Assembly: GCF_041320275.1 (NCBI RefSeq)
Contig: NZ_CP162023.1
Coordinates: 3,100,001 to 3,164,000, forward strand
Length of the DNA: 64,000 nt
Source of the DNA: Mumia sp. Pv4-285
GTDB taxonomy: Bacteria > Actinomycetota > Actinomycetes > Propionibacteriales > Nocardioidaceae
Direction of reading: 5' to 3'
The stretch's first letter is position 1. Every line of letters begins with the position of its first letter. The notes below the pieces were generated by a model. The model did no database searches, was not told where the DNA came from, and worked only from the letters and a program-made list of their open reading frames with translations. Positions 1 through 64,000 of this stretch are shown here, piece after piece. A program made the translations under genes and the position numbers.

Positions 1-198
1 GACGAGATCGAGACGGGTGGCGTGGGTCACACGGCTTCGCCGTCACACTCCCCGAGAGTAGGGCACGCCCCGAGACGCCTTCTCGCCCGGTCCGTTCTTC
101 GGCCAACCGGTCATTACGGACGAGGCGGCCGCGACAGTCCTCGTCGGGGTCGCAGTCGCGGTAGCGTGACGGTCACCCGGCCCGCCAGGAGGCGCGTG

Positions 199-693
199 AT
201 GTCGTACCAGCAACCCCCGATGGGACAGCCCGACCCTGACCGTCAGCCCGAGTCGGCTGCTCCGAGCGGCCTCTCGATCGATGCCGGCAAGCTGTGGGCC
301 GGTGGCGTCGCGACCGCCGTCGTGGCCGGTCTGGCCGCCGTCGTCGGACTCCTCGTCTGTCGCGGCGTGTTCGAGATCGCGGTGCTCGTGCCGTCCGGCG
401 GCGGCAAGTGGGACGTCGCCTCGACGATCCCCTACGCCGCGCTCGCGTTCGGCTGCGCACTCCTCGCCACTGCGCTGATGCACCTGCTGCTCCTGTCGAC
501 TCCGCGACCGCGGCTCTTCTTCGGCTGGATCATGACGCTCGTGACGGTGATCGTCGGGGTGCTGCCGTTCACGGTGGACCTCGAGCTCGAGGAGCAGATC
601 GCGAGCGCCGCCGTCGGTGTGGTGATCGCCGTCGTGATCGCGTCCCTCGTCTCCGGTGTCGCGGACCGCGCGATCCGCAACCCGCAGGTCTGA
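199..693 (+). CDS. Small four-helix membrane protein, DUF6069-like
   Basis: This 164-residue protein has a short Pro/Gln-rich cytoplasmic N-terminus followed by four hydrophobic segments (roughly residues 33-55, 75-95, 108-125 and 137-157), so it is an integral membrane protein. The ATG was chosen because AGGAGG at 187-192 sits at ideal spacing; an in-frame extension towards base 22 lacks such a signal. Layout and length resemble the actinobacterial DUF6069 family, whose function is unknown. The next gene starts 30 bases downstream with its own -10 element, so the two need not share a transcript. No catalytic motif is visible and no function is proposed. Confidence 0.7.
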   Translation: MSYQQPPMGQPDPDRQPESAAPSGLSIDAGKLWAGGVATAVVAGLAAVVGLLVCRGVFEIAVLVPSGGGKWDVASTIPYAALAFGCALLATALMHLLLLSTPRPRLFFGWIMTLVTVIVGVLPFTVDLELEEQIASAAVGVVIAVVIASLVSGVADRAIRNPQV

Positions 694-710
694 GCGCGCG
701 ATCGGGCACC

Positions 711-716
711 TACGCT
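711..716 (+). promoter_or_regulatory. Leaderless -10 element TACGCT
   Basis: TACGCT lies 7 nt before the GTG at 724, with no ribosome binding site between. This is the spacing expected when transcription starts at the start codon. Confidence 0.55.
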
Positions 717-723
717 TTCGGGC

Positions 724-1482
724 GTGAGCAGCACTGGCACGAGCGGCGACAGCGACGGCAAGCCGCAGATGGTCATCACCGGCGAGCGCACCGTGCCGGG
801 CATCTGGCACGAGAACTACTGGTTCCGACGCCACGAGGTCGTGTACGAGTCGCTCCGTGACGTGGTGCGCGGTCGAGCGGTGCTCGAGGCCGGCTGCGGC
901 GAGGGGTACGGCGCCGACCTGCTGAGCCACGACGCCGCGTCGCTGGTCGCGCTGGACTACGACGCGTACGCGACCGGCCACGTCCGCAGCGCCTACCCGG
1001 ACGTGCCGGTCGTACGCGGCAACCTCGTCGCCCTCCCGTACGCCGACGCGTCCTTCGACGTCGTGGTGAGCCTGCAGACCGTCGAGCACCTGTGGGACCA
1101 GGACGCCTTCGTCGCCGAGTGCGCGCGGGTGCTCCGCCCCGGAGGCTCGCTCGTCGTCAGCACGCCCAACACGCTGACCTTCCCGCCGGGCAACATCTAC
1201 CACCCCAAGGAGCTCGAGCCCGAGCAGCTGCACGACCTGGTCGCCGCGCACGCGACCGTCGCGAGCCTCGCCGGGCTGCACCACGGGGAGCGCCTCGCCG
1301 ACTGGGAGGTCGAGCACGGCTCGCTCGTCGACGCGCAGATCGCCGGGCCGTACGAGCTGTGGCCGACGACGGTCGCCGACGCCGTCCGGTCGGTCACCGT
1401 CGACGACTTCGACCTGCGCGAGGGGGATGCCGACGACCTCGCGGCGTCGCTCGACCTGGTCGTCACCGCCGTCCGGGCGTAG
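724..1482 (+). CDS. SAM-dependent methyltransferase, Rv3030-like
   Basis: This 252-residue class I methyltransferase has the SAM-binding motif I EAGCGEGYGADLL at about residue 57, an acidic motif II (ALDYD), and the post-motif ECARVLRPGG typical of Methyltransf_11. The N-terminal sequence TGERTVPGIWHENYWFRRHE closely resembles, from memory, mycobacterial Rv3030, which lies in the methylglucose lipopolysaccharide gene neighbourhood. Homologues of other genes from that neighbourhood follow at 3.3-5.7 kb, supporting the assignment. The partner GH57 and glycosyltransferase genes known in mycobacteria are not in this window. The GTG start is set by the leaderless -10 box. The methylated substrate is probably a sugar or polysaccharide, which is inference. 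Confidence 0.8.
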   Translation: MSSTGTSGDSDGKPQMVITGERTVPGIWHENYWFRRHEVVYESLRDVVRGRAVLEAGCGEGYGADLLSHDAASLVALDYDAYATGHVRSAYPDVPVVRGNLVALPYADASFDVVVSLQTVEHLWDQDAFVAECARVLRPGGSLVVSTPNTLTFPPGNIYHPKELEPEQLHDLVAAHATVASLAGLHHGERLADWEVEHGSLVDAQIAGPYELWPTTVADAVRSVTVDDFDLREGDADDLAASLDLVVTAVRA

Positions 1483-1567
1483 CAGCGCCCACCCGATCAG
1501 CTCAGGGCAGATCTGCCGGCAGGTGATCCGCTGGTGCCGCCCGGGTCCGCGCGGTCACCGTGGAGCC

Positions 1568-2179
1568 ATGACCGACACCAGAGCACCCTCCTTCGACACC
1601 ACGGCGCGGCAGTACCTGCTCGGGCGACGCATCCTCGTGCTCGACGGCGTCCTGGACGACGACAACGGAACGCTCCTCGCCACCCAGCTCCTCACACTCG
1701 CCGCCGACGACCCCGCCACCGACGTGGCGCTGTGGATCCACTCCCCCGGCGGCTCGGTGCCGTCGATGCTCGCGCTGCGCGACGTCATGCGGCTCATCCC
1801 CTGCGACGTGGCCACCCTCGCCCTCGGGCTCGCGTGCAGCGCCGGGCAGTTCCTGCTGTCGGCGGGGACGCCGGGCAAGCGGTACGCCCTTCCGCACTCT
1901 CGGGTCCTCATGCACCAGGGCTCGGCCGGGATCGGAGGGACCGCGGTCGAGATCGAGGTCCAGGCCGACGACCTGCGCCACACCCGGGACACCGTGCTCG
2001 CCCTCGTCGCCGAAGACACCGGGCAGCCGGTCGAGCAGATCTTCGAGGACTCGCTCCACGACCGCTGGTTCACCGCGGCCGAGGCCCGGTCGTACGGGTT
2101 CGTCGACCACGTCGTCGACAGCTTCGACCAGGTGATGCCCGCACGGCGGCGGACGGTCGGGATCGGGGTGGCGCGATGA
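1568..2179 (+). CDS. clpP: ClpP-like serine protease, catalytically complete member of a pair
   Basis: This 203-residue protein is a full-length ClpP-family subunit of the ATP-dependent Clp protease. The triad is intact: Ser91 in LACSAGQ, His116 in LMHQG and Asp165 in HDRWF, with the Ser-His distance of 25 residues matching E. coli ClpP (S97/H122/D171). HSPGGS near residue 60 forms the oxyanion strand. The usual HQP after the catalytic His is HQG here, so the pocket may differ. It overlaps the next clpP by four bases, so the subunits are probably made together and may form mixed rings. Being next to an XRE regulator rather than tig/clpX, this is probably an accessory pair, not the housekeeping clpP1P2. 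Confidence 0.9.
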   Translation: MTDTRAPSFDTTARQYLLGRRILVLDGVLDDDNGTLLATQLLTLAADDPATDVALWIHSPGGSVPSMLALRDVMRLIPCDVATLALGLACSAGQFLLSAGTPGKRYALPHSRVLMHQGSAGIGGTAVEIEVQADDLRHTRDTVLALVAEDTGQPVEQIFEDSLHDRWFTAAEARSYGFVDHVVDSFDQVMPARRRTVGIGVAR

Positions 2180-2799
2180 GCAAGCAGGTTGCGTCCAACC
2201 AATACACGATCCCCAACGTCATCGCGAGCAATCCTCGCGGCGAGCGGATCATGGACGTCTACTCGCACCTCCTCACCGAGCGCATCGTCTACCTCGGGAC
2301 CGCCATCGATGCCGGGGTCGCCAACGCGCTGATCGCACAGCTCCTCCACCTCGAGGCCGACAACCCGGACGCCGAGATCAACCTGTACGTGAACTGCGAG
2401 GGCGGCGACGAGACGGCGATGCTGGCGGTCTACGACACGATGCAGCACGTCCGCTCGCCGATCGCGACGGTGTGCGTCGGACAGGCGATCGCCGCCGGCG
2501 CGGTCCTCGTCGCGGGCGGCACCCCGGGTCGACGTGCGACCCTTCCCCACGCCCGTTTCGTGCTCCACCAGCCCGCGGCACGCGGTCAGGGGACGATCCC
2601 CGACCTCATCCTCCAGGCCGACGAGGTGGTCCGGGTCCGCAACGAGATGGAGGCGATCCTGTCCGCGCACACGGGTCAGTCCGTCGAGACGCTGCGCCAC
2701 GACACCGACCGCGACCGTGTCTTCTCTGCGACGGCAGCGCGCGCGTACGGCCTCGTCGACGCGGTCATGGAGCCACGGGACCTGCTGTCGTACGGGTGA
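2176..2799 (+). CDS. ClpP-like subunit lacking the catalytic serine
   Basis: This 207-residue ClpP homologue starts inside the stop codon of the upstream clpP (ATGA overlap). Fold landmarks are present: NCEGGDE near residue 74, His131 in LHQP, and Asp180 in DRDRVF. The canonical GQAASMG nucleophile motif reads GQAIAAG, so Ala106 replaces the serine; the codon is GCC, not a one-base change from TCC through an ambiguous read. Spacing from residue 106 to His131 is the family-standard 25. It should therefore be proteolytically dead, comparable in logic to cyanobacterial and plastid ClpR, and probably assembles with the active partner. A structural or gating role is inference. Confidence 0.88.
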   Translation: MSKQVASNQYTIPNVIASNPRGERIMDVYSHLLTERIVYLGTAIDAGVANALIAQLLHLEADNPDAEINLYVNCEGGDETAMLAVYDTMQHVRSPIATVCVGQAIAAGAVLVAGGTPGRRATLPHARFVLHQPAARGQGTIPDLILQADEVVRVRNEMEAILSAHTGQSVETLRHDTDRDRVFSATAARAYGLVDAVMEPRDLLSYG

Positions 2800-2824
2800 G
2801 GCGGCGTACGGGCGCTGGCAGCGG

Positions 2825-3166
2825 TCACACGACCGCGGCGAGCGCCTTCGGGCCGAGGTCGAGCGACGTGCCGGCGTACAGGTCGCGTCGGAGCTCGCCC
2901 GAGACGTGCTCCGTCAGATCGAGAAGGGTCGTCCCGAGCGCTCCGGCGACGGCCGCGATGATCTCGCTCGACGGCTCCTTGCGGCCGCGCTCGACCTCGG
3001 AGAGGTACTGCGGCGAGATGCCGGCCGCGGCCGCCGTGTCAGCGAGGCGTTGGCCGCGCTCGAGCCGGAGCGCGCGGATCCGGCGACCCAGGACGTCGCG
3101 CCAGAGCGGCTCCGGCTCTGCTGCCGGAAACCTGCGGCGCGGGCCGATCCTGATGACGTCACCCAT
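2825..3166 (-). CDS. XRE-family regulator, ClgR-like
   Basis: This 113-residue DNA-binding protein has one helix-turn-helix domain (about residues 26-85). The recognition region ISPQYLSEVERGRKEPSSE is strongly reminiscent of ClgR, the XRE activator of clp and lon genes in Streptomyces and other actinobacteria. It converges on the two clpP genes, ending 25 bases from the second, which makes those genes plausible targets. I could not find a clear ClgR box (GTTCGC-type) before base 1568, so the link rests on family resemblance and position. The start is fixed by a -10 hexamer 6 nt upstream. A general XRE regulator of unrelated targets remains possible. Confidence 0.85.
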   Translation of the reverse strand: MGDVIRIGPRRRFPAAEPEPLWRDVLGRRIRALRLERGQRLADTAAAAGISPQYLSEVERGRKEPSSEIIAAVAGALGTTLLDLTEHVSGELRRDLYAGTSLDLGPKALAAVV

Positions 3167-3172
3167 GCTCGG

Positions 3173-3178
3173 ATGCTA
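3173..3178 (-). promoter_or_regulatory. Leaderless -10 element TAGCAT
   Basis: On the minus strand TAGCAT ends 6 nt before the ATG at 3166. No Shine-Dalgarno is visible. Confidence 0.5.
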
Positions 3179-3255
3179 GGCCGGGTCTGCCGTGATCGGG
3201 AGGGCATTCTGCTCTGGGCAGAGCGGAGGTGGAGATCGAACGGCCGCCGGCGGTC

Positions 3256-3951
3256 TCACCCGGGCGGCGGCAGCTCACGCGCTTCGGCCTGCTCCTCCGC
3301 GACCTCGGCGGTGTAGCGCTGGATCTCGACCCAGTCGGCGAGGTCGTCGCGACGGCTCTTCACCACCCGTCCGGGGAGGCCGGCGACGATCGCGAAGTCC
3401 GGGTACTCACCGCGCGCCACCGTGTGCGCGGCGAGCACGACGCCGCGACCGGTACGCGTGCCCCGCAGGACGGTCGCCTTCACGCCGATCCACGAGTGCG
3501 GGCCGATCCGGACCGGCGAGACGACCAGCCCCTGGTCCTTGATCGGCTTCGCCAGGTCGAGCGTGACGTGGTCGAAGTCGCAGATGTACGTCCAGTCCGA
3601 CACGATCGTCGCTGCGCCGACCTCGATGTCGAGGTGCGCGTTGACGGTGTTGTCGGACCCCATGACGACCTTGTCGCCCAGCCGCAGCGTGCCGTTGTGG
3701 GCACGCAGCGCCGTACGGTCGCCGAGGTGCACGAACCTGCCGAGGACCACCCGGCCGTACGGCGGCTTCGTCTCGATCACGACGCCGCGGCCGAGGAAGA
3801 CGAAACCCTCCGTGACGACGTCGGGATGGCGGCGCTTGAACCGCCAGAAGCGCCAGTACCGGACGAGGTGGTACGCCGTCCAGGCGCGGTGCCGCCGGAC
3901 CCACCGCAGCGAGTCGAGGGTCACGAAGCGCGCCGGGCGCGGGGCGGTCAT
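3256..3951 (-). CDS. Hexapeptide-repeat acyltransferase, Rv3034c-like
   Basis: This 231-residue protein has a short basic N-terminal region followed by imperfect hexapeptide repeats of the left-handed parallel beta-helix type between about residues 55 and 190 (repeating I/V-G-x-x-x patterns such as LGDRTALRA, IGPHSWIGVKA and IVAGLPGRVVK). The last segment is the usual C-terminal end of LbH acetyltransferases. The family transfers acetyl or other acyl groups from CoA to sugars or small molecules. It resembles mycobacterial Rv3034c in type and neighbourhood, so a cell-envelope glycan substrate is plausible but unproven. It lies 42 bases downstream of a methyltransferase gene, probably in one operon. 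Confidence 0.8.
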   Translation of the reverse strand: MTAPRPARFVTLDSLRWVRRHRAWTAYHLVRYWRFWRFKRRHPDVVTEGFVFLGRGVVIETKPPYGRVVLGRFVHLGDRTALRAHNGTLRLGDKVVMGSDNTVNAHLDIEVGAATIVSDWTYICDFDHVTLDLAKPIKDQGLVVSPVRIGPHSWIGVKATVLRGTRTGRGVVLAAHTVARGEYPDFAIVAGLPGRVVKSRRDDLADWVEIQRYTAEVAEEQAEARELPPPG

Positions 3952-3993
3952 GGCAAGGGAACCGTCATCGGAGCGGTGTCACGGGCAGGGCTG

Positions 3994-4962
3994 TCACGGC
4001 TTGGTCGCCGACACCGAGACGTTGTAGTAGAGGCCCTTCGGCACGACCGGGGTGAGCGCCTTGTCGAGCGCGGACAGCCGGAGCCACGACTTGTACGCAA
4101 ACATCCGCCAGCGTGGCCCCAGCTTGTCCTCCGGGACGGCAGCCTCGAACGTACGGACCGGCCAGCCGAACCACGACGCCGTCAGCTCCTCGGTCGCCGT
4201 ACGCACGTTGACGCCACCGGCGCGCAGGACCGTGCGCTCGAGCGCTGCGGGTTCGAAGGTGTGCAGGTCGACGACCGCCTCGAGCGCTGCCGCGCGCGAC
4301 GACTCGTCCAGCTCCTCGGCCGGACGCGACCAGCCGCGCAGCGGTCCGAGCCTCGTCGCGTTCGTGGTCGCCCACCACGTCAGCCGCGAGAGGCGCCGGG
4401 CCACGAAGTCACCCCGCGCTGTCGGCTCGCCGCAGATGACGATGCGGCCACCGGGACGCAGCACCCGCAGCATCTCGCGGAACGCCTTCTCGACGTCGGG
4501 GATGTGGTGGATGACCGCGTGACCGATCACGAGGTCGAACGACTCGTCCGGGTACGGCAGCTCCTCCGCGTCGGCGGCCTGGCCGTCGAGCGCGAAGCCG
4601 AGCCCGTCGGCGTTGCGCTTCGCGACCTCGACCATCCCGGGAGAGATGTCGGTGACCGTGCCCTTGTCGACGACGCCCGCGAGCATCAGGTTGAGCGTGA
4701 AGAACCCGGTGCCGGCACCGATCTCGAGGCTGCGTCCGTACGGCCAGCCTGCCTCTCCGGCGACCGCTACGAAGCGGTCGCGCGCGTAGGAGATGCAGCG
4801 CTCGTCGAACGAGATGGACCACTTCTCGTCGTACGTCTGGGCTTCCCAGTCGTGGTACAGGACCTGCGCGAGCTTGGTGTCGTGCCAGGCGGCCTCGACC
4901 TCGTCCGCGGAGGCGTGCGGGTTGGGGCTGGCGTTCAGGTCGACATCGGCGTCGGTGCTCAT
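3994..4962 (-). CDS. SAM-dependent methyltransferase, Rv3038c-like
   Basis: This 322-residue class I methyltransferase has motif I EIGAGTGFFTLNL at about residue 90, motif II VTDISPGM, and the Methyltransf_11 signature EMLRVLRPGGR. A C-terminal extension of about 130 residues includes an aromatic patch (SWFGWPVRTFE) that may bind the acceptor. The ATG was chosen because it lies four bases after the stop of the enoyl-CoA hydratase gene, suggesting coupled translation. Neighbours on both sides resemble mycobacterial Rv3034c and EchA17 (Rv3039c), so this is probably the Rv3038c counterpart. Its substrate is unknown. Confidence 0.8.
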   Translation of the reverse strand: MSTDADVDLNASPNPHASADEVEAAWHDTKLAQVLYHDWEAQTYDEKWSISFDERCISYARDRFVAVAGEAGWPYGRSLEIGAGTGFFTLNLMLAGVVDKGTVTDISPGMVEVAKRNADGLGFALDGQAADAEELPYPDESFDLVIGHAVIHHIPDVEKAFREMLRVLRPGGRIVICGEPTARGDFVARRLSRLTWWATTNATRLGPLRGWSRPAEELDESSRAAALEAVVDLHTFEPAALERTVLRAGGVNVRTATEELTASWFGWPVRTFEAAVPEDKLGPRWRMFAYKSWLRLSALDKALTPVVPKGLYYNVSVSATKP

Positions 4963-4966
4963 CGTG

Positions 4967-5746
4967 CTACTTCCCCTCGAAGGTGGCCTTGCCCGGGCCG
5001 TTCTCGACGAAGGACCGCATGCCGGTCTTCTGGTCGTCGGTGGCGAACAGGGCGGAGAAGACGTGGCGCTCGATGTCGAGCCCGGTCGCGAGGTCGACCT
5101 CGAGCCCGCGGTCGGTCGCCTCCTTGATGCCGCGCAGCGCGAGCGAGGCGGCGCCGACGAACTGTCGTGCCCACGCCAGCGCCTCGTCGTACACGGACTC
5201 CGCCGGGAAGAGGCGGTCCACGAGGCCGATCTCGAGCGCCTCGGCGGCGTCGACCATGCGACCGGTGAACATGATGTCCTTCGCCTTCGCGGGGCCGACG
5301 AGGCGCGGGAGCCGCTGCGTACCCCCGGCGCCGGGGATGATCCCGAGGAGGATCTCGGGCTGCCCGAGCTTGGCGTTGTCGGCGGCGAAGCGGACGTCGG
5401 TGCACATCGCGAGCTCGCAGCCACCGCCGAGGGCGTAGCCCGTGATCGCCGAGACCGTCGGCTTCGGGATCGCGGCGACCGCGTTGAACGCAGCCTGGAG
5501 GGCACGGCCGCGCGTGCTCATCTCGGGATAGGTGAGGTCGGACATCTCCTTGATGTCCGCACCGGCGGCGAAGACGCGCTCGCCGCCGTAGACGACGACC
5601 GCGGACACGTCGGTGCGCTCGGTCGCCTCCGCGGCGCACTCCGCGAGCTCGGTCTGGAGCTGCAGGCTGATCGCGTTCATCTTCGGACGGTCCAGCCGGA
5701 TCGTCCCGACGCCGTCGGTCACCTCGAGCCTGACGAACTCACCCAT
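4967..5746 (-). CDS. Enoyl-CoA hydratase, EchA17-like
   Basis: This 259-residue crotonase-family enzyme should hydrate trans-2-enoyl-CoA in fatty-acid degradation. Both glutamates of active hydratases are present, one in ALGGGCELAMC (about residue 112) and one in GQPEILLGIIPGAGGTQ (about residue 133). The oxyanion strand GGERVFAAGADIKEM fits the family. The ATG at 5746 has GAAGG a few bases upstream and gives the usual family length; a 33-residue extension lacks such a signal. It heads a minus-strand operon with the methyltransferase and hexapeptide transferase, an arrangement recalling mycobacterial Rv3039c-Rv3034c. Confidence 0.92.
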   Translation of the reverse strand: MGEFVRLEVTDGVGTIRLDRPKMNAISLQLQTELAECAAEATERTDVSAVVVYGGERVFAAGADIKEMSDLTYPEMSTRGRALQAAFNAVAAIPKPTVSAITGYALGGGCELAMCTDVRFAADNAKLGQPEILLGIIPGAGGTQRLPRLVGPAKAKDIMFTGRMVDAAEALEIGLVDRLFPAESVYDEALAWARQFVGAASLALRGIKEATDRGLEVDLATGLDIERHVFSALFATDDQKTGMRSFVENGPGKATFEGK

Positions 5747-5888
5747 GAGTGCTGCCTTCCTTCGGGCGCGAAGCCGTGGAGTCTGCCGCGTCGTGACAGT
5801 CCTGCTGTCGACGTACGCGTGGTCCGAGGGTAGCGAACGCCGCACGCCGGGGTCTGAGCACGTCGGCGGGGTGCTTCATGATGGGGGC

Positions 5889-7853
5889 ATGGCCGAGACC
5901 TGGGCGTACGAGCGCCACCCCAGTGCGCCGGGGAGTCCGTACCCCCTCGGGGCGCAACCCGTCGTGTCCGGCACCAACTTCGCCGTCCACGCCCCGCGTG
6001 CCCGTCGGATGCGGCTGCTGCTGCCCGGCGTGGGGACGTACGAGGTCGACTCCAGGACCGGCTCGATCTGGCACGTGGAGGTGCGTGGCGTCGGCCCGGG
6101 GCAGGAGTACGCGTTCGAGGTCGACGGCGTCCGGGTGCTCGACCCGTACGCCAAGCACGTCGACGGCGGGCTCGACGGCAACACGTCACGCCTTCGCTCG
6201 TACGTCGCAGACCCGGCGTTCGACTGGTCGGGCGACGCGCCACCGCGCACGCCGTGGGACCGGACGGTCGTCTACGAGGCGCACGTGCGCGGGATGACGA
6301 TGCAGCACCCGGACGTCCCGGAGGAGATCCGGGGCACGTACGCCGGGCTCGCGCACCCCGCGGTCCTCGACCGGCTCGTCGACCTCGGGGTCACCGCGGT
6401 CGAGCTGCTCCCGGTGCACCACTTCGTGACCGAGCCGACGGTCGCCGATCGAGGGCTGGTCAACTACTGGGGCTACAACACGGTGTCGTTCCTCGCCCCG
6501 CACGCGCCCTACGCCGCCGGCGACGACCCGGTCGGTGAGTTCAAGGAGATGGTCCGGGCGCTGCACGCGCGGGGGCTCGAGGTGATCCTCGACGTCGTCT
6601 ACAACCACACCGCCGAGGGCGGCGAGGGCGGCCCCAGGATCCACCTGCGCGCGCTGGACGACTCCGGCTACTACCGGCACGCTCAAGGCCACTACTTCGA
6701 CGTCACGGGGTGCGGCAACACGGTGCGCGCCGACTCCGCGCCCGCTTCGGCGCTGATCGTGGAGTCGCTGCGCTACTGGGTTCGTGAGATGCACGTCGAC
6801 GGCTTCCGCTTCGACCTCGCGTCCGCGCTCGCCCGCACCGGTCGCGGCCGCGTCGACGTCGCGCGTTCGGTGATCGAGACGATCAGCCGCGACCCGGTCC
6901 TGCGCAGCGTGAAGCTGATCGCCGAGCCGTGGGACGCGAGCATGGACGGCTACCTCGTCGGCGGCTACCCGCAGGGCTGGAGCGAGTGGAACGACAAGTT
7001 CCGCGACGAGGTGCGCGACTTCTGGCGTGGCCACGGCGGCGGTGTCGCCGGCGTCGCGATGCGGCTCGCGGGGTCGTCCGCGACGTTCGAGCCGAGCGGC
7101 CGGCCCCCGCAGGCGTCGGTGAACTTCATCACCGCCCACGACGGTTTCACGCTGCGCGACCTGGTCTCGTACGACGAGAAGCACAACGAGGCCAACGGCG
7201 AGGACAACCGCGACGGCCACTCCGGCAACCGCTCCTGGAACTGCGGTGTGGAGGGTGAGACCGACGACGTGGAGGTGCTGGCGCTGCGTCGACGCCAGGC
7301 AGCCAACCTCGTCGCGACGACGCTGCTCGCTGCCGGTGTCCCGATGCTGCGTGCCGGTGACGAGCTCGGGCAGACGCAGGGCGGCAACAACAACGCGTAC
7401 TGCCACGACTCGCCGATGACCTGGCTCCCGCCGGTGGCCGAGGTGGGCTGGGAGCACGTCCGCGAGGTCGTCTCGCGCGTCAACGCGCTGCGGGCCGAGC
7501 ACCCCGTGCTGCGGACCACCCGGTTCTACACCGGCGCGGTCTCCGAGGACGGTCGCGAGGACCTGCGCTGGCTCCACCCCGACGGACGTGACTGGGCCGA
7601 AGGTGACTGGCACGACGAGGGGCTGCGCACCCTCGGCCTGGCACTCAACGGCGCCCCGACCGGCGCGTGCGCCGTCGTACTCCTCAACTCGGGCGACGAA
7701 CAGGTCGACTGGATGCTGCCCGACGGGCCGTGGCCCTGGAAGTACGCCGTCGCGCTCGACACCGCCGACCTCGATCACGACGGGGCGTACGACTCCGGCG
7801 CGTCGGTGCCGGTCGCCGCGCACAGCCTGGTGCTGCTGCTCGAGGCGCCCTGA
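5889..7853 (+). CDS. glgX: Glycogen debranching enzyme (GH13 isoamylase type)
   Basis: This 654-residue enzyme hydrolyses alpha-1,6 branches in glycogen-like glucan. An N-terminal CBM48 beta-sandwich (residues 10-105) precedes a GH13 barrel. Catalytic residues are Asp309 in FRFDLAS, Glu346 in IAEPWD and Asp418 in TAHDG, with region I DVVYNHT also present. The PEEIRGTYAGLAHP insertion and NGEDNRDG loop are typical of GlgX/TreX rather than pullulanase. The ATG was chosen because homology begins there; no ribosome binding site is evident. glgE follows 54 bases downstream, so debranching is probably co-expressed with maltosyl-transfer glucan synthesis. Confidence 0.95.
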   Translation: MAETWAYERHPSAPGSPYPLGAQPVVSGTNFAVHAPRARRMRLLLPGVGTYEVDSRTGSIWHVEVRGVGPGQEYAFEVDGVRVLDPYAKHVDGGLDGNTSRLRSYVADPAFDWSGDAPPRTPWDRTVVYEAHVRGMTMQHPDVPEEIRGTYAGLAHPAVLDRLVDLGVTAVELLPVHHFVTEPTVADRGLVNYWGYNTVSFLAPHAPYAAGDDPVGEFKEMVRALHARGLEVILDVVYNHTAEGGEGGPRIHLRALDDSGYYRHAQGHYFDVTGCGNTVRADSAPASALIVESLRYWVREMHVDGFRFDLASALARTGRGRVDVARSVIETISRDPVLRSVKLIAEPWDASMDGYLVGGYPQGWSEWNDKFRDEVRDFWRGHGGGVAGVAMRLAGSSATFEPSGRPPQASVNFITAHDGFTLRDLVSYDEKHNEANGEDNRDGHSGNRSWNCGVEGETDDVEVLALRRRQAANLVATTLLAAGVPMLRAGDELGQTQGGNNNAYCHDSPMTWLPPVAEVGWEHVREVVSRVNALRAEHPVLRTTRFYTGAVSEDGREDLRWLHPDGRDWAEGDWHDEGLRTLGLALNGAPTGACAVVLLNSGDEQVDWMLPDGPWPWKYAVALDTADLDHDGAYDSGASVPVAAHSLVLLLEAP

Positions 7854-7894
7854 GCATCGGCGCCCGGTGGCCTGAGCCGTGGCGCCTTGTCGGA

Positions 7895-7900
7895 TAGCGT
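7895..7900 (+). promoter_or_regulatory. Leaderless -10 element TAGCGT before glgE
   Basis: TAGCGT is 7 nt before the ATG at 7908, so glgE can be transcribed separately from glgX. Confidence 0.55.
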
Positions 7901-7907
7901 GGCGCGC

Positions 7908-9842
7908 ATGTTGCGGATCCCGGTCATGGACGTCTGCCCGGTCGTCGAGCACGGCGCGTACGCCGCCAAGGCCGCGGTCGGCGAGCCGTTCCCGATCCGG
8001 GCGCGCATCTTCCGCGAGGGGCACGACGCACTCGGCGCGGGAGTCGTGCTCACCGGCCCCGACCGGCGGGACCGCCCCTGGATCCCGCTCCCCCACCTGG
8101 ACAACGACCACCACGAGCTGTGGGTGACCCTCGACGCGACGGGCCCGTGGTCGTTCCGGATCGAGACGTGGTCCGACCCGTTCGGCACGTGGCTGCACGA
8201 CGCGCCGGTCAAGGTCGCCGCCGACGTCGACACCGAGCTGATGCCCGTCGAGGGCGCGCTGCTGCTCGAGCGCGCCGCGAAGGCGCTCCCCCGCGGCCGG
8301 ACCGCGGAGCGCAACACGCTCCGCAGCGCAGCCAAGGCCCTCCGCGACCGGCGCGTCGGTGCCGCCGAGCGCATCGACGCCGCGACCTCGCCGGAGGTGC
8401 TCGACATCATGAGCCGCTTCCCTGTGCGCGACCTGCTCGAGAGCACCCCTTCGTACCCGGTGTTCGCCGACCGCGAGCGTGCGCTGAGCGGATCCTGGTA
8501 CGAGCTGTTCCCGCGATCGTACGGCGGCCTGCGGGGCTCGATCGACCAGCTGGACCGGGTCGCGGCGATGGGGTTCGACGTGGTCTACCTGCCGCCCATC
8601 CACCCGATCGGCCGGGTGAACCGCAAGGGCCGCAACAACTCGCTGCATCCCGAGCCGGGCGACCCGGGATCCCCGTGGGCGATCGGCGCCGCCGAAGGCG
8701 GCCACGACGCGATCCACCCCGAGCTCGGCACGTTCGACGACCTCGCCGCGTTCGTCTCCGCGACCCGCGAGCGCGGCATGGAGGTCGCCCTCGACCTCGC
8801 GCTCCAGTGCGCGCCCGACCACCCGTGGGTCGCCGCGCACCCCGAGTGGTTCACGACGCGCGCCGACGGCACGATCGCGTACGCGGAGAACCCGCCCAAG
8901 AAGTACCAGGACATCTATCCGCTCAACTTCGACAACGACCCCGAGGGCCTGTACGCCGAGGTGCTGCGCGTGGTCCGGCACTGGATGGCGCACGGGATCC
9001 GGATCTACCGCGTCGACAACCCGCACACCAAGCCGGTGCCGTTCTGGGAGCGGCTGCTCGCGGAGGTGCGCCGTACGGATCCCGACGTCGTCTTCCTCGC
9101 CGAGGCGTTCACGCGACCGGCGATGATGCGCTCGCTCGGCACGGTCGGGTTCCACCAGTCCTACTCCTACTTCACGTGGCGCGAGACGAAGGAGGAGCTG
9201 TCCTCGTACCTCGCGGAGGTGTCCGGACGCAAGGCGCACGTGATGCGCTCGGCGTTCTGGGTGAACACCCCCGACATCCTTCCGTCCCATCTGCAGACGG
9301 GTGATCCGGCGATGTTCCGGCTGAGGGCCGTGCTCGCCGCGACCGGCACCCCGACGTGGGGCATGTACTCCGGCTTCGAGCTGCTCGAGCACACGCCCCT
9401 GCGGCCCGGGAGCGAGGAGTACCTCGACTCCGAGAAGTACGAGATCCGGCACCGCAACTTCGACGTCGAGCACTCGATCGCGCCGTTCATCGCGAGGCTC
9501 AACGGCATCCGGCGCGAGCACCCGGCGCTCCAGCAGCTGCACCGGCTGCGCGTGCACGACACGGACTCCGACCACATCCTCTGCTACTCGCGCCGCCACC
9601 TGACGGACGCGCGCGACACTGGCCGTCCGGACGACGCGGTGATCGTCGTCGCGAACCTCGAGCCTTCGGTGGCGCACGAGACGACGGTCCATCTCGACCT
9701 GCCCGCGCTCGGGATCGGCTGGGGAGAGCGCTTCGCCGTCCGCGACGAGCTGACGGGCCAGGTGTACGAGTGGAGCGAGGACAACTACGTGCGGCTCGGC
9801 GGCGACGCCGAGGTCGCCCACGTGCTGACCGTGCTGCGCTGA
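7908..9842 (+). CDS. glgE: Alpha-1,4-glucan:maltose-1-phosphate maltosyltransferase
   Basis: This 644-residue GH13_3 enzyme extends alpha-1,4-glucan using maltose 1-phosphate made by TreS and Mak. An N-terminal beta-sandwich and helical insert precede the barrel. The nucleophile Asp370 lies in RVDNPHTKP, acid/base Glu399 in LAEAF and the transition-state Asp456 in NTPDILP. All three sit exactly 24 residues before the known S. coelicolor residues (394, 423, 480), which confirms family and register. The signature LALQCAPDHPW is present. The ATG preceded by the leaderless -10 box was preferred to the TTG at 7887. A strong hairpin follows the gene. Confidence 0.96.
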   Translation: MLRIPVMDVCPVVEHGAYAAKAAVGEPFPIRARIFREGHDALGAGVVLTGPDRRDRPWIPLPHLDNDHHELWVTLDATGPWSFRIETWSDPFGTWLHDAPVKVAADVDTELMPVEGALLLERAAKALPRGRTAERNTLRSAAKALRDRRVGAAERIDAATSPEVLDIMSRFPVRDLLESTPSYPVFADRERALSGSWYELFPRSYGGLRGSIDQLDRVAAMGFDVVYLPPIHPIGRVNRKGRNNSLHPEPGDPGSPWAIGAAEGGHDAIHPELGTFDDLAAFVSATRERGMEVALDLALQCAPDHPWVAAHPEWFTTRADGTIAYAENPPKKYQDIYPLNFDNDPEGLYAEVLRVVRHWMAHGIRIYRVDNPHTKPVPFWERLLAEVRRTDPDVVFLAEAFTRPAMMRSLGTVGFHQSYSYFTWRETKEELSSYLAEVSGRKAHVMRSAFWVNTPDILPSHLQTGDPAMFRLRAVLAATGTPTWGMYSGFELLEHTPLRPGSEEYLDSEKYEIRHRNFDVEHSIAPFIARLNGIRREHPALQQLHRLRVHDTDSDHILCYSRRHLTDARDTGRPDDAVIVVANLEPSVAHETTVHLDLPALGIGWGERFAVRDELTGQVYEWSEDNYVRLGGDAEVAHVLTVLR

Positions 9843-9870
9843 GGGGCGGGCGTACGCACAAAGCGTCCGC

Positions 9871-9914
9871 TGCGTCTACTCAGCGACGTCTCTAGGCGTC
9901 GCTGAGTAGACGCA
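9871..9914. terminator. Perfect 18-bp hairpin after glgE
   Basis: Arms 9871-9888 and 9897-9914 are perfectly complementary around an 8-nt loop. There is no T-tract, as is common in high-GC actinobacteria. It lies between converging glgE and the L7/L12-like membrane gene and could stop transcription from either side. Confidence 0.7.
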
Positions 9915-9957
9915 GGCGTCGCTCGGTGGGCCGAACCAGCTGGGAAGCGGAACGGAA

Positions 9958-10041
9958 GGTCTCGATCGCTTCGCGCCTCGACCAGCGGGTCCGGGCTCGC
10001 GCCTCGACCAGCGGGGCCGGGCTCGCGCCTCGACCAGCGGG
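9958..10041. repeat. Dispersed 30-bp repeat with 26-bp tandem extension
   Basis: Bases 9958-9987 are an exact copy, in reverse orientation, of the 30-bp repeat also found at 12704, 44880 and 58866. Its end (GCCTCGACCAGCGGG) is then repeated in 26-bp units at 9975, 10001 and 10027. The array fills the space between glgE and the convergent membrane gene. Confidence 0.85.
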
Positions 10042-10045
10042 GCCC

Positions 10046-10564
10046 TCAGGCTGTAGGGCGGCGGTGGAGCGTCTCCACGTAGTCCCACGCGTCCACGAGC
10101 CGCATGGTCGTACGGCGCCGGAGCAGCTTGAGCGCCCGCCACCGGCCCCAGCGGAACTGAGCGATCTCCCTGAGGTCGCCGGCAAGGGTCTCGTCGACCT
10201 CGGCGTGGTCGAGGTCCGAGGCGTCGTCGTACGCCTGCTGGATCAGTCGGCGCTCGATCAGGACCGACCACTCGTCGACCCGGGACCGCGCTGCGAGGAG
10301 CGAAAGGTTCGTGCTCCCGTGGAGCAGCCTGATGGCCTCCATCTTGCGCCCGGACTCGAGGAGCCGGCTGATCTCTGCGCGGGTCACCTGGTCGACCGGT
10401 CGGTTGCCCTGCGTCCACAGCGTCGCCTGGCGCACCTCGGGCGCGATCGGCGTGAGGTGACGTGCCGCGATCGGCTCCGGGGGCTCGCGCCGGCCGGTCC
10501 ACCACATCAGGAGCGCACCGATGGCGATCCCGGAGAGGACGGCAGCGACCACGGCCACGAGCAT
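10046..10564 (-). CDS. Membrane-anchored protein with two L7/L12-CTD-like segments
   Basis: This 172-residue protein begins with one transmembrane helix (about residues 2-22), followed by two helical segments resembling the C-terminal domain of ribosomal protein L7/L12: [19 protein letters not shown] (about residues 64-83) and [20 protein letters not shown] (about 137-157). The pattern hydrophobic-x-GRK-x-AI-K-LL then TxL-x-x-A follows L7/L12. Such domains occur in uncharacterised bacterial proteins as interaction modules. It sits between the glgXE and treS-mak transcription units and is divergent from treS with only 72 bases between starts, so co-regulation is possible. Function is unknown, and nothing shows it binds translation factors. 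Confidence 0.7.
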
Positions 10565-10570
10565 GGCCTC

Positions 10571-10576
10571 ACCCTA
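10571..10576 (-). promoter_or_regulatory. Leaderless -10 element TAGGGT
   Basis: On the minus strand TAGGGT is 6 nt before the ATG at 10564. It is back-to-back with an identical hexamer serving treS. Confidence 0.5.
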
Positions 10577-10623
10577 GTGCTGCGCGCGCAGGTCGCCGAG
10601 CAGATTCGCCGGGCGAGTGGCAC

Positions 10624-10629
10624 TAGGGT
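10624..10629 (+). promoter_or_regulatory. Leaderless -10 element TAGGGT before treS
   Basis: TAGGGT lies exactly 7 nt before the ATG at 10637, followed by GGCGCGC. The same hexamer-spacer design precedes glgE, suggesting similar expression of the pathway. Confidence 0.6.
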
Positions 10630-10636
10630 GGCGCGC

Positions 10637-12345
<1,709 letters not shown>

Positions 12346-12346
<1 letters not shown>

Positions 12347-13776
12347 TGTCCACCGACCGCACGCACGACGTGCTCGAGTACCTCGTCCGGCAACGGTGGT
12401 TCGCCGGGGAGGGCACGGGCTGGGAGGTCGACCGGATCCAGCCCCTCGAGTGGCTCAGCCACCCGTCGACCGGGATCGGAGTGAGGTTCGAGCTCGTCAC
12501 AGTCCGCGGGCCGGGGGGCACGCAGACCTACAATGTGCCGCTCGCCTACCGCGACGAACCGATCGAGGCCAACGCGTACGGGCTCGTCGGCACGACCTCC
12601 CTGGGCGCCGGAGAGACGGCTGCGGACCTGTACGTCTACGACGCGCTGCACGACCCGGTGGCGCGACAGGTGCTGATGAAGGGATTCTTCGAGGCCTCCT
12701 CCCCGCTGGTCGAGGCGCGAAGCGATCGAGACCACACCTCCTACACCTCTCTCATCCCGCTCGGCGAGGACGGCGCGACGGTGATCAGCCCCGACTCGGA
12801 GTCGGTGCTGCTCGCCGTCGAGCAGTCGAACACCTCGATGGTGGTGGCGGAGACCGCGATGCTGAAGGTCTTCCGGAAGGTCGTCGACGGCCGCAACCCC
12901 GACGTCGAGATCCACGACGCGCTCGCAGGGCCCGGCGACGAGGCGATCGCGGCTCTGTGGGGCTGGATCAGCGCGACACCTCCCGGCACCAGCGCCTCGT
13001 ACGATCTCGCGATGCTCCAGCGGTTCCTGAGGACGGCGAGCAACGGCTGGGAGAGCGCCCGCGCGAGCGTGCGTGACCTGCTCGCCGAGCCAGATCTGGA
13101 GCCCTCGGCCGCCGGCGGCGACTTCGCCGGTGAGGCGTTGCGCCTGGGTGAGACCGTGCGACTCGTGCACACCCTCATGGCCGAGCGGCTGCCGACGGCC
13201 GACTGGCGAGCCGACGAGCTGGCCGCGCTCGCGGACCGGCTCGACGAACGCCTCGCCCGTCTGGCCGAGCGGGTGGACGAGCTGGAGCGGTACGCCGACG
13301 CCGCGCGGTCGGTCTATGCCCGGCTCCGTACGCTCGACAGCCCGGTGCGCGCACAGCGGGTCCACGGCGACCTCCACCTCGGTCAGACGCTGCGTACGAC
13401 CGCCGGATGGAAGCTGATCGACTTCGAGGGCGAGCCCGTCGCGCCGCTCGAGGAGCGCGTGGCCCTGGACTCGGTGTGGCGCGACGTCGCCGGCATCACG
13501 CGGTCTTTCGACTACGCCGCGAACTCGTACCTGCTCCAGACGGCGACCACCGACGAGACGGCGGTCGCGCAGGCACGCGCGTGGGTCGAGCGCAACCGCG
13601 CGGCGTTCCTCGCGGGCTACGGCGGCGATCCGGAGGCGCAGCCCACGTCTGCGGACACGGCGCTGCTCGCGGCGTACGAGGTGGACAAGGCGTTGTACGA
13701 GTTCGTCTACGAGGTCGACCACCGGCCTGACTGGGCAGCGATCCCGCGCACGTCGCTGGAGGACCTTCTCGGCTGA
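12346..13776 (+). CDS. mak: Maltokinase
   Basis: This 476-residue kinase phosphorylates maltose to maltose 1-phosphate, the GlgE donor. The C-terminal lobe has the catalytic loop RVHGDLHLGQT (Asp342) and metal motif LIDFEGEP, typical of Pep2/Mak aminoglycoside-kinase-like enzymes. The ATG overlaps the treS stop. Residues 120-129 ([10 protein letters not shown]) are encoded by an exact in-frame copy of the genome's dispersed 30-bp repeat (12704-12733), placed between FFEASS and HTSYTSL. The reading frame continues intact across it, so the enzyme is probably functional with an extra hydrophilic loop. The protein is somewhat longer than mycobacterial Mak (about 455 residues). Confidence 0.94.
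12704..12733. repeat. Dispersed 30-bp repeat copy inside mak
   Basis: This copy is identical over 30 bases to the intergenic one at 58866-58895 and is the reverse complement of those at 9958 and 44880. It is the only exact copy found inside a coding sequence, and its length preserves the frame. Confidence 0.92.
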
Positions 13777-13844
13777 CCGGTGGTGGACGTGGTGGTCCCC
13801 ACGTCCTCCACACGGCGCCGTCCGAGCGTGAAAGACTCGCCACC

Positions 13845-15650
13845 ATGACGCGAGACCTCTGGCGTGACCTCGGGGCCCACCAGCGCGACGACGGTGTCGA
13901 CTTCGCGGTCTGGGCACCGCACGCGCGCGAGGTGCAGGTCCTGGGCGACTTCAACGGCTGGGACGGGCACGCGCACGGCCTGACGCGTGGCGACGACGGG
14001 GTGTGGCGCGGGCGCGTCGACGACATCGGTGACGGCGCCCTCTACAAGTACGCGGTGCACGGTGCCGACGGCGTCTGGCGGCAGAAGGCCGACCCGTTCG
14101 CGACGTGGGCGGAGGTGCCGCCGGACAACGCGTCGCGGGTCTTCACCTCGCAGCACGTCTGGTCCGACGACACGTGGGTGCGCGACCGCACCACCCGCCA
14201 GCCGTGGGCAGAGCCGATGAGCGTGTACGAGGTGCACCTCGGCTCGTGGCGCCGCGGTCTGTCGTACGCGGAGCTGGCGCAGACTCTCGTCCCGTACGTC
14301 GCCGAGCGCGGATTCACGCATGTCGAGCTGATGCCGGTGATGGAGCACCCGTTCGGCGGCTCGTGGGGCTACCAGGTCACGGGCTACTACGCGCCGACCT
14401 CACGCTTCGGCGACCCGGACGGCTTCCGTGCTCTCGTCGACGCGTTCCACGCGGCGGGCATCGGCGTGATCCTCGACTGGGTCCCGGCGCACTTCCCGCG
14501 CGACGACTGGGCGCTGGCGCGCTTCGACGGCACCCCGCTGTACGAGCACGCCGATCCCCGCCGTGGCGAGCACCCGGACTGGGGCACGTACGTCTTCGAC
14601 CTCACCAAGGGCGAGGTGCGCGAGTTCCTGCTCGCGAACGCCTTCTGGTGGTTCGAGGAGTTCCACGTCGACGGGCTGCGCGTCGACGCGGTGGCCTCGA
14701 TGCTCTACCTCGACTACTCGCGCGGTCCGGGCGGCTGGACGCCGAACGCTCAGGGCGGCAACATCGACCTCGAGGCGGTGTCGTTCTTCCAGGAGCTCAA
14801 CGCGTCGTGCTACGCCCGTTTCGGCGGCATCGCGATGATCGCCGAGGAGTCGACCGCCTACGACGGGGTGACCCGCGACGTGGCGTACGACGGGCTCGGG
14901 TTCGGCTTCAAGTGGAACCTCGGCTGGATGCACGACACCCTCGACTACGTCGAGACCGACCCGATGTACCGGAGCCACGACCACCACCGGCTCACGTTCG
15001 CGATGATGTACCACCACGCCGAGAACTTCGTGCTCCCGCTGTCGCACGACGAGGTCGTCCACGGCAAGGGTTCGCTGCTCGGCAAGATGCCTGGCGACGA
15101 CTGGAAGCGCTTCGCGAACCTCCGCGCGCTGCTGGCGTACCAGTGGTCGCACCCCGGCAAGCAGCTGACGTTCATGGGTGCCGAGATCGCGCAGGAGCGC
15201 GAGTGGTCCGAGGAGCGCTCCCTCGACTGGGAGTCGCTCGACGCGCCCTCGCACGCAGGCGTGCAGCGTCTCGTGACCGACCTCAACGCCCACTACGTCG
15301 CCAACCCCGCCCTGTGGGAGGACGACTACTCCCCCGACGGCTTCGCCTGGCTCGAGGCGGACGACGCTGCCGGCAACGTGTACGCGTTCGTCCGCCGCGG
15401 TGGTGGTCGTACGCTCGTCTGCGTGGCGAACATGTCCGGCGAGACGTGGCAGTCCTACCGTGTCGGTCTGCCCGACGCGGGGGCGTGGCGGGTGGTGCTC
15501 TGCACCGACGACGAGGCGTACGGCGGTGCGGGCGCGTCGCCGGGCCCCGATCTGGAGACCGAGCCGATCGCCTGGCACCGGCAGCCGCAGTCCGCCGCCG
15601 TACGCCTGCCCGCGCTCTCCTTGACGTGGATCGAGCCGGCCGATGGCTGA
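13845..15650 (+). CDS. glgB: 1,4-alpha-glucan branching enzyme, short form
   Basis: This 601-residue GH13_9 enzyme introduces alpha-1,6 branches into the GlgE product. It has one N-terminal CBM48 module (residues 8-95), the barrel, and a C-terminal beta domain. Catalytic residues are Asp281 in LRVDAVASMLYLDY, Glu334 in IAEEST and Asp402 in SHDEVVHG. It is about 125 residues shorter than E. coli or mycobacterial GlgB because it lacks the extra N1 domain, which in other enzymes influences branch length. A weak -10-like AAGACT is 7 nt before the ATG. The Nudix gene overlaps its 3' end. Confidence 0.95.
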   Translation: MTRDLWRDLGAHQRDDGVDFAVWAPHAREVQVLGDFNGWDGHAHGLTRGDDGVWRGRVDDIGDGALYKYAVHGADGVWRQKADPFATWAEVPPDNASRVFTSQHVWSDDTWVRDRTTRQPWAEPMSVYEVHLGSWRRGLSYAELAQTLVPYVAERGFTHVELMPVMEHPFGGSWGYQVTGYYAPTSRFGDPDGFRALVDAFHAAGIGVILDWVPAHFPRDDWALARFDGTPLYEHADPRRGEHPDWGTYVFDLTKGEVREFLLANAFWWFEEFHVDGLRVDAVASMLYLDYSRGPGGWTPNAQGGNIDLEAVSFFQELNASCYARFGGIAMIAEESTAYDGVTRDVAYDGLGFGFKWNLGWMHDTLDYVETDPMYRSHDHHRLTFAMMYHHAENFVLPLSHDEVVHGKGSLLGKMPGDDWKRFANLRALLAYQWSHPGKQLTFMGAEIAQEREWSEERSLDWESLDAPSHAGVQRLVTDLNAHYVANPALWEDDYSPDGFAWLEADDAAGNVYAFVRRGGGRTLVCVANMSGETWQSYRVGLPDAGAWRVVLCTDDEAYGGAGASPGPDLETEPIAWHRQPQSAAVRLPALSLTWIEPADG

Positions 15651-16488
15651 CCTCACGCTGCGGCCGCTCGGTGACGGCGCGTACGAGGGCAGTGCCTATG
15701 AGATACGTGACGGCGAGGACGCCCTCGGCACCTTCAGCGTCGCGGTCGGCGACGACCGTACGGCGTCACTCTCCTGGGACCTCGGTCGCACCGAGGAGCC
15801 GCAGCGGTCCCGTGCCGTCAACCTCGCGATCACGTACGCGCTCGACGAGCTGGGAGCCACTCGCGTGCAGACCCTGCTCGACGAGGACACGGTCGCCGAC
15901 CGCCGCGCGGCCGCCCGCGCCGGCATGCGCCGTGACGGGCTCCTCCGACGGGTCGGCGCCCCCGACCAGGAGCTGCTCTCCCGGTTGTCGGACGACCCGC
16001 ACCCGGGGACGCGCGAGGGTTTCGTCGCGATGCTCAACGCGGCCCTGCCCAAGAAGCGTGCGATCGCCCAGGCGCTGGTCCGCGACGACGCCGGCCGCGT
16101 GCTGCTGTGCGAGCTCACCTACAAGCGCGAGTGGGATCTCCCTGGGGGTGTCGTCGACCCGGGCGAGTCGCCTGCGGACGCGGTGGTGCGCGAGCTCCGT
16201 GAGGAGCTCGGTGTCGACGCACGCGTGCGCGGTCTGCGTACGGTCAACTGGCTGCCGCCGTGGAGCGCCTGGGACGATGCGGTGCTGTTCGTCTTCGACG
16301 TCGAGCCGTGGGACCCTCAGACGCCGCTGACGCTCCAGCCGACGGAGATCGCCGGCATCCACTGGTGCGACCGCGATCTCGTCCGCGAACGCGCGACCGC
16401 CGCCACGATCGAGCTGCTCGACAGCCTCGACGTCGACCCCGACGACGCCTACCGCGAGGCGGGGCAGGTCTTCCGCGGCAACGCCTGA
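15643..16488 (+). CDS. GNAT-like plus Nudix hydrolase fusion
   Basis: This 281-residue protein overlaps the last 8 bases of glgB. Residues 1-105 resemble a divergent GNAT acetyltransferase fold: AVNLAITYALDELGATRVQ and RRAAARAGMRRDGLLRR match the helix and C-terminal strand patterns of RimJ/RimL-like enzymes, though the acetyl-CoA loop is not convincing. Residues 135-255 form a Nudix domain with box GGVVDPGESPADAVVRELRE followed by ELG, so nucleoside-diphosphate-X hydrolysis is likely. Coupling to glgB suggests a role linked to sugar nucleotides or glucan metabolism, but that is inference. The GNAT part could be purely structural. Confidence 0.82.
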   Translation: MADLTLRPLGDGAYEGSAYEIRDGEDALGTFSVAVGDDRTASLSWDLGRTEEPQRSRAVNLAITYALDELGATRVQTLLDEDTVADRRAAARAGMRRDGLLRRVGAPDQELLSRLSDDPHPGTREGFVAMLNAALPKKRAIAQALVRDDAGRVLLCELTYKREWDLPGGVVDPGESPADAVVRELREELGVDARVRGLRTVNWLPPWSAWDDAVLFVFDVEPWDPQTPLTLQPTEIAGIHWCDRDLVRERATAATIELLDSLDVDPDDAYREAGQVFRGNA

Positions 16489-16513
16489 GCGGCCTCGACC
16501 CACGAGCGCGCGC

Positions 16514-17527
16514 TCAGGGTGTCGCGACGCCTGCCGTGTCCTCGGACGCGATCACGCCGCCGTACTGCGCCAGCACCCGAGGCAGGCCGACGCCGCCGGT
16601 CGGCGGCACGTACAGCAGCACCTGGTGGTAGTAGCGCAGCAGGCCCGATCGGGCCATCGGCTCGCCGAAGTACGCGCGCTGCTCGGAGGTGGGGGGCCAG
16701 CTCACGGTCGCGCCGGGCGACAGCACCCACCCGTCCTGACGCATGAGCGTGCCGAAGACCAGGGCACCGCCGTCCTCGGTGCGGACCGCGTGCTTCACCG
16801 GCTGCGACGACCACGTACGGCGGAAGGTCGTGCCCGGCTTGGCGAGACCGGCCGCCTGGGCGCGCATCTGCGTGACGAACGAGTCGGCGGTCACCTGGTT
16901 GGCGCGTGGCGACGACGGGTCGCCGAGCACCGCGGCGTACGCCTGGAGCGCCCCGCTCGGAGACGCGACGAGGCCGTCGGCGACGTTCGGGTCGACCGTC
17001 TCGAGCTCGTCCCCGGACGTCTTCGGGACGGGCAGGACCGTGCTGATGAGCGCCTCGGGCGTCGCGGTGAGCTCCCACCTGCCGGTGGACGACGCCCGCT
17101 CGAAGACCTGGATGCGCCGCACGCCGCGGGTGTCGTCACGGGCGACGGCGAGGAACCACAAAGGGTACTCGGCGAGCCGCGGCGTGTACACGTCCTCCAC
17201 CTCGGCCCCGCTCACGCCCTTGCCGGTCGACGCGCTGCCGTTGAGCCGCTTGGCGACGTCGATCGCCCCACCGTCGACAGCCAGCACCGAGCCCGACTCC
17301 ACCAGCGCCAGGATGTCGGGATCGAGCGCCGTGAACGCGGCGCCACGGGCCTTCTCGAAGTTGCGGTACGTGCGTTCGATCTCGCTCTGGTTCGCGGCGA
17401 TCTTGGAGACGTCGGTGCTCGACTTCTCCCTTGGGATCGCACCGCACCCGACGACGAGCGTCACGGCGAGGGTCGCGACGACCGCGGCCAGACCGGTTCG
17501 ACGGGTCGGGCGCGTGCGTACCGTCAT
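16514..17527 (-). CDS. Predicted lipoprotein
   Basis: This 337-residue protein has a basic N-terminus, a hydrophobic stretch and the lipobox LVVGC (Cys about residue 28), so it is probably exported and lipid-anchored. The rest is soluble, with no catalytic motif I recognise. The start overlaps the previous gene's stop (ATGA), with GAAGGAGG just upstream. The partner gene encodes a two-helix membrane protein, so the pair may act together at the outer face of the membrane. The fold cannot be named from sequence. It converges on the GNAT-Nudix gene, with 25 bases between. Confidence 0.75.
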   Translation of the reverse strand: MTVRTRPTRRTGLAAVVATLAVTLVVGCGAIPREKSSTDVSKIAANQSEIERTYRNFEKARGAAFTALDPDILALVESGSVLAVDGGAIDVAKRLNGSASTGKGVSGAEVEDVYTPRLAEYPLWFLAVARDDTRGVRRIQVFERASSTGRWELTATPEALISTVLPVPKTSGDELETVDPNVADGLVASPSGALQAYAAVLGDPSSPRANQVTADSFVTQMRAQAAGLAKPGTTFRRTWSSQPVKHAVRTEDGGALVFGTLMRQDGWVLSPGATVSWPPTSEQRAYFGEPMARSGLLRYYHQVLLYVPPTGGVGLPRVLAQYGGVIASEDTAGVATP

Positions 17528-18387
17528 GCGTCCTCCTTCACCCGGTCTGGCGCGGCCTCGGCGGCCCGTCGCGACCAGGGTCGCAGACGCCTGCGCGGGG
17601 GCTTGGCCGGCCGTGACGCCGCTCCCGCTCCGGCGCGCGAGTCCTTCGCCCCCGCACCCGTGGGCACCGCCTCCTCGTCGAGGAAGTCGTCCCACGTGTC
17701 CGCGTCCGCCGGATCGGTCTCCAGCCACGGCTCGTCCCACTCGTCGTCGGTCAGTCCAGGCGTCTCGACGCCCGGAGGGCGACGGCGGACCGCCGGAACG
17801 AGACCGGCCACGACGACGCCGAGGAGCGCCACCCCGACGCCGAAGACCGCCGTGCCGACCGAGACGCCGAAGGCACCAGGAACCTCGTACGCCGCCGTGA
17901 CCTGCAGACCCGACAGGTCGGCGTCGCCCATCGCCAGCGCGGCCAGCGAGACCGACTCGTCCGGCAGGTCGAACCGCAGCTGCGCCCCGCCGACTCCCGA
18001 CGTCTGCTCCAGCCACCAGTCGAGTGCCGTCGGCGCAGCCGGGAGGAACTGGTCACCGGTGACCGGCTTCGTGCTCACGGACCACGGAACGCGGTAGCGG
18101 GTGATCTCGACGCGCTGGGTCGACGCCAGGTAGTCGTCGAGGTCGACGGTGTTCGCGAGGCCGAGGAACACCGGCTTGTCGTCCGGCACCTCGATCTGCA
18201 CGCTGACCTGGGGGCCGTAGCGTGCGAGCACGGCAGGGCGCGTGACGACCGCGCGAGCATCGGTGTCGATCTCGCGCGACCCTGTCGTCATCCGGTCGTC
18301 GGGACCGAAGGCGACGGCACCCACCGCGCCCACGATGGCGACGACGACCCCGAGCGCCAGCAACCCGAACCCGGCCACCCGTCGCAT
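17524..18387 (-). CDS. Two-helix membrane protein, partner of the lipoprotein
   Basis: This 287-residue protein has an N-terminal transmembrane helix (about residues 4-26), an extracellular domain of about 130 residues, a second helix (about 165-190) and a cytoplasmic tail that is first acidic (DDEWDEPWLETD) then basic (PPRRRLRPWSRR). The extracellular part contains no known motif. The ATG at 18387 was preferred to one 30 bases upstream because homology-like sequence begins with MRRVAGFG; a -10-like CATACT is 6 nt before it. Its stop overlaps the lipoprotein start, so the two are co-translated. Function is unknown. Confidence 0.7.
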   Translation of the reverse strand: MRRVAGFGLLALGVVVAIVGAVGAVAFGPDDRMTTGSREIDTDARAVVTRPAVLARYGPQVSVQIEVPDDKPVFLGLANTVDLDDYLASTQRVEITRYRVPWSVSTKPVTGDQFLPAAPTALDWWLEQTSGVGGAQLRFDLPDESVSLAALAMGDADLSGLQVTAAYEVPGAFGVSVGTAVFGVGVALLGVVVAGLVPAVRRRPPGVETPGLTDDEWDEPWLETDPADADTWDDFLDEEAVPTGAGAKDSRAGAGAASRPAKPPRRRLRPWSRRAAEAAPDRVKEDA

Positions 18388-18460
18388 GGAGCCAGTATGC
18401 AGGGGCCTACCGAACACGGTGCGGTGAGCAAGGTCAGCGCGGCGAGTCAGGGCCTCGATC

Positions 18461-19381
18461 TCAGAACAGTGCGCTTGCGAGTGCGCGTCGCGCGGCGCTG
18501 ACGCGCGGGTCGTCGCTCCCGACGATCGTGAACATCTCGACCACCCGAGCGCGGACGCGTTCCTTGTCGTCGCCCGCGGTGCGACGGACGAGATCGATCA
18601 GCCGGCCGAACGCGTCCTCGACGTGACCGCCGGAGAGATCCAGGTCGGCCACGAGGAGCTGGGCGTCGATGTCGTCCGGGTTGTCGGCCGCTGCCTGGCG
18701 TGCTGCGTTGAGGTCGGCGTCGCCGGTGCGGTGGAGGAGCTTCGCGCCTGCCAACCGCTCGGCAGCCTCCGCATCGGCAGGGTTCGACGCGAGCAGCTTC
18801 TCGTACTCGGCGATGGCGGTCGCGTAGTCACCCTCCGCGAACGCGTCGTCCGCGGCCGCGAAACGAGGGTCGTCGACCGGGCCCTCCTCCACGGGAGCCT
18901 CGTCACCACCGACGGGAGCAGCGGTGCCGGTGACGCCGTTGGCCTCGGCGACACGGAGCAGCTCGTCGAAGTACTGACGGATCTGCGACTCGTCGACCGT
19001 CCCCTGGAACAGCGGGACGGGCTGGCCCTTGACGACACCGAGCACGAACGGGACGCCCTGGGCGCCGAGCATCTGCGCGATCTGGGGGCTGGTGTCGACG
19101 TCGACCCGTGCGAGCAGGAGACGACCTGCGTAGGAGTTGGCGACGCTCGCGAGCGAGTCGTTGAACGACGCGCCCTGCGGCGAGCGCGACGACCACAGCG
19201 CGATGACGATCACGTGGTCGAGCGAGCTCTGGAGGACGTCCTGGAACGTCCGCTCGTCGACGTCGACGACCCACGAGGCGCCGGCGGGCGCAGGGCTCGA
19301 GGACGGGCGTCCGGCGGGTCCGCCGGTGGCAGTGTTCTTGAGCGCCGAGAGGTCGATGGCGCCGGGACGCGAGAAGCTCAT
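18461..19381 (-). CDS. CnoX/YbbN-like thioredoxin-fold and TPR protein without CxxC
   Basis: This 306-residue protein has a disordered Pro/Ser-rich N-terminus, a thioredoxin fold (about residues 38-145) and TPR-like helices (about 170-300), the CnoX/YbbN architecture. The redox motif is absent: where WCGPC would be, the sequence is WSSRSPQ, so it cannot act as a dithiol oxidoreductase. The cis-proline strand GVPFVLGVVKG is preserved. E. coli CnoX is a holdase that hands proteins to GroEL/DnaK, and some bacterial members also lack the cysteines. A chaperone-adaptor role is inferred. Clear terminator signals are not seen. Confidence 0.87.
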   Translation of the reverse strand: MSFSRPGAIDLSALKNTATGGPAGRPSSSPAPAGASWVVDVDERTFQDVLQSSLDHVIVIALWSSRSPQGASFNDSLASVANSYAGRLLLARVDVDTSPQIAQMLGAQGVPFVLGVVKGQPVPLFQGTVDESQIRQYFDELLRVAEANGVTGTAAPVGGDEAPVEEGPVDDPRFAAADDAFAEGDYATAIAEYEKLLASNPADAEAAERLAGAKLLHRTGDADLNAARQAAADNPDDIDAQLLVADLDLSGGHVEDAFGRLIDLVRRTAGDDKERVRARVVEMFTIVGSDDPRVSAARRALASALF

Positions 19382-19457
19382 CGTCGGGTCTCCTCGAGAG
19401 GTTGGTCAGCGGTGGTCCGGACGGTCCGGTCGGTGCGGTCCGATCGGTGCGGCCCGG

Positions 19458-19784
19458 TCAGTGGTGGGCGGAGATCTCCGCGTGGTCGGAGCCCGCGGTG
19501 ATCGCCTCACCGGGGGCGGCGATGTAGGGAAGGTAGCTGGGGGTGGTCCGGCGTGCGAGCACGTAGCCGAACACGACGAGCACCAGCACGATCGCGAGCG
19601 GGATGCCGACGAAGATCAGCAGCACGTCGAGACCTGACAGCGCGCTGGCCTCGTCCCAGCCGATCGGGACCTCGGCGGAGGCCGGGGCGGCGGCGGCGAC
19701 CGCGACGACCGGCGCCGCGATCACGGCACCGGCGACGGCAGAACGGGCAACGACACGAGCGGTGGTACGGCTCCGGCTCAGCAT
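19458..19784 (-). CDS. Small membrane protein
   Basis: This 108-residue protein has two hydrophobic segments: an N-terminal signal or anchor (about residues 12-38, ending APASA, a plausible signal peptidase site) and a transmembrane helix (about 54-77), followed by a short tail rich in Pro, Tyr and His. The start at 19784 was chosen over the ATG at 19793 because TAGAAT ends 7 nt before it, the leaderless arrangement seen at its divergent neighbour as well. I do not recognise the family. Confidence 0.65.
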   Translation of the reverse strand: MLSRSRTTARVVARSAVAGAVIAAPVVAVAAAAPASAEVPIGWDEASALSGLDVLLIFVGIPLAIVLVLVVFGYVLARRTTPSYLPYIAAPGEAITAGSDHAEISAHH

Positions 19785-19791
19785 GGCCGTC

Positions 19792-19797
19792 ATTCTA
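19792..19797 (-). promoter_or_regulatory. Leaderless -10 element TAGAAT
   Basis: On the minus strand it lies 7 nt before the ATG at 19784. The divergent amidase has a matching element at 19817. Confidence 0.55.
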
Positions 19798-19816
19798 GCC
19801 GAGCACCCGACGCGTC

Positions 19817-19822
19817 TAGGCT
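19817..19822 (+). promoter_or_regulatory. Leaderless -10 element TAGGCT
   Basis: It lies 7 nt before the amidase ATG at 19830, with no Shine-Dalgarno. Confidence 0.55.
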
Positions 19823-19829
19823 CGGCGGT

Positions 19830-21245
19830 ATGCCCTCCGATGACGGCGACGTCCTGTCGTCCGCGCTCGCCCTCGCCGCCGCCTACCGCGCGGGCACGAC
19901 CGACCCGGTCGTCGCCGTCGATGCGCTGCTCGAACGGACGGCGGCGTTGTCGGACGAGGTCGGCGCGTTCGTCACTGTGACGGCGGACCAGGCACGAGCG
20001 TCCGCGATCGCTGCCCGCGATGCCCTCCGCGGCCCGGGAGCCGACGCGCTGCCGCTGCTCTTCGGCGTGCCGACGGCGATCAAGGACCTGACACCGACCG
20101 CGGGGGTCAGGACGACGTTCGGCTCAGCGGCGTTCGCCGACGTGGTCCCGGAGGACGACGGCACCGTCGCGCTGCTGGTCGCCTCCGCCGGCATGATCAG
20201 CCTCGGCAAGACGAACGCCCCGGAGCTCGGCCTGCCCTGCTACACCGAGCCGGACGTCGCGCCCCCCGCACGCACGCCGTACGACCTCACCCGGGGGGCA
20301 GGCGGCTCGTCGGGCGGTGCGGCCGCGGCGGTGGCGTCGGGTCTCGTCCCGGTCGCGCTCGGCTCGGACGGGGGCGGCTCCGTCCGGATCCCGGCGTCGG
20401 TGTGCGGGCTGGTCGGGATCAAGCCGACCCGTGGCCTCGTCCCCGAGATGCCGTCCGAGATCGACGTGTCGGGTCTCGTCGTCCCCGGCACCCTCGCGAA
20501 CACCGTGGCCGACGCAGCCGCCCTCCTCGATCTGCTCGCCCTGACAGGCAGCCGCATGCTCGGCGCCAGCCGCCGTGCACCCGGGCGCCTGCGCGTCGGA
20601 CGGTTCCACGCGCCCGTGATCAGCGACGTGCCGCCTCATCCGGAGGTCGTCGCCGCGTACGAGGACACGAGCCGCCTGCTCGAGCGACTGGGCCACGACG
20701 TCGTCGAGGTCGACCCTCCGTTCGGCCCGGAGACGGTCGCTGCCTTCGAGACGGCATGGTTCGTCGGTGCCGCGTCTGCTGCGGTGCCTCTCGAGCGCGA
20801 GGAGCTCCTGCGTCCGCTCACGCGGTGGGAGCGTGAGCGCGGACGCGCGGCGAGCGGTGTCGAGTACGCCGACGCGCTGCTGGCGCTCCGGCAGGCCGAG
20901 CAGCGCACCCTCGCGGCGTACGAGGACTACGACGTGGTCCTCACGCCGACGATCGGGCAGCTTCCGGCGCCGATCGGCTCCCTGCGCGACGACTCGGACC
21001 CGTCGGCCGACTTCGAGGCCCAGAAGGCGTTCACGCCGTACACGTCGATCTGGAACGTCGCCGGGTGCCCTGCCCTGTCGCTGCCGACCGGGTGGAGCGC
21101 GGCCGGCCTCCCGATCGGCACCATGATCGCCGGCCGACCCGGCCACGACGCGCTGCTGCTCAGCCTCGCCGCTCAGGTCGAGGACGCCCTGTCCACACCC
21201 GGCAACCGGTGGAGCCGTCCGCGCACGCTGGTGCGGCCCCGCTAA
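19830..21245 (+). CDS. Amidase-signature family hydrolase
   Basis: This 471-residue enzyme belongs to the amidase signature family, which hydrolyses carboxamides through a Ser-cisSer-Lys triad. The lysine lies in PTAIKDLTP (about residue 80), the bridging serine in GGSSGGAAAAV (about 157) and the nucleophile in SDGGGSVRIPAS (about 184). Full length and intact ends indicate a functional enzyme. It is not GatA: no gatB or gatC is adjacent, and the C-terminal part matches general amidases. The natural substrate cannot be told. Its stop codon overlaps the -10 box of the next gene. Confidence 0.93.
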   Translation: MPSDDGDVLSSALALAAAYRAGTTDPVVAVDALLERTAALSDEVGAFVTVTADQARASAIAARDALRGPGADALPLLFGVPTAIKDLTPTAGVRTTFGSAAFADVVPEDDGTVALLVASAGMISLGKTNAPELGLPCYTEPDVAPPARTPYDLTRGAGGSSGGAAAAVASGLVPVALGSDGGGSVRIPASVCGLVGIKPTRGLVPEMPSEIDVSGLVVPGTLANTVADAAALLDLLALTGSRMLGASRRAPGRLRVGRFHAPVISDVPPHPEVVAAYEDTSRLLERLGHDVVEVDPPFGPETVAAFETAWFVGAASAAVPLEREELLRPLTRWERERGRAASGVEYADALLALRQAEQRTLAAYEDYDVVLTPTIGQLPAPIGSLRDDSDPSADFEAQKAFTPYTSIWNVAGCPALSLPTGWSAAGLPIGTMIAGRPGHDALLLSLAAQVEDALSTPGNRWSRPRTLVRPR

Positions 21246-21248
21246 CGT
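21243..21248 (+). promoter_or_regulatory. Leaderless -10 element TAACGT
   Basis: It overlaps the amidase stop codon and lies 7 nt before the mscS-like ATG at 21256. Confidence 0.5.
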
Positions 21249-21255
21249 CGTCCGC

Positions 21256-22341
21256 ATGGCCGACGTCTCGCTCGCAGCAGACAGCGCACAGTGCTGGGAA
21301 GAGTCCAGCAACCAGATCTGCCGCCTCGTCTACCACTGGACCGACAACGGCACCGCCGCCGAGATCGCCGACGTCGTGCTCGCGAAGCCGGTCGCGATCC
21401 TGATGCTCGTCTTCGGCGGACTCGCTGTCCGCTGGCTCGTCAACCGGATCATCGACCGGGTCGTCCGGAGCGCGGCGTCCGGCACGGTCCCGGGCGCTCG
21501 GGCTGCCGAGTCGTTCAGCCCTGCGCTGCACGAGCGCCGCGAGCAGCGCGCACGGAGCATGGGGTCGCTCCTCAAGAACATCTCGACGATCGTCATCTTC
21601 ACCGTGGTCGCCTTCATGGTGATCGCGACGCTCGGCTACAACATCGCGCCGCTCCTCGCGTCCGCCGGCATTCTCGGTGTCGCCCTCGGCTTCGGCGCGC
21701 AGAGCCTCGTCAAGGACTTCCTGTCGGGCATCTTCATGATCCTCGAGGACCAGTACGGCGTCGGCGACGTCGTCGACCTCGGTGACGCGGTCGGCACCGT
21801 CGAGGCCGTCAGCATGCGGGTGACGCGGCTGAGGGACGTCAACGGCACCGTCTGGTACGTCCGCAACGGCGAGATCATCCGGGTCGGCAACCAGTCCCAG
21901 AACTGGGCGCGCACGGTCCTCGACATCCCGGTCGGCTACGAGGTCGACCTCGGCCGGGTCCGCGAGGTCCTGCACGAGGTCGCGCACGCGCTGTGGCAGG
22001 ACCCCTCGTGGAGCGGTGCCGTGCTCGAGGAGCCGGAGGTGTGGGGCGTCGAGCGGTGGACGGCCGAGGGTGTCGTCGTCCGCGTCGTCCTCAAGACGGC
22101 GCCGCTCAAGCAGTGGGAGGTCGCGCGCGAGATGCGCGAGCTCATCAAGGACCGCTTCGACGCTCTCGGCATCGACATCCCGTACGCCCACGCGGCCGCG
22201 TACGGCGCTCCCCCGCAGTCCGCGGCGGCGGCCGCGGCCGCTGCAGAGGCGGAGGCTGCCGAGGCAGAGGCAGCTGCTGCGGAGGGCGACGAAGCTCCGC
22301 CGTCCGAGCCGGAGGCTTCGGGGCCGGAGCGTCGGCGGTAG
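21256..22341 (+). CDS. MscS-family small-conductance mechanosensitive channel
   Basis: This 361-residue membrane protein has helices at about residues 40-63, 108-132 and 134-155. The third carries the MscS pore pattern GILGVALGFGAQSLVKDFLSG, followed by the beta domain (QYGVGDVVDLG) and the alpha/beta C-terminal domain. Such channels release osmolytes when membrane tension rises. The last 55 residues are almost wholly Ala and Glu, a low-complexity tail unlike E. coli MscS. It has its own leaderless-type promoter and converges on the haemoglobin gene with only 7 bases between. Confidence 0.93.
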   Translation: MADVSLAADSAQCWEESSNQICRLVYHWTDNGTAAEIADVVLAKPVAILMLVFGGLAVRWLVNRIIDRVVRSAASGTVPGARAAESFSPALHERREQRARSMGSLLKNISTIVIFTVVAFMVIATLGYNIAPLLASAGILGVALGFGAQSLVKDFLSGIFMILEDQYGVGDVVDLGDAVGTVEAVSMRVTRLRDVNGTVWYVRNGEIIRVGNQSQNWARTVLDIPVGYEVDLGRVREVLHEVAHALWQDPSWSGAVLEEPEVWGVERWTAEGVVVRVVLKTAPLKQWEVAREMRELIKDRFDALGIDIPYAHAAAYGAPPQSAAAAAAAAEAEAAEAEAAAAEGDEAPPSEPEASGPERRR

Positions 22342-22348
22342 CGGCTGG

Positions 22349-22765
22349 CTAGCCGAGGTCCTCGGGCGCGTTGATCATGAACTGCGCCGCGTGGGTGACG
22401 TACGCCCAGAACTCTCGGTCGTGCTCGGGCGACAGCGCGACTCGGTCGAGTGCCGCGCGGAAGTGGAGCAGCCAGTGCTGCGCAGCCGTCGGCGTCACCG
22501 CGAACGGCGCATGGCGCATCCGCAGGCGCGGGTGACCGCGGCGCTCGGAGTAGGTGGTCGGCCCGCCCCAGTACTGGACGAGGAACAACGTGAAGCGCTC
22601 CTCGGCCGGGCCGAGGTCCTCCTCGGGATACATCGGACGCAGGACCGGGTCCTCGGCGACGCCCTCGTAGAAGGCGGCGACGATCGCCGCGATCGTGTCG
22701 TAGCCGCCGATCGCGTCGTAGAAGGTCTGCTGCTGCTCCGCCTGGTCCTGACTCACGCTGTTCAT
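22349..22765 (-). CDS. glbO: Group II truncated haemoglobin
   Basis: This 138-residue haem protein matches the GlbO family: FYDAIGGYDTIAAIV, EDDLGPAEERF-like segment (PEEDLGPAEERFTLF), YWGGPTTYSERRGHPRLRMR with the proximal His in MRHAPF, and a Trp in the G helix (AQHWLLHF). These proteins bind O2/NO and in mycobacteria associate with respiration or detoxification. About 10 extra N-terminal residues are polar. It stands alone between convergent mscS and a thioesterase gene 40 bases upstream on the same strand, with which it may be co-transcribed. Confidence 0.95.
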   Translation of the reverse strand: MNSVSQDQAEQQQTFYDAIGGYDTIAAIVAAFYEGVAEDPVLRPMYPEEDLGPAEERFTLFLVQYWGGPTTYSERRGHPRLRMRHAPFAVTPTAAQHWLLHFRAALDRVALSPEHDREFWAYVTHAAQFMINAPEDLG

Positions 22766-22805
22766 TCTCCCGATCGACTCAAACCTGGCCGCTCGTGCGG
22801 TCGGC

Positions 22806-23567
22806 TCACAGCGCCACGTACTCGGCGAGCTGTGCGCGCACGTGCTCAGAGATCTCGCGCGACCGCTGGGCGACGGGGTCGAACGCGACCATCACCGCGC
22901 GCGACGTCGCGACCACGACCGGCCCGCCGCCGTCGGTCGGCATCTCGTCGATCAGCTCCGCGCGCACCTCGTACGAGGAGTGACCGACACGTCCGACGCC
23001 GTTGCGGACCACGTAGGGCTCCGCGCGGTACGGCGCTGGTCGGAGGAAGGTCGTCTCGTTCCGGGCGACGACCCACGGGTGCACGCGACGCCCGGTCGCG
23101 ATCGTGATGAACGCGACCCGCCCTTCCTGGAAGAGCTCCAGCATGGCGACGGGGTCGACCACGCCGTCCGGACCGAGGTCACGGACGCGGATCCGCATCG
23201 GCGCGGACGTCGTACGGCCGGGGCTGGGCGGGATGCGTGGCAGGGTCTCCGGGACGTCGGCCAGCGTCGTACGGGCGCGCAGGAAAACCGTGCGTCCGCC
23301 GTCCTCGCGGAGATCGACGAGCTCCTGCTCGACGACGCCGTCGCCCGACCAGCTGGTCTCCACGAGGAGAGGCTCCGGCCGGAAGACCACAGGGGCTCGG
23401 TAGTCGACCTCGAGCCGCAGCACGCGCTCGCCTCCGAGCGACTCCCCCGTCTCGCTGACTGCCGCGATCCGGGCCTCACGCAGGTAGTCGGCGTACGTGA
23501 CGTTGTTGACATGGGCCTGCTGGTCGATGTCGGCCCAGCGCATCGGGCACGGGAAGACGTGGCGCAC
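22806..23567 (-). CDS. Double-hotdog acyl-CoA thioesterase
   Basis: This 253-residue protein contains two 4-hydroxybenzoyl-CoA thioesterase-like hotdog domains (about residues 5-110 and 122-245). The first has RWADIDQQAHVNNVTYADYL, where the Asp and HVNN motif form the active site; the second (VRDLGPDGVVDPVAMLELFQE) lacks it and is probably structural. Hydrolysis of an acyl-CoA is likely. Two starts are possible: GTG at 23567, used here, or ATG at 23543; neither has a strong ribosome binding site. The gene is divergent from the SDR/kinase operon, whose palindrome lies 97 bases away. Confidence 0.88.
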   Translation of the reverse strand: MRHVFPCPMRWADIDQQAHVNNVTYADYLREARIAAVSETGESLGGERVLRLEVDYRAPVVFRPEPLLVETSWSGDGVVEQELVDLREDGGRTVFLRARTTLADVPETLPRIPPSPGRTTSAPMRIRVRDLGPDGVVDPVAMLELFQEGRVAFITIATGRRVHPWVVARNETTFLRPAPYRAEPYVVRNGVGRVGHSSYEVRAELIDEMPTDGGGPVVVATSRAVMVAFDPVAQRSREISEHVRAQLAEYVAL

Positions 23568-23663
23568 CCGTTGATCGTGACAGACCGGCAGGACGGACGG
23601 TTTCCGGCCCCCGCTCCCCTGTGTCGTCGCTCACGGCGGATGAGGTACGTTGCTAGCGACCTC

Positions 23664-23681
23664 GCTAAGCGACCGCTTAGC
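23664..23681. promoter_or_regulatory. TetR-type operator palindrome (copy 1)
   Basis: GCTAAGCG-AC-CGCTTAGC is a perfect 8-bp inverted repeat with a two-base centre, about 37 bp before the SDR start and just downstream of a possible -10 TACGTT at 23646. It nearly matches the palindrome at 29665, which separates a TetR gene from a divergent acyl-CoA dehydrogenase operon. Confidence 0.75.
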
Positions 23682-23717
23682 GGTCCCGAGCACCGTTCGA
23701 AGCATCGAGGAGAAGTT

Positions 23718-24473
23718 GTGAGCCAGCAGCGCACTGCCATCGTCACCGGCGCCGCACGCGGCATCGGCGCCGCCGTCGCCAAGCGCCTCGCGTCCGACGG
23801 CCACGCCGTCGCCGTCATCGACCTCGACGAGGCGGCCTGCGCGGCCACCGTCGACGCGATCACCGCAGCAGGCGGCAAGGCCGTCGCGATCGGCGCGGAC
23901 GTGTCCGACGAGCAGGCAGTCGCCGCCGCGTTCGAGCGCATCGTCGCCGAGCTCGGCGCCCCCACCATCCTCGTGAACAACGCCGGCATCATCCGCGACA
24001 ACATGCTGTTCAAGATGTCGGTCGCCGACTGGGACTCCGTGATGGGCGTGCACCTGCGCGGCGCGTTCCTCATGGCCCGTGCGGCTCAGCAGCACATGGT
24101 CGAGGCGAAGTTCGGCCGCATCGTCAACCTCTCGTCGACCTCGGCGCTCGGCAACCGCGGCCAGGCCAACTACTCGGCCGCGAAGGCCGGCATGCAGGGC
24201 TTCACCAAGACCCTCGCGATCGAGCTCGGCAAGTTCGGTGTGACCGCCAACGCGATCGCCCCCGGATTCATCGAGACCGAGATGACGGCGGAGACTGCCG
24301 CCCGCCTCGGTGTCGACTACGAGGACTTCAAGAAGTTCAGCGCCCAGCAGATCCCCGTGGCGCGGGTCGGCCAGCCTGAGGACATCGCGGCGACGACCTC
24401 CTTCCTCACCAGCGAGGAGTCCGGCTTCGTCTCGGGCCAGGTCATCTACGTCGCCGGCGGACCGAAGGACTGA
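23718..24473 (+). CDS. FabG-like short-chain dehydrogenase
   Basis: This 251-residue classical SDR has the cofactor motif TGAARGIG (residues 10-17), NNAG (87-90), Ser140, Tyr152 and Lys156 (YSAAK). It probably oxidises or reduces a 3-hydroxyacyl/3-ketoacyl thioester or similar alcohol with NAD(P). The GTG start follows GAGGAGAA at proper spacing. It is followed one base later by the phosphotransferase gene, so the two form an operon under the palindromic operator. Context suggests degradation rather than fatty-acid synthesis: acyl-CoA dehydrogenase, thiolase and TetR genes lie within 6 kb. Confidence 0.9.
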   Translation: MSQQRTAIVTGAARGIGAAVAKRLASDGHAVAVIDLDEAACAATVDAITAAGGKAVAIGADVSDEQAVAAAFERIVAELGAPTILVNNAGIIRDNMLFKMSVADWDSVMGVHLRGAFLMARAAQQHMVEAKFGRIVNLSSTSALGNRGQANYSAAKAGMQGFTKTLAIELGKFGVTANAIAPGFIETEMTAETAARLGVDYEDFKKFSAQQIPVARVGQPEDIAATTSFLTSEESGFVSGQVIYVAGGPKD

Positions 24474-24474
24474 C

Positions 24475-25506
24475 ATGGCCGACGACCTCCCCGGTCTGGA
24501 CCTCGACCGGCTGGGCACCTATCTCGACGAGACGGTGCCCGGCCTGGTGGACGGCCCCCTCAGCGGATCCGTCATCCCCGGCGGCCGCTCCAACCTGACG
24601 TACGACGTCACCGACGGGACGACGCACATCATCGTCCGTCGACCTCCGCTCGGCCACGTGCTCGCCACGGCTCACGACATGAGCCGCGAGCACACCGTGA
24701 TGGGCGCCCTGTGGCCGACCGACGTGCCGGTGCCGCAGGTCCACGCCCTGTGCAACGACACCGACGTGCTCGGCGCACCGTTCTACGTGATGAGCAAGGC
24801 CGAGGGGCGGGCGATCCGTCGTGCGGCCGAGCTCGAGGAGCTCGGTCCGGAGCGCACCCGCGACCTCGCCGAACGCCTCATCGACACCCTCGCCGACCTG
24901 CATGCCGTCGACCCCGCCTCGGTCGGGCTCGCGGACTTCGGGCGTCCGGACGGCTACCTCGAGCGGCAGGTCAGGCGCTGGACCAAGCAGGCCGAGGCCT
25001 CCAAGAGCCGCGATCTCGACGGCTACGAGGAGCTTCGCGACTACCTCGGGGCTCATGTGCCCGAGCGCTCCGACGCGACGATCGTCCACGGTGACTACCG
25101 CCTCGACAACGCGCTCGTCGACACCTCGCCCGAGGGCAAGGACCGCATCACGGCAGTGCTCGACTGGGAGATGGCGACGCTCGGCGACCCGCTCTCCGAC
25201 ATCGCGCTCACCATCGTCTACCAGGAGATGGGCCGTACGACCCTCAAGAACGCGGTCGCCGACGCGACTGCTGCCCCGGGCTACCCGTCGGTCGACGAGG
25301 TGCTGGAGCGCTACACCTCGAGGAGCGGACGCGACGTCTCGACGATGGGGTTCCACCTCGCGCTCGGCTACTTCAAGCTCGCGATCATCACCGAGGGCAT
25401 CCACTACCGGTTCACGCAGGGCCAGACGGTCGGCGAGGGCTTCGGCCGGATGGGTGAGGCCACGCAGCCGCTGATCGCTGCCGGCCTGGCCTGCGCACGC
25501 ACCTGA
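24475..25506 (+). CDS. APH-family phosphotransferase, ACAD10/11- and LvaA-like
   Basis: This 343-residue protein has an aminoglycoside-phosphotransferase-like kinase fold. The catalytic loop is TIVHGDYRLDNALVD (about residue 202) and the metal-binding motif AVLDWEMATLGDP (about 225). The same family forms the kinase domain of ACAD10/ACAD11 and Pseudomonas LvaA, which phosphorylate 4-hydroxyacyl-CoA so that it can enter beta-oxidation. Its partner SDR, one base upstream, and a nearby operator-linked acyl-CoA dehydrogenase operon make that role attractive, but the substrate is inference. Antibiotic resistance is unlikely given this setting. Confidence 0.86.
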   Translation: MADDLPGLDLDRLGTYLDETVPGLVDGPLSGSVIPGGRSNLTYDVTDGTTHIIVRRPPLGHVLATAHDMSREHTVMGALWPTDVPVPQVHALCNDTDVLGAPFYVMSKAEGRAIRRAAELEELGPERTRDLAERLIDTLADLHAVDPASVGLADFGRPDGYLERQVRRWTKQAEASKSRDLDGYEELRDYLGAHVPERSDATIVHGDYRLDNALVDTSPEGKDRITAVLDWEMATLGDPLSDIALTIVYQEMGRTTLKNAVADATAAPGYPSVDEVLERYTSRSGRDVSTMGFHLALGYFKLAIITEGIHYRFTQGQTVGEGFGRMGEATQPLIAAGLACART

Positions 25507-25532
25507 TCGCCAGTCCGTTTGCCAGGCTAGCG

Positions 25533-25586
25533 CCGCAAAGGCCGCTCGCACCCCAGAAGTTTGCGGGGTACGAGCGGCCTTTGCGG
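25533..25586. terminator. Perfect 16-bp hairpin between convergent operons
   Basis: Arms 25533-25548 and 25571-25586 are exact complements. The 22-nt loop contains a smaller ACCCC/GGGGT pairing. The element lies between the convergent kinase and SDR genes and probably works in both directions. Confidence 0.7.
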
Positions 25587-25617
25587 TGTGGCGTGGCGAC
25601 CCTTGGGCCGGGACGCG

Positions 25618-26397
25618 TCAGAAGTCCGGACGGAGGTCCTCGACGCGCTGCTGGAGGCGGTTCATGCCACCGAGCCAGCGGTCGGGGTCCGCCGTCTTCG
25701 CCTGCACGTAGTCCGCGACCTCGGGGTGCGGCAGGATCAGGAAGCGGTCGTCGCCCAGCGCGGCGTACACCGTCTCCGCCACCGCCTCCGGCGTGATCGC
25801 GGTGTCCTTGAGGGTGACGTCGCCCGCTGGACCCGAGTCGTCGAGCATCGCCGTACGCACGCCCTGGGGGCACAGCGTCTGCACGACGATCCCCCGGTGC
25901 CGGTACGTCGCCGAGAGCCACTCCGCGTGCGCGACGGCGGCGTGCTTGCTGAGCGTGTACGGGGCGGAGCCGAGCATCATCAGCAGCCCGGCAGCCGAAG
26001 CCGTCGCGACGAACCGCCCCTCCCCACGCTCGAGCCAGTCGGGAAGCAGCGCCCGCGCCGCGCGTACGTGCGCCATGACGTTGACCTGCCACGACGCCTC
26101 GAAGTCGTCCTCGGTCGCGGCACCGTGTCCTCGGGCGATGCCGGCGTTCGCGAAGAAGACGTCGATCTTTCCGAGGTGGTCGCGTGCGGCGTCGACCAGG
26201 GCGCGTACGCCCGCCTCCGTCGCCGCGTCGCCCGGCACGGCGAGACCGCCGACCTCGTTGGCGACCCGCGCCGCAGAATCGGCGTCGAGGTCGCTGACGA
26301 CGATCCGCGCACCGGCTGCCACCAGCCGGTGCGCGATCGCCCGCCCGATCCCGTTGCCGCCGCCGGTGATGACGACGCCCGGGCGATCGGGCAACAC
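25618..26397 (-). CDS. Short-chain dehydrogenase (operon end)
   Basis: This 259-residue SDR has ITGGGNGIG near residue 10, a DLDADS NAD-type acidic strand end, NAG (about residue 88, FFANAGIARG) and YTLSK (about 148). It starts with GTG one base after the preceding SDR's stop. The C-terminal region LGDDRFLILPHPEVADYVQAK is typical of a subgroup found with acyl-CoA genes in actinobacteria. It probably oxidises an alcohol intermediate. It is last of four genes in the acyl-CoA operon; a hairpin follows. Confidence 0.88.
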   Translation of the reverse strand: MLPDRPGVVITGGGNGIGRAIAHRLVAAGARIVVSDLDADSAARVANEVGGLAVPGDAATEAGVRALVDAARDHLGKIDVFFANAGIARGHGAATEDDFEASWQVNVMAHVRAARALLPDWLERGEGRFVATASAAGLLMMLGSAPYTLSKHAAVAHAEWLSATYRHRGIVVQTLCPQGVRTAMLDDSGPAGDVTLKDTAITPEAVAETVYAALGDDRFLILPHPEVADYVQAKTADPDRWLGGMNRLQQRVEDLRPDF

Positions 26398-26398
26398 C

Positions 26399-27163
26399 TC
26401 AGACTCCGCCGGTGAGGGTCAGTCCGCCGTCGATGACGACGTTCTGACCGGTCAGCCAGCCGGCCTCGTCGGAGAGCAGGAACGCCACCACCGAGCCGAT
26501 GTCCTCGGGCACGCCGAGGCGCTTCATCGGGTACTCCGCGGCGACCTCCTCCTCGCGGCCCTCGTACAGGGCGCCCGCGAACCTGGTCTTGACGACCGCC
26601 GGAGCGACCGAGTTCACGCGCACCTTCGGCCCCAGCTCGACCGCCAGCTCCTGGGTCACGTGGATCAGCATGGCCTTGGTCGCACCGTAGAAGCCGATGC
26701 CGGGAGCGGGCTTGATCCCTGCGACCGACGCGATGTTGACCACCGTGCCACCGTGGGCGTCCATCCACGCGCCGTAGACCTTCTGCGTCCACGCCAGGGC
26801 GCTCAGGACGTTGACGGCGAACATCTTCTGGGCCGCGCCGAGGTCGAGGTCGATCATGCGGCCGTACGCCGGGTTGATGCCGGTGTTGTTCACCAGGTGG
26901 TCGATCGACCCGAAGGCCTCGATCGTGCGTGCGATCACGTCGTCCTGGTGCGCCGCGTCGTCGGCCTTGCCGGCGACGCCGATCGCGACCTCGGGACCCC
27001 CCAGGTGGACGACCGCCTCCTGCAGGGCCTCGTCGTTGCGCGCGGTGATGCACACGCGTCCGCCCTCGGCGACGATCCGCTCGGCGACGCCGAGTCCGAT
27101 GCCGCGGCTGGCACCGGTGATGATCGCGGTTCGCCCGGCGAAGCGCTTTGCGTCTCCGCTCAC
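26399..27163 (-). CDS. Short-chain dehydrogenase (third gene of acyl-CoA operon)
   Basis: This 254-residue SDR has TGASRGIG (about residues 13-20), NNTG in place of the usual NNAG (about 92) and the catalytic Tyr/Lys in FYGATKAM (about 158). The GTG overlaps the thiolase stop (GTGA), and this start matches where SDR homology begins; a longer frame to 27244 is the antisense of thiolase. It is likely a 3-hydroxyacyl-CoA-type dehydrogenase preceding thiolysis, inferred from co-transcription. Confidence 0.9.
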   Translation of the reverse strand: MSGDAKRFAGRTAIITGASRGIGLGVAERIVAEGGRVCITARNDEALQEAVVHLGGPEVAIGVAGKADDAAHQDDVIARTIEAFGSIDHLVNNTGINPAYGRMIDLDLGAAQKMFAVNVLSALAWTQKVYGAWMDAHGGTVVNIASVAGIKPAPGIGFYGATKAMLIHVTQELAVELGPKVRVNSVAPAVVKTRFAGALYEGREEEVAAEYPMKRLGVPEDIGSVVAFLLSDEAGWLTGQNVVIDGGLTLTGGV

Positions 27164-28383
27164 GAGAGACGCTCGATGACCATCGCCATGCCCATGCCGC
27201 CGCCGACGCACATCGACTCGACGCCGTACTGCTTGTCGTGCCACTGCAGCGAGTTGATCAGCGTCGCCGTGATGCGAGCGCCGGTCATGCCGAAGGGGTG
27301 GCCGACGGCGATCGCGCCACCGTTGACGTTGAGCTTGTCCTCGTCGATCCCCAGCTGCTGGGCCGATCCGAGCGACTGCACCGCGAAGGCCTCGTTGATC
27401 TCGAAGAGGTCGACGTCGCCGAGGCTCATGCCGGCGTTCTTGAGCGCCTGCGGGATCGCCTCGACCGGTCCGAGACCCATGATCTCGGGCGACAGACCGG
27501 TGACACCGGTCGAGATGATGCGGGCGAGCGGCGTGAGGCCGAGGTCCTTCGCCTTCTGGTCGCTCATGATGACGAGCGCGGCGGCGCCGTCGTTCAGCGG
27601 GCAGGCGTTGCCGGCGGTGACGGTGCCGTCGGGCCGGAACACCGGCTTCAGCGAGGAGACCGCCTCGTACGTGGTGCCGGCGCGCGGGCCGTCGTCGGCC
27701 GTGACCTGCGTGCCGTCGGCGAGCGTGACCGGCGTGATCTCGCGAGCCCAGAAGCCCTCGGCGATGCGCTGCTCGGTGAGGTTCTGGCTGCGTACGGCGA
27801 AGCGGTCCTGCTCCTCGCGGCTCATGCCGAGGACCTGCGCGACGTTCTCCGCGGTCTGGCCCATCGCGATGTAGGCGTCGGGAAGGTTGCCGTCCTCACG
27901 CGGGTCGGTCCACTTCTGACCGCCCTCGGTGAACGACTCCGTGCGCTGGACGGCGTCGTTGAAGATCGGGTTGGTGATCTCCTGGCCGGGGATCAGGTCG
28001 GAGTTGCCCTTGACGAAGCGGCTGACGGTCTCGACGCCGGCCGAGATGTAGGCGTCGCCCTCGCCGGCCTTGATCGCGTGGAAGGCCATCCGGGTGGTCT
28101 GCAGGCTCGACGAGCAGTAGCGGGTGACCGTCGTGCCAGGCAGGAAGTCGTAGCCGAGGAGGACCGAGACGATGCGGCCCATGTTCATGCCCTGCTCGCC
28201 GCCGGGGAGTCCGCAGCCGAGGATGAGGTCGGTGATGTCGCGTGGGTCGAGCTCGGGGACCTTGTCGAGCGCGGCGCGCACCATCTGCGCGCTCAGGTCG
28301 TCGGGACGCATGTCCTTGAGCGAGCCCTTGAACGCGCGCCCGATCGGCGAACGCGCGGTGGAGACGATGACGGCTTCAGGCAT
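27160..28383 (-). CDS. Acetyl-CoA acyltransferase (thiolase)
   Basis: This 407-residue thiolase cleaves 3-ketoacyl-CoA to acetyl-CoA and a shortened acyl-CoA. The nucleophilic cysteine lies in TRYCSSSLQT (about residue 90), the His in GGAIAVGHPFGMTGA (about 359) and the second Cys in ESMCVGGGMGMA (about 389). Length and motifs match degradative FadA-type enzymes. It follows acyl-CoA dehydrogenase by 91 bases and overlaps the next SDR, so it belongs to a four-gene degradation operon. Confidence 0.95.
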   Translation of the reverse strand: MPEAVIVSTARSPIGRAFKGSLKDMRPDDLSAQMVRAALDKVPELDPRDITDLILGCGLPGGEQGMNMGRIVSVLLGYDFLPGTTVTRYCSSSLQTTRMAFHAIKAGEGDAYISAGVETVSRFVKGNSDLIPGQEITNPIFNDAVQRTESFTEGGQKWTDPREDGNLPDAYIAMGQTAENVAQVLGMSREEQDRFAVRSQNLTEQRIAEGFWAREITPVTLADGTQVTADDGPRAGTTYEAVSSLKPVFRPDGTVTAGNACPLNDGAAALVIMSDQKAKDLGLTPLARIISTGVTGLSPEIMGLGPVEAIPQALKNAGMSLGDVDLFEINEAFAVQSLGSAQQLGIDEDKLNVNGGAIAVGHPFGMTGARITATLINSLQWHDKQYGVESMCVGGGMGMAMVIERLS

Positions 28384-28474
28384 TGAGATGTCCTTCTCTC
28401 GAGGTCCAGACTGTTCTTGAGTTGAGCCGGTGTTGCGGGTGTCCCGAGACGGTGTCGCAGGGGTGACCGGGAGG

Positions 28475-29620
28475 TCAGAGCCCGAGGTCGCGGCCGATGA
28501 GCTCCTTCATGATCTCGTTCGAGCCGGCCCAGATCTTGGTGACGCGGGCGTCCTGCCAGGCGCGCGCGACTCGGTACTCGTTCATGAATCCGTAGCCGCC
28601 GTGCAGCTGGACGCAGTGGTCGAGCACCTCGTTCTGCACCTGCGACGACAGCCACTTGACCTTGGCGGCGTCGATCGCGGTGAGGGCGCGCTGGGTGTGC
28701 GCCATGACCGCGGCGTCGACGTACGCCTCGACGGACTCGATGCGGGTGACGAGCTCGGCGAGCAGGAACTTGTTGTGCTGGAACGATCCGATCGGCTGCT
28801 TGAAGGCCTGGCGGTCCTTGGCGTAGTCGATCGTCTCGAGCAGGATCTGCTTGGCGTGCGCGACGTTGGAGACCGCGCACGAGAGACGCTCCTGCGGGAG
28901 ACGCTCCATCATCGCGATGAAGCCGCGGTCGACCTCGCCGATGACCTGCGCGTCGGTCACGCGTACGTCGGAGAAGAAGAGCTCGGCGGTGTCCGACTCG
29001 TTCTGGCCGACCTTGTCGAGCTTGCGGCCGCGGGTGAAGCCGTCCATGCCGGTCTCGACGGCGAAGAGGGTGATGCCCTTGGCCCCCTTCTCGGGGCTCG
29101 TGCGGGCGGCGACGACAACCAGGTCGGCGGACCAGCCGTTGGTGATGAACGTCTTGGAGCCGTTGATGACCCAGTCGTCGCCGTCGCGGACGGCGGTGGT
29201 CTTCAGCGCTGCCAGGTCGGACCCGCCGGACGGTTCGGTCATCGCGATGGCCGTGAGCAGCTCACCGGTGACGAACCGGGGAAGCCAGCGCTCCTTCTGC
29301 TCGTCCGTGGTCAGCTCGACGAGGTACGGGGCGACGATGTCGGAGTGGATGCCGGTGCACGACGGCAGCGCGGCGTTGACCTTCGACAGCTCCTCGGCGA
29401 GAACGGCGTTGAAGCGGAAGTCACCGGCCTCCGCACCGCCGAACGCCTCCGGCACCTCGAGCCCGAGGAGACCTTGCTTGCCGGCCCCGAGCCAATAGTC
29501 GCGCGGCAGACCCTTGTCGACGGCATACTGCTCGACGTTCGGGAGAACGCTCCGCTCGACGAACGCCGCGACCGAGGCGCGGAAGGCCTCGTGGTCGTCC
29601 TCGAAGATTGCTCGCTTCAT
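28475..29620 (-). CDS. Acyl-CoA dehydrogenase
   Basis: This 381-residue flavoenzyme oxidises acyl-CoA to enoyl-CoA. Domain landmarks are AMTEPSGGSDLAALKT (about residue 130, FAD/substrate loop) and GGYGFMNEYRVARAWQDARV near the C-terminus. The MCAD catalytic-Glu position (YEGT) is Ala here (WAGS), but a Glu occurs in LLETIDYAKDRQAF, where LCAD/isovaleryl-type enzymes place their base. The ATG follows GGAGG at good spacing. It heads the minus-strand operon, and the operator at 29665 lies 45 bp upstream, between it and the TetR gene. Confidence 0.94.
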   Translation of the reverse strand: MKRAIFEDDHEAFRASVAAFVERSVLPNVEQYAVDKGLPRDYWLGAGKQGLLGLEVPEAFGGAEAGDFRFNAVLAEELSKVNAALPSCTGIHSDIVAPYLVELTTDEQKERWLPRFVTGELLTAIAMTEPSGGSDLAALKTTAVRDGDDWVINGSKTFITNGWSADLVVVAARTSPEKGAKGITLFAVETGMDGFTRGRKLDKVGQNESDTAELFFSDVRVTDAQVIGEVDRGFIAMMERLPQERLSCAVSNVAHAKQILLETIDYAKDRQAFKQPIGSFQHNKFLLAELVTRIESVEAYVDAAVMAHTQRALTAIDAAKVKWLSSQVQNEVLDHCVQLHGGYGFMNEYRVARAWQDARVTKIWAGSNEIMKELIGRDLGL

Positions 29621-29664
29621 CGGGAGGGCCTCCGGGTCATGAGATCGTGATCCCCTAGAGTGTA

Positions 29665-29680
29665 CTAAGCGCGCGCTTAG
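29665..29680. promoter_or_regulatory. TetR-type operator palindrome (copy 2)
   Basis: CTAAGCGCGCGCTTAG is a perfect 16-bp palindrome in the 104-bp gap between the divergent acyl-CoA dehydrogenase and TetR genes. It shares CTAAGCG/CGCTTAG with the element at 23664, so one regulator probably binds both. Confidence 0.8.
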
Positions 29681-29724
29681 CGCGTGGAGGGGTCCCCCCA
29701 CCCTCCTCGACCCCAGGAGTGACC

Positions 29725-30333
29725 ATGACCGAGGCTCCAGCCCGCAAGCGGCTGACCGACGCCGCCATCGACGCGTTCGCCGAGCGCGGGTTCCACGCGA
29801 CGACGACCCGTGACATCTCGACACGGGCCGGCATGAGCCCGGCAGCACTCTACGTGCACCATGCCTCCAAGGAGCAGCTGCTGTACGAGGTCAGCAGCTC
29901 CGGGCACATCGAGTGCCTCGAGATGATCCGCGCGGCGGCGGCGACGAGCGCCGACCCTGTGCAGCGTCTCGCCAACATGCAGTTCGCGTTCACGCGCTAC
30001 CACGCCACGCACACCGCGGGCGCCCGTGTCGTCCAGTACGAGATTGCCGCGCTGACTCCCGAGCACCGCCGGGAGGTCGCCGGATACCGACGCGACATCG
30101 AGCGCGTCTACCACGAGGCGATCACGGACGGTGTCGAGAAGGGCGTCTTCGACGTCCAGGACGTCCCCGGGGTCTCGCTCGCGCTGATCTCGATGGCGAT
30201 CGACCTCGTCCGGTGGTACCAGCCGCAGGGCGCCCGGACGCCAGAGTCGCTCGGCCGGATCCACGCCCAGATGGCCCTGCGGTCGGTCGGCGTCACCCAC
30301 GAGGTTGCGCCCGAGGAGACTCCCGCCGACTGA
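29725..30333 (+). CDS. TetR-family transcriptional regulator
   Basis: This 202-residue regulator has an N-terminal TetR helix-turn-helix (about residues 8-55: TDAAIDAFAERGFHATTTRD and MSPAALYVHHASKEQLL) and a helical ligand-binding domain. An AGGAG at 29715 supports the ATG; a GTG six bases upstream is possible. It is divergent from the acyl-CoA dehydrogenase operon across a 16-bp palindrome that reappears before the SDR/kinase operon, so it probably represses both and itself, relieved by an acyl-CoA. The family resembles KstR2/FadR-type catabolic regulators only in general. Confidence 0.92.
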   Translation: MTEAPARKRLTDAAIDAFAERGFHATTTRDISTRAGMSPAALYVHHASKEQLLYEVSSSGHIECLEMIRAAAATSADPVQRLANMQFAFTRYHATHTAGARVVQYEIAALTPEHRREVAGYRRDIERVYHEAITDGVEKGVFDVQDVPGVSLALISMAIDLVRWYQPQGARTPESLGRIHAQMALRSVGVTHEVAPEETPAD

Positions 30334-30380
30334 GGCGTGCCGGCCACCGACGCGCAGAGGGCGGCGCGGCTGAAACAGCA

Positions 30381-30424
30381 GCGCGGCCGTCCTGAAGCCG
30401 GGGGAAACTCCAGAACAGCCGCGC
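30381..30424. terminator. Hairpin between tetR and yceI
   Basis: Arms 30381-30395 and 30410-30424 pair over 15 bases if G-U pairs are allowed, around a 14-nt loop. It lies between the convergent TetR and YceI genes. Confidence 0.5.
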
Positions 30425-30473
30425 GCTCTACGCGACGATGCCGCGACGCGATGGCGTCACGGCATCGGCGGGA

Positions 30474-31010
30474 TCACTGGGCGAGAACGGCCTCGCCGGT
30501 GATGTTGACGGTGATCTTGTCACCGATCATGACCTTGTCGCCCTCGAGCGGGATGTTGAAGTCGATCCCGAACTCCTTGCGGCTGATCGTCGTGGTGGCC
30601 TCGACGCCCACGCGGGTGCCGCCCCACGGGTCCTTGCCCTCGCCGAGGAACTCGACCGACAGCTCGACCGGACGGGTGATGTCCTTGATCGTGAGGTCGC
30701 CGGTGACGACGAAGTCGGTGTCCGACTTCGCGACGACGCCGGTCGACGTGAAGGTCATCGTGGGGTGCGTCTCGACGGAGAAGAAGTCGGCGGAGCGCAG
30801 GTGCGCGTCGCGGTCCGGCGTGCCGGTGTTGATCGAGGTGAGGTCGATCGTCGCGGTCGTCGTCGACTCCGTGATCTCCGGAGCGGTGGTGATGCTTCCC
30901 TCGAACTTCTCGAACTTGCCGCGCACCTTGCTCATGATGTGACGGACGGTGAAACCGATCTCGGTGTGGGTCGGATCGAAGTTCCAGGTGCCTGTGGTGA
31001 TCTGTGCCAT
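30474..31010 (-). CDS. YceI-family lipocalin-like protein
   Basis: This 178-residue protein is a YceI-like beta-barrel that in homologues binds isoprenoids or other lipids. The family starts with TTGTWNFDPTHTEIGFTVRH, and the repeat DRDAHLRSADFFSVETHPTMTF is diagnostic. No signal peptide is present at the chosen ATG (31010), so this form is probably cytoplasmic, unlike periplasmic E. coli YceI. An upstream in-frame ATG adds only basic residues. A GGGGA motif precedes the start. It is divergent from a MarR gene across an inverted repeat and probably under its control. Confidence 0.92.
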   Translation of the reverse strand: MAQITTGTWNFDPTHTEIGFTVRHIMSKVRGKFEKFEGSITTAPEITESTTTATIDLTSINTGTPDRDAHLRSADFFSVETHPTMTFTSTGVVAKSDTDFVVTGDLTIKDITRPVELSVEFLGEGKDPWGGTRVGVEATTTISRKEFGIDFNIPLEGDKVMIGDKITVNITGEAVLAQ

Positions 31011-31072
31011 GGTGCTGCGTCCCCTTTTGGGTCGTGGTGGTCTTCTAGGGCTTGGCGCCGGCCTCGCCGCTG

Positions 31073-31130
31073 TAGTTGCGGCTTCAACCAACTGCCTTCA
31101 CCGTAGCATAACTAATTGAAGACGCAACTA
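31073..31130. promoter_or_regulatory. 15-bp inverted repeat in yceI/marR control region
   Basis: TAGTTGCGGCTTCAA (31073-31087) and TTGAAGACGCAACTA (31116-31130) are reverse complements at 14 of 15 positions, 28 bp apart. The right arm covers the marR -35 (TTGAAG) and the left arm lies close to the probable yceI start of transcription. Two MarR operator sites are the simplest reading. Confidence 0.7.
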
Positions 31131-31145
31131 TTCCCTGGGTACAAT
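31116..31145 (+). promoter_or_regulatory. marR promoter, -35 TTGAAG and -10 TACAAT
   Basis: The -35 (31116-31121) and -10 (31140-31145) are 18 bp apart. The -10 ends 6 nt before the ATG, so the transcript is probably leaderless. Confidence 0.7.
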
Positions 31146-31151
31146 CGGTCC

Positions 31152-31637
31152 ATGACCTCGACCACGCAGACCGCCCCCGACACGCGGTGGCTCGACGACC
31201 AGCAGCAACGCCTGTGGCGTTCGTTCCTCGGCGGGTCAACAGCGTTCTTCGACCAGCTCGACCGTGACCTGCGCCGCGAGCACGACCTCTCGATGCCAGA
31301 GTACGAGATCCTCGTCCGACTCTCGGAGGCCCCGGACTGGACCCTGCGGATGGCCGAGGTCGCCAGCCAGGTCGCGCACTCGCGCAGCCGCATCACCCAC
31401 ACCGTCAGCCGGCTCGAGCGCGCCGGGCTGGTGGAGCGCGCGTCGTGCCTGTCCGACGGCCGCGGGGTCAACGCAAAGCTCACCGAGGCCGGCATGGACC
31501 GGCTCCGCGACGCCGCTCACACCCACGTCGGCGGCGTCCGTCGATACCTGATGGACAACCTCACCGAGGACGAGTTCGAGATCCTGGGTCAGGCGTTCGA
31601 GCGCGTACGCCGCGACCTGGGCGGTCAGGGCTTCTGA
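31152..31637 (+). CDS. MarR-family transcriptional regulator
   Basis: This 161-residue winged-helix regulator matches MarR: LRMAEVASQVAHSRSRITHTV as the recognition helix region (about residues 72-92), the wing RASCLSDGRGVNAKLTEAG, and flanking dimerisation helices. The start is fixed by the -10 box; an upstream ATG at 31116 would lie inside the promoter. MarR proteins commonly repress a divergent gene and respond to phenolics or oxidants, and here the divergent gene is yceI. The inducing ligand is unknown. Confidence 0.93.
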   Translation: MTSTTQTAPDTRWLDDQQQRLWRSFLGGSTAFFDQLDRDLRREHDLSMPEYEILVRLSEAPDWTLRMAEVASQVAHSRSRITHTVSRLERAGLVERASCLSDGRGVNAKLTEAGMDRLRDAAHTHVGGVRRYLMDNLTEDEFEILGQAFERVRRDLGGQGF

Positions 31638-31675
31638 GAGGTCGTCCCCTGACGACGATCGCCCCACAGCACGAC

Positions 31676-31714
31676 GTACGAGGCCGGCCCCGCTGAACGG
31701 GGCCGGCCTCGTAC
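31676..31714. terminator. Perfect 16-bp GC-rich hairpin
   Basis: Arms 31676-31691 and 31699-31714 are exact complements around the loop GCTGAAC. It separates convergent marR and ettA and probably ends both transcripts. Confidence 0.8.
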
Positions 31715-31730
31715 TGTTCGTGCTTCTGGA

Positions 31731-33413
<1,683 letters not shown>

Positions 33414-33479
33414 GATGGGTCCAGCGTAGGCGCTCCCCCGGCGGAGCCGTGAATCGGACCGTCGGAGGAGCAGCACACC

Positions 33480-33944
33480 TCAGACGGCGACCGCCTCCGC
33501 TCGAAGGTCGGGAACGGCATGGGTGCTCTCGAACGCTGCCACCGCCTCTCCTTCCTGCGACGGCGTCTCGACAGTGGGCGCCGGCTCGTTGCGACGGAAC
33601 GTGGTCGTCCCGCGGTTGAGGTCGTGGCACACCGCAGTCGCTTCGAGGACGTCGCGACGGTGCTCCTCCCCCGACTCCTTGTCCTGCCAGGTGTGGGTGC
33701 GGAGCCGGCCGAGGACCACGACCGGGTCCCCCAGCTGGAGGGAGGTGGCCGCGTTCTGTGCCAGCGTGCGGGCGGCCTTCACGGTGATCCACACGGTCGG
33801 AAGATCACGCCACCCGCCTTGCTGCCGGTCGTAGTAGCGCGGCGTGGATCCGACCCGGAACATCGCCCACGCGAAGCTGCCGCTCTCGCGAAGCTCGACG
33901 GGCGTGCCGACGTTGCCGTAGACGGTCATCTGGTTGTCGCTCAT
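33480..33944 (-). CDS. ssb: Single-stranded DNA-binding protein, paralogue type
   Basis: This 154-residue protein has the OB fold of SSB (residues 4-110: TVYGNVGTPVELRES, WITVKAARTLAQN, DPVVVLGRLRTHTW). The C-terminus lacks the acidic DDDIPF tip that recruits repair partners in housekeeping SSB, and no rpsF/rpsR neighbours are present, so this is probably a second, SsbB-like protein. The ATG has CAGGAG upstream. It lies downstream of two dynamin-like GTPase genes on the same strand, 118 bases away. Streptomyces SsbB is known to act in chromosome segregation during sporulation; an analogous role here is speculation. Confidence 0.88.
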   Translation of the reverse strand: MSDNQMTVYGNVGTPVELRESGSFAWAMFRVGSTPRYYDRQQGGWRDLPTVWITVKAARTLAQNAATSLQLGDPVVVLGRLRTHTWQDKESGEEHRRDVLEATAVCHDLNRGTTTFRRNEPAPTVETPSQEGEAVAAFESTHAVPDLRAEAVAV

Positions 33945-34062
33945 GGGCGCTCCTGTCATCGGGGACACCCTCAATGTGGGTTCTCCGCGCAGGAACGAAC
34001 CACGGCGTCCTCGCCGCTGTGGACGAGCACACCGTGTGGACGGATGACGCGAGGACGACCGG

Positions 34063-35688
34063 TCAGACGTTGCGGCCGAGTGCCGTCGCGATGCCGCGTC
34101 GCGCCTGGTCGTACGCCGCAAGCTCGGCGTCGACCGGATCGAGCACGCGGGCACGGGCGACGTCGGCGATCGTGGACCGGAGGCGGTCCTCGACCCCGCG
34201 AGCCCTGCTCCGTGCCGAAGACTTCGCGACGACGGTGGTGACCAGGGCCAGCCCGAGCCCGACGACCAGACCGGCGACCGCGAGGATCACGGGGAGCCAC
34301 ACGCCTCCGACGGTCGGGGCGGACGTGCTCCCGGTCAGACCGGCTCCGGCCAGCGCGAGGAGCCACAGGAGCCCGCCGAGGGTCACCGCGAGCGCGACCC
34401 ACTGGATCGCCTTGACGGCCGACCACCAAGCCGGCGGACGACCGAGACCGAGACCGGTCGAGGCGATGGCGCCGTCCAGGACGTCGCCGAGATCACGGTT
34501 GGGGACGACGACCGCGCGGCGCATGGACTGCACCCACGGAGCCGTGAGGCCGATGGTGGACTTCTCGGCCACGTCGCGGACCGCGACGTCGACGGCAGGC
34601 CGCTGCACGCGCGCCGGCACCCCGTCGGCGCCGTCACCGCCGCGAGCGCCGCTCGACTTCGAGCGTCCGATCAGGCGCAGCGGCGGCCAGGTCGTCGCGG
34701 ACACGGCCTTGGAGACCAGCGTCTTCTCGGTGGAGTCGGCGACGGCTGCCACGCCCGCCGCGTCGGCGAGCGCCTCGACGAGCTGGTCGCGGTCGGAGTC
34801 GGTCAGACCGATCGCCGGCGCGTCTCCACTGACCTGACCGAGCGCCCTCGCGACGTGCTCGACGTCGGCGCCGGTGCGCATGCCGGCGGCCTGCTTGTCG
34901 CGGATCCGGCGGACGAGGGCGCGCTTGAGGTCGTCGACGCCGTCGCCCCGCAGTGCGGACACGGCCAGGACGGGGACGCCGGCGAGTCCGTCGTCGGCCA
35001 GGAGTCGGCGGATGTCCTGCAGGGCGCCGTCCCACTTCTCCGGCGGCAGCTTGTCGATCTGGTTGAGCACGACCATCGTGACGGCGGCATGGCGCGCCAG
35101 GGGGCGGAGGTAGCGCTCGTGGATCGCCGCATCGGCGTACTTCTGGGGATCGAGGACCCACACCAGCACGTCGGCGTACTGGACGAGTCGATCGACCTCC
35201 AGGTGGTGCGACACCTCGGTCGAGTCGTGGTCCGGGAGGTCGAGGAGCACCAGACCGTCGAGGTTCGTGTCGTCTGTGGTGGAGCCGAGCGGGCTGGTCA
35301 GCGACATCTGCTGACGCTCCGCGATGCCCATCCAGCCGAGCAGCTCTCGCGTGCCGCTCTCGCCCCAGGCGACAGCCATCGCCCAGGAGGTCGTCGGACG
35401 TCGGACGCCCACGGCCGAGAGCTCGATGCCGGCGACGGCGTTGAAGAGGGACGACTTCCCTGAGCCGGTCGCACCCGCGAGCGCGACCACGGTGCGGTCG
35501 CTGGCGAGGCGGAGACGCTCGCCGGCGCGGCGCACCACGACGGCTCCCTCCTCGACGAGCGCGGGGTCGAGCCGACCAGCGGTGGCGTCCACGGCGCGGG
35601 CGAGTCCGTCGACGCGCGCGGCGACGTCACCGCCGCTCGTGCTGAACAACGGTGCCGGCGAGGCGCCGGCAAGATCAGTCCCAGTCAC
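34063..35688 (-). CDS. Dynamin/YfjP-like membrane GTPase (second of pair)
   Basis: This 541-residue GTPase has P-loop GATGSGKSS (about residue 72), G3 DLPDHDS (about 150), G4 NQID (about 208) and a G5-like SAL. Two transmembrane helices near residues 415-440 and 450-480 anchor it, followed by a helical tail. The architecture resembles bacterial dynamin-like and YfjP proteins. It begins with GTG one base after the stop of a second, longer GTPase gene, so the two are co-translated and probably hetero-oligomerise. Membrane remodelling or division is inferred from resemblance to Streptomyces DynA/DynB. Confidence 0.85.
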   Translation of the reverse strand: MTGTDLAGASPAPLFSTSGGDVAARVDGLARAVDATAGRLDPALVEEGAVVVRRAGERLRLASDRTVVALAGATGSGKSSLFNAVAGIELSAVGVRRPTTSWAMAVAWGESGTRELLGWMGIAERQQMSLTSPLGSTTDDTNLDGLVLLDLPDHDSTEVSHHLEVDRLVQYADVLVWVLDPQKYADAAIHERYLRPLARHAAVTMVVLNQIDKLPPEKWDGALQDIRRLLADDGLAGVPVLAVSALRGDGVDDLKRALVRRIRDKQAAGMRTGADVEHVARALGQVSGDAPAIGLTDSDRDQLVEALADAAGVAAVADSTEKTLVSKAVSATTWPPLRLIGRSKSSGARGGDGADGVPARVQRPAVDVAVRDVAEKSTIGLTAPWVQSMRRAVVVPNRDLGDVLDGAIASTGLGLGRPPAWWSAVKAIQWVALAVTLGGLLWLLALAGAGLTGSTSAPTVGGVWLPVILAVAGLVVGLGLALVTTVVAKSSARSRARGVEDRLRSTIADVARARVLDPVDAELAAYDQARRGIATALGRNV

Positions 35689-35689
35689 G

Positions 35690-37408
35690 TCAGTCCCAGT
35701 CCTCGGGGATCAAGTCGGTGTGTCGCGCATCCTCGGCGGCACGCGCAGCGGCTCGAATGCTATCGGCTGCGGAGGGTGCAGCGGCAGTCCGAGCGAGGAC
35801 GTCGTAGAAACGCTGCCTCTCGTCACGCAGCACGGTGCCCGCTCGGCGCAGGAGGTCTTCCTTGGCGAGCTCGAGCAGACGGTGGGCGGTCACGTCGCCG
35901 AAGACCTCGACGAGGAGCTCGCGGGCGGTCGATGCTCCGCTGGCGACCTCGTCCTCCCGGGGGGCCAGCTCGTTGACGACGCAGATGCCGAGCGTGACCG
36001 CGGAACCGGCCGTGCCGAGCGCCAGGAAGCGCGCAGTCATGCGACGCTCGGCGCCCTCGGCCCGCACGATCTCCGTGCACGCCTCGATCCAGTCGGAGGC
36101 GATGCGCTCGGCACGCGTCCGCAGGGTGCGGGTGGCACGCTCCAGCTCTCGCCCCGAGCCCGCGAGGAGCGACGCGCCGGCGCCGGACGCCTCCCAGGCC
36201 TGGTACGCCGCGTGGGCGCCGGCCTCGGCCTGCTCGAGCAGCAGCAGCTCGATGTCGTGGCCGAGCGTCTCCTGGACCTCGGCGACCCGGGCGCGACGGC
36301 CGCGCACGCTGTCGACGATGCGGTCGCGCAGGCGTCCGATGCGGTCGTCGGCACCGCGGAGCAGGTCACCGGACCCGGCGAAGTCGCGCCAGCGAGCCGC
36401 GAGCTCCCCCCGCATCAGCGTGCCGTCGGAGAGGTCCTTCGCGAAGGCGGCCTCGGCACCGGTGTAGGCGCGGTCGACGTCCTCGACGAGCGAGGAGAGC
36501 ACCGCGCCCTGGTCGGCAACGGCGTCGGCGACGTCGAACGCGCTGAAGACGATCTTGCGGACTGCGCCGTCGAGGGTCTGCGTGACGATCGCGGCGCGCA
36601 CCTCCGGGTCGGCGGCGAGGTCGTGGAGCCAGTTGAGGATCGGGGCGACGGCGCTCGGCGGCAGCAGGCCGTCCTCGTCGACGTCACCCTCGAGCACCGT
36701 GAACAGCGGAGAGTCCTTGAGGCCGCGCGCGGTGAGCATGCGGGCGAGGTGACCGCGGACCTCGCCCATCGACGGCTCGGGTGTGCGGTCGAGGACGATC
36801 GCGACGGCGGCGCTGCGGTCGGCCGCCTCCCGCAGGTAGTCCCACGGCACCTGGTCGGCGTAGCGAGCCGCCGAGGTCACGAAGAGCCACAGGTCGGCCG
36901 CGGCGAGCAGCTCGCCCGCGAGTCGCCGGTTGTCGGCCTCGACCGAGTCGACGTCCGGTGCGTCGAGGAGCGCGAGCCCCTGGGGCACCGTGTGCGCGGC
37001 GACCAGCGTCAGCGACCGCGTGTCGTGCGACTGGCTGGTGGCGCGGGCGAGGTCGGGGAGGATGCGGTCCGGCTGGAACCAGTCGGCGTCGGCCGGGTTG
37101 TGGACGAGCACGGCCGAGCGTGTCGTCGGCCGGAGCACTCCTGACTCGGTGACCTGGCGACCCACGAGCGAGTTCACGAGAGTCGACTTGCCGGCACCGG
37201 TGGAGCCACCGATCACCGTCAGGAGCGGGGCGTCGAGCTGCACCAGCCGCGGGAGGACGTAGTCGTCGAGCTGCGAGAGCAGCGATCGCTGGGCCTCGCG
37301 CCCCTCGGCGGCCCCCGGGACGTCGAGGCCCAGGGCAGCACCGCCCAGCTCGGAGCGCAGCTTGAGCAGCGCAGCGAGCAGGGTCGCGGTGGAACCATCC
37401 CTCGACAC
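35690..37408 (-). CDS. Dynamin-like GTPase (first of pair)
   Basis: This 572-residue GTPase has P-loop GGSTGAGKSTLVNSL (about residue 64), switch Thr in RPTTRS, G3 LLDAPDVDS (about 140) and G4-like VLDRTPE (usual NKxD is altered). The middle and C-terminal parts are long helices, with one hydrophobic segment near residue 485 (LALGTAGSAVTLGICVV) that may insert into the membrane. The GTG start follows GGAGG at good spacing; an upstream extension is unsupported. It is adjacent to the second GTPase gene. Confidence 0.84.
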   Translation of the reverse strand: MSRDGSTATLLAALLKLRSELGGAALGLDVPGAAEGREAQRSLLSQLDDYVLPRLVQLDAPLLTVIGGSTGAGKSTLVNSLVGRQVTESGVLRPTTRSAVLVHNPADADWFQPDRILPDLARATSQSHDTRSLTLVAAHTVPQGLALLDAPDVDSVEADNRRLAGELLAAADLWLFVTSAARYADQVPWDYLREAADRSAAVAIVLDRTPEPSMGEVRGHLARMLTARGLKDSPLFTVLEGDVDEDGLLPPSAVAPILNWLHDLAADPEVRAAIVTQTLDGAVRKIVFSAFDVADAVADQGAVLSSLVEDVDRAYTGAEAAFAKDLSDGTLMRGELAARWRDFAGSGDLLRGADDRIGRLRDRIVDSVRGRRARVAEVQETLGHDIELLLLEQAEAGAHAAYQAWEASGAGASLLAGSGRELERATRTLRTRAERIASDWIEACTEIVRAEGAERRMTARFLALGTAGSAVTLGICVVNELAPREDEVASGASTARELLVEVFGDVTAHRLLELAKEDLLRRAGTVLRDERQRFYDVLARTAAAPSAADSIRAAARAAEDARHTDLIPEDWD

Positions 37409-37509
37409 TCGTACCTCCGGAGAAGGTGTGCTGTACCGCCTCAGCGTAGTGGAGACTTCGGCCGAGGTCTTACTCGCGACCCTCGCGGACCACCCGGGCG
37501 TCGTCGAAG

Positions 37510-38931
37510 TCACTGACGACGGGGTTCGGTGCGCCCGTCGCGGCCCGGAGCGTGCGGCGGCACGTCGACAGGGAGGGCCGGTCCTGCGGGGGGCGCGACG
37601 GCCTGACCGTTCGCCGAGGGAACGCTCGGGTGCCCGTACGGCGGCGGCACGCTCGGCTGGGCGTACGGGCGCGGCGGCGGCGCGGCGTACGGGGGTCCGG
37701 GCCGGACCTGCGGGTACGGCGCGCGCGCCGGGGCGTACGCGAACCGCAACGGCGCGGGGAGCACGACGTACGGGCGCAGCACCCGCATCTGCGCGAGCAG
37801 GGCGTCGACGCGTTCGGCGGCCCTCGGCTTCGCCAACCGATCGATCACGCCGGCGTAGAGGAAGGCCATCGTGATCGCGTTGCGCTGGTAGCGCCGGGTG
37901 GCCTTCGCGGACGCGTCGCCGCCGTACGCACGGGCGTGCTTAACGGCCTTGCCCCGGTAGGACAGCGACGCGATGAAGGGGATCTCGTCGGCGACGAGCC
38001 AGCCGCGGCGCGCGACGTCGGTGAGCGCACGGGTGAGGTAGCGGCCCTGGTTGCGACGGGCGATCGCTGCGAGCACGACCGTCCCGGCGAGGAGCAGGCC
38101 GGTGAAGCCGTACGCGAGCAGGAACCCGGTGCCGCCGAGGTAGCTGACGCTGCCGTTCCAGATGCCGTGCAGCGCCATGCTCCCGACCAGCCCTGCCACG
38201 CAGAGCAGGACCCGCAGGCCCATCGACCGCTGCCGGACCGCAAGGCCGATCGCGATGCCGAAGGCGGCGGTGAACATCGGGTGGGCGAACGGGCTCATGA
38301 TGCCGCGCAGCACGAACGTCGCCGTCGTCGCGCCGGCGCCGTCGATGCCGGCCTCGTCGATTCCGAGGTACGCGCCGGCGTAGTAGCCGATGTTCTCGAC
38401 GAAGGCGAAGCCGAGACCGACGAGCCCGGCGAACACGAGACCGTCGATCACCCCGTCGATCACTCGACGCATCCGCAGGAACGTGAGCAGCAGGAACAGG
38501 CACTTGGCCGGCTCCTCGGTGACCGGCGCGATGAAGGTCGCGAGCGCCTCGTTGGAGAGGTCGAACGTGTGAGAGATGAAGAGCTGGGCTGCGAGCGCGA
38601 GAACCACCGACACCACGCCGCCCCACACGACTGCGGCGAGCTTGTAGTGCCACGGCTCGGGCTCGTAGCGGTCGAGCCAGAAGAAGCAGCCGAGCAGCGC
38701 CGGCAGCGGCAGGAGCGCGTACAACAGGCTCAGGCCGCTGCCGGCGACGTCGCCGGTGGAGATCGACAGGTAGCCCGCGCCGACGACACCGATCGCCGCC
38801 GTCACGAACATCAGGACGACGAGGAGGGTGTGACCGCGCTGCCACATGGGGTCGGGCAGGCGCGGGAGCGGCCCGAGCGGGGCCGGCGAGCGAGGAGGCT
38901 GCGGCGACGGCGCCGACCACGGCTGGGACAC
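37510..38931 (-). CDS. PrsW-family intramembrane metalloprotease
   Basis: This 473-residue membrane protein has about eight helices between residues 35 and 300. Conserved PrsW motifs are present: APVTEEPAKCL (about residue 137), ENIGYY (about 180), HPMFTAAFG (about 215) and HGIWN (about 252), which supply the likely zinc ligands. PrsW in Bacillus cleaves anti-sigma factor RsiW. The last 100 residues are Pro/Tyr-rich (PYPQVRPGPPYAAPPP) and disordered. The GTG is preceded by a leaderless -10. No sigma/anti-sigma gene is adjacent, so its substrate is unknown. Confidence 0.9.
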   Translation of the reverse strand: MSQPWSAPSPQPPRSPAPLGPLPRLPDPMWQRGHTLLVVLMFVTAAIGVVGAGYLSISTGDVAGSGLSLLYALLPLPALLGCFFWLDRYEPEPWHYKLAAVVWGGVVSVVLALAAQLFISHTFDLSNEALATFIAPVTEEPAKCLFLLLTFLRMRRVIDGVIDGLVFAGLVGLGFAFVENIGYYAGAYLGIDEAGIDGAGATTATFVLRGIMSPFAHPMFTAAFGIAIGLAVRQRSMGLRVLLCVAGLVGSMALHGIWNGSVSYLGGTGFLLAYGFTGLLLAGTVVLAAIARRNQGRYLTRALTDVARRGWLVADEIPFIASLSYRGKAVKHARAYGGDASAKATRRYQRNAITMAFLYAGVIDRLAKPRAAERVDALLAQMRVLRPYVVLPAPLRFAYAPARAPYPQVRPGPPYAAPPPRPYAQPSVPPPYGHPSVPSANGQAVAPPAGPALPVDVPPHAPGRDGRTEPRRQ

Positions 38932-38938
38932 ACCCCGA

Positions 38939-38944
38939 ACCCTA
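38939..38944 (-). promoter_or_regulatory. Leaderless -10 element TAGGGT
   Basis: On the minus strand it is exactly 7 nt before the GTG at 38931 of the PrsW-like gene. Confidence 0.6.
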
Positions 38945-38973
38945 TCCGCGTACCCCCACGAAGCCGCCGCCGA

Positions 38974-38979
38974 TAGGGT
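38974..38979 (+). promoter_or_regulatory. -10 element TAGGGT for tRNA-Arg
   Basis: It lies 9 nt before the first base of the mature tRNA, which fits a very short 5' leader. Confidence 0.45.
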
Positions 38980-38988
38980 GTCGCTTGG

Positions 38989-39062
38989 GCGCCCGTAGCT
39001 CAGCTGGACAGAGCAGCGGCCTTCTAATCCGCCGGTCGCAGGTTCGAATCCTGCCGGGCGCG
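38989..39062 (+). tRNA. tRNA-Arg (TCT)
   Basis: The 74-nt cloverleaf has a perfect acceptor stem (GCGCCCG with CGGGCGC), D-loop AGCTCAGCTGGACAGAGC, anticodon TCT at 39023-39025 and T-loop GGTTCGAATCC. CCA is not encoded. The anticodon stem closes with a C-U apposition next to the loop. The stop codon of the convergent OsmC gene begins one base after its end. Confidence 0.95.
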
Positions 39063-39063
39063 C

Positions 39064-39510
39064 TCAGCTCTCCAGAGCGGCGTCGAGCTCGATCTCGGGG
39101 ACCGCGGCGAGAGCCTTGCTGACCGGGCACGCCTTCTTGGTCTCCTCGGCGACCTCGGCGAACTGGTCGGCGGTCAGGCCGTCGACCTTCGCCCGGACGG
39201 TGAGGACGATCTTGGAGATCAGCAGCCCACCGTTCTCGCGGTCGGGGCGCACGGTGACGTCCGCCTTGACCGTCGACGACTGCGGGGTGCCGCCGGCGTT
39301 CGCGATGCCGCCCGACAGCGCCATCGAGTAGCAGGCGGCGTGCGCCGCCGCGATCAGCTCCTCAGGACTCGTCGTCCCGTCCGCCTCGTCGGCGACCCGC
39401 TTGGGGAACGAGACGTCGAAAGAACCAGCCCCGGAGCTGTCGAGGTTGACGCTCCCCGAGCCGTCCTGCAGCCCACCGGTCCACTGCGTCGTTGCCGTGC
39501 GTACGGCCAT
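39064..39510 (-). CDS. OsmC-family peroxiredoxin
   Basis: This 148-residue protein reduces organic hydroperoxides in homologues. The two redox cysteines are present: HAACYSMAL (about residue 60) and KKACPVSKAL (about 128), and TSPEELIAAAHAACYS is the family signature. Sequence pattern fits OsmC rather than Ohr. It starts with ATG after a GGGAGCG motif. Its stop codon lies one base from tRNA-Arg on the opposite strand, leaving no room for a separate terminator. Confidence 0.93.
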   Translation of the reverse strand: MAVRTATTQWTGGLQDGSGSVNLDSSGAGSFDVSFPKRVADEADGTTSPEELIAAAHAACYSMALSGGIANAGGTPQSSTVKADVTVRPDRENGGLLISKIVLTVRAKVDGLTADQFAEVAEETKKACPVSKALAAVPEIELDAALES

Positions 39511-39561
39511 GATGTCGCTCCCGTCGATCGTCTGGTGTCGTCCCTGCCCACCGTAGAGAAG

Positions 39562-39596
39562 CGACGCCCCGTACGCACGGGGCGTACGGGGCGTCG
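39562..39596. terminator. Perfect 14-bp hairpin after the DsbA-like gene
   Basis: Arms 39562-39575 and 39583-39596 are exact complements. It lies 30 bases beyond the stop of the minus-strand DsbA-like gene and before OsmC. Confidence 0.7.
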
Positions 39597-39625
39597 TGGT
39601 CTCGACCGACCGACGTCGGTTCGGG

Positions 39626-40426
39626 TCAGCGGGCCTGTGCAGCCTCGACGGCGGCCTGGATGTCCGCGAGACCGGGGACGCCGGGCTGGCCGTCGACCTC
39701 GGGACCGTTGACCGTCACACCGTCGACCCACACGGTCGGCGTGCCGCTCAGCTTGGTGCCCTCGGCGTCGGGCGTCTCGAAGGCCGCCTTGGTCGGCGGA
39801 CCCTGGACCTCGGCCCAGTCGCGGAACGGCCGGCCCTCGATGCAGTCCTTCGCACCGGTGGCGCCGCTGGTCTCGGCCATCTCGACGAAGTCCGACTCGT
39901 CGAGCTCGCCGCCCTCGGTCGGCTGGTTGACGAACACCTGCTCGGTGAAGTCGCGGTACGCGGCGGCGCCCCCGTCCTCGAAGACGCACATGGACGCGGC
40001 CAGCGCATCGCTGGAGAACTGGGTGAGGAAGGCGATCGGGCGGAACTCGGCCTCGATGGTGCCGGCCTTGACCTGCTCGTCGATCCACGTGCCCGCCTCG
40101 GCCTCGAAGGCCTTGCAGTGCGGGCAGGCGAAGTCCTCGAAGAACGTCACCTTGACCGCGTCGGGGTTGGCGGTGCCACCCACGTCGGTGGCGCTCAGCA
40201 CCACGCCGTTGTTCTCGGTGAGCCCCTTGGGTGTACGCACCGAGTCTCCGGCAGCCTCGTCCACCGCGGACTTGATGGCGAACCCGGCGACGGCGATCAC
40301 GACGAGGACGACGGCCACGATGGCCGCCGTGATGATGTTGCGACGTCGCTTCTCCTGACGCTCGCGCTCCTTGCGCAGCTCGGCTGCTCGCTCGCGGCGT
40401 TCGCGCTTGTCGTCCCTGCTGGCCAC
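39626..40426 (-). CDS. Membrane-anchored DsbA-like disulfide oxidoreductase
   Basis: This 266-residue protein has a highly charged cytoplasmic N-terminus ([18 protein letters not shown]), one transmembrane helix (about residues 32-53) and an external DsbA/thioredoxin_4 domain with CPHC at about residue 101 and cis-Pro loop GTPTVWV at about 229. It probably introduces or isomerises disulfide bonds outside the membrane. The large surface protein at 51.9 kb, with repeated cysteine pairs, is a possible client, which is inference. The GTG start is assumed from the beginning of coding sequence; no strong ribosome binding site is visible. Confidence 0.9.
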
Positions 40427-40539
40427 CTGGCAACCATCCTTCTCGTACGGACACGTGTCGCCCGTCCAACGTTCGTGGCGGGGCCCGCGTTCCCAGCGAT
40501 TCGCGACCCAGGCTACCTGTAGGGGTCAGAGGGGGAGGC

Positions 40540-40545
40540 TAGGGT
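40540..40545 (+). promoter_or_regulatory. Leaderless -10 element TAGGGT before orn
   Basis: It lies 8 nt before the GTG at 40554. Confidence 0.5.
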
Positions 40546-40553
40546 GGACTGCC

Positions 40554-41195
40554 GTGGACAGGCTTGTGTGGATCGACTGTGAGATGACCGGGCTCGACCT
40601 CGAGCGAGACGCGTTGGTCGAGGTGGCGGCGATCGTCACCGACTTCGACCTCAACCCGGTCGCCGAGGGCATCGAGGTGGTCATCAAGCCGCCGCGAGAG
40701 GCGCTCGACCAGATGAACGACGTCGTCACCGAGATGCACACCGCGTCCGGTCTGATCACCGAGCTCGACGACGGCATGGCCCTCGCCGACGCCGAGCAGG
40801 TCGTGCTCGACTACATCAAGCAGCACGTCCCCGAGCCCCGCAAGGCGCCGCTCGCAGGCAACTCGATCGGCACCGACCGCGCGTTCCTGCTGCGCTACAT
40901 GCCCGACCTCGAGGGCTACCTCCACTACCGCGTGATCGACGTCTCGTCGATCAAGGAGCTGTCGCGCCGCTGGTACCCGCGCGCCTACTTCGCCTCCCCC
41001 GCGAAGACCGGCAACCACCGCGCGCTCGCCGACATCCAGGAGAGCATCGAGGAGCTCCGCTACTACCGTGCAGCGGTCTTCGTGCCCGAGCCCGGCCCCG
41101 ACACCGAGACCGCCCGGGCGATCGCCGCACAGCACGCCGGATCCCTGCGCGGACAGGTCGCAGAGCCGACCCGGATTTCGGACGACGAGGGCTGA
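40554..41195 (+). CDS. orn: Oligoribonuclease
   Basis: This 213-residue DEDDh 3'-5' exonuclease degrades short RNA (and pGpG) to mononucleotides. Active-site segments are [10 protein letters not shown] near the start, [16 protein letters not shown] (about residue 102) and the H-containing [10 protein letters not shown] (about 150). A GTG start begins right at the conserved [10 protein letters not shown], with a leaderless -10 box upstream. The C-terminal 30 residues extend past the E. coli enzyme. tRNA-His follows, as in many actinobacteria. Confidence 0.96.
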
Positions 41196-41242
41196 CCCGC
41201 TACACTTCTTCTCGCCGCACACGGTCTCGCCGTGGAGCGCGC

Positions 41243-41316
41243 GGTGGGTGTAGCTCAGTTGGTAGAGCACCGGCTTGTGGTGCCGGTGGTCGCGGGTTCA
41301 AGTCCCGTCATCCACC
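41243..41316 (+). tRNA. tRNA-His (GTG)
   Basis: The cloverleaf carries the His-specific extra G-1 at 41243, acceptor GTGGGTG pairing with CATCCAC, anticodon GTG at 41277-41279 and T-loop GGTTCAAGTCC. Discriminator base is C73 and CCA is not encoded. A -10-like TACACT lies upstream near 41201. Confidence 0.95.
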
Positions 41317-41322
41317 CCGATG

Positions 41323-41367
41323 GAGGCCCGGTCGAGGACGTCGTTCTCGCCGGGCCTCGTCCTTTTT
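41323..41367 (+). terminator. Rho-independent terminator after tRNA-His
   Basis: GAGGCCCGG (41323-41331) pairs with CCGGGCCTC (41350-41358), followed by a run of five T. This is the only classical T-tract terminator in the window. Confidence 0.8.
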
Positions 41368-41371
41368 GCGA

Positions 41372-41429
41372 CTCAGCTGTTGGAGGCTCAGCTGTTGGAG
41401 GCTCAGCTGTTGGAGGCTCAGCTGTTGGA
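41372..41429. repeat. 15-bp tandem repeat spanning the hmgA stop codon
   Basis: CTCAGCTGTTGGAGG is repeated about four times (last copy partial). On the minus strand each unit contains the hmgA ending TCC AAC AGC TGA, so three extra in-frame copies of the stop follow the real one. Confidence 0.9.
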
Positions 41430-42629
41430 AAAAACCGCAGGATCCTCTGGTCCTCGGCCGGACCAGGTCCACGCGTAGGCCGGGTCCTCGGAGGCCAGAC
41501 CGCCTTCACCCAGCTCCAGGGGCGCGAACGTGTCGACCATCACGGCCGACTCCTCGAAGTAGTCGACTCCCAACGACGCCTCGATCGCCGACGGCTGCGG
41601 GCCGTGCGCGTAGCCGCCCGGGTGGAGCGAGATCGAGCCGATCCCGATGCCCGAACCCTTGCGCGCCTCGTAGTCACCGCCGACGTAGAACATGACCTCG
41701 TCGCTGTCGACGTTGGAGTGGTAGTACGGCACGGGGATCGACAGCGGGTGATAGTCGACCTTGCGCGGCAGGAAGTTGCAGACGACGAAGTTGTGCCCCT
41801 CGAAGACCTGGTGCACCGGCGGCGGTTGATGCACTTTGCCGGTGATCGGCATGTAGTCCTCGATGTTGAACGTGTACGGATAGAGGCACCCGTCCCACCC
41901 GACCACGTCGAAGGGGTGGGACGCGTAGACCATGCGCGTCCCGACGACCTGGCCTCCGACGCGGTGCTTCACGAGGACCTCGACGTCGCGACCGTCGGCG
42001 CTGAAGGTCGCCGTCGGACCGTGCAGGTCGCGCTCGCAGTACGGCGCGTGCTCGAGGAGCTGCCCGTACCGCGACAGGTAGCGCTTCGGCGGGGCGACGT
42101 GGCTGTTGGCCTCGATCGGATAGAGCCGGCTCGCCTCGCGCGGGACCCACCGGTGGGTGGTCGCGCGCGGCACGATCACGTAGTCCCCCGCCCGGTAGGC
42201 GACGACACCGAACACCGTCTCGACCACGCCCGCCCCGGCTTCGACGTACACGCACTCGTCGCCGATCGCGTTGCGGTAGTACGGCGAGGGGTCCACCCCC
42301 GTCACCACGTACGAGATGCGCACGTCGTTGTTGCCGAGCACGAGCCGGCGCCCGGTCACGGGGTCGGCCTTCGCGCCGTCCTCGAAGAGCGTGTGCAGCT
42401 TCAGGTGGCGCGGCTTCAGCGGGTGGTTGGGCGTCCTCGTCTGGTCGGCGAGGTCCCACACCTCCGACGCGACGATCGCCGACGGCACGCCGCGGTGGTA
42501 GAGCAACGAGGAGTCCGACGAGAAGCCCTCCTCCCCCATCAGCTCCTCGTACAGGAGCTGCCCGTCGTCGTCGCGGAACTGCGTGTGCCGCTTCGCGGGG
42601 ACGTCGCCGATCTGCCGGTAGTGCGCCAT
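41418..42629 (-). CDS. hmgA: Homogentisate 1,2-dioxygenase
   Basis: This 403-residue enzyme opens the homogentisate ring to maleylacetoacetate using Fe2+. Likely iron ligands are His/Glu in YYHSNVDSDEVMFY and His in GYAHGPQP. GNNDVRISYVVTG and HPFDVVGWDGCLYPY are typical of the actinobacterial HmgA group, which is shorter than the human enzyme (445). The ATG at 42629 has GGAGC upstream; an ATG ten codons earlier lies in the AT-rich control region. It is divergent from the unknown gene and fah. Its stop codon lies in a tandem repeat. Confidence 0.94.
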   Translation of the reverse strand: MAHYRQIGDVPAKRHTQFRDDDGQLLYEELMGEEGFSSDSSLLYHRGVPSAIVASEVWDLADQTRTPNHPLKPRHLKLHTLFEDGAKADPVTGRRLVLGNNDVRISYVVTGVDPSPYYRNAIGDECVYVEAGAGVVETVFGVVAYRAGDYVIVPRATTHRWVPREASRLYPIEANSHVAPPKRYLSRYGQLLEHAPYCERDLHGPTATFSADGRDVEVLVKHRVGGQVVGTRMVYASHPFDVVGWDGCLYPYTFNIEDYMPITGKVHQPPPVHQVFEGHNFVVCNFLPRKVDYHPLSIPVPYYHSNVDSDEVMFYVGGDYEARKGSGIGIGSISLHPGGYAHGPQPSAIEASLGVDYFEESAVMVDTFAPLELGEGGLASEDPAYAWTWSGRGPEDPAVFSNS

Positions 42630-42686
42630 CGTCTGCTCCGTTGCTCGTTTATCGAACATCGCTCGCCGATATCAGGGTTACGGTGC

Positions 42687-42692
42687 TACGGT
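42687..42692 (+). promoter_or_regulatory. Leaderless -10 element TACGGT
   Basis: It lies 7 nt before the ATG at 42700, in the 70-bp gap shared with divergent hmgA. Confidence 0.6.
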
Positions 42693-42699
42693 ACGCGCG

Positions 42700-43569
42700 A
42701 TGTCAACCTCGGCGAACGACCGTCACGGCGTCCTCGTGCCCGAGCCCTGGGTCGGGCTCGTGGACGACGCCGCGACCTTCCCCCCGGGAGACAGCGCGCT
42801 CCCTGACGCCGTCGCCGCACACCTCCGGCGCCGACACGAGTGGTACGCCGACCTGGTCGGCACGTTCGTGGTCAAGCACGGCGACGTGCCGGCGGTGGCG
42901 TCGGCTCCGCTCGCCTTGTCGGTCCTCGTCTCCGGGGATCCCGGCACGTCGGCCGGCGTGGTGCGAGGGCTCGTCACGGCCGACGCAACGATCGCAGGCC
43001 TGGAGGTCGCTCCGACGGGGGCAGACGATCTCGTCGAGCACGTCCACCGCACGGTTGCCGCCATCACGGCAGCCCGCCGCGACGGCGACCTCGACGACGT
43101 CCCCGTGTACGTCGAGCTGCCGGTGCGCGAGCCGACCTCGACGTGGCTGGACGCGGTCGACGCCCTCGCGGTTTCCGGCATGCACCTCAAGCTGCGCACC
43201 GGCGGGCTTGCCGCAGCGGCCTTCCCGTCATCGCCCCCGCTCGCCGCGTCCATCGCTGCCGCGGTCGAGCGGGAGGTGCCTTTCAAGTGCACGGCCGGGC
43301 TGCACCACGCCGTCCGCCACCGCTCCACCGAGGGTTTCGAGCACCACGGCTTCGTCAACGTCCTCGTGGCGACCGCCCGCGCGATCGACGGGGCCGCCGT
43401 CGAGGAGATCGCCGCAGCGCTCGACGTACGCGACGGGGCAGCTCTCGTCGAGGAGGCACGCACTGCCGACCTCGCCGCAGCACGACGGCGCTTCACCTCG
43501 TTCGGCTCGTGCAGCGTCGTCGAGCCGGTCGACGACCTCCTCGCCCTCGGACTGCTGGAGACACCATGA
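42700..43569 (+). CDS. Unknown protein coupled to fumarylacetoacetase
   Basis: This 289-residue cytoplasmic protein has no family I can name with confidence. Segments alternate strand/helix in a way suggesting a TIM barrel, and the most conserved-looking stretches are near the C-terminal half: GMHLKLRTGG, VPFKCTAGLHHAVRH and HGFVNVLVATA, rich in Lys, His and Cys that could form an active site. It starts with a leaderless promoter and overlaps fah by four bases (ATGA), so it is almost certainly part of the homogentisate pathway operon. No GST-type maleylacetoacetate isomerase occurs in the window; supplying that step is one hypothesis. An aldolase-like or accessory role is equally possible. 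Confidence 0.7.
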   Translation: MSTSANDRHGVLVPEPWVGLVDDAATFPPGDSALPDAVAAHLRRRHEWYADLVGTFVVKHGDVPAVASAPLALSVLVSGDPGTSAGVVRGLVTADATIAGLEVAPTGADDLVEHVHRTVAAITAARRDGDLDDVPVYVELPVREPTSTWLDAVDALAVSGMHLKLRTGGLAAAAFPSSPPLAASIAAAVEREVPFKCTAGLHHAVRHRSTEGFEHHGFVNVLVATARAIDGAAVEEIAAALDVRDGAALVEEARTADLAAARRRFTSFGSCSVVEPVDDLLALGLLETP

Positions 43570-44771
43570 CCACCTGGGTGCCCGGAGCGGCCGGCTCGCT
43601 CTTCGACGTCGACAACCTTCCGTACGGGGTGTTCTGCCGGGCGGAGGAGGATCCTCGTGTCGGCGTCCGGATCGGTGACCACCTGCTCGACCTGGCCCCG
43701 CTCGTCGACGCCACGTCCGACCTGCACGACGTCCTTCGCGCGGGATCGCTCAACCCGCTGATGTCTCGCGGCCGAGAGGTCCACCGGCGCCTTCGAGAAC
43801 GTGTCTCGCGCCTGCTGACCGACGAGTCGGAACGACCCACGGTCGGCCCGCATCTCGTGCCGCTGACCGGCGTGACGTTGCGGATGCCGTTCGAAGTGGC
43901 CGACTACGTCGACTTCTATGCCTCGCTCGACCACGCGTCCAACGTCGGCCGGATCTTTCGACCCGATCAGGAGCCGCTCCTGCCGAACTGGAGGCACCTC
44001 CCCGTCGGCTATCACGGGCGCGCCGGGACGGTTGTCGCATCGGGGACGCCCGTCGTCCGCCCGCGGGGACAACGACGCGGCGAGGACGGACCGACGTACG
44101 GACCCTCGGGTCGCCTCGACATCGAGGCGGAGCTCGGCTTCGTCGTCGGCACGCCGTCGGCGCTCGGCACGTCGGTGGCGGTCGGCGACTTCGCCGATCA
44201 CGTGTTCGGCGTCAGCGGCCTCAACGACTGGTCCGCCCGCGACATCCAGGCCTGGGAGTACGTCCCGCTCGGCCCGTTCCTCGGCAAGTCGTTCGCGACG
44301 TCGATCTCGCACTGGGTCACGCCGCTCGAGGCGCTCGACGCTGCCTGGGTCGACCTGCCGGGACAGGATCCGCGTCCGCTCGACTACCTCGCTCCCGACG
44401 ACGCGCGAGGGCTCGACATCGCGGTCGAGATCGCGTTGAACGGTGTGGTCGTGAGCCGACCGGCGTACCGCTCGATGTACTGGTCCCCCGCCCAGATGCT
44501 GGCCCACATGACGGTCAACGGCGCGTCGCTGCGTACGGGCGACCTGTTCGGGTCGGGGACGATCAGCGGACCCGATCGCAACCAGCGCGGGTCATTCCTG
44601 GAGCTGAGCTGGGGCGGCGCCGAGCCCTTCGGCAAGGAGATCTTGGGACGAGGCCGCACCTTCCTCGAGGACGGCGACGAGGTGGTCCTGCGCTACACCG
44701 CGCCCGGCACGGGCGGCGGCCGGATCGCGCTCGGCGAAGTCGTCGGACGGATCGAGCCCGCACAGGGCTGA
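43566..44771 (+). CDS. fahA: Fumarylacetoacetase
   Basis: This 401-residue enzyme hydrolyses fumarylacetoacetate to fumarate and acetoacetate, the last step of tyrosine catabolism. Active-site landmarks match the family: DFYASLDHASNVG (catalytic His, metal Asp), DIEAELGFVVG (metal Glu) and LNDWSARDIQAWEYVPLGPF (metal Asp). The N-terminal SH3-like domain is present. The ATG overlaps the upstream stop codon. Dispersed repeats follow the gene and separate it from convergent hpd. Confidence 0.95.
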   Translation: MTTWVPGAAGSLFDVDNLPYGVFCRAEEDPRVGVRIGDHLLDLAPLVDATSDLHDVLRAGSLNPLMSRGREVHRRLRERVSRLLTDESERPTVGPHLVPLTGVTLRMPFEVADYVDFYASLDHASNVGRIFRPDQEPLLPNWRHLPVGYHGRAGTVVASGTPVVRPRGQRRGEDGPTYGPSGRLDIEAELGFVVGTPSALGTSVAVGDFADHVFGVSGLNDWSARDIQAWEYVPLGPFLGKSFATSISHWVTPLEALDAAWVDLPGQDPRPLDYLAPDDARGLDIAVEIALNGVVVSRPAYRSMYWSPAQMLAHMTVNGASLRTGDLFGSGTISGPDRNQRGSFLELSWGGAEPFGKEILGRGRTFLEDGDEVVLRYTAPGTGGGRIALGEVVGRIEPAQG

Positions 44772-44977
44772 GACCACAGGTCTCGATCGCTTGTCCTGAG
44801 GAGCCCGAGCTTGCGAGGACGTCTCGAAGGGCTCCGCGCCTCGACCAGCAAACACTCCCGCTGGTCGTCTCGAGACCAGGGTCTCGATCGCTTCGCGCCT
44901 CGACCAGCGGGTGGAGACGCCTCGACCAGCGGGTGGAGACGCCTCGACCAGCGGGTGGAGACGCCTCGACCAGCGGG
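44768..44977. repeat. Dispersed repeat with 22-bp tandem array
   Basis: A variant copy lies at about 44778-44849 and an exact 30-bp copy at 44880-44909. Its end is then amplified as 22-bp units (GCCTCGACCAGCGGGTGGAG + AC) at 44897, 44919 and 44941 with a partial fourth at 44963. The block fills the 214-bp gap between convergent fahA and hpd. Confidence 0.88.
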
Positions 44978-44985
44978 CGCGACGC

Positions 44986-47339
<2,354 letters not shown>

Positions 47340-47355
47340 GCGGCACCCGCTCCGG

Positions 47356-48276
47356 TCACTCCTCGGACAGCAGCGGCAGCGAGCGGCGGCTGGCGAAATG
47401 ACGTGCCGTGTCATCGACCGGGTCGGTGAACGCCAGCTCGCTCGCCAGCAGCTGGAGCGGCGTCGTGAAGTCGTCGAGGTCCATGTCGAGGACCGTGGGA
47501 TAGACGGGATCGCCCACGATCGGGATGCCGAGGCCGTGCAGGTGCGCGCGCAGCTGGTGCGTACGGCCGGTGGCGGGGTCGAGGACGTAGACGCCGTGCT
47601 CGCCGTGCCGTCCCTCGAGCGCGACGTGAGTCACCGCGTTGGGAGCCGCGCCGGGAACCACCTCGACCTGGAACAGCCCGCGGCGCTTCACGAGGTGGTT
47701 GCTCACCCTCGTCGGCAGGCTCAGGGTCGGATCGACGGGCGCGAGCGCACGGTAGGTCTTGCGCGCCTCCCGTCGCTGGAACAGCATCTGGTACGGCCCT
47801 CGCCAGCGCCGCGCGGTGGTGAGGACGAGCACGCCGGAGGTGATCCGGTCGAGGCGGTGCACCGGTGAGAGCTCCGGCAGGCCGAGCTCGTCGCGCAGCC
47901 GTACGACCACGCTCTCGCGGACGTGCCGCCCGCGCGGGATCGTCGCGAGGAACGGCGGCTTGTCGACGACCACGAGTCGCTCGTCACGATGGAGGATCTC
48001 GAGGTCGCCCGGCACCGGCGCCTCCTCGCGCAGGTCGCGGTAGAACCAGACGAACGTGTGCGGCTGGTAGGCGTCGCCATCGGCGATCGACGTGCCCGCG
48101 TCGTCCACGAAGCGGCGGTCGACGAACATCCCCGTCACGTCGACCTGCTCCGGCAGCCGCCACCGCAGCCACTCCCCCATCGTCGTCCAGGCGACCGCCT
48201 CACGGCCGCGGTCCGGCGTACGCAGCCAGACCGCGCCGAGACCGTCACGCGGCGGGAGAGGTGAACGAGGAGGCAC
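47356..48276 (-). CDS. RluA-family pseudouridine synthase
   Basis: This 306-residue enzyme has the RluA catalytic motif HRLDRITSGVLVL (Asp about residue 146) and the C-terminal GRTHQLRAHLHGLGIPIVGD. It isomerises uridine to pseudouridine in rRNA or tRNA; the exact site is unknown. No S4 domain is present. The GTG at 48276 was chosen because a leaderless -10 lies 6 nt upstream; the longer frame to 48471 translates dispersed repeats and is unlikely to be real. It converges on the lipoate-ligase gene. Confidence 0.9.
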   Translation of the reverse strand: MPPRSPLPPRDGLGAVWLRTPDRGREAVAWTTMGEWLRWRLPEQVDVTGMFVDRRFVDDAGTSIADGDAYQPHTFVWFYRDLREEAPVPGDLEILHRDERLVVVDKPPFLATIPRGRHVRESVVVRLRDELGLPELSPVHRLDRITSGVLVLTTARRWRGPYQMLFQRREARKTYRALAPVDPTLSLPTRVSNHLVKRRGLFQVEVVPGAAPNAVTHVALEGRHGEHGVYVLDPATGRTHQLRAHLHGLGIPIVGDPVYPTVLDMDLDDFTTPLQLLASELAFTDPVDDTARHFASRRSLPLLSEE

Positions 48277-48282
48277 GGCTCG

Positions 48283-48288
48283 ATCGTA
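48283..48288 (-). promoter_or_regulatory. Leaderless -10 element TACGAT
   Basis: On the minus strand it is 6 nt before the GTG at 48276. Confidence 0.45.
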
Positions 48289-48319
48289 CGGGCGAGACCC
48301 CCGGCCCCCGCTCCCTCCG

Positions 48320-48500
48320 GTGATCGAGGCCACCCCATCCGCTGATCGAGGCCACCCCCATCCGCTGATCGAGGCGCGAAGCGATCGAGATCCCCGGTCT
48401 CGATCGCTTCGCGCCTCGACCACCAAGGGTGGCGCGCCTCGACCACCAAGGCTTCGCGCCTCGACCACCATGGGTGGGGCGCCTCGACCGCCGAGGGTGG
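48320..48500. repeat. Dispersed repeat pair and tandem array
   Basis: Two variant copies of the 30-bp repeat face each other, followed by about four degenerate units around GCGCCTCGACCACCAAGG and two short leading units (GCTGATCGAGGCCACCCC). The block separates glpD from rluA. Confidence 0.82.
48363..48424. terminator. Long hairpin formed by two facing repeat copies
   Basis: TCTCGATCGCTTCGCGCCTC starting at 48398 is complementary to the copy ending at 48390, giving at least 22 perfect pairs around a 7-nt loop. It lies 80-140 bases past the glpD stop and could end the glpKD transcript. Confidence 0.55.
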
Positions 48501-48504
48501 GTGG

Positions 48505-50244
48505 CTAGTCCAATGCCACGGGCACGACGTCCTCCGCCCCCATCCTCGCCGCGTCTGCCGTCTCGTCGTCCAGCATCGTCTGGCTCTCGCGCTCGGCCTC
48601 GACCCGCGCGCGGTAGTGCTCGACCTCGCGCCGCACCTGCTCCGTACCCCACCCGAGCGGCCCCGCCATCAGCTCCGCCGCCTCCTCGCAGGACGCCGTG
48701 CCGCGGTCGAACGTCTCGATCGAGATCCGGGTCCGGCGGGTGAGCACGTCGTCGAGGTGGCGGGCGCCCTCGTGCGAGACGGCGTACACGATCTCCGCCC
48801 GCAGGTAGTCGTCGGCACCACCGAGCGGCTCGCCCAGCGACGGGTCGTCCACGATCAGATCCAGCACCTCGTGCACCAGCGAGCCGTACCGCTTGAGCAG
48901 GTGCTCGATGCGGACCTCGTGCAGCCCGCTGCGCGCGGCGAGCAGACCGCGGCGATTCCACAGCGCCGTGTAGCCGTCCGCGCCGAGCAGCGGCACGTCC
49001 TCCGTCACGCACGCGGGGATCACGCGCGTCGTCCCGAGTGCGTGCGCGGCCGCGTCGACGGCGTCGCGGGCCATCACGCGGTACGTCGTGTACTTGCCGC
49101 CGGCGACGACGACGAGCCCGGGCACGGAGTGCGAGACCGCGTGCTCGCGCGAGAGCGTCGAGGTCGCCTCGGACTCCCCGCGCAGCAGCGGCCGCAGCCC
49201 CGCGTACACGCCCTCGACGTCGGCATGGGTCAGCGGCGTCGCGAGCACGGCGTTGACGTGGTCGAGGAGGTAGTCGATGTCGGTACGGCTCGCGGCGGGG
49301 TGGTCCTTGCTCAGCGACCAGTCGGTGTCGGTGGTCCCGATGATCCAGTGCCGTTTCCACGGGATCACGAACAGCACGGACTTCTCGGTCTTGAGGATCA
49401 GGCCGGACTCGCCCTGGATGCGGTCGCGCGGCACGACGAGGTGCACGCCCTTGCTCGCCCGGACGTGGAACTGGCCGCGCTCGGCGACCATCGCCTGCGT
49501 CTCGTCGGTCCACACGCCGGTCGCGTTGATGACCTGCGAGGCCCGGATCTCGAACGCGTCCCCCGACTCGAGGTCGCGCACCTCGACGCCGGTGACCCGC
49601 TCGCCCTCGCGGAGCATGCCGGTGACACGCGCGCGGGTGGCGACGTGCGCGCCGTACGAGGCAGCGGTCCGCGCGAGCATCATCGTGTGGCGTGCGTCGT
49701 CGACCTGGCCGTCGTAGTACTCGATCGCCCCGACCAGCGCGTCCTTGCGCAGCGACGGCATGCGCCGCAGCGCTCGGCGTCGCGTCAGGTGCCGGTGTCG
49801 AGGGACGCCCCGCGCCTGGCCCGACAGCCACGCCATCGAGTCGTACATCGCGACGCCCGCGCCCGCGTACGCCCGCTCCCACACGCGGTGCGTCAGCGGA
49901 TACAGGAACGGGGTCGGCTGCACCAGGTGGGGCGCGAGCCGGTCGACGAGGAGGCTGCGCTCGGCCAGCGCCTCGGCGACCAGTCCGAAGTCGAGCATCT
50001 CGAGGTAGCGCAGGCCGCCGTGGATGAGCTTCGACGAGCGGCTCGACGTGCCCGAGGCGAGGTCGCGCGCCTCGACCAGGCCGACTGTGAGGCCGCGCGT
50101 CGCGGCGTCCAGCGCGCACCCGGCGCCGACGACGCCGCCGCCGATGACGAGCACGTCGAGTGGGGCGACACCGTTCGAGCCGGCGGCGCAGAGATGGGCG
50201 AGCGCACCGCTGCGCGTCTGCTGGTCGAGGGCGACCGGTCGCAC
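48505..50244 (-). CDS. glpD: Glycerol-3-phosphate dehydrogenase (FAD)
   Basis: This 579-residue flavoprotein oxidises glycerol 3-phosphate to dihydroxyacetone phosphate and passes electrons to the quinone pool. The FAD motif is DVLVIGGGVVGAGCALDA (about residue 30), with GTSSRSSKLIHGGLRYLE and the C-terminal domain conserved. It lies one base after glpK in the same operon. No glpF transporter or regulator is adjacent. The GTG start coincides with the glpK stop region. Confidence 0.95.
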   Translation of the reverse strand: MRPVALDQQTRSGALAHLCAAGSNGVAPLDVLVIGGGVVGAGCALDAATRGLTVGLVEARDLASGTSSRSSKLIHGGLRYLEMLDFGLVAEALAERSLLVDRLAPHLVQPTPFLYPLTHRVWERAYAGAGVAMYDSMAWLSGQARGVPRHRHLTRRRALRRMPSLRKDALVGAIEYYDGQVDDARHTMMLARTAASYGAHVATRARVTGMLREGERVTGVEVRDLESGDAFEIRASQVINATGVWTDETQAMVAERGQFHVRASKGVHLVVPRDRIQGESGLILKTEKSVLFVIPWKRHWIIGTTDTDWSLSKDHPAASRTDIDYLLDHVNAVLATPLTHADVEGVYAGLRPLLRGESEATSTLSREHAVSHSVPGLVVVAGGKYTTYRVMARDAVDAAAHALGTTRVIPACVTEDVPLLGADGYTALWNRRGLLAARSGLHEVRIEHLLKRYGSLVHEVLDLIVDDPSLGEPLGGADDYLRAEIVYAVSHEGARHLDDVLTRRTRISIETFDRGTASCEEAAELMAGPLGWGTEQVRREVEHYRARVEAERESQTMLDDETADAARMGAEDVVPVALD

Positions 50245-50245
50245 G

Positions 50246-51763
50246 TCAGTCCACCTCCACCCAGTCGAGGGTGCGCTGGACGGCCTTCTTCCACCCGGCG
50301 TACGCCTCCTCGCGGCGCTCCTCGTCCCACGTCGGCTCCCAGCGCTTGGACTCCTTCCAGTTCTGGCGCAGCTCGTCGGTGTCGCGCCAGAACCCGACCG
50401 CCAGACCTGCCGCGTACGCCGCGCCGAGCGCCGTGGTCTCGGCCACCTCGGGGCGGCTCACCGTCGTGCCGAGGACGTCGGCCTGGATCTGCATGCACAG
50501 CTCGTTGAGGGTCACTCCCCCGTCGACCTTGAGCACGCCGACGGGGACACCGGAGTCCTGGGCCATCGCGTCGGCGACGTCGCGCGACTGGAAGCAGATC
50601 GCCTCCAGCGTCGCGCGCGCCAGGTGCGCGTTGGTGTTGTAGCGGGACAGGCCGACGATGGCGCCGCGGGCGTCGGAGCGCCAGTACGGGGCGAACAGCC
50701 CGGAGAACGCCGGGACGAAGTAGACGCCGCCGTTGTCCTCGACCTGCCGCGCGAGCGACTCCGACTGTGCTGCGCCGGAGATGATGCCCAGCTGGTCGCG
50801 CAGCCACTGAACGGCCGAGCCGGTGACGGCGATCGACCCCTCGAGCGCGTACACGGGGTCGGCGTCGCCGAGCTGGTACGCGACGGTCGTCAGCAGGCCG
50901 GCCTTGCTGCGGACGATCTCGGTGCCGGTGTTGAGCAGCAGGAAGTTGCCGGTGCCGTAGGTGTTCTTGGCCTCGCCGGGCGCGAAGCACACCTGCCCGA
51001 CGAGCGCGGCCTGCTGGTCACCGAGGACCCCGGTGATGGGGACCTCACCGGCGAACGGACCGCTCTCGAGCGTCGTCCCGTAGCCGTCGGCGACCGAGGA
51101 CGGGCGGATCTGCGGGAGCATCGCCCGCGGGATGCCGAAGATCTCCAGCAGCTCGTCGTCCCAGTCGAGGGTCTCGAGGTTCATCAGCATCGTGCGGCTC
51201 GCGTTGGTCACGTCGGTGACGTGCACTCCCCCGTGCCGGCCGCCGGTGAGCTGCCAGGTCACCCAGCAGTCGGTGGTGCCGAAGAGAGCGTCGCCACGCT
51301 CGGCGGCCGCGCGCAGGTCGGGCAGGTTCTCGAGGAACCAGGCGATCTTGCCTCCCGAGAAGTACGTCGCCGGGGGCAGGCCGGCCTTCTCGCGGATCAC
51401 GGCGCCGTGCCCCTCCTGCTCGAGCCGTGAGGCGAGCCGGTCGGTGCGGGTGTCCTGCCAGACGATCGCCGGTCCGTACGGCCGCCCTGTCCGGCGGTCC
51501 CACACGACCGTGGTCTCGCGCTGGTTGGTGATGCCGATGGCCGCGAGGTCGGCGGCCGAGAGGTGGGCCTTGGCGAGCGCGGTCTGGACGACGGCGCTCG
51601 TACGCTCCCAGATCTCGAGCGGGTTGTGCTCCACCCAGCCGCTGCGTGGCAGGATCTGCTCGTGCTCCAGCTGGTGGCGAGCCACCTCGGCGCCGTCGTG
51701 GTCGAAGATCATGAAGCGGGTGCTGGTCGTGCCCTGGTCCACGGACCCCACGAAGTCGGCCAT
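50246..51763 (-). CDS. glpK: Glycerol kinase
   Basis: This 505-residue FGGY kinase phosphorylates glycerol. It has the N-terminal ATP motif [13 protein letters not shown], substrate residues in GWVEHNP, the FGGY signature region DQQAALVGQ and [14 protein letters not shown] near the C-terminus. Length equals E. coli GlpK. It is first in a glpKD operon. A -10-like TAGAAA is 6 nt before the ATG and no ribosome binding site is visible, so it may be leaderless. Confidence 0.97.
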
Positions 51764-51902
51764 GCGTCGTTTCTACACGCCTGCGCGTCGAGGGGCTAAC
51801 GGCGCGCCCGCCCCGTCGAGTCCGCACCGTGCTCGCGATGCACGCATCTCACCGCGGACCTAGGGTTGGGCCCCTGAGCCGCGTGGAGATCCGGGGGGAA
51901 TC

Positions 51903-54900
51903 GTGCGTGCTGGGTGGGCAGCAACCGTCGTCGCGCTGGCGATCGGCGCCGTCCAGGTCCCCGCCACGCAGGCCGCAGCCCAGTCGTGGGAAGCAGACTG
52001 TACGAACCCGACCGTGGTGATCGCGACCGACTCGGCCGCGACGCTCGACCTTCAGCCCTCCGACGTGGTCCGCGTGAGCGCGCGGTACACCGGCGGGGTG
52101 AATTCCTTCCCGTACGGTGCCGCGATCTGCGTGACCGCTTCCGGGAGCTTCTCCCCGACCTGGATCAACAACGCGTCGGGAGCGGTGCTCGTGCGCGGTA
52201 CGGCGGCCTTTCCCTCGATCGCGACCGGCGCAGCATTCGTCCTGGTGAACGAAGGAACGACCGGGTTCCCGCAGGGGATGACCACGAACGGCGTGGCGTC
52301 GCTGCGCAACGAGGCGGGCGGGACCCTCACTGTGGCGTCCTTCTTGAACCTTTCGTCGGGGGCGGTCATGGAGAACGCGGGTGATGCCTCGCTCCCCTCG
52401 AACGTCAACCTCAACGGCAGCTCGCGCATCGAGAACTCGGGCACGATGACGCTCGCGGGTGACGTGACGAGCTCGGGAGACATCGACAACACGGGGTGGC
52501 TGGAGGTCTCCGGCCGGTTGACGTCGAACGGCCAGTCGACGATCTCCAACGCCTGCACGCTGACGATCGGTGGCGACCTCGCCAACAACGGCGCCCTCTC
52601 CAACTCCGGTCACGTGTCGCTCGGCGCGAACTTCCAGAACAACGGCACCGTCCGGTCGACCACGACGGCGGTCATGACCGGCCGCGACTTCAGCAACGAC
52701 CGAGCGGTCACCGGGTTCGGGCAGTACCGGTTCACCGGCAGCACGCGCACGCAGGGCACGTTCGTGGGCGACTCGCCGGTCAACCCGATCGTCTTCGAGG
52801 ACACGTCACCCGGTGCCGGCATCTTCGACACGACCAGCGGGACGGTCACCAACGTCGTCCGAGGTGCCGTCGACGTGCCGCCGCCGACCGCCACCCTCCC
52901 GGGCTGTGTTCCCGTCGGGGAACAGCCCACCGCCGACCTCTCGGTCACCAAGTCCGGACCCGCCAGCGTGGACGAGGGCGGACGCCTCTCGTACGAGATC
53001 ACCGTGCGCAACCTCGGTCCCGCCGTCGCGCAGGCGGTGCAGGTGCGTGACGACCTGCCCCCGGCGCTGGCGTCGCCGGAAGCATCCGACGCCGGGACGA
53101 TCAGTGGCGACGTAGCGACCTGGTCTCTGGGTGACCTGGATCCGGGGGCGGCGCGGGTCCTCACCGTCGGAGGGACCGCACCCAGCGAGGGAACGCTCGT
53201 CGACGTGGCACGCGGCTCGAGCACGACGATCGACCCGGACGACACGAACAACGACGGATCACTGCCCTCCGCGCGCGTCACGACCGTGGTGCAGCCCAGC
53301 CCGGACAACACCGCGCCTTCGGTGAACGACCAGACGATCGTGACGGTCACGGACCGGCCGGTCACGGCGAACGTCAACGGCGAGGACGCGGACGCCGGGC
53401 AGGTACTGGAGTTCGACGACCTGTCCGCGCCGAACCACGGTTCGGTGCTGGTCCAGGCGGACGGCGCGTACCTGTACGTCCCGGAGCGGGGCTTCGCAGG
53501 GCGCGACCGGTTCACCGTCGAAGGGTGTGACAACGGGGTTCCGAGCCTGTGCGACAGCGCGACCGTGACGATCGAGGTCTATCCGCTGGTCACGGGGCTG
53601 ACGGTGGTGACGCTGCGCAACGAGCCGGTCGCGATCCCGGTAGGTCTCACCGACCGCGGCGCCACGAGTGATCCCGTGGTCATCGAGGAGGCCGCATCCG
53701 GCACCGTCACAGGTGGTGCCGGCGGTGTCTTCCTCTACACGCCTGACCGGGACTTCGTCGGCACGGACGAGTTCCGCTATCGGACGTGCAGCGTCACCGA
53801 CCCGGACCTGTGCGGCGAGGCGACCGTCACCGTGCACGTGGTGCGTCCTCCGAACAACCCGCCGGTGCTCACCGACCTGGCTGTCGCCACCGACGCCGAG
53901 TCCGCCGTCGAAGGGCGTGTCCCTGTCTTCGACGTGGACGACGGCCAGACCGTCACCGTGGAGCTCCTCTCGCCACCCGCCCGCGGTACGGCGAGCGTCG
54001 AGGCTGACGGTTCCTTCCGGTACGAGCCGGCGGCCGGCTTCAGTGGACTCGAGACCTTCACGGTCCGCGGGTGCGACGTCACGGCGGCGGGCGACCAGTC
54101 GCTGTGCGACGACGCGACGGTCACGGTCACGGTCCGTCCTGTGGCCGCCGACGATGCCGTCGCCGTCGTCCAGGATCAGACGATCAGTGTCGACGTGCGC
54201 TCCAACGACCTCGGCTCACCCTCCGAGCCGAGCATCGTGACGGACCCCGACCACGGCGCCGCGGTGGCGAACGCCGACGGAACGGTCTCGTACACGCCGG
54301 ACACCGGGTACGTCGGACCCGACGTCCTCGAGTACGAGGTCTGCAGCCCGTCGGTTCCGGACCTCTGCTCGAGGGCCGCCGTCACCATCACGGTCGAGGA
54401 GGCTCCCACCCCCAACCACCCGCCGTCGCTCGCCGACAGTGCCCGGGTGACCCATGTCGACCAGACGGTCTACGGACGGCTTCTGGCGACGGATCCGGAG
54501 ACGGCCGAGACCGTCACCATGCCACGCTCCGGCCGACAGGCGCTGCGGGTCGGTGGCGAGGGCCTGACGTACCGCCTCGTCGGTCCTCCGCCCGACGGCG
54601 GCGCCCTCGTCGTGAACGAGGACGGGACCTGGTCGTACACGCCCGACGGCTCGTTCGTCGGGCGGACCAGCTTCACGGCCGAGGTAGCGGACGAGGGCGG
54701 GCTCACCGACCAGGGCACCGTCGCGCTGACCGTACGACCTCGCGCGACGGACGACCTCACCCGCGTCAGCGCCAGTCAGGCGGTCTCGATCGACATCGCG
54801 ACGAACGACCTCGGGGAGGTCGGTGCTCCCGTCCTGCTCGGGCAGCCGAGCGCGGGCACAGCCCGGCTCGACGGCTCGGTGCTCACCTACGTCGCCGGGC

Positions 54901-55661
54901 CGAGACGGACCGGCATCGACTCGGTGCGCTACCGCGTGTGCGGGCGCGCCGCGACCGACGTCTGCGACGACGCGACCGTCAACGTCGTCGTACGCCCGCT
55001 GACGGTCGACGACCGCGCCACCACCGGAGCCGGCGCCGACGTGCGCGTTCCTGTGTCCGCCAACGACGTCGGCCGAGCCGGGCCGCCTCGGACGCTCGTG
55101 GCCCCCAGCCACGGGCGGGTGACGACTGCCGGATACGCCATGCGTTACGCGCCCACCCTGCCGTTCACCGGCTACGACACCTACCTCTACGAGCGCTGCC
55201 TCCGATCGGTGTACGTCCTGTGCTCCCCCGCCGCGGTCACGATCGCTGTCCACCCTCTTGCCGGAGACGCTCACGCGATGACGGCCGAGGGCACCGCCGT
55301 ACGCGTCTCGACTGCACCGGGCAGCGTCGGGCGCGCCGCGCGGCCCGAGATCGTCACCCCCGCGTCGAGCGGCATCGCACGCTTCGCGCAGGACGGGACC
55401 CTCTCGTACGCACCGCTGCCCGGTTTCGTCGGCACTGACGTCCTCACGTACCGCCGGTGCAGCACCTCGGCGCCCGAGCTGTGCGGGTACGCCGTCGTGA
55501 CGATCGAGGTGGTGCCCCGCCAGGCGGAACGCGATCTTCCGGATGCCGGCGGTGCGTCCGGCGTCCTGCCGTTGCTCGGGGCGTTCCTGCTCGCGATCGG
55601 TGCGGCCCTCGTCGTGGCAGGCAGGCGGCGGCTGGTCCGCGTGTCACGTCCCGCTGGTTGA
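51903..55661 (+). CDS. Large modular surface protein with DUF11, cysteine-paired repeats and LPDAG tail
   Basis: This 1252-residue protein has a signal peptide (about residues 1-27), a beta-rich N-terminal region of Asn/Ser-type repeats (about 30-330, e.g. NSGHVSLGANFQNNG), a DUF11 domain (about 343-462, ADLSVTKSGPASVDEGGRLS) and eight bacterial Ig/cadherin-like repeats of about 90 residues (465-1208). Seven of the eight end in a Cys pair about 8-11 residues apart (CDNGVPSLC, CSPSVPDLC, CSTSAPELC). It ends with LPDAGG, a hydrophobic helix and RRRLVR, a sortase-like sorting signal with Ala for Thr. The GTG has GGGGGGA upstream, and a -10 TAGGGT lies at 51861. Adhesion or wall structure is inferred. 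Confidence 0.88.
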   Translation: MRAGWAATVVALAIGAVQVPATQAAAQSWEADCTNPTVVIATDSAATLDLQPSDVVRVSARYTGGVNSFPYGAAICVTASGSFSPTWINNASGAVLVRGTAAFPSIATGAAFVLVNEGTTGFPQGMTTNGVASLRNEAGGTLTVASFLNLSSGAVMENAGDASLPSNVNLNGSSRIENSGTMTLAGDVTSSGDIDNTGWLEVSGRLTSNGQSTISNACTLTIGGDLANNGALSNSGHVSLGANFQNNGTVRSTTTAVMTGRDFSNDRAVTGFGQYRFTGSTRTQGTFVGDSPVNPIVFEDTSPGAGIFDTTSGTVTNVVRGAVDVPPPTATLPGCVPVGEQPTADLSVTKSGPASVDEGGRLSYEITVRNLGPAVAQAVQVRDDLPPALASPEASDAGTISGDVATWSLGDLDPGAARVLTVGGTAPSEGTLVDVARGSSTTIDPDDTNNDGSLPSARVTTVVQPSPDNTAPSVNDQTIVTVTDRPVTANVNGEDADAGQVLEFDDLSAPNHGSVLVQADGAYLYVPERGFAGRDRFTVEGCDNGVPSLCDSATVTIEVYPLVTGLTVVTLRNEPVAIPVGLTDRGATSDPVVIEEAASGTVTGGAGGVFLYTPDRDFVGTDEFRYRTCSVTDPDLCGEATVTVHVVRPPNNPPVLTDLAVATDAESAVEGRVPVFDVDDGQTVTVELLSPPARGTASVEADGSFRYEPAAGFSGLETFTVRGCDVTAAGDQSLCDDATVTVTVRPVAADDAVAVVQDQTISVDVRSNDLGSPSEPSIVTDPDHGAAVANADGTVSYTPDTGYVGPDVLEYEVCSPSVPDLCSRAAVTITVEEAPTPNHPPSLADSARVTHVDQTVYGRLLATDPETAETVTMPRSGRQALRVGGEGLTYRLVGPPPDGGALVVNEDGTWSYTPDGSFVGRTSFTAEVADEGGLTDQGTVALTVRPRATDDLTRVSASQAVSIDIATNDLGEVGAPVLLGQPSAGTARLDGSVLTYVAGPRRTGIDSVRYRVCGRAATDVCDDATVNVVVRPLTVDDRATTGAGADVRVPVSANDVGRAGPPRTLVAPSHGRVTTAGYAMRYAPTLPFTGYDTYLYERCLRSVYVLCSPAAVTIAVHPLAGDAHAMTAEGTAVRVSTAPGSVGRAARPEIVTPASSGIARFAQDGTLSYAPLPGFVGTDVLTYRRCSTSAPELCGYAVVTIEVVPRQAERDLPDAGGASGVLPLLGAFLLAIGAALVVAGRRRLVRVSRPAG

Positions 55662-55686
55662 GCGAGCGCCCCCGGCTGGATCGAGC

Positions 55687-56556
55687 TCACTCAGCGGGGA
55701 GCATCTCCAGGAACGCCGCCGCCGAGGGCGAGGGGCGGTGGCGGCTCCACGCGACGTGCTCCTCGCGAACGGGAGCGTCGGCGATCTCGACCGTACGGAC
55801 GCCGGTGAGCGTCGCCGCGTACGCGCCCGGGAGCAGCGCGATCCCGAGCCGCTGCGCCACGAGGCCCGCTGCGAGGTCGCCGGTGGTCACCTCGAACGCG
55901 ACGTGGCGCTCGATGCCCGCCGCGGCGAACGCCTCGTCGACCTGGAGGCGACCCGGCGTCCCCGCGGTGAAGTCGACGAACGGGTACGGCGCGAGGGTCG
56001 CGAGGTCGGTTCGGTGCTCCTCCGCCAGAGGATGGTCTGGCGCGACGACGGCCACGTGCTCACCGCGCCCGGCGAGCCGGCTGCGTACGCCTCGCGGCAC
56101 GCGCCCCGGCGGCAGCCCGAGGAAGGCGACGTCCACCGTGCCGGTCGCGATCTGCGCCACGAGCTCCTGGCTCCCGTCCGTGCGCAGCGACACGTCGACG
56201 CGGGCGTGGGCCGCGCGGAAGTCGCGAAGGAGGCTCGGCAGGTCGAACGCCGTCACGGTCGGGATCGCGCCGAGCCGGAGACGCCCGCTGACGACCCCGG
56301 AGACCGCGGCGGCCTCGGCGCGGGCGCGTTCGGTGGCGTCGAGCGCCTCGCGGGCGGCCGGCAGGAACGCCTCGCCGGCCGCCGTCGGGGTGACGCGCCG
56401 GCTCGTACGGTCGAAGAGCCTCGCACCGATCTCGCGCTCGAGCTTGGCGACCTGGTGACTGAGCGCCGACTGGACCACGTGGCACTGCTGCGCGGCCCGC
56501 GTGAAGCTGCGGGTCTCGGCCACGGCGACGACGTACCGAAGTTGCTGAAGCTCCAT
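55687..56556 (-). CDS. LysR-family transcriptional regulator
   Basis: This 289-residue LysR regulator has an N-terminal winged helix (residues 1-60: LQQLRYVVAVAETRSFTRAA, ALSHQVAKLEREIGARLFDR) and a substrate-binding domain of the periplasmic-binding type. It is divergent from an MFS transporter across 93 bases, the typical layout for a LysR gene and its target. The ATG at 56556 matches the family start MELQQLRY; an extension upstream lacks support. The effector is unknown. Confidence 0.93.
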   Translation of the reverse strand: MELQQLRYVVAVAETRSFTRAAQQCHVVQSALSHQVAKLEREIGARLFDRTSRRVTPTAAGEAFLPAAREALDATERARAEAAAVSGVVSGRLRLGAIPTVTAFDLPSLLRDFRAAHARVDVSLRTDGSQELVAQIATGTVDVAFLGLPPGRVPRGVRSRLAGRGEHVAVVAPDHPLAEEHRTDLATLAPYPFVDFTAGTPGRLQVDEAFAAAGIERHVAFEVTTGDLAAGLVAQRLGIALLPGAYAATLTGVRTVEIADAPVREEHVAWSRHRPSPSAAAFLEMLPAE

Positions 56557-56649
56557 CCCGGCATCGTCCCACGATCCATCACATCTGGTCATGCTGTCCG
56601 TGACGATCATGTGTTGGACTCATCGACGGTCCCCGACGACGCTGGGTGG

Positions 56650-57903
56650 ATGACCCGTCCGCTGCTCCTCCTGATGGCCCTCGCCACTGGCCTCTCGGTG
56701 TCGGCGAACTACCTCGCGCAGCCGCTCCTCGACATGCTCGCGACCGATCTGGGCGTCTCGGACGCGAGCGTCGCGACGATCGTCACGGCAGCGCAGGTGG
56801 GGTACGCAGTCGGTCTGCTGCTCGTGGTGCCGCTCGGCGACCTGGTGGAGCGTCGACGCCTCGCGGTCTCGCTGCTGGGCGCGACGGCCGCCCTGCTCGT
56901 CGCGTCGTCGTTGGCACCGAGCGGTCGAGTCCTGCTGGTCACGACGACCATGACGGCACTCACCTCGGTCGCAGCGCAGGTGGTGGTGCCGTTCGCGGTG
57001 ACGCTCGCCGACCCCGCCCACCGCGGCCGGGTCGTCGGCGTCGTCATGAGCGGCCTCCTGCTCGGCAGCATCGTGTCGCGCCCGATCTCGGGAGCGGTGG
57101 CGCAGCTCGCGGGGTGGCGTTCGGTGTACGTGGTGTGCGGTGTGCTCGTGGCGGGCGTCGCGGTGGCGTTGTGGCACCGCCTGCCGACGCTGCACACGCC
57201 AGCGGGGATCGCCTACCCGGCGTTGATCCGGTCGACGCTCGGCCTGTTCGCGACGCAACCGGTCCTGCGCCGCCGGGCGCTGGTCGGCGCGCTCTCGCTC
57301 GCCTCGTTCAACACCTTCTGGACGGCGTCGACATTCCTGCTCGCGAGCGCGTACGGCTGGTCGGAGGCCGCGATCGGGGCTTTCGGCCTGATGGGGATCG
57401 CCGGTGTCGTGGCGACGCCGGTCGCGGGGCGACTCGTCGACGCGGGCCGGGCACGTGCGGTGGGGCTCGTGTCGACGCTCGCGCTGCCCGTCGCGTGGGG
57501 GGCGATCGCGCTCGGCGGCAGCGGGGGCGCCGCCGGGCTCGCATGGTTGACGCTCGGTGTGCTCGTGCTCGTCGTGGCTCAGCAGATGCTGCTCAACGTG
57601 AACCAGAACGCGATCTATGCGCTCGACCCCGCGTTGCGCAACCGCCTGAACGCCGCGTTCATGACGGCGTTCTTCGTCGGCGGCGCGGCCGGGTCGGCGG
57701 CGACCACCCTCGCCTGGGTGCACGGCGGGTGGGGCGCTGTCAGCGTTCTCGGCGCCGCCCTCGCCGCGTCGACCGGCCTCGCCCTGCCCCTTCGGGGAGC
57801 CGTCAGGCGCCGGGTGTGGACCCCGCGACGTCGCCGTGCGGGACGTCTTGCGCCGGGATCTGGCCGAACCGACCCTTGGTGTAGTCCTCGTACGCCGTCA
57901 TGA
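56650..57903 (+). CDS. MFS transporter
   Basis: This 417-residue protein has 12 predicted membrane helices. The loop 2-3 motif is GDLVERRRLAVS, matching the MFS pattern. It resembles drug/metabolite exporters of the YnfM/AraJ type. The last 33 residues (RRRVWTPRRRRAG...) lie antisense to the end of the pirin gene, so the two coding sequences overlap by about 100 bases; the tail is basic and may be non-conserved. Divergent LysR probably controls it. The substrate is unknown. Confidence 0.9.
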   Translation: MTRPLLLLMALATGLSVSANYLAQPLLDMLATDLGVSDASVATIVTAAQVGYAVGLLLVVPLGDLVERRRLAVSLLGATAALLVASSLAPSGRVLLVTTTMTALTSVAAQVVVPFAVTLADPAHRGRVVGVVMSGLLLGSIVSRPISGAVAQLAGWRSVYVVCGVLVAGVAVALWHRLPTLHTPAGIAYPALIRSTLGLFATQPVLRRRALVGALSLASFNTFWTASTFLLASAYGWSEAAIGAFGLMGIAGVVATPVAGRLVDAGRARAVGLVSTLALPVAWGAIALGGSGGAAGLAWLTLGVLVLVVAQQMLLNVNQNAIYALDPALRNRLNAAFMTAFFVGGAAGSAATTLAWVHGGWGAVSVLGAALAASTGLALPLRGAVRRRVWTPRRRRAGRLAPGSGRTDPWCSPRTPS

Positions 57904-58792
57904 CCTCGGCGCGCGTGTTCATCACGAACGGGCCTGCCATCGCGATCGGCTCGCGGATCGGAAGGCCGCCGAGGATCACGACCTCCATCGCGGGGTGGCG
58001 CGAGTCCTGGTGGCGGTCGGCGCCGACCGTGATCGTCTCACCGAAGCCGAGGACGGCGAGCTGGCCGGCACGCAGCGCGCGGCGCGAGCCGGTGACGTAG
58101 CCGTCGCCGGACATCACGTAGACGAGCGCGTTGAAGTCGGCCCGCCACGGCAGCGTGACCTCGGCGCCCGGCGAGACGGTGAGGTGGGCCATCGCCATGG
58201 GCGTGTGGGTGCTGCCCGGGCCCTTCACGCCGTCGACGTCGCCGGCGATGACACGGATCAGGGTGCCGGCGTCGGAGCTGGTCGCGAGCCCGACCTCGGA
58301 GCTGCGCAGGTCCTGGTAGCGGGGCGTCGCGAGCTTCATCGACTTCGGGAGGTTCACCCAGAGCTGGAGCCCGTGGAAGAGGCCGCCCTTGGCGACGAGC
58401 CACTCGGGCGGCGCCTCGATGTGCAGGAGGCCGCTGCCGGCGGTCATCCACTGCGTGTCGCCGTCGGTGATCGACCCGCCGCCGCCGTGGGAGTCGGCGT
58501 GGTCGAAGACGCCGTCGAGCATGTAGGTCACCGTCTCGAAGCCACGGTGCGGGTGCCACGGTGTGCCCTTGGGCTCACCCGGCGCGTACTCGACCTCGCC
58601 CATCTGGTCCATGTGGATGAACGGGTCGAGGTGGCGCAGGTCGACGCCGGCGAACGCGCGGCGGACGGGGAAGCCCTCACCCTCGTAGCCCTGCGGGGCG
58701 GTGGTGATCGAGACGACCTCGCGGTCGTCGTGCTCCGGGACGGAGATCACGCGCGGGAGAACGGTCCAGTCGGGAACGGTGACAGCAGGCAT
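57803..58792 (-). CDS. Pirin-family protein
   Basis: This 329-residue bicupin has the pirin metal site in WHPHRGFETVTYML (two His, about residue 80) and SGLLHIEAP (His and Glu, about 120). Bacterial pirins can act as quercetinases or regulators; activity here is unknown. The ATG has GGGAGG upstream. An AT-rich stretch about 25-50 bases upstream (TTTAATGCTCAACTAAAG on the minus strand) stands out from the GC-rich background and may be an operator. The 3' end overlaps the convergent MFS gene. Confidence 0.93.
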   Translation of the reverse strand: MPAVTVPDWTVLPRVISVPEHDDREVVSITTAPQGYEGEGFPVRRAFAGVDLRHLDPFIHMDQMGEVEYAPGEPKGTPWHPHRGFETVTYMLDGVFDHADSHGGGGSITDGDTQWMTAGSGLLHIEAPPEWLVAKGGLFHGLQLWVNLPKSMKLATPRYQDLRSSEVGLATSSDAGTLIRVIAGDVDGVKGPGSTHTPMAMAHLTVSPGAEVTLPWRADFNALVYVMSGDGYVTGSRRALRAGQLAVLGFGETITVGADRHQDSRHPAMEVVILGGLPIREPIAMAGPFVMNTRAEVMTAYEDYTKGRFGQIPAQDVPHGDVAGSTPGA

Positions 58793-58865
58793 GGGAGGCC
58801 TCCCTGGAAGTCGGTACTCCGGACTTTAGTTGAGCATTAAACTTTCCGCAACCTTTCCCTCCGAC

Positions 58866-58895
58866 CGCTGGTCGAGGCGCGAAGCGATCGAGACC
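58866..58895. repeat. Dispersed 30-bp repeat
   Basis: This is an exact copy in the same orientation as the mak-internal copy, located upstream of the oxidoreductase at 58926. A partial second copy (CGATCGAGACC) follows. Confidence 0.9.
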
Positions 58896-58912
58896 CCACC
58901 CCGATCGAGACC

Positions 58913-58918
58913 TAGGCT
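58913..58918 (+). promoter_or_regulatory. Leaderless -10 element TAGGCT
   Basis: It lies 7 nt before the ATG at 58926. Confidence 0.55.
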
Positions 58919-58925
58919 GGCCGGC

Positions 58926-60464
58926 ATGAGCGAGACCCACGACGTCGTGATCGTCGGCGGGGGCCACAACGGCCTCGTCGCGGCAACCCTCCTGGCCCGC
59001 GCCGGCCTGCGGACCATGCTGATCGAACGCCTCGACCACACCGGCGGTGCCGCGGTCAGCGAGCGGCCGTTCCCGGGCGTGGACGCGCGCCTCTCGCGCT
59101 ACTCGTACCTGGTGTCGCTGATGCCCCAGGAGCTCATCCACGAGCTGGGACTGAACGTGGAGCTCCGCTCGCGCGAGACAGCCTCCTACACGCCGTACGA
59201 CGGCGGCGGTCTGCTGGTCGAGACGCACGAAGGCCCGACGACCGTCGCCTCCTTCCGTGACGCGACCGGGACGGACAGCGAGTACGAGGCGTGGCGGGCG
59301 TTCTACAGCGACGCCGAGCAGCTCGCACTGACCGTCGCGCCCACCCTGCTGCAGCCCTTGCCGACATTGCGCGCGGTCCGCGAGGAGGTGGGCGAGGTCG
59401 TCTGGGAAGACTTGGTCGCGCGTCCGCTCGGGCACGCGGTCGAACGCCGGTTCGCCAGCGACCTGGTCCGCGGCGTGGTGGCGACCGACGGGCTGATCGG
59501 GACGTACGCGTCCCTCTCGGACGAGTCTCTGCTGCAGAACCGGTGCTTCCTCTACCACCTGATCGGCAACGGGACCGGCGAGTGGCGTGTCCCTGTCGGC
59601 GGGATGGGCGCCGTCACCGACGAGCTGCGACGCGTCGCCGAGGAGGCTGGCGCCGACATCCGTACGGGCGTCACGGTGACCTCGGTCGACGCCGGGCTCG
59701 AGGGTGTCGCCATTCACACTGCGGGATCGCACGCCGACGGGCTCACGGTTGCGGCTCGCTGGATGCTCTCCGGCGTCGCGCCGTACGTGCTGGCCGGCCT
59801 TCTCGGCGACCCGCTCCCCACGAAGCCGCGGGGCTCCCAGCTCAAGCTCAACCTGCTCGTCGACCGGCTGCCGCGCCTGCGGTCCGGCATCGACCCAGCC
59901 ACGGCGTTCGCGGGCACGTTCCACCTCGGCGAGACGTACTCCGAGCTGGAGCGGGCGTACGCGGTGCCGTCTCCCGACGTCGCGTGCGGAGAGCTCTACT
60001 GCCACACGCTCACCGACCGCTCGATCCTCGGACCGGAGCTGGCCGCGAGCGAGGCTCAGACGCTCACCTACTTCGGGATCCACTGGCCGTACGAGGCCAG
60101 CGGACCGGAGGCGAAGGACCGCGGCTGGCGGGCGTTCGAGGCGGCGATCGACGCGTACCTCGAGGAGCCGATCGCGTCGGTGGTCGCGCGGGACGAGAAC
60201 GGTGACCCGTGCGTCGAGGTGAAGACGCCGGCCGACATCGAGGACGACCTCGCGATGCCCGGCGGCCACATCTTCCACGGCGACCTGCGGTGGCCGTGGG
60301 TGGAGGAGCTCAGGTCCACGCCCGCCGAACGCTGGGGCGTGCAGACCGGTCACGCACGGGTGCTCGTGTGCGGGTCCGGTGCCCGGCGTGGCGGAGCCGT
60401 CAGCGGCATCGGCGGCCACAACGCCGCGATGGCGATCCTCGAGCACGAGGGTCGGCACCTCTAG
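58926..60464 (+). CDS. FAD-dependent oxidoreductase, carotenoid desaturase/PYROXD2-like
   Basis: This 512-residue flavoprotein has the dinucleotide motif DVVIVGGGHNGLVAATLLARAG at the N-terminus (given here in parts: GGGHNG at residues 11-16), ERLDHTGGAA and a C-terminal FAD motif GSGARRGGAVSGIGGHNAA. The family includes phytoene desaturases and animal PYROXD2. No carotenoid genes are nearby, so carotenoid synthesis is not supported. The start follows a leaderless -10; the frame upstream is repeat sequence. It converges on the GlxA-type regulator. Confidence 0.9.
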   Translation: MSETHDVVIVGGGHNGLVAATLLARAGLRTMLIERLDHTGGAAVSERPFPGVDARLSRYSYLVSLMPQELIHELGLNVELRSRETASYTPYDGGGLLVETHEGPTTVASFRDATGTDSEYEAWRAFYSDAEQLALTVAPTLLQPLPTLRAVREEVGEVVWEDLVARPLGHAVERRFASDLVRGVVATDGLIGTYASLSDESLLQNRCFLYHLIGNGTGEWRVPVGGMGAVTDELRRVAEEAGADIRTGVTVTSVDAGLEGVAIHTAGSHADGLTVAARWMLSGVAPYVLAGLLGDPLPTKPRGSQLKLNLLVDRLPRLRSGIDPATAFAGTFHLGETYSELERAYAVPSPDVACGELYCHTLTDRSILGPELAASEAQTLTYFGIHWPYEASGPEAKDRGWRAFEAAIDAYLEEPIASVVARDENGDPCVEVKTPADIEDDLAMPGGHIFHGDLRWPWVEELRSTPAERWGVQTGHARVLVCGSGARRGGAVSGIGGHNAAMAILEHEGRHL

Positions 60465-60480
60465 CGGGCTTCCGCCGAGG

Positions 60481-61422
60481 TCAGCCGCGGAACGTCGTGC
60501 GGTACGCGGTGGGGCTCACGCCGACCGCGCTGACGAAATGACGCCGCAGCGTCGTCGCGCTGCCGAGCCCGCACCGGCCGGCGATCTGCTCCACGGAGGC
60601 GTCCGTACGCTCCAGGAGCTCCTGGGCGCGGTGGACTCGCTCGCGGTGCAGCCACCGCAACGGCGTCATGCCGGTCTCGGCGCTCATCCGACGAGCCAGC
60701 TGGCGCCCGCTCAACCCCGCCTCGCGCGCCAGGTCGTCGACCGTGAGCGGCTGGCCGAGGTGTTCTCGCGCCCAGTCCATCGCGGCGCCGACACGGTCGG
60801 TGCCGACCGGCCGTACGGGCGCCGCGATGAACTGCGCCTGCCCGCCCGGACGCTGCGCCGCGACGACCAGCCGTCGCGCGAGGCCGTTGGCGGCGGCGCT
60901 GCCGAAGTCGGTCCGTGCGAGGTGCAGGCAGAGGTCGAGCGCGGCCGTCTTGCCGGCCGAGGTGAGCATCTGCCCGTCGTCGACGTAGAGGACGTCGGCG
61001 CGCGCCCGTACGGCCGGGTGGAGGCGCTCGAGCTCGTCGACGTGCATCCAGTGGGTCGCCGCCTCGCGCCCGTCGAGCAGGCCCGCGGCTGCGACGACGA
61101 ACGCGCCAGTGCACAACGACGCGACCCGCGCACCTCGGGCGTGAGCCTCGCGCAACGCATCGAGAAGGCGCGGGTCGGGCACGGCGTCGAGGTGGTTCGT
61201 CGACGGAACGACGACGAGATCGACCTCGGCGAGCGCCTCGTAGTCGACCGACGTGGCGTCGGTGAGCCAGGGCGTCGGGGCGCCGTCGGGGGTCGCGACG
61301 ACGAGGTCGTACCAGGTCCCGTCGGACGACAGGTCCGACCGGTCGACGCCGAAGACCTCGGCCGCGATCGCCGTCTCGTACAGCATCGCGTCGGAATGCA
61401 GCGCCAGCCCCACAGTCACCAT
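60481..61422 (-). CDS. GlxA-family AraC regulator with DJ-1/PfpI domain
   Basis: This 313-residue regulator has an N-terminal DJ-1/PfpI-like domain (about residues 1-165, with nucleophile-elbow Cys in ASLCTGAFVVA) and a C-terminal AraC HTH pair (about 215-312: LTVDDLAREAGLSGRQLARR and ASVEQIAGRCGLGSATTLRR). Members sense metabolites such as arginine or nitrile derivatives. It is divergent from a reductase gene across 70 bases, a likely target. A leaderless -10 fixes the start. Confidence 0.93.
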   Translation of the reverse strand: MVTVGLALHSDAMLYETAIAAEVFGVDRSDLSSDGTWYDLVVATPDGAPTPWLTDATSVDYEALAEVDLVVVPSTNHLDAVPDPRLLDALREAHARGARVASLCTGAFVVAAAGLLDGREAATHWMHVDELERLHPAVRARADVLYVDDGQMLTSAGKTAALDLCLHLARTDFGSAAANGLARRLVVAAQRPGGQAQFIAAPVRPVGTDRVGAAMDWAREHLGQPLTVDDLAREAGLSGRQLARRMSAETGMTPLRWLHRERVHRAQELLERTDASVEQIAGRCGLGSATTLRRHFVSAVGVSPTAYRTTFRG

Positions 61423-61429
61423 GTCGGAA

Positions 61430-61435
61430 ACTGTA
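61430..61435 (-). promoter_or_regulatory. Leaderless -10 element TACAGT
   Basis: On the minus strand it is 7 nt before the ATG at 61422. Confidence 0.55.
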
Positions 61436-61492
61436 CGACAGGTGTCACTTCAGACACTCGCGGCCTGGTGCGTGAGGCGATGGAATGGCGTC

Positions 61493-62542
61493 ATGACGCA
61501 CTCCTCCCCCTCCTCCGCCCCCGTCGTCGTCTACGGTGCCTACGGCCACACCGGCCGCTTCGTCGTCGACGAGCTGATCCGCCGCGGCCAGACCCCCATC
61601 CTCGCCGGTCGCGACGAGCGCCGTCTCAAGGAGATGCTCGACGGTCGTCCCGACCTCGAGATCCGCCCGGCACGGGTCGACGATCCCGATGCGCTGCGCG
61701 ATGCCGTGTCGGGCGCGGGCGCCGTCATCAACGTCGCCGGCCCGTTCCTCGACACGGCGCTGCCCGTCTCGGAGGCGGCCGTCGCAGCCGGGGCGCACTA
61801 CCTCGACGTCACGGCCGAGCAGCCCGCGGTCGAGGCTGTGTACGCCGCGCGGTCCCGCGACGCCGCGGAAGCAGGGGTCGCGGTCGTGCCCGCGATGGCG
61901 TTCTACGGCGGATTCGCCGACCTCCTCACGACCGCCCTCCTCGCGGGGACCACCGAGGAGGCTGCGGTGACGGTCGCGATCGGGCTCGACCGGTGGTGGC
62001 CGACAGCAGGCACCCGCATCACGGGCGACCGCAACACCGCACCGCGTCGGACCATCGCCGACGGTCGCCTGGCGCCGCTCGGCGAGACCGCCGAGTCCTC
62101 GTGGCACTTCCCCACCTCACTCGGCGAGCAGCCCGTCGTCACCCTGCCCTTCTCCGAGCCGATCCTCCTCGCCCGACACCTTCCGATCGACAGGCTCGAC
62201 TCCTTCCTCAGCACGTCAGCCCTCACCGAGCTCCGCGATCCGGGTACGCCGCCTCCGCCGGCGGCGGACGACAGCGGCCGGTCCGCTCAGCAGTTCGTCG
62301 TCGACGTCGTGGCGCGGGTCAGCGGCGAGACGCACCGGATCACCGCGAGCGGCCGCGACATCTATGCCGTGAGCGCCCCGCTCGTCGTCGAGGCCGCCGT
62401 CCGGCTGCTCGACGGACGATCCACCGGCGCGGGGGCCGCTGCTCCGGGCGAGCTGTTCGACGCCGCGGACTTCCTCGGCGCGCTCTCGCCTGATCCGCTG
62501 ACGCTGCAGCAGTTCGAAGTGGCTGGGGAGCTTCCTGTCTAG
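61493..62542 (+). CDS. Saccharopine-dehydrogenase-like oxidoreductase
   Basis: This 349-residue protein has an N-terminal Rossmann fold with VVVYGAYGHTGRFVVDEL (G-x-x-G-x-x-G, residues 14-24) and the saccharopine-dehydrogenase-like pattern INVAGPFLDTALPVSEAAVAAGAHYLD (key part NVAGPF at about residue 81). This family includes trans-acting enoyl reductases and saccharopine reductase homologues. It probably uses NAD(P)H; the substrate is unknown. The ATG was chosen by position; no clear ribosome binding site or -10 is seen. It shares its control region with GlxA and overlaps the next convergent gene's stop by four bases. Confidence 0.88.
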   Translation: MTHSSPSSAPVVVYGAYGHTGRFVVDELIRRGQTPILAGRDERRLKEMLDGRPDLEIRPARVDDPDALRDAVSGAGAVINVAGPFLDTALPVSEAAVAAGAHYLDVTAEQPAVEAVYAARSRDAAEAGVAVVPAMAFYGGFADLLTTALLAGTTEEAAVTVAIGLDRWWPTAGTRITGDRNTAPRRTIADGRLAPLGETAESSWHFPTSLGEQPVVTLPFSEPILLARHLPIDRLDSFLSTSALTELRDPGTPPPPAADDSGRSAQQFVVDVVARVSGETHRITASGRDIYAVSAPLVVEAAVRLLDGRSTGAGAAAPGELFDAADFLGALSPDPLTLQQFEVAGELPV

Positions 62543-63963
62543 CAGCAGTCGTCCGACTGGACCCCGGAGGACTTCATGGCTGCAGCGGAGGCCGTGCGCT
62601 GCGCATCGAACTTCCTGCGCTCGGCAAAGGGGTACTGATCAAAATGGCGAAGCTGAGCCCGCCGCTGACGATCCGATCCTCCATTGCGCTCCTTGGCGTC
62701 GAAGACCATCGGCTTGAGGTAGTCGGCAGGGTCCTGCGTCCACCTGATGTCTGGCCACTGCTCCTCGGGGATGCCCATGTTGCGCAGCTGCTCCAGGTAG
62801 ACGGCGTAGTGAACGACGGCCTTGGTCTCGCCGACGTCTGACCCTCCGGTGGTCTGATGGTTCGGCACAAAGATGCGCGCGCCCACCGCCTGCTGGTAGT
62901 CGATGAGATCACGGAGCCCGTTGTTGAGGAAGTTCGCAGTCCCGACGGCTGAGGAGTACCAGTCCATCGGCGCCATTCTCTGGAGAAGGTCCGTGATGCG
63001 TCGACCATCCGCGGGTGTACCGTCCGGCCAAGCCGAACCTTTGCCTTCGCGGAGGGCGCCAATAGTGTCCTGCCATCCGAGGCACAGGCGTGAACCGTTG
63101 CGGAGCGTGATCGCAAAGAACATCGCCACTGCACCACCAGCGCCCGCCGCTGTACGCAGATTCATCTGCCCGGGCTGCGGCGGATTGGACGGGCGGAGCG
63201 GAGTCCCCGGAGGGAAGATGCTCGCGTCCCGGGGGTCGACGGGAATCACGCCATCCGGCGGGACCAAGCTGTTGCGAGGGTACGCGGGGTCTGGCGGGGT
63301 CGCGATCGAGTGCAGGTGCCGGAAGGCGACCACCTGCGCGAACGGTTCGAGGAACTTCAGACGAAGCACTTGAGTGCCAGGCGTGGAGCCGACCGAGGTG
63401 ACAGGCACCAGGTCCAGCGAGACGTTCGTCGGGAATCGAGTCACCGGATCGCCCTGGATGACGGGGTCGGTGCGCATCCGCTCAAAGTCGGCGGTCATCG
63501 CCGCACAGGTTTCCTCGCTGGCATAGAGGGTCGCACCAGTCTTGGCAGCGAGATATGCGGCGTTCTCGGCATGGTCCGAATGACCGTGCCCGATGAGGAT
63601 GGCACGAGGGGCAGCATCGACCAGGTCCTTGATCACAAAAGGAGTGCGCCCAGGGGTCACCTCAAGTCGGGTGACGAAGGTGTCGAGGTACACCACATGG
63701 CCACCCACGGCGACGGCGAAACTGCTGTTGGTGATCCAGGAAACCACGACACGGTCGAGCGGAATCAACCCCGTATGTGGGTCGACGTTCTCGACCCCGA
63801 ACAGGAGAGTGCGGGCAGCGATGGTCTCGGGGCGGCGCGCTCTCGCTCGTTGCGCAGGCGACATGGAAGCCGGCGCCGCCGCGATGGCAGGACCCGCCAT
63901 GGTGGCCACAGCACCGCCTGCGGCTGCACCGGCGGCTGACGTGATGAGTGTGCGACGTTTCAC
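62539..63963 (-). CDS. Tat-exported metallo-beta-lactamase-fold protein
   Basis: This 474-residue protein has a twin-arginine-type signal peptide (MKRRTLITSAAGAAAGGAVA, cleavage likely near AIAAAPA) and a metallo-beta-lactamase fold with GHGHSDHAENAAYL (HxHxDH, about residue 125). Further His ligands are likely in PNHQTTGG and FRHLHS. It ends with SDDCC, two adjacent cysteines. The GTG has TAGGAG upstream. Codon and base use are slightly less GC-rich than neighbours. A lactonase- or esterase-like hydrolase outside the membrane is inferred. Its 5' end lies 37 bases from the window edge. Confidence 0.88.
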   Translation of the reverse strand: MKRRTLITSAAGAAAGGAVATMAGPAIAAAPASMSPAQRARARRPETIAARTLLFGVENVDPHTGLIPLDRVVVSWITNSSFAVAVGGHVVYLDTFVTRLEVTPGRTPFVIKDLVDAAPRAILIGHGHSDHAENAAYLAAKTGATLYASEETCAAMTADFERMRTDPVIQGDPVTRFPTNVSLDLVPVTSVGSTPGTQVLRLKFLEPFAQVVAFRHLHSIATPPDPAYPRNSLVPPDGVIPVDPRDASIFPPGTPLRPSNPPQPGQMNLRTAAGAGGAVAMFFAITLRNGSRLCLGWQDTIGALREGKGSAWPDGTPADGRRITDLLQRMAPMDWYSSAVGTANFLNNGLRDLIDYQQAVGARIFVPNHQTTGGSDVGETKAVVHYAVYLEQLRNMGIPEEQWPDIRWTQDPADYLKPMVFDAKERNGGSDRQRRAQLRHFDQYPFAERRKFDAQRTASAAAMKSSGVQSDDCC

Positions 63964-64000
63964 GGGGGGCTCCTATCTTGGTCGGCGATCCCAGGGGCAC

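Follow-up and report, generated by a model that had tools for sequence, protein, structure and literature searches.

A Mumia clpP3-clpP4 locus with a ClpP4 predicted to be inactive, and recurrent loss of catalytic residues in its actinobacterial relatives

The accessory clpP pair and its genomic context

The window analysed here, a stretch of 64,000 nucleotides from Mumia sp. Pv4-285 (contig NZ_CP162023.1, positions 3,100,001 to 3,164,000), contained 2 overlapping clpP genes, an operator upstream of the first gene and a convergent regulatory gene downstream of the second (Table 1). The translations bore out the original prediction that the first protein carries the complete Ser-His-Asp triad and that the second has alanine at the nucleophile position, with 25 residues between the nucleophile position and the histidine in both. 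The ATGA overlap suggests that the 2 genes are translationally coupled. Both proteins matched the ClpP family PF00574, with scores of 177.9 bits for the first and 212.9 bits for the second. An NCBIfam search assigned no specific name to either of them; the first protein fell under all cut-offs and the second passed only that of the general subfamily PRK12553 (229.5 vs. 228).

Table 1. Features of the accessory clpP locus in the window.
Feature	Position	Strand	Remarks
Tandem palindromic operator (PopR box), TCAGCTCAGGGCAGATCTGCCGGCAGGTGATC	1497..1528	+	Starts 71 bases before the first clpP start codon
Accessory ClpP, ClpP3-type, catalytic subunit	1568..2179	+	203 aa; Ser91 (AGC codon, 1838-1840), His116, Asp165
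ATGA start/stop overlap of the clpP3-type and clpP4-type genes	2176..2179	+	4 bp; from the translations
Accessory ClpP, ClpP4-type, catalytically dead by sequence	2176..2799	+	207 aa; Ala106 (GCC codon, 2491-2493); His131 and Asp180 kept
PopR-like XRE-family regulator, convergent	2825..3166	-	C-terminus ...KALAAVV

The Mumia genome contained 4 clpP genes arranged as 2 adjacent pairs, one of which was the housekeeping pair at C1:1557317-1558545. A gene of the AAA_2 family at position 1559015, beside the housekeeping pair, was taken to be clpX on the basis of its location and size. Among the frames read over the first 6 kb surrounding the accessory pair, no ATPase gene was identified. Since 2 more large AAA_2 frames (868 and 878 amino acids) were located elsewhere in the genome, ATPase partners are nevertheless available.

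Catalytic residues, phylogeny and selection of the second subunit

The gene for the second subunit was present in all 6 Mumia genomes, with alanine at the nucleophile position in 5 of them and glycine in the sixth. Over the aligned part, 2 of the second subunits from the genus matched those of Mumia quercus and Mumia sp. zg.B17 without a difference. A sequencing error or a pseudogene was therefore rejected, as none of the 6 genes encoded serine and their dN/dS values were low.

To describe the catalytic residues more broadly, named genomes were scanned with a profile of 15 rows and the best 80 of 574 relatives were kept, a sample biased to the clade of the window protein since one of the search motifs was the clade-specific NCEGG strand. 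The best 80 included Mumia, Kribbella, Nocardia, Nonomuraea, Catenulispora, Arthrobacter, Mycolicibacterium, Glycomyces and other genera, as well as Microbacteriaceae. Among them, the nucleophile position of the second subunit was Ala in 68, Gly in 3 and Ser in 9, and the triad of the partner was intact in all 80. A class-wide draw of 393 genomes gave at least 150 match rows, from which 90 were taken (30 loci including the window, and 60 chosen down the list). This sample leaned to relatives of the window protein, and 9 of the 90 rows branched with the outgroup; in its 81 accessory pairs, the second triad was intact in 24 and broken in 57.

The full set, likewise biased to relatives, comprised 192 loci after merging of identical second subunits, or 193 aligned rows with the window counted twice. 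The triad of the first subunit was intact in all 193 rows. The second subunit displayed the forms AHD (95 rows), SHD (50), SGD (12) and GHD (10), in addition to 16 rarer forms, in which Ser was replaced by Ala, Gly, Trp, Glu or Phe, His by Asp or Gln, and Asp by Glu, Asn, Thr, His, Gln or Ser. With the 14 outgroup rows removed and the window counted once, 178 accessory pairs remained, of which 142 contained a broken second subunit and 36 an intact one, 10 of the latter within the window's clade. Outside this clade, the second subunit was broken in 41 of 67 pairs. The second subunit was located beside the first in 209 of the 212 loci where it was called, a count that includes duplicates and some housekeeping pairs. 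The original prediction had pointed to cyanobacteria and plastids as the best known setting of such inactive subunits; ClpR-like loss was found to be widespread and recurrent in the second subunit across Actinomycetota.

Other residues than Ser were affected in some lineages. All 12 Streptomyces-type rows, i.e. Streptomyces fungicidicus and 11 rows of one genus grouping with it (SH-aLRT 99), retained the serine and had glycine in place of the catalytic histidine. It was also noted that bulky or charged residues (Trp, Glu, Phe) occupied the nucleophile position in 7 second subunits of other lineages, L201 among them. The divergent single rows L118, L122 and L201 are possibly misaligned at the Asp position.

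A phage origin of the locus was rejected. A scan of viral contigs yielded 43 stretches, of which only 3 were relatives, at 26% identity, and the 60 matches among phage records were all below 60% identity. The clpP3-clpP4-regulator locus was observed on a human-gut scaffold filed as Bacteriophage sp. (L122, MT835746.1), which probably stems from an actinobacterial chromosome rather than a phage. Similarly, several records filed as plasmids, such as NZ_LT559118.1 and NZ_OL790811.1, look like whole chromosomes from their sizes of 4 to 12 Mb.

A quick maximum-likelihood tree was inferred from the 192 second subunits with the catalytic columns removed; it carries SH-aLRT support only and several deep nodes are weak. 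At least 8 switches in competence, losses and regains together, were counted on this tree, with 14 changes in the Ser column, 5 in the His column and 10 in the Asp column. The window protein belonged to a clade of 111 tips (SH-aLRT 97), which was nested among actinobacterial second subunits in this tree without ClpR rows, and its sister group consisted of 3 intact rows whose own support was low. The substrate-binding strand, NSPGGS in ordinary ClpP, read NCEGGD in 99 of the 111 rows of the clade (residues 73-78 in the window protein, positions 2392-2409).

The expectation that orthologues would lack Ser at position 106 held within Mumia, where none of the 6 genes encoded serine, and failed more broadly, since 10 of the 111 rows in the window's clade contained Ser: 9 from Kribbella, of which 8 were named and 1 was assigned by its genus code, and 1 from Nocardia jejuensis. 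These orthologues weaken the interpretation as an active/inactive pair without overturning it, because they are nested in the Ala clade and all 10 have kept the altered NCEGGD strand. The possibility that they are early branches that never lost Ser was rejected by the AU test (p 9.6e-38) on a subset of 56 rows, in which the 34 sampled non-Ser rows of the clade were constrained to be monophyletic. This leaves a reversal or several losses. The Ser and Ala codons (TCN and GCN) are one step apart and do not decide between the two. In Kribbella the site was seen to alternate among Ala, Gly and Ser, and in Mumia between Ala and Gly.

In the 4 genera for which pairwise dN/dS values were estimated, purifying selection on the dead subunit was no weaker than on its partner. 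The median values for the second and the first gene, respectively, were 0.125 vs. 0.172 in Mumia (6 loci), 0.074 vs. 0.112 in Nocardia (7 loci), 0.043 vs. 0.101 in Nonomuraea (6 loci) and, about equal, 0.185 vs. 0.186 in Kribbella (11 loci). Since its values are at or below those of the active partner, the second gene is maintained rather than decaying. An AlphaFold model of the second subunit displayed the standard ClpP fold (mean pLDDT 88.3), and the top 5 rows in a Foldseek search were chains of Mycobacterium tuberculosis ClpP1P2 entries. The best row in VIA-align, a rank shared by many chains, was 6vgq_A (Z 30.2; 178 residues superposed at an rmsd of 1.1). The predicted fold bears neither on activity nor on the ancestry of the second subunit among ClpP proteins.

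The operator and the regulator

The operator was noticed by word enrichment and matched 11 of 12 positions of a consensus that was derived from the same sequences. Its 21-base core (positions 1497-1517) had its sole exact match in the genome at this site when both strands were searched; allowing for one mismatch, 5 further places were obtained, one of which overlapped the window site, compared to 3 for a reversed control pattern. Scores of at least 9 of 12 were reached at 107 of 111 loci in the window's clade, all 12 Streptomyces-type loci, 50 of 54 other loci and 4 of 14 outgroup loci, a threshold also reached by 11% of the shuffled sequences. Scores of at least 11 of 12 were observed at 91 of 191 loci vs. 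0.08% of the shuffles. The window operator resembles the PopR box of Streptomyces lividans as printed in a review, which cites Viala 2000 (PMC9775585). A shorter operator pattern was of no use, with 157 matches in the genome, and the matches listed in a text search of the literature by box sequence were unrelated. A scan for promoters and terminators in positions 1400-3400 yielded nothing, and the leader RNA did not fold more stably than shuffled sequences (z 0.57).

The regulator gene, which may be described as encoding a ClgR paralogue, was homologous to the gene in the same place at the S. fungicidicus locus, and a convergent PopR-like homolog was present in 143 of the 178 accessory pairs, some loci ending too early to show one. 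The suggestion that the neighbour is ClgR-like was not upheld: its protein was only the third-best ClgR match in the genome, at 54.7 bits vs. 114.9 and 91.7 bits for proteins encoded elsewhere, all 3 were below the cut-off of 170 bits, and PopR fits better.

The terminal alanines of ClgR and Lon are reported to mark these proteins for ClpP, and PopR to be degraded by ClpP1 and ClpP2 (review, PMC9775585). Among the relatives, 135 of 144 PopR-like proteins ended in Ala-Ala, 115 of them in LAA, set against a background of 113 of 3481 six-frame open stretches of at least 150 amino acids (loci from L035 on). The protein encoded in the window lacks this degron and ends in ALAAVV, which suggests that proteolytic feedback on it may be weak in this genome. 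The regulators in the window and 5 other Mumia loci ended in AVV, GVA, LAV and RAI as opposed to LAA and RAA, such that Ala-Ala was lost in 4 of the 6, and silencing of the spare pair may be looser in Mumia.

Kribbella, which accounts for most of the Ser-bearing rows in the window's clade, lacked the convergent regulator and had a weakened box, with 8 to 10 of 12 positions in the 10 loci checked. The best PopR-like gene in this genus encoded a protein ending in ALVA in all 8 genomes searched, and in at least 6 of these it was, by its coordinates, divergently oriented beside another clpP gene.

Division of labour in the back-up Clp core

The window pair is the Mumia orthologue of the Streptomyces clpP3-clpP4/PopR back-up locus, the organization and regulation of which are already known from Streptomyces. 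The 2 loci have the same gene order, with 2 clpP genes and a convergent helix-turn-helix gene (S. fungicidicus p1), and share the PopR box and the intact first subunit. They differ in that the window regulator lacks the terminal Ala-Ala and in the second subunit, which in the Streptomyces-type rows (S. fungicidicus and the 11 rows grouping with it, not S. lividans) has kept Ser and exchanged His for Gly, whereas the window protein has exchanged Ser for Ala and kept His and Asp. The original description as an accessory active/inactive pair thus stands in so far as Ser is absent throughout Mumia and the locus is broadly actinobacterial; it is neither a ClgR locus nor a new one.

In the housekeeping core, ATPases are reported to dock on ClpP2 only, both in M. 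tuberculosis (PMC4416901) and in Streptomyces (PMC9765437), and the exchange of Ser for Ala in Streptomyces left full proteolytic activity when made in ClpP2 and abolished activity when made in ClpP1 (PMC9765437). If the active site of the docking ring is already dispensable, its loss in ClpP4 is to be expected. We located the 3 published docking-pocket positions by their distance from the nucleophile. In the second subunits, the first position was mostly polar or small, the middle one was Tyr in 177 and Phe in 1 of 178, and the third was His, Phe or Tyr in 174 of 178. In the first subunits, the first position held Ser or Ala in 154 of 178, the middle one Trp or Tyr in 164 and the third Leu in 153, the last of these in contrast to Tyr in 10 of the 14 outgroup pairs. 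Histidine at the third position, found in 67 of the 178 second subunits including that of the window, is unlike the Tyr of the published Streptomyces ClpP2. Furthermore, the N-loop proline was kept in all 193 second-subunit rows, and the first subunit of the window had no alignable N-loop. As the pocket and N-loop residues thus differ between the subunits, the face for docking appears to be retained in the second, and the first resembles a cutting ring. The N-loop proline and the pocket Tyr are also found in ordinary single ClpP proteins, so that they indicate a kept docking face rather than descent from ClpP2. The second subunit was not specially near ClpP2, as it scored 188.5 bits with M. 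tuberculosis ClpP2 and 201 bits with the single-type ClpP of Thermus. The first subunit resembled ClpP1 in sequence.

Taking the residues and their conservation together with the gene order, the operator, selection and the predicted fold, we consider it probable that this is a back-up protease locus under PopR-type control in which the ClpP3 ring cuts and ClpP4, without a working site of its own, serves as a structural ring that docks the ATPase. The 2 overlapping genes would give rise to a 2-ring Clp core in which ClpP3 does the cutting, and the ClpP4 ring would dock a Clp ATPase (ClpX or ClpC) and admit the substrate. We infer the hetero-assembly, the ring composition and the docking on ClpP4 from these features. 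Induction would occur when the housekeeping ClpP1P2 fails, as is reported for Streptomyces and presumed for Mumia.

An unlikely alternative is that ClpP3 and ClpP4 are mixed within each heptamer, so that the dead subunit dilutes the active sites and no separate docking ring exists. The cyanobacterial ClpP3/R core is of this kind, with 3 active and 4 inactive subunits per ring (PMC4673316), and the overlap of the clpP3 and clpP4 genes would fit such an arrangement; the Streptomyces ClpP1P2 core is, however, argued to consist of 2 stacked homo-heptamers as in mycobacteria (PMC9765437), and the docking features of ClpP3 and ClpP4 are unlike. Because the Streptomyces accessory ClpP-ADEP is reported to disrupt ADEP-activated ClpP1 and to pair with ClpP2 (PMC12607617), ClpP4 could also be imagined as a regulator that pairs with or poisons housekeeping ClpP1 or ClpP2 rather than as a partner of ClpP3, which we regard as decidedly improbable given that the second subunit adjoins the first in nearly all loci and that the 2 window genes overlap.

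A still more doubtful account of Ala106 is neutral decay that would in time remove a redundant gene. The toggling of the site in Kribbella and Mumia speaks for it, but the dN/dS values of 0.04-0.19 are equal to or below those of the active partner, the gene is retained throughout Mumia and the predicted fold is intact. We give hardly any credence to the idea that the second subunit remains catalytic through another nucleophile, such as Cys74 of the NCEGGD strand. This residue was found in 96 of the 101 non-Ser rows and all 10 Ser rows of the window's clade, but the 5 other non-Ser rows read NSEGGD, and no Cys occurred at this position in broken second subunits outside the clade (as seen in all 12 rows of the Streptomyces type and, for 29 others, in their commonest forms). 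Its position, which from ClpP geometry we take to precede the oxyanion glycines and to lie away from the nucleophile elbow, also counts against it.

The preferred reading, a cutting ClpP3 ring and a docking ClpP4 ring, may be compared with other unequal ClpP cores. ClpR of cyanobacteria and plastids is likewise a paralogue of ClpP that lacks a working triad and is produced alongside an active ClpP (PMC4673316), and the window protein, judged by Ala106, resembles it in this respect; the setting and the regulation differ, and only the nucleophile is lost in the window subunit. Restoring the active site of ClpR in Synechococcus is reported not to have made the core faster (PMC4673316). Listeria ClpP1/ClpP2 also joins unequal partners in one core; the odd one of the two carries Asn where the triad has Asp and shows activity as part of the complex (PMC9765437, PMC4673316). 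No statement on an actinobacterial ClpP4 without catalytic residues, or on its recurrent loss, was found in the portions of the literature covered (including PMC9765437, PMC12607617, PMC9775585, PMC7142297, PMC4416901, PMC4673316 and PMC8182300); the original Streptomyces papers (Viala, Compton 2013) and the supplements lie outside this scope and may hold one. With respect to the housekeeping ClpP1P2 of actinobacteria, the first subunit is like ClpP1 and the second keeps the docking features of ClpP2, the Ser of which is reported to be dispensable in Streptomyces (PMC9765437). The second subunits that grouped with the ClpP2 of this genome differ in having kept Ser-His-Asp (4 of 4 rows, and 14 of 14 in the outgroup).

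The old question of why compartmental proteases retain dead subunits has mostly been asked of ClpR in cyanobacteria and plastids. At the clpP3-clpP4 locus, the loss occurred several times separately, sister lineages are intact and one residue has apparently reverted; the hosts are culturable soil bacteria and the regulator is of a known type. Because several losses and intact sisters occur in culturable bacteria, the question becomes testable by comparing intact and broken second rings of sister species. The interest lies in the recurrence of the loss in ClpP4 more than in the single Mumia gene, and the pair is probably not peculiar to this genome but a protease that cuts on one side. We see an even chance that across Actinomycetota, Streptomyces included, the back-up Clp core is designed to cut with one ring, with ClpP4 freed from catalysis and its activity lost repeatedly through Ser, His or Asp, and with loss in ClpP3 at 0 of 192 loci. 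Streptomyces ClpP4, usually listed as another ClpP, may accordingly be a subunit that does not cut, to judge by its residues. ClpP3P4 is reported to be insensitive to ADEP (PMC12607617). If the one-ring design is true, the spare protease, with its altered ClpP3 docking pocket, would present fewer points of attack to active-site inhibitors and ADEP-type antibiotics while the main Clp protease is being targeted.
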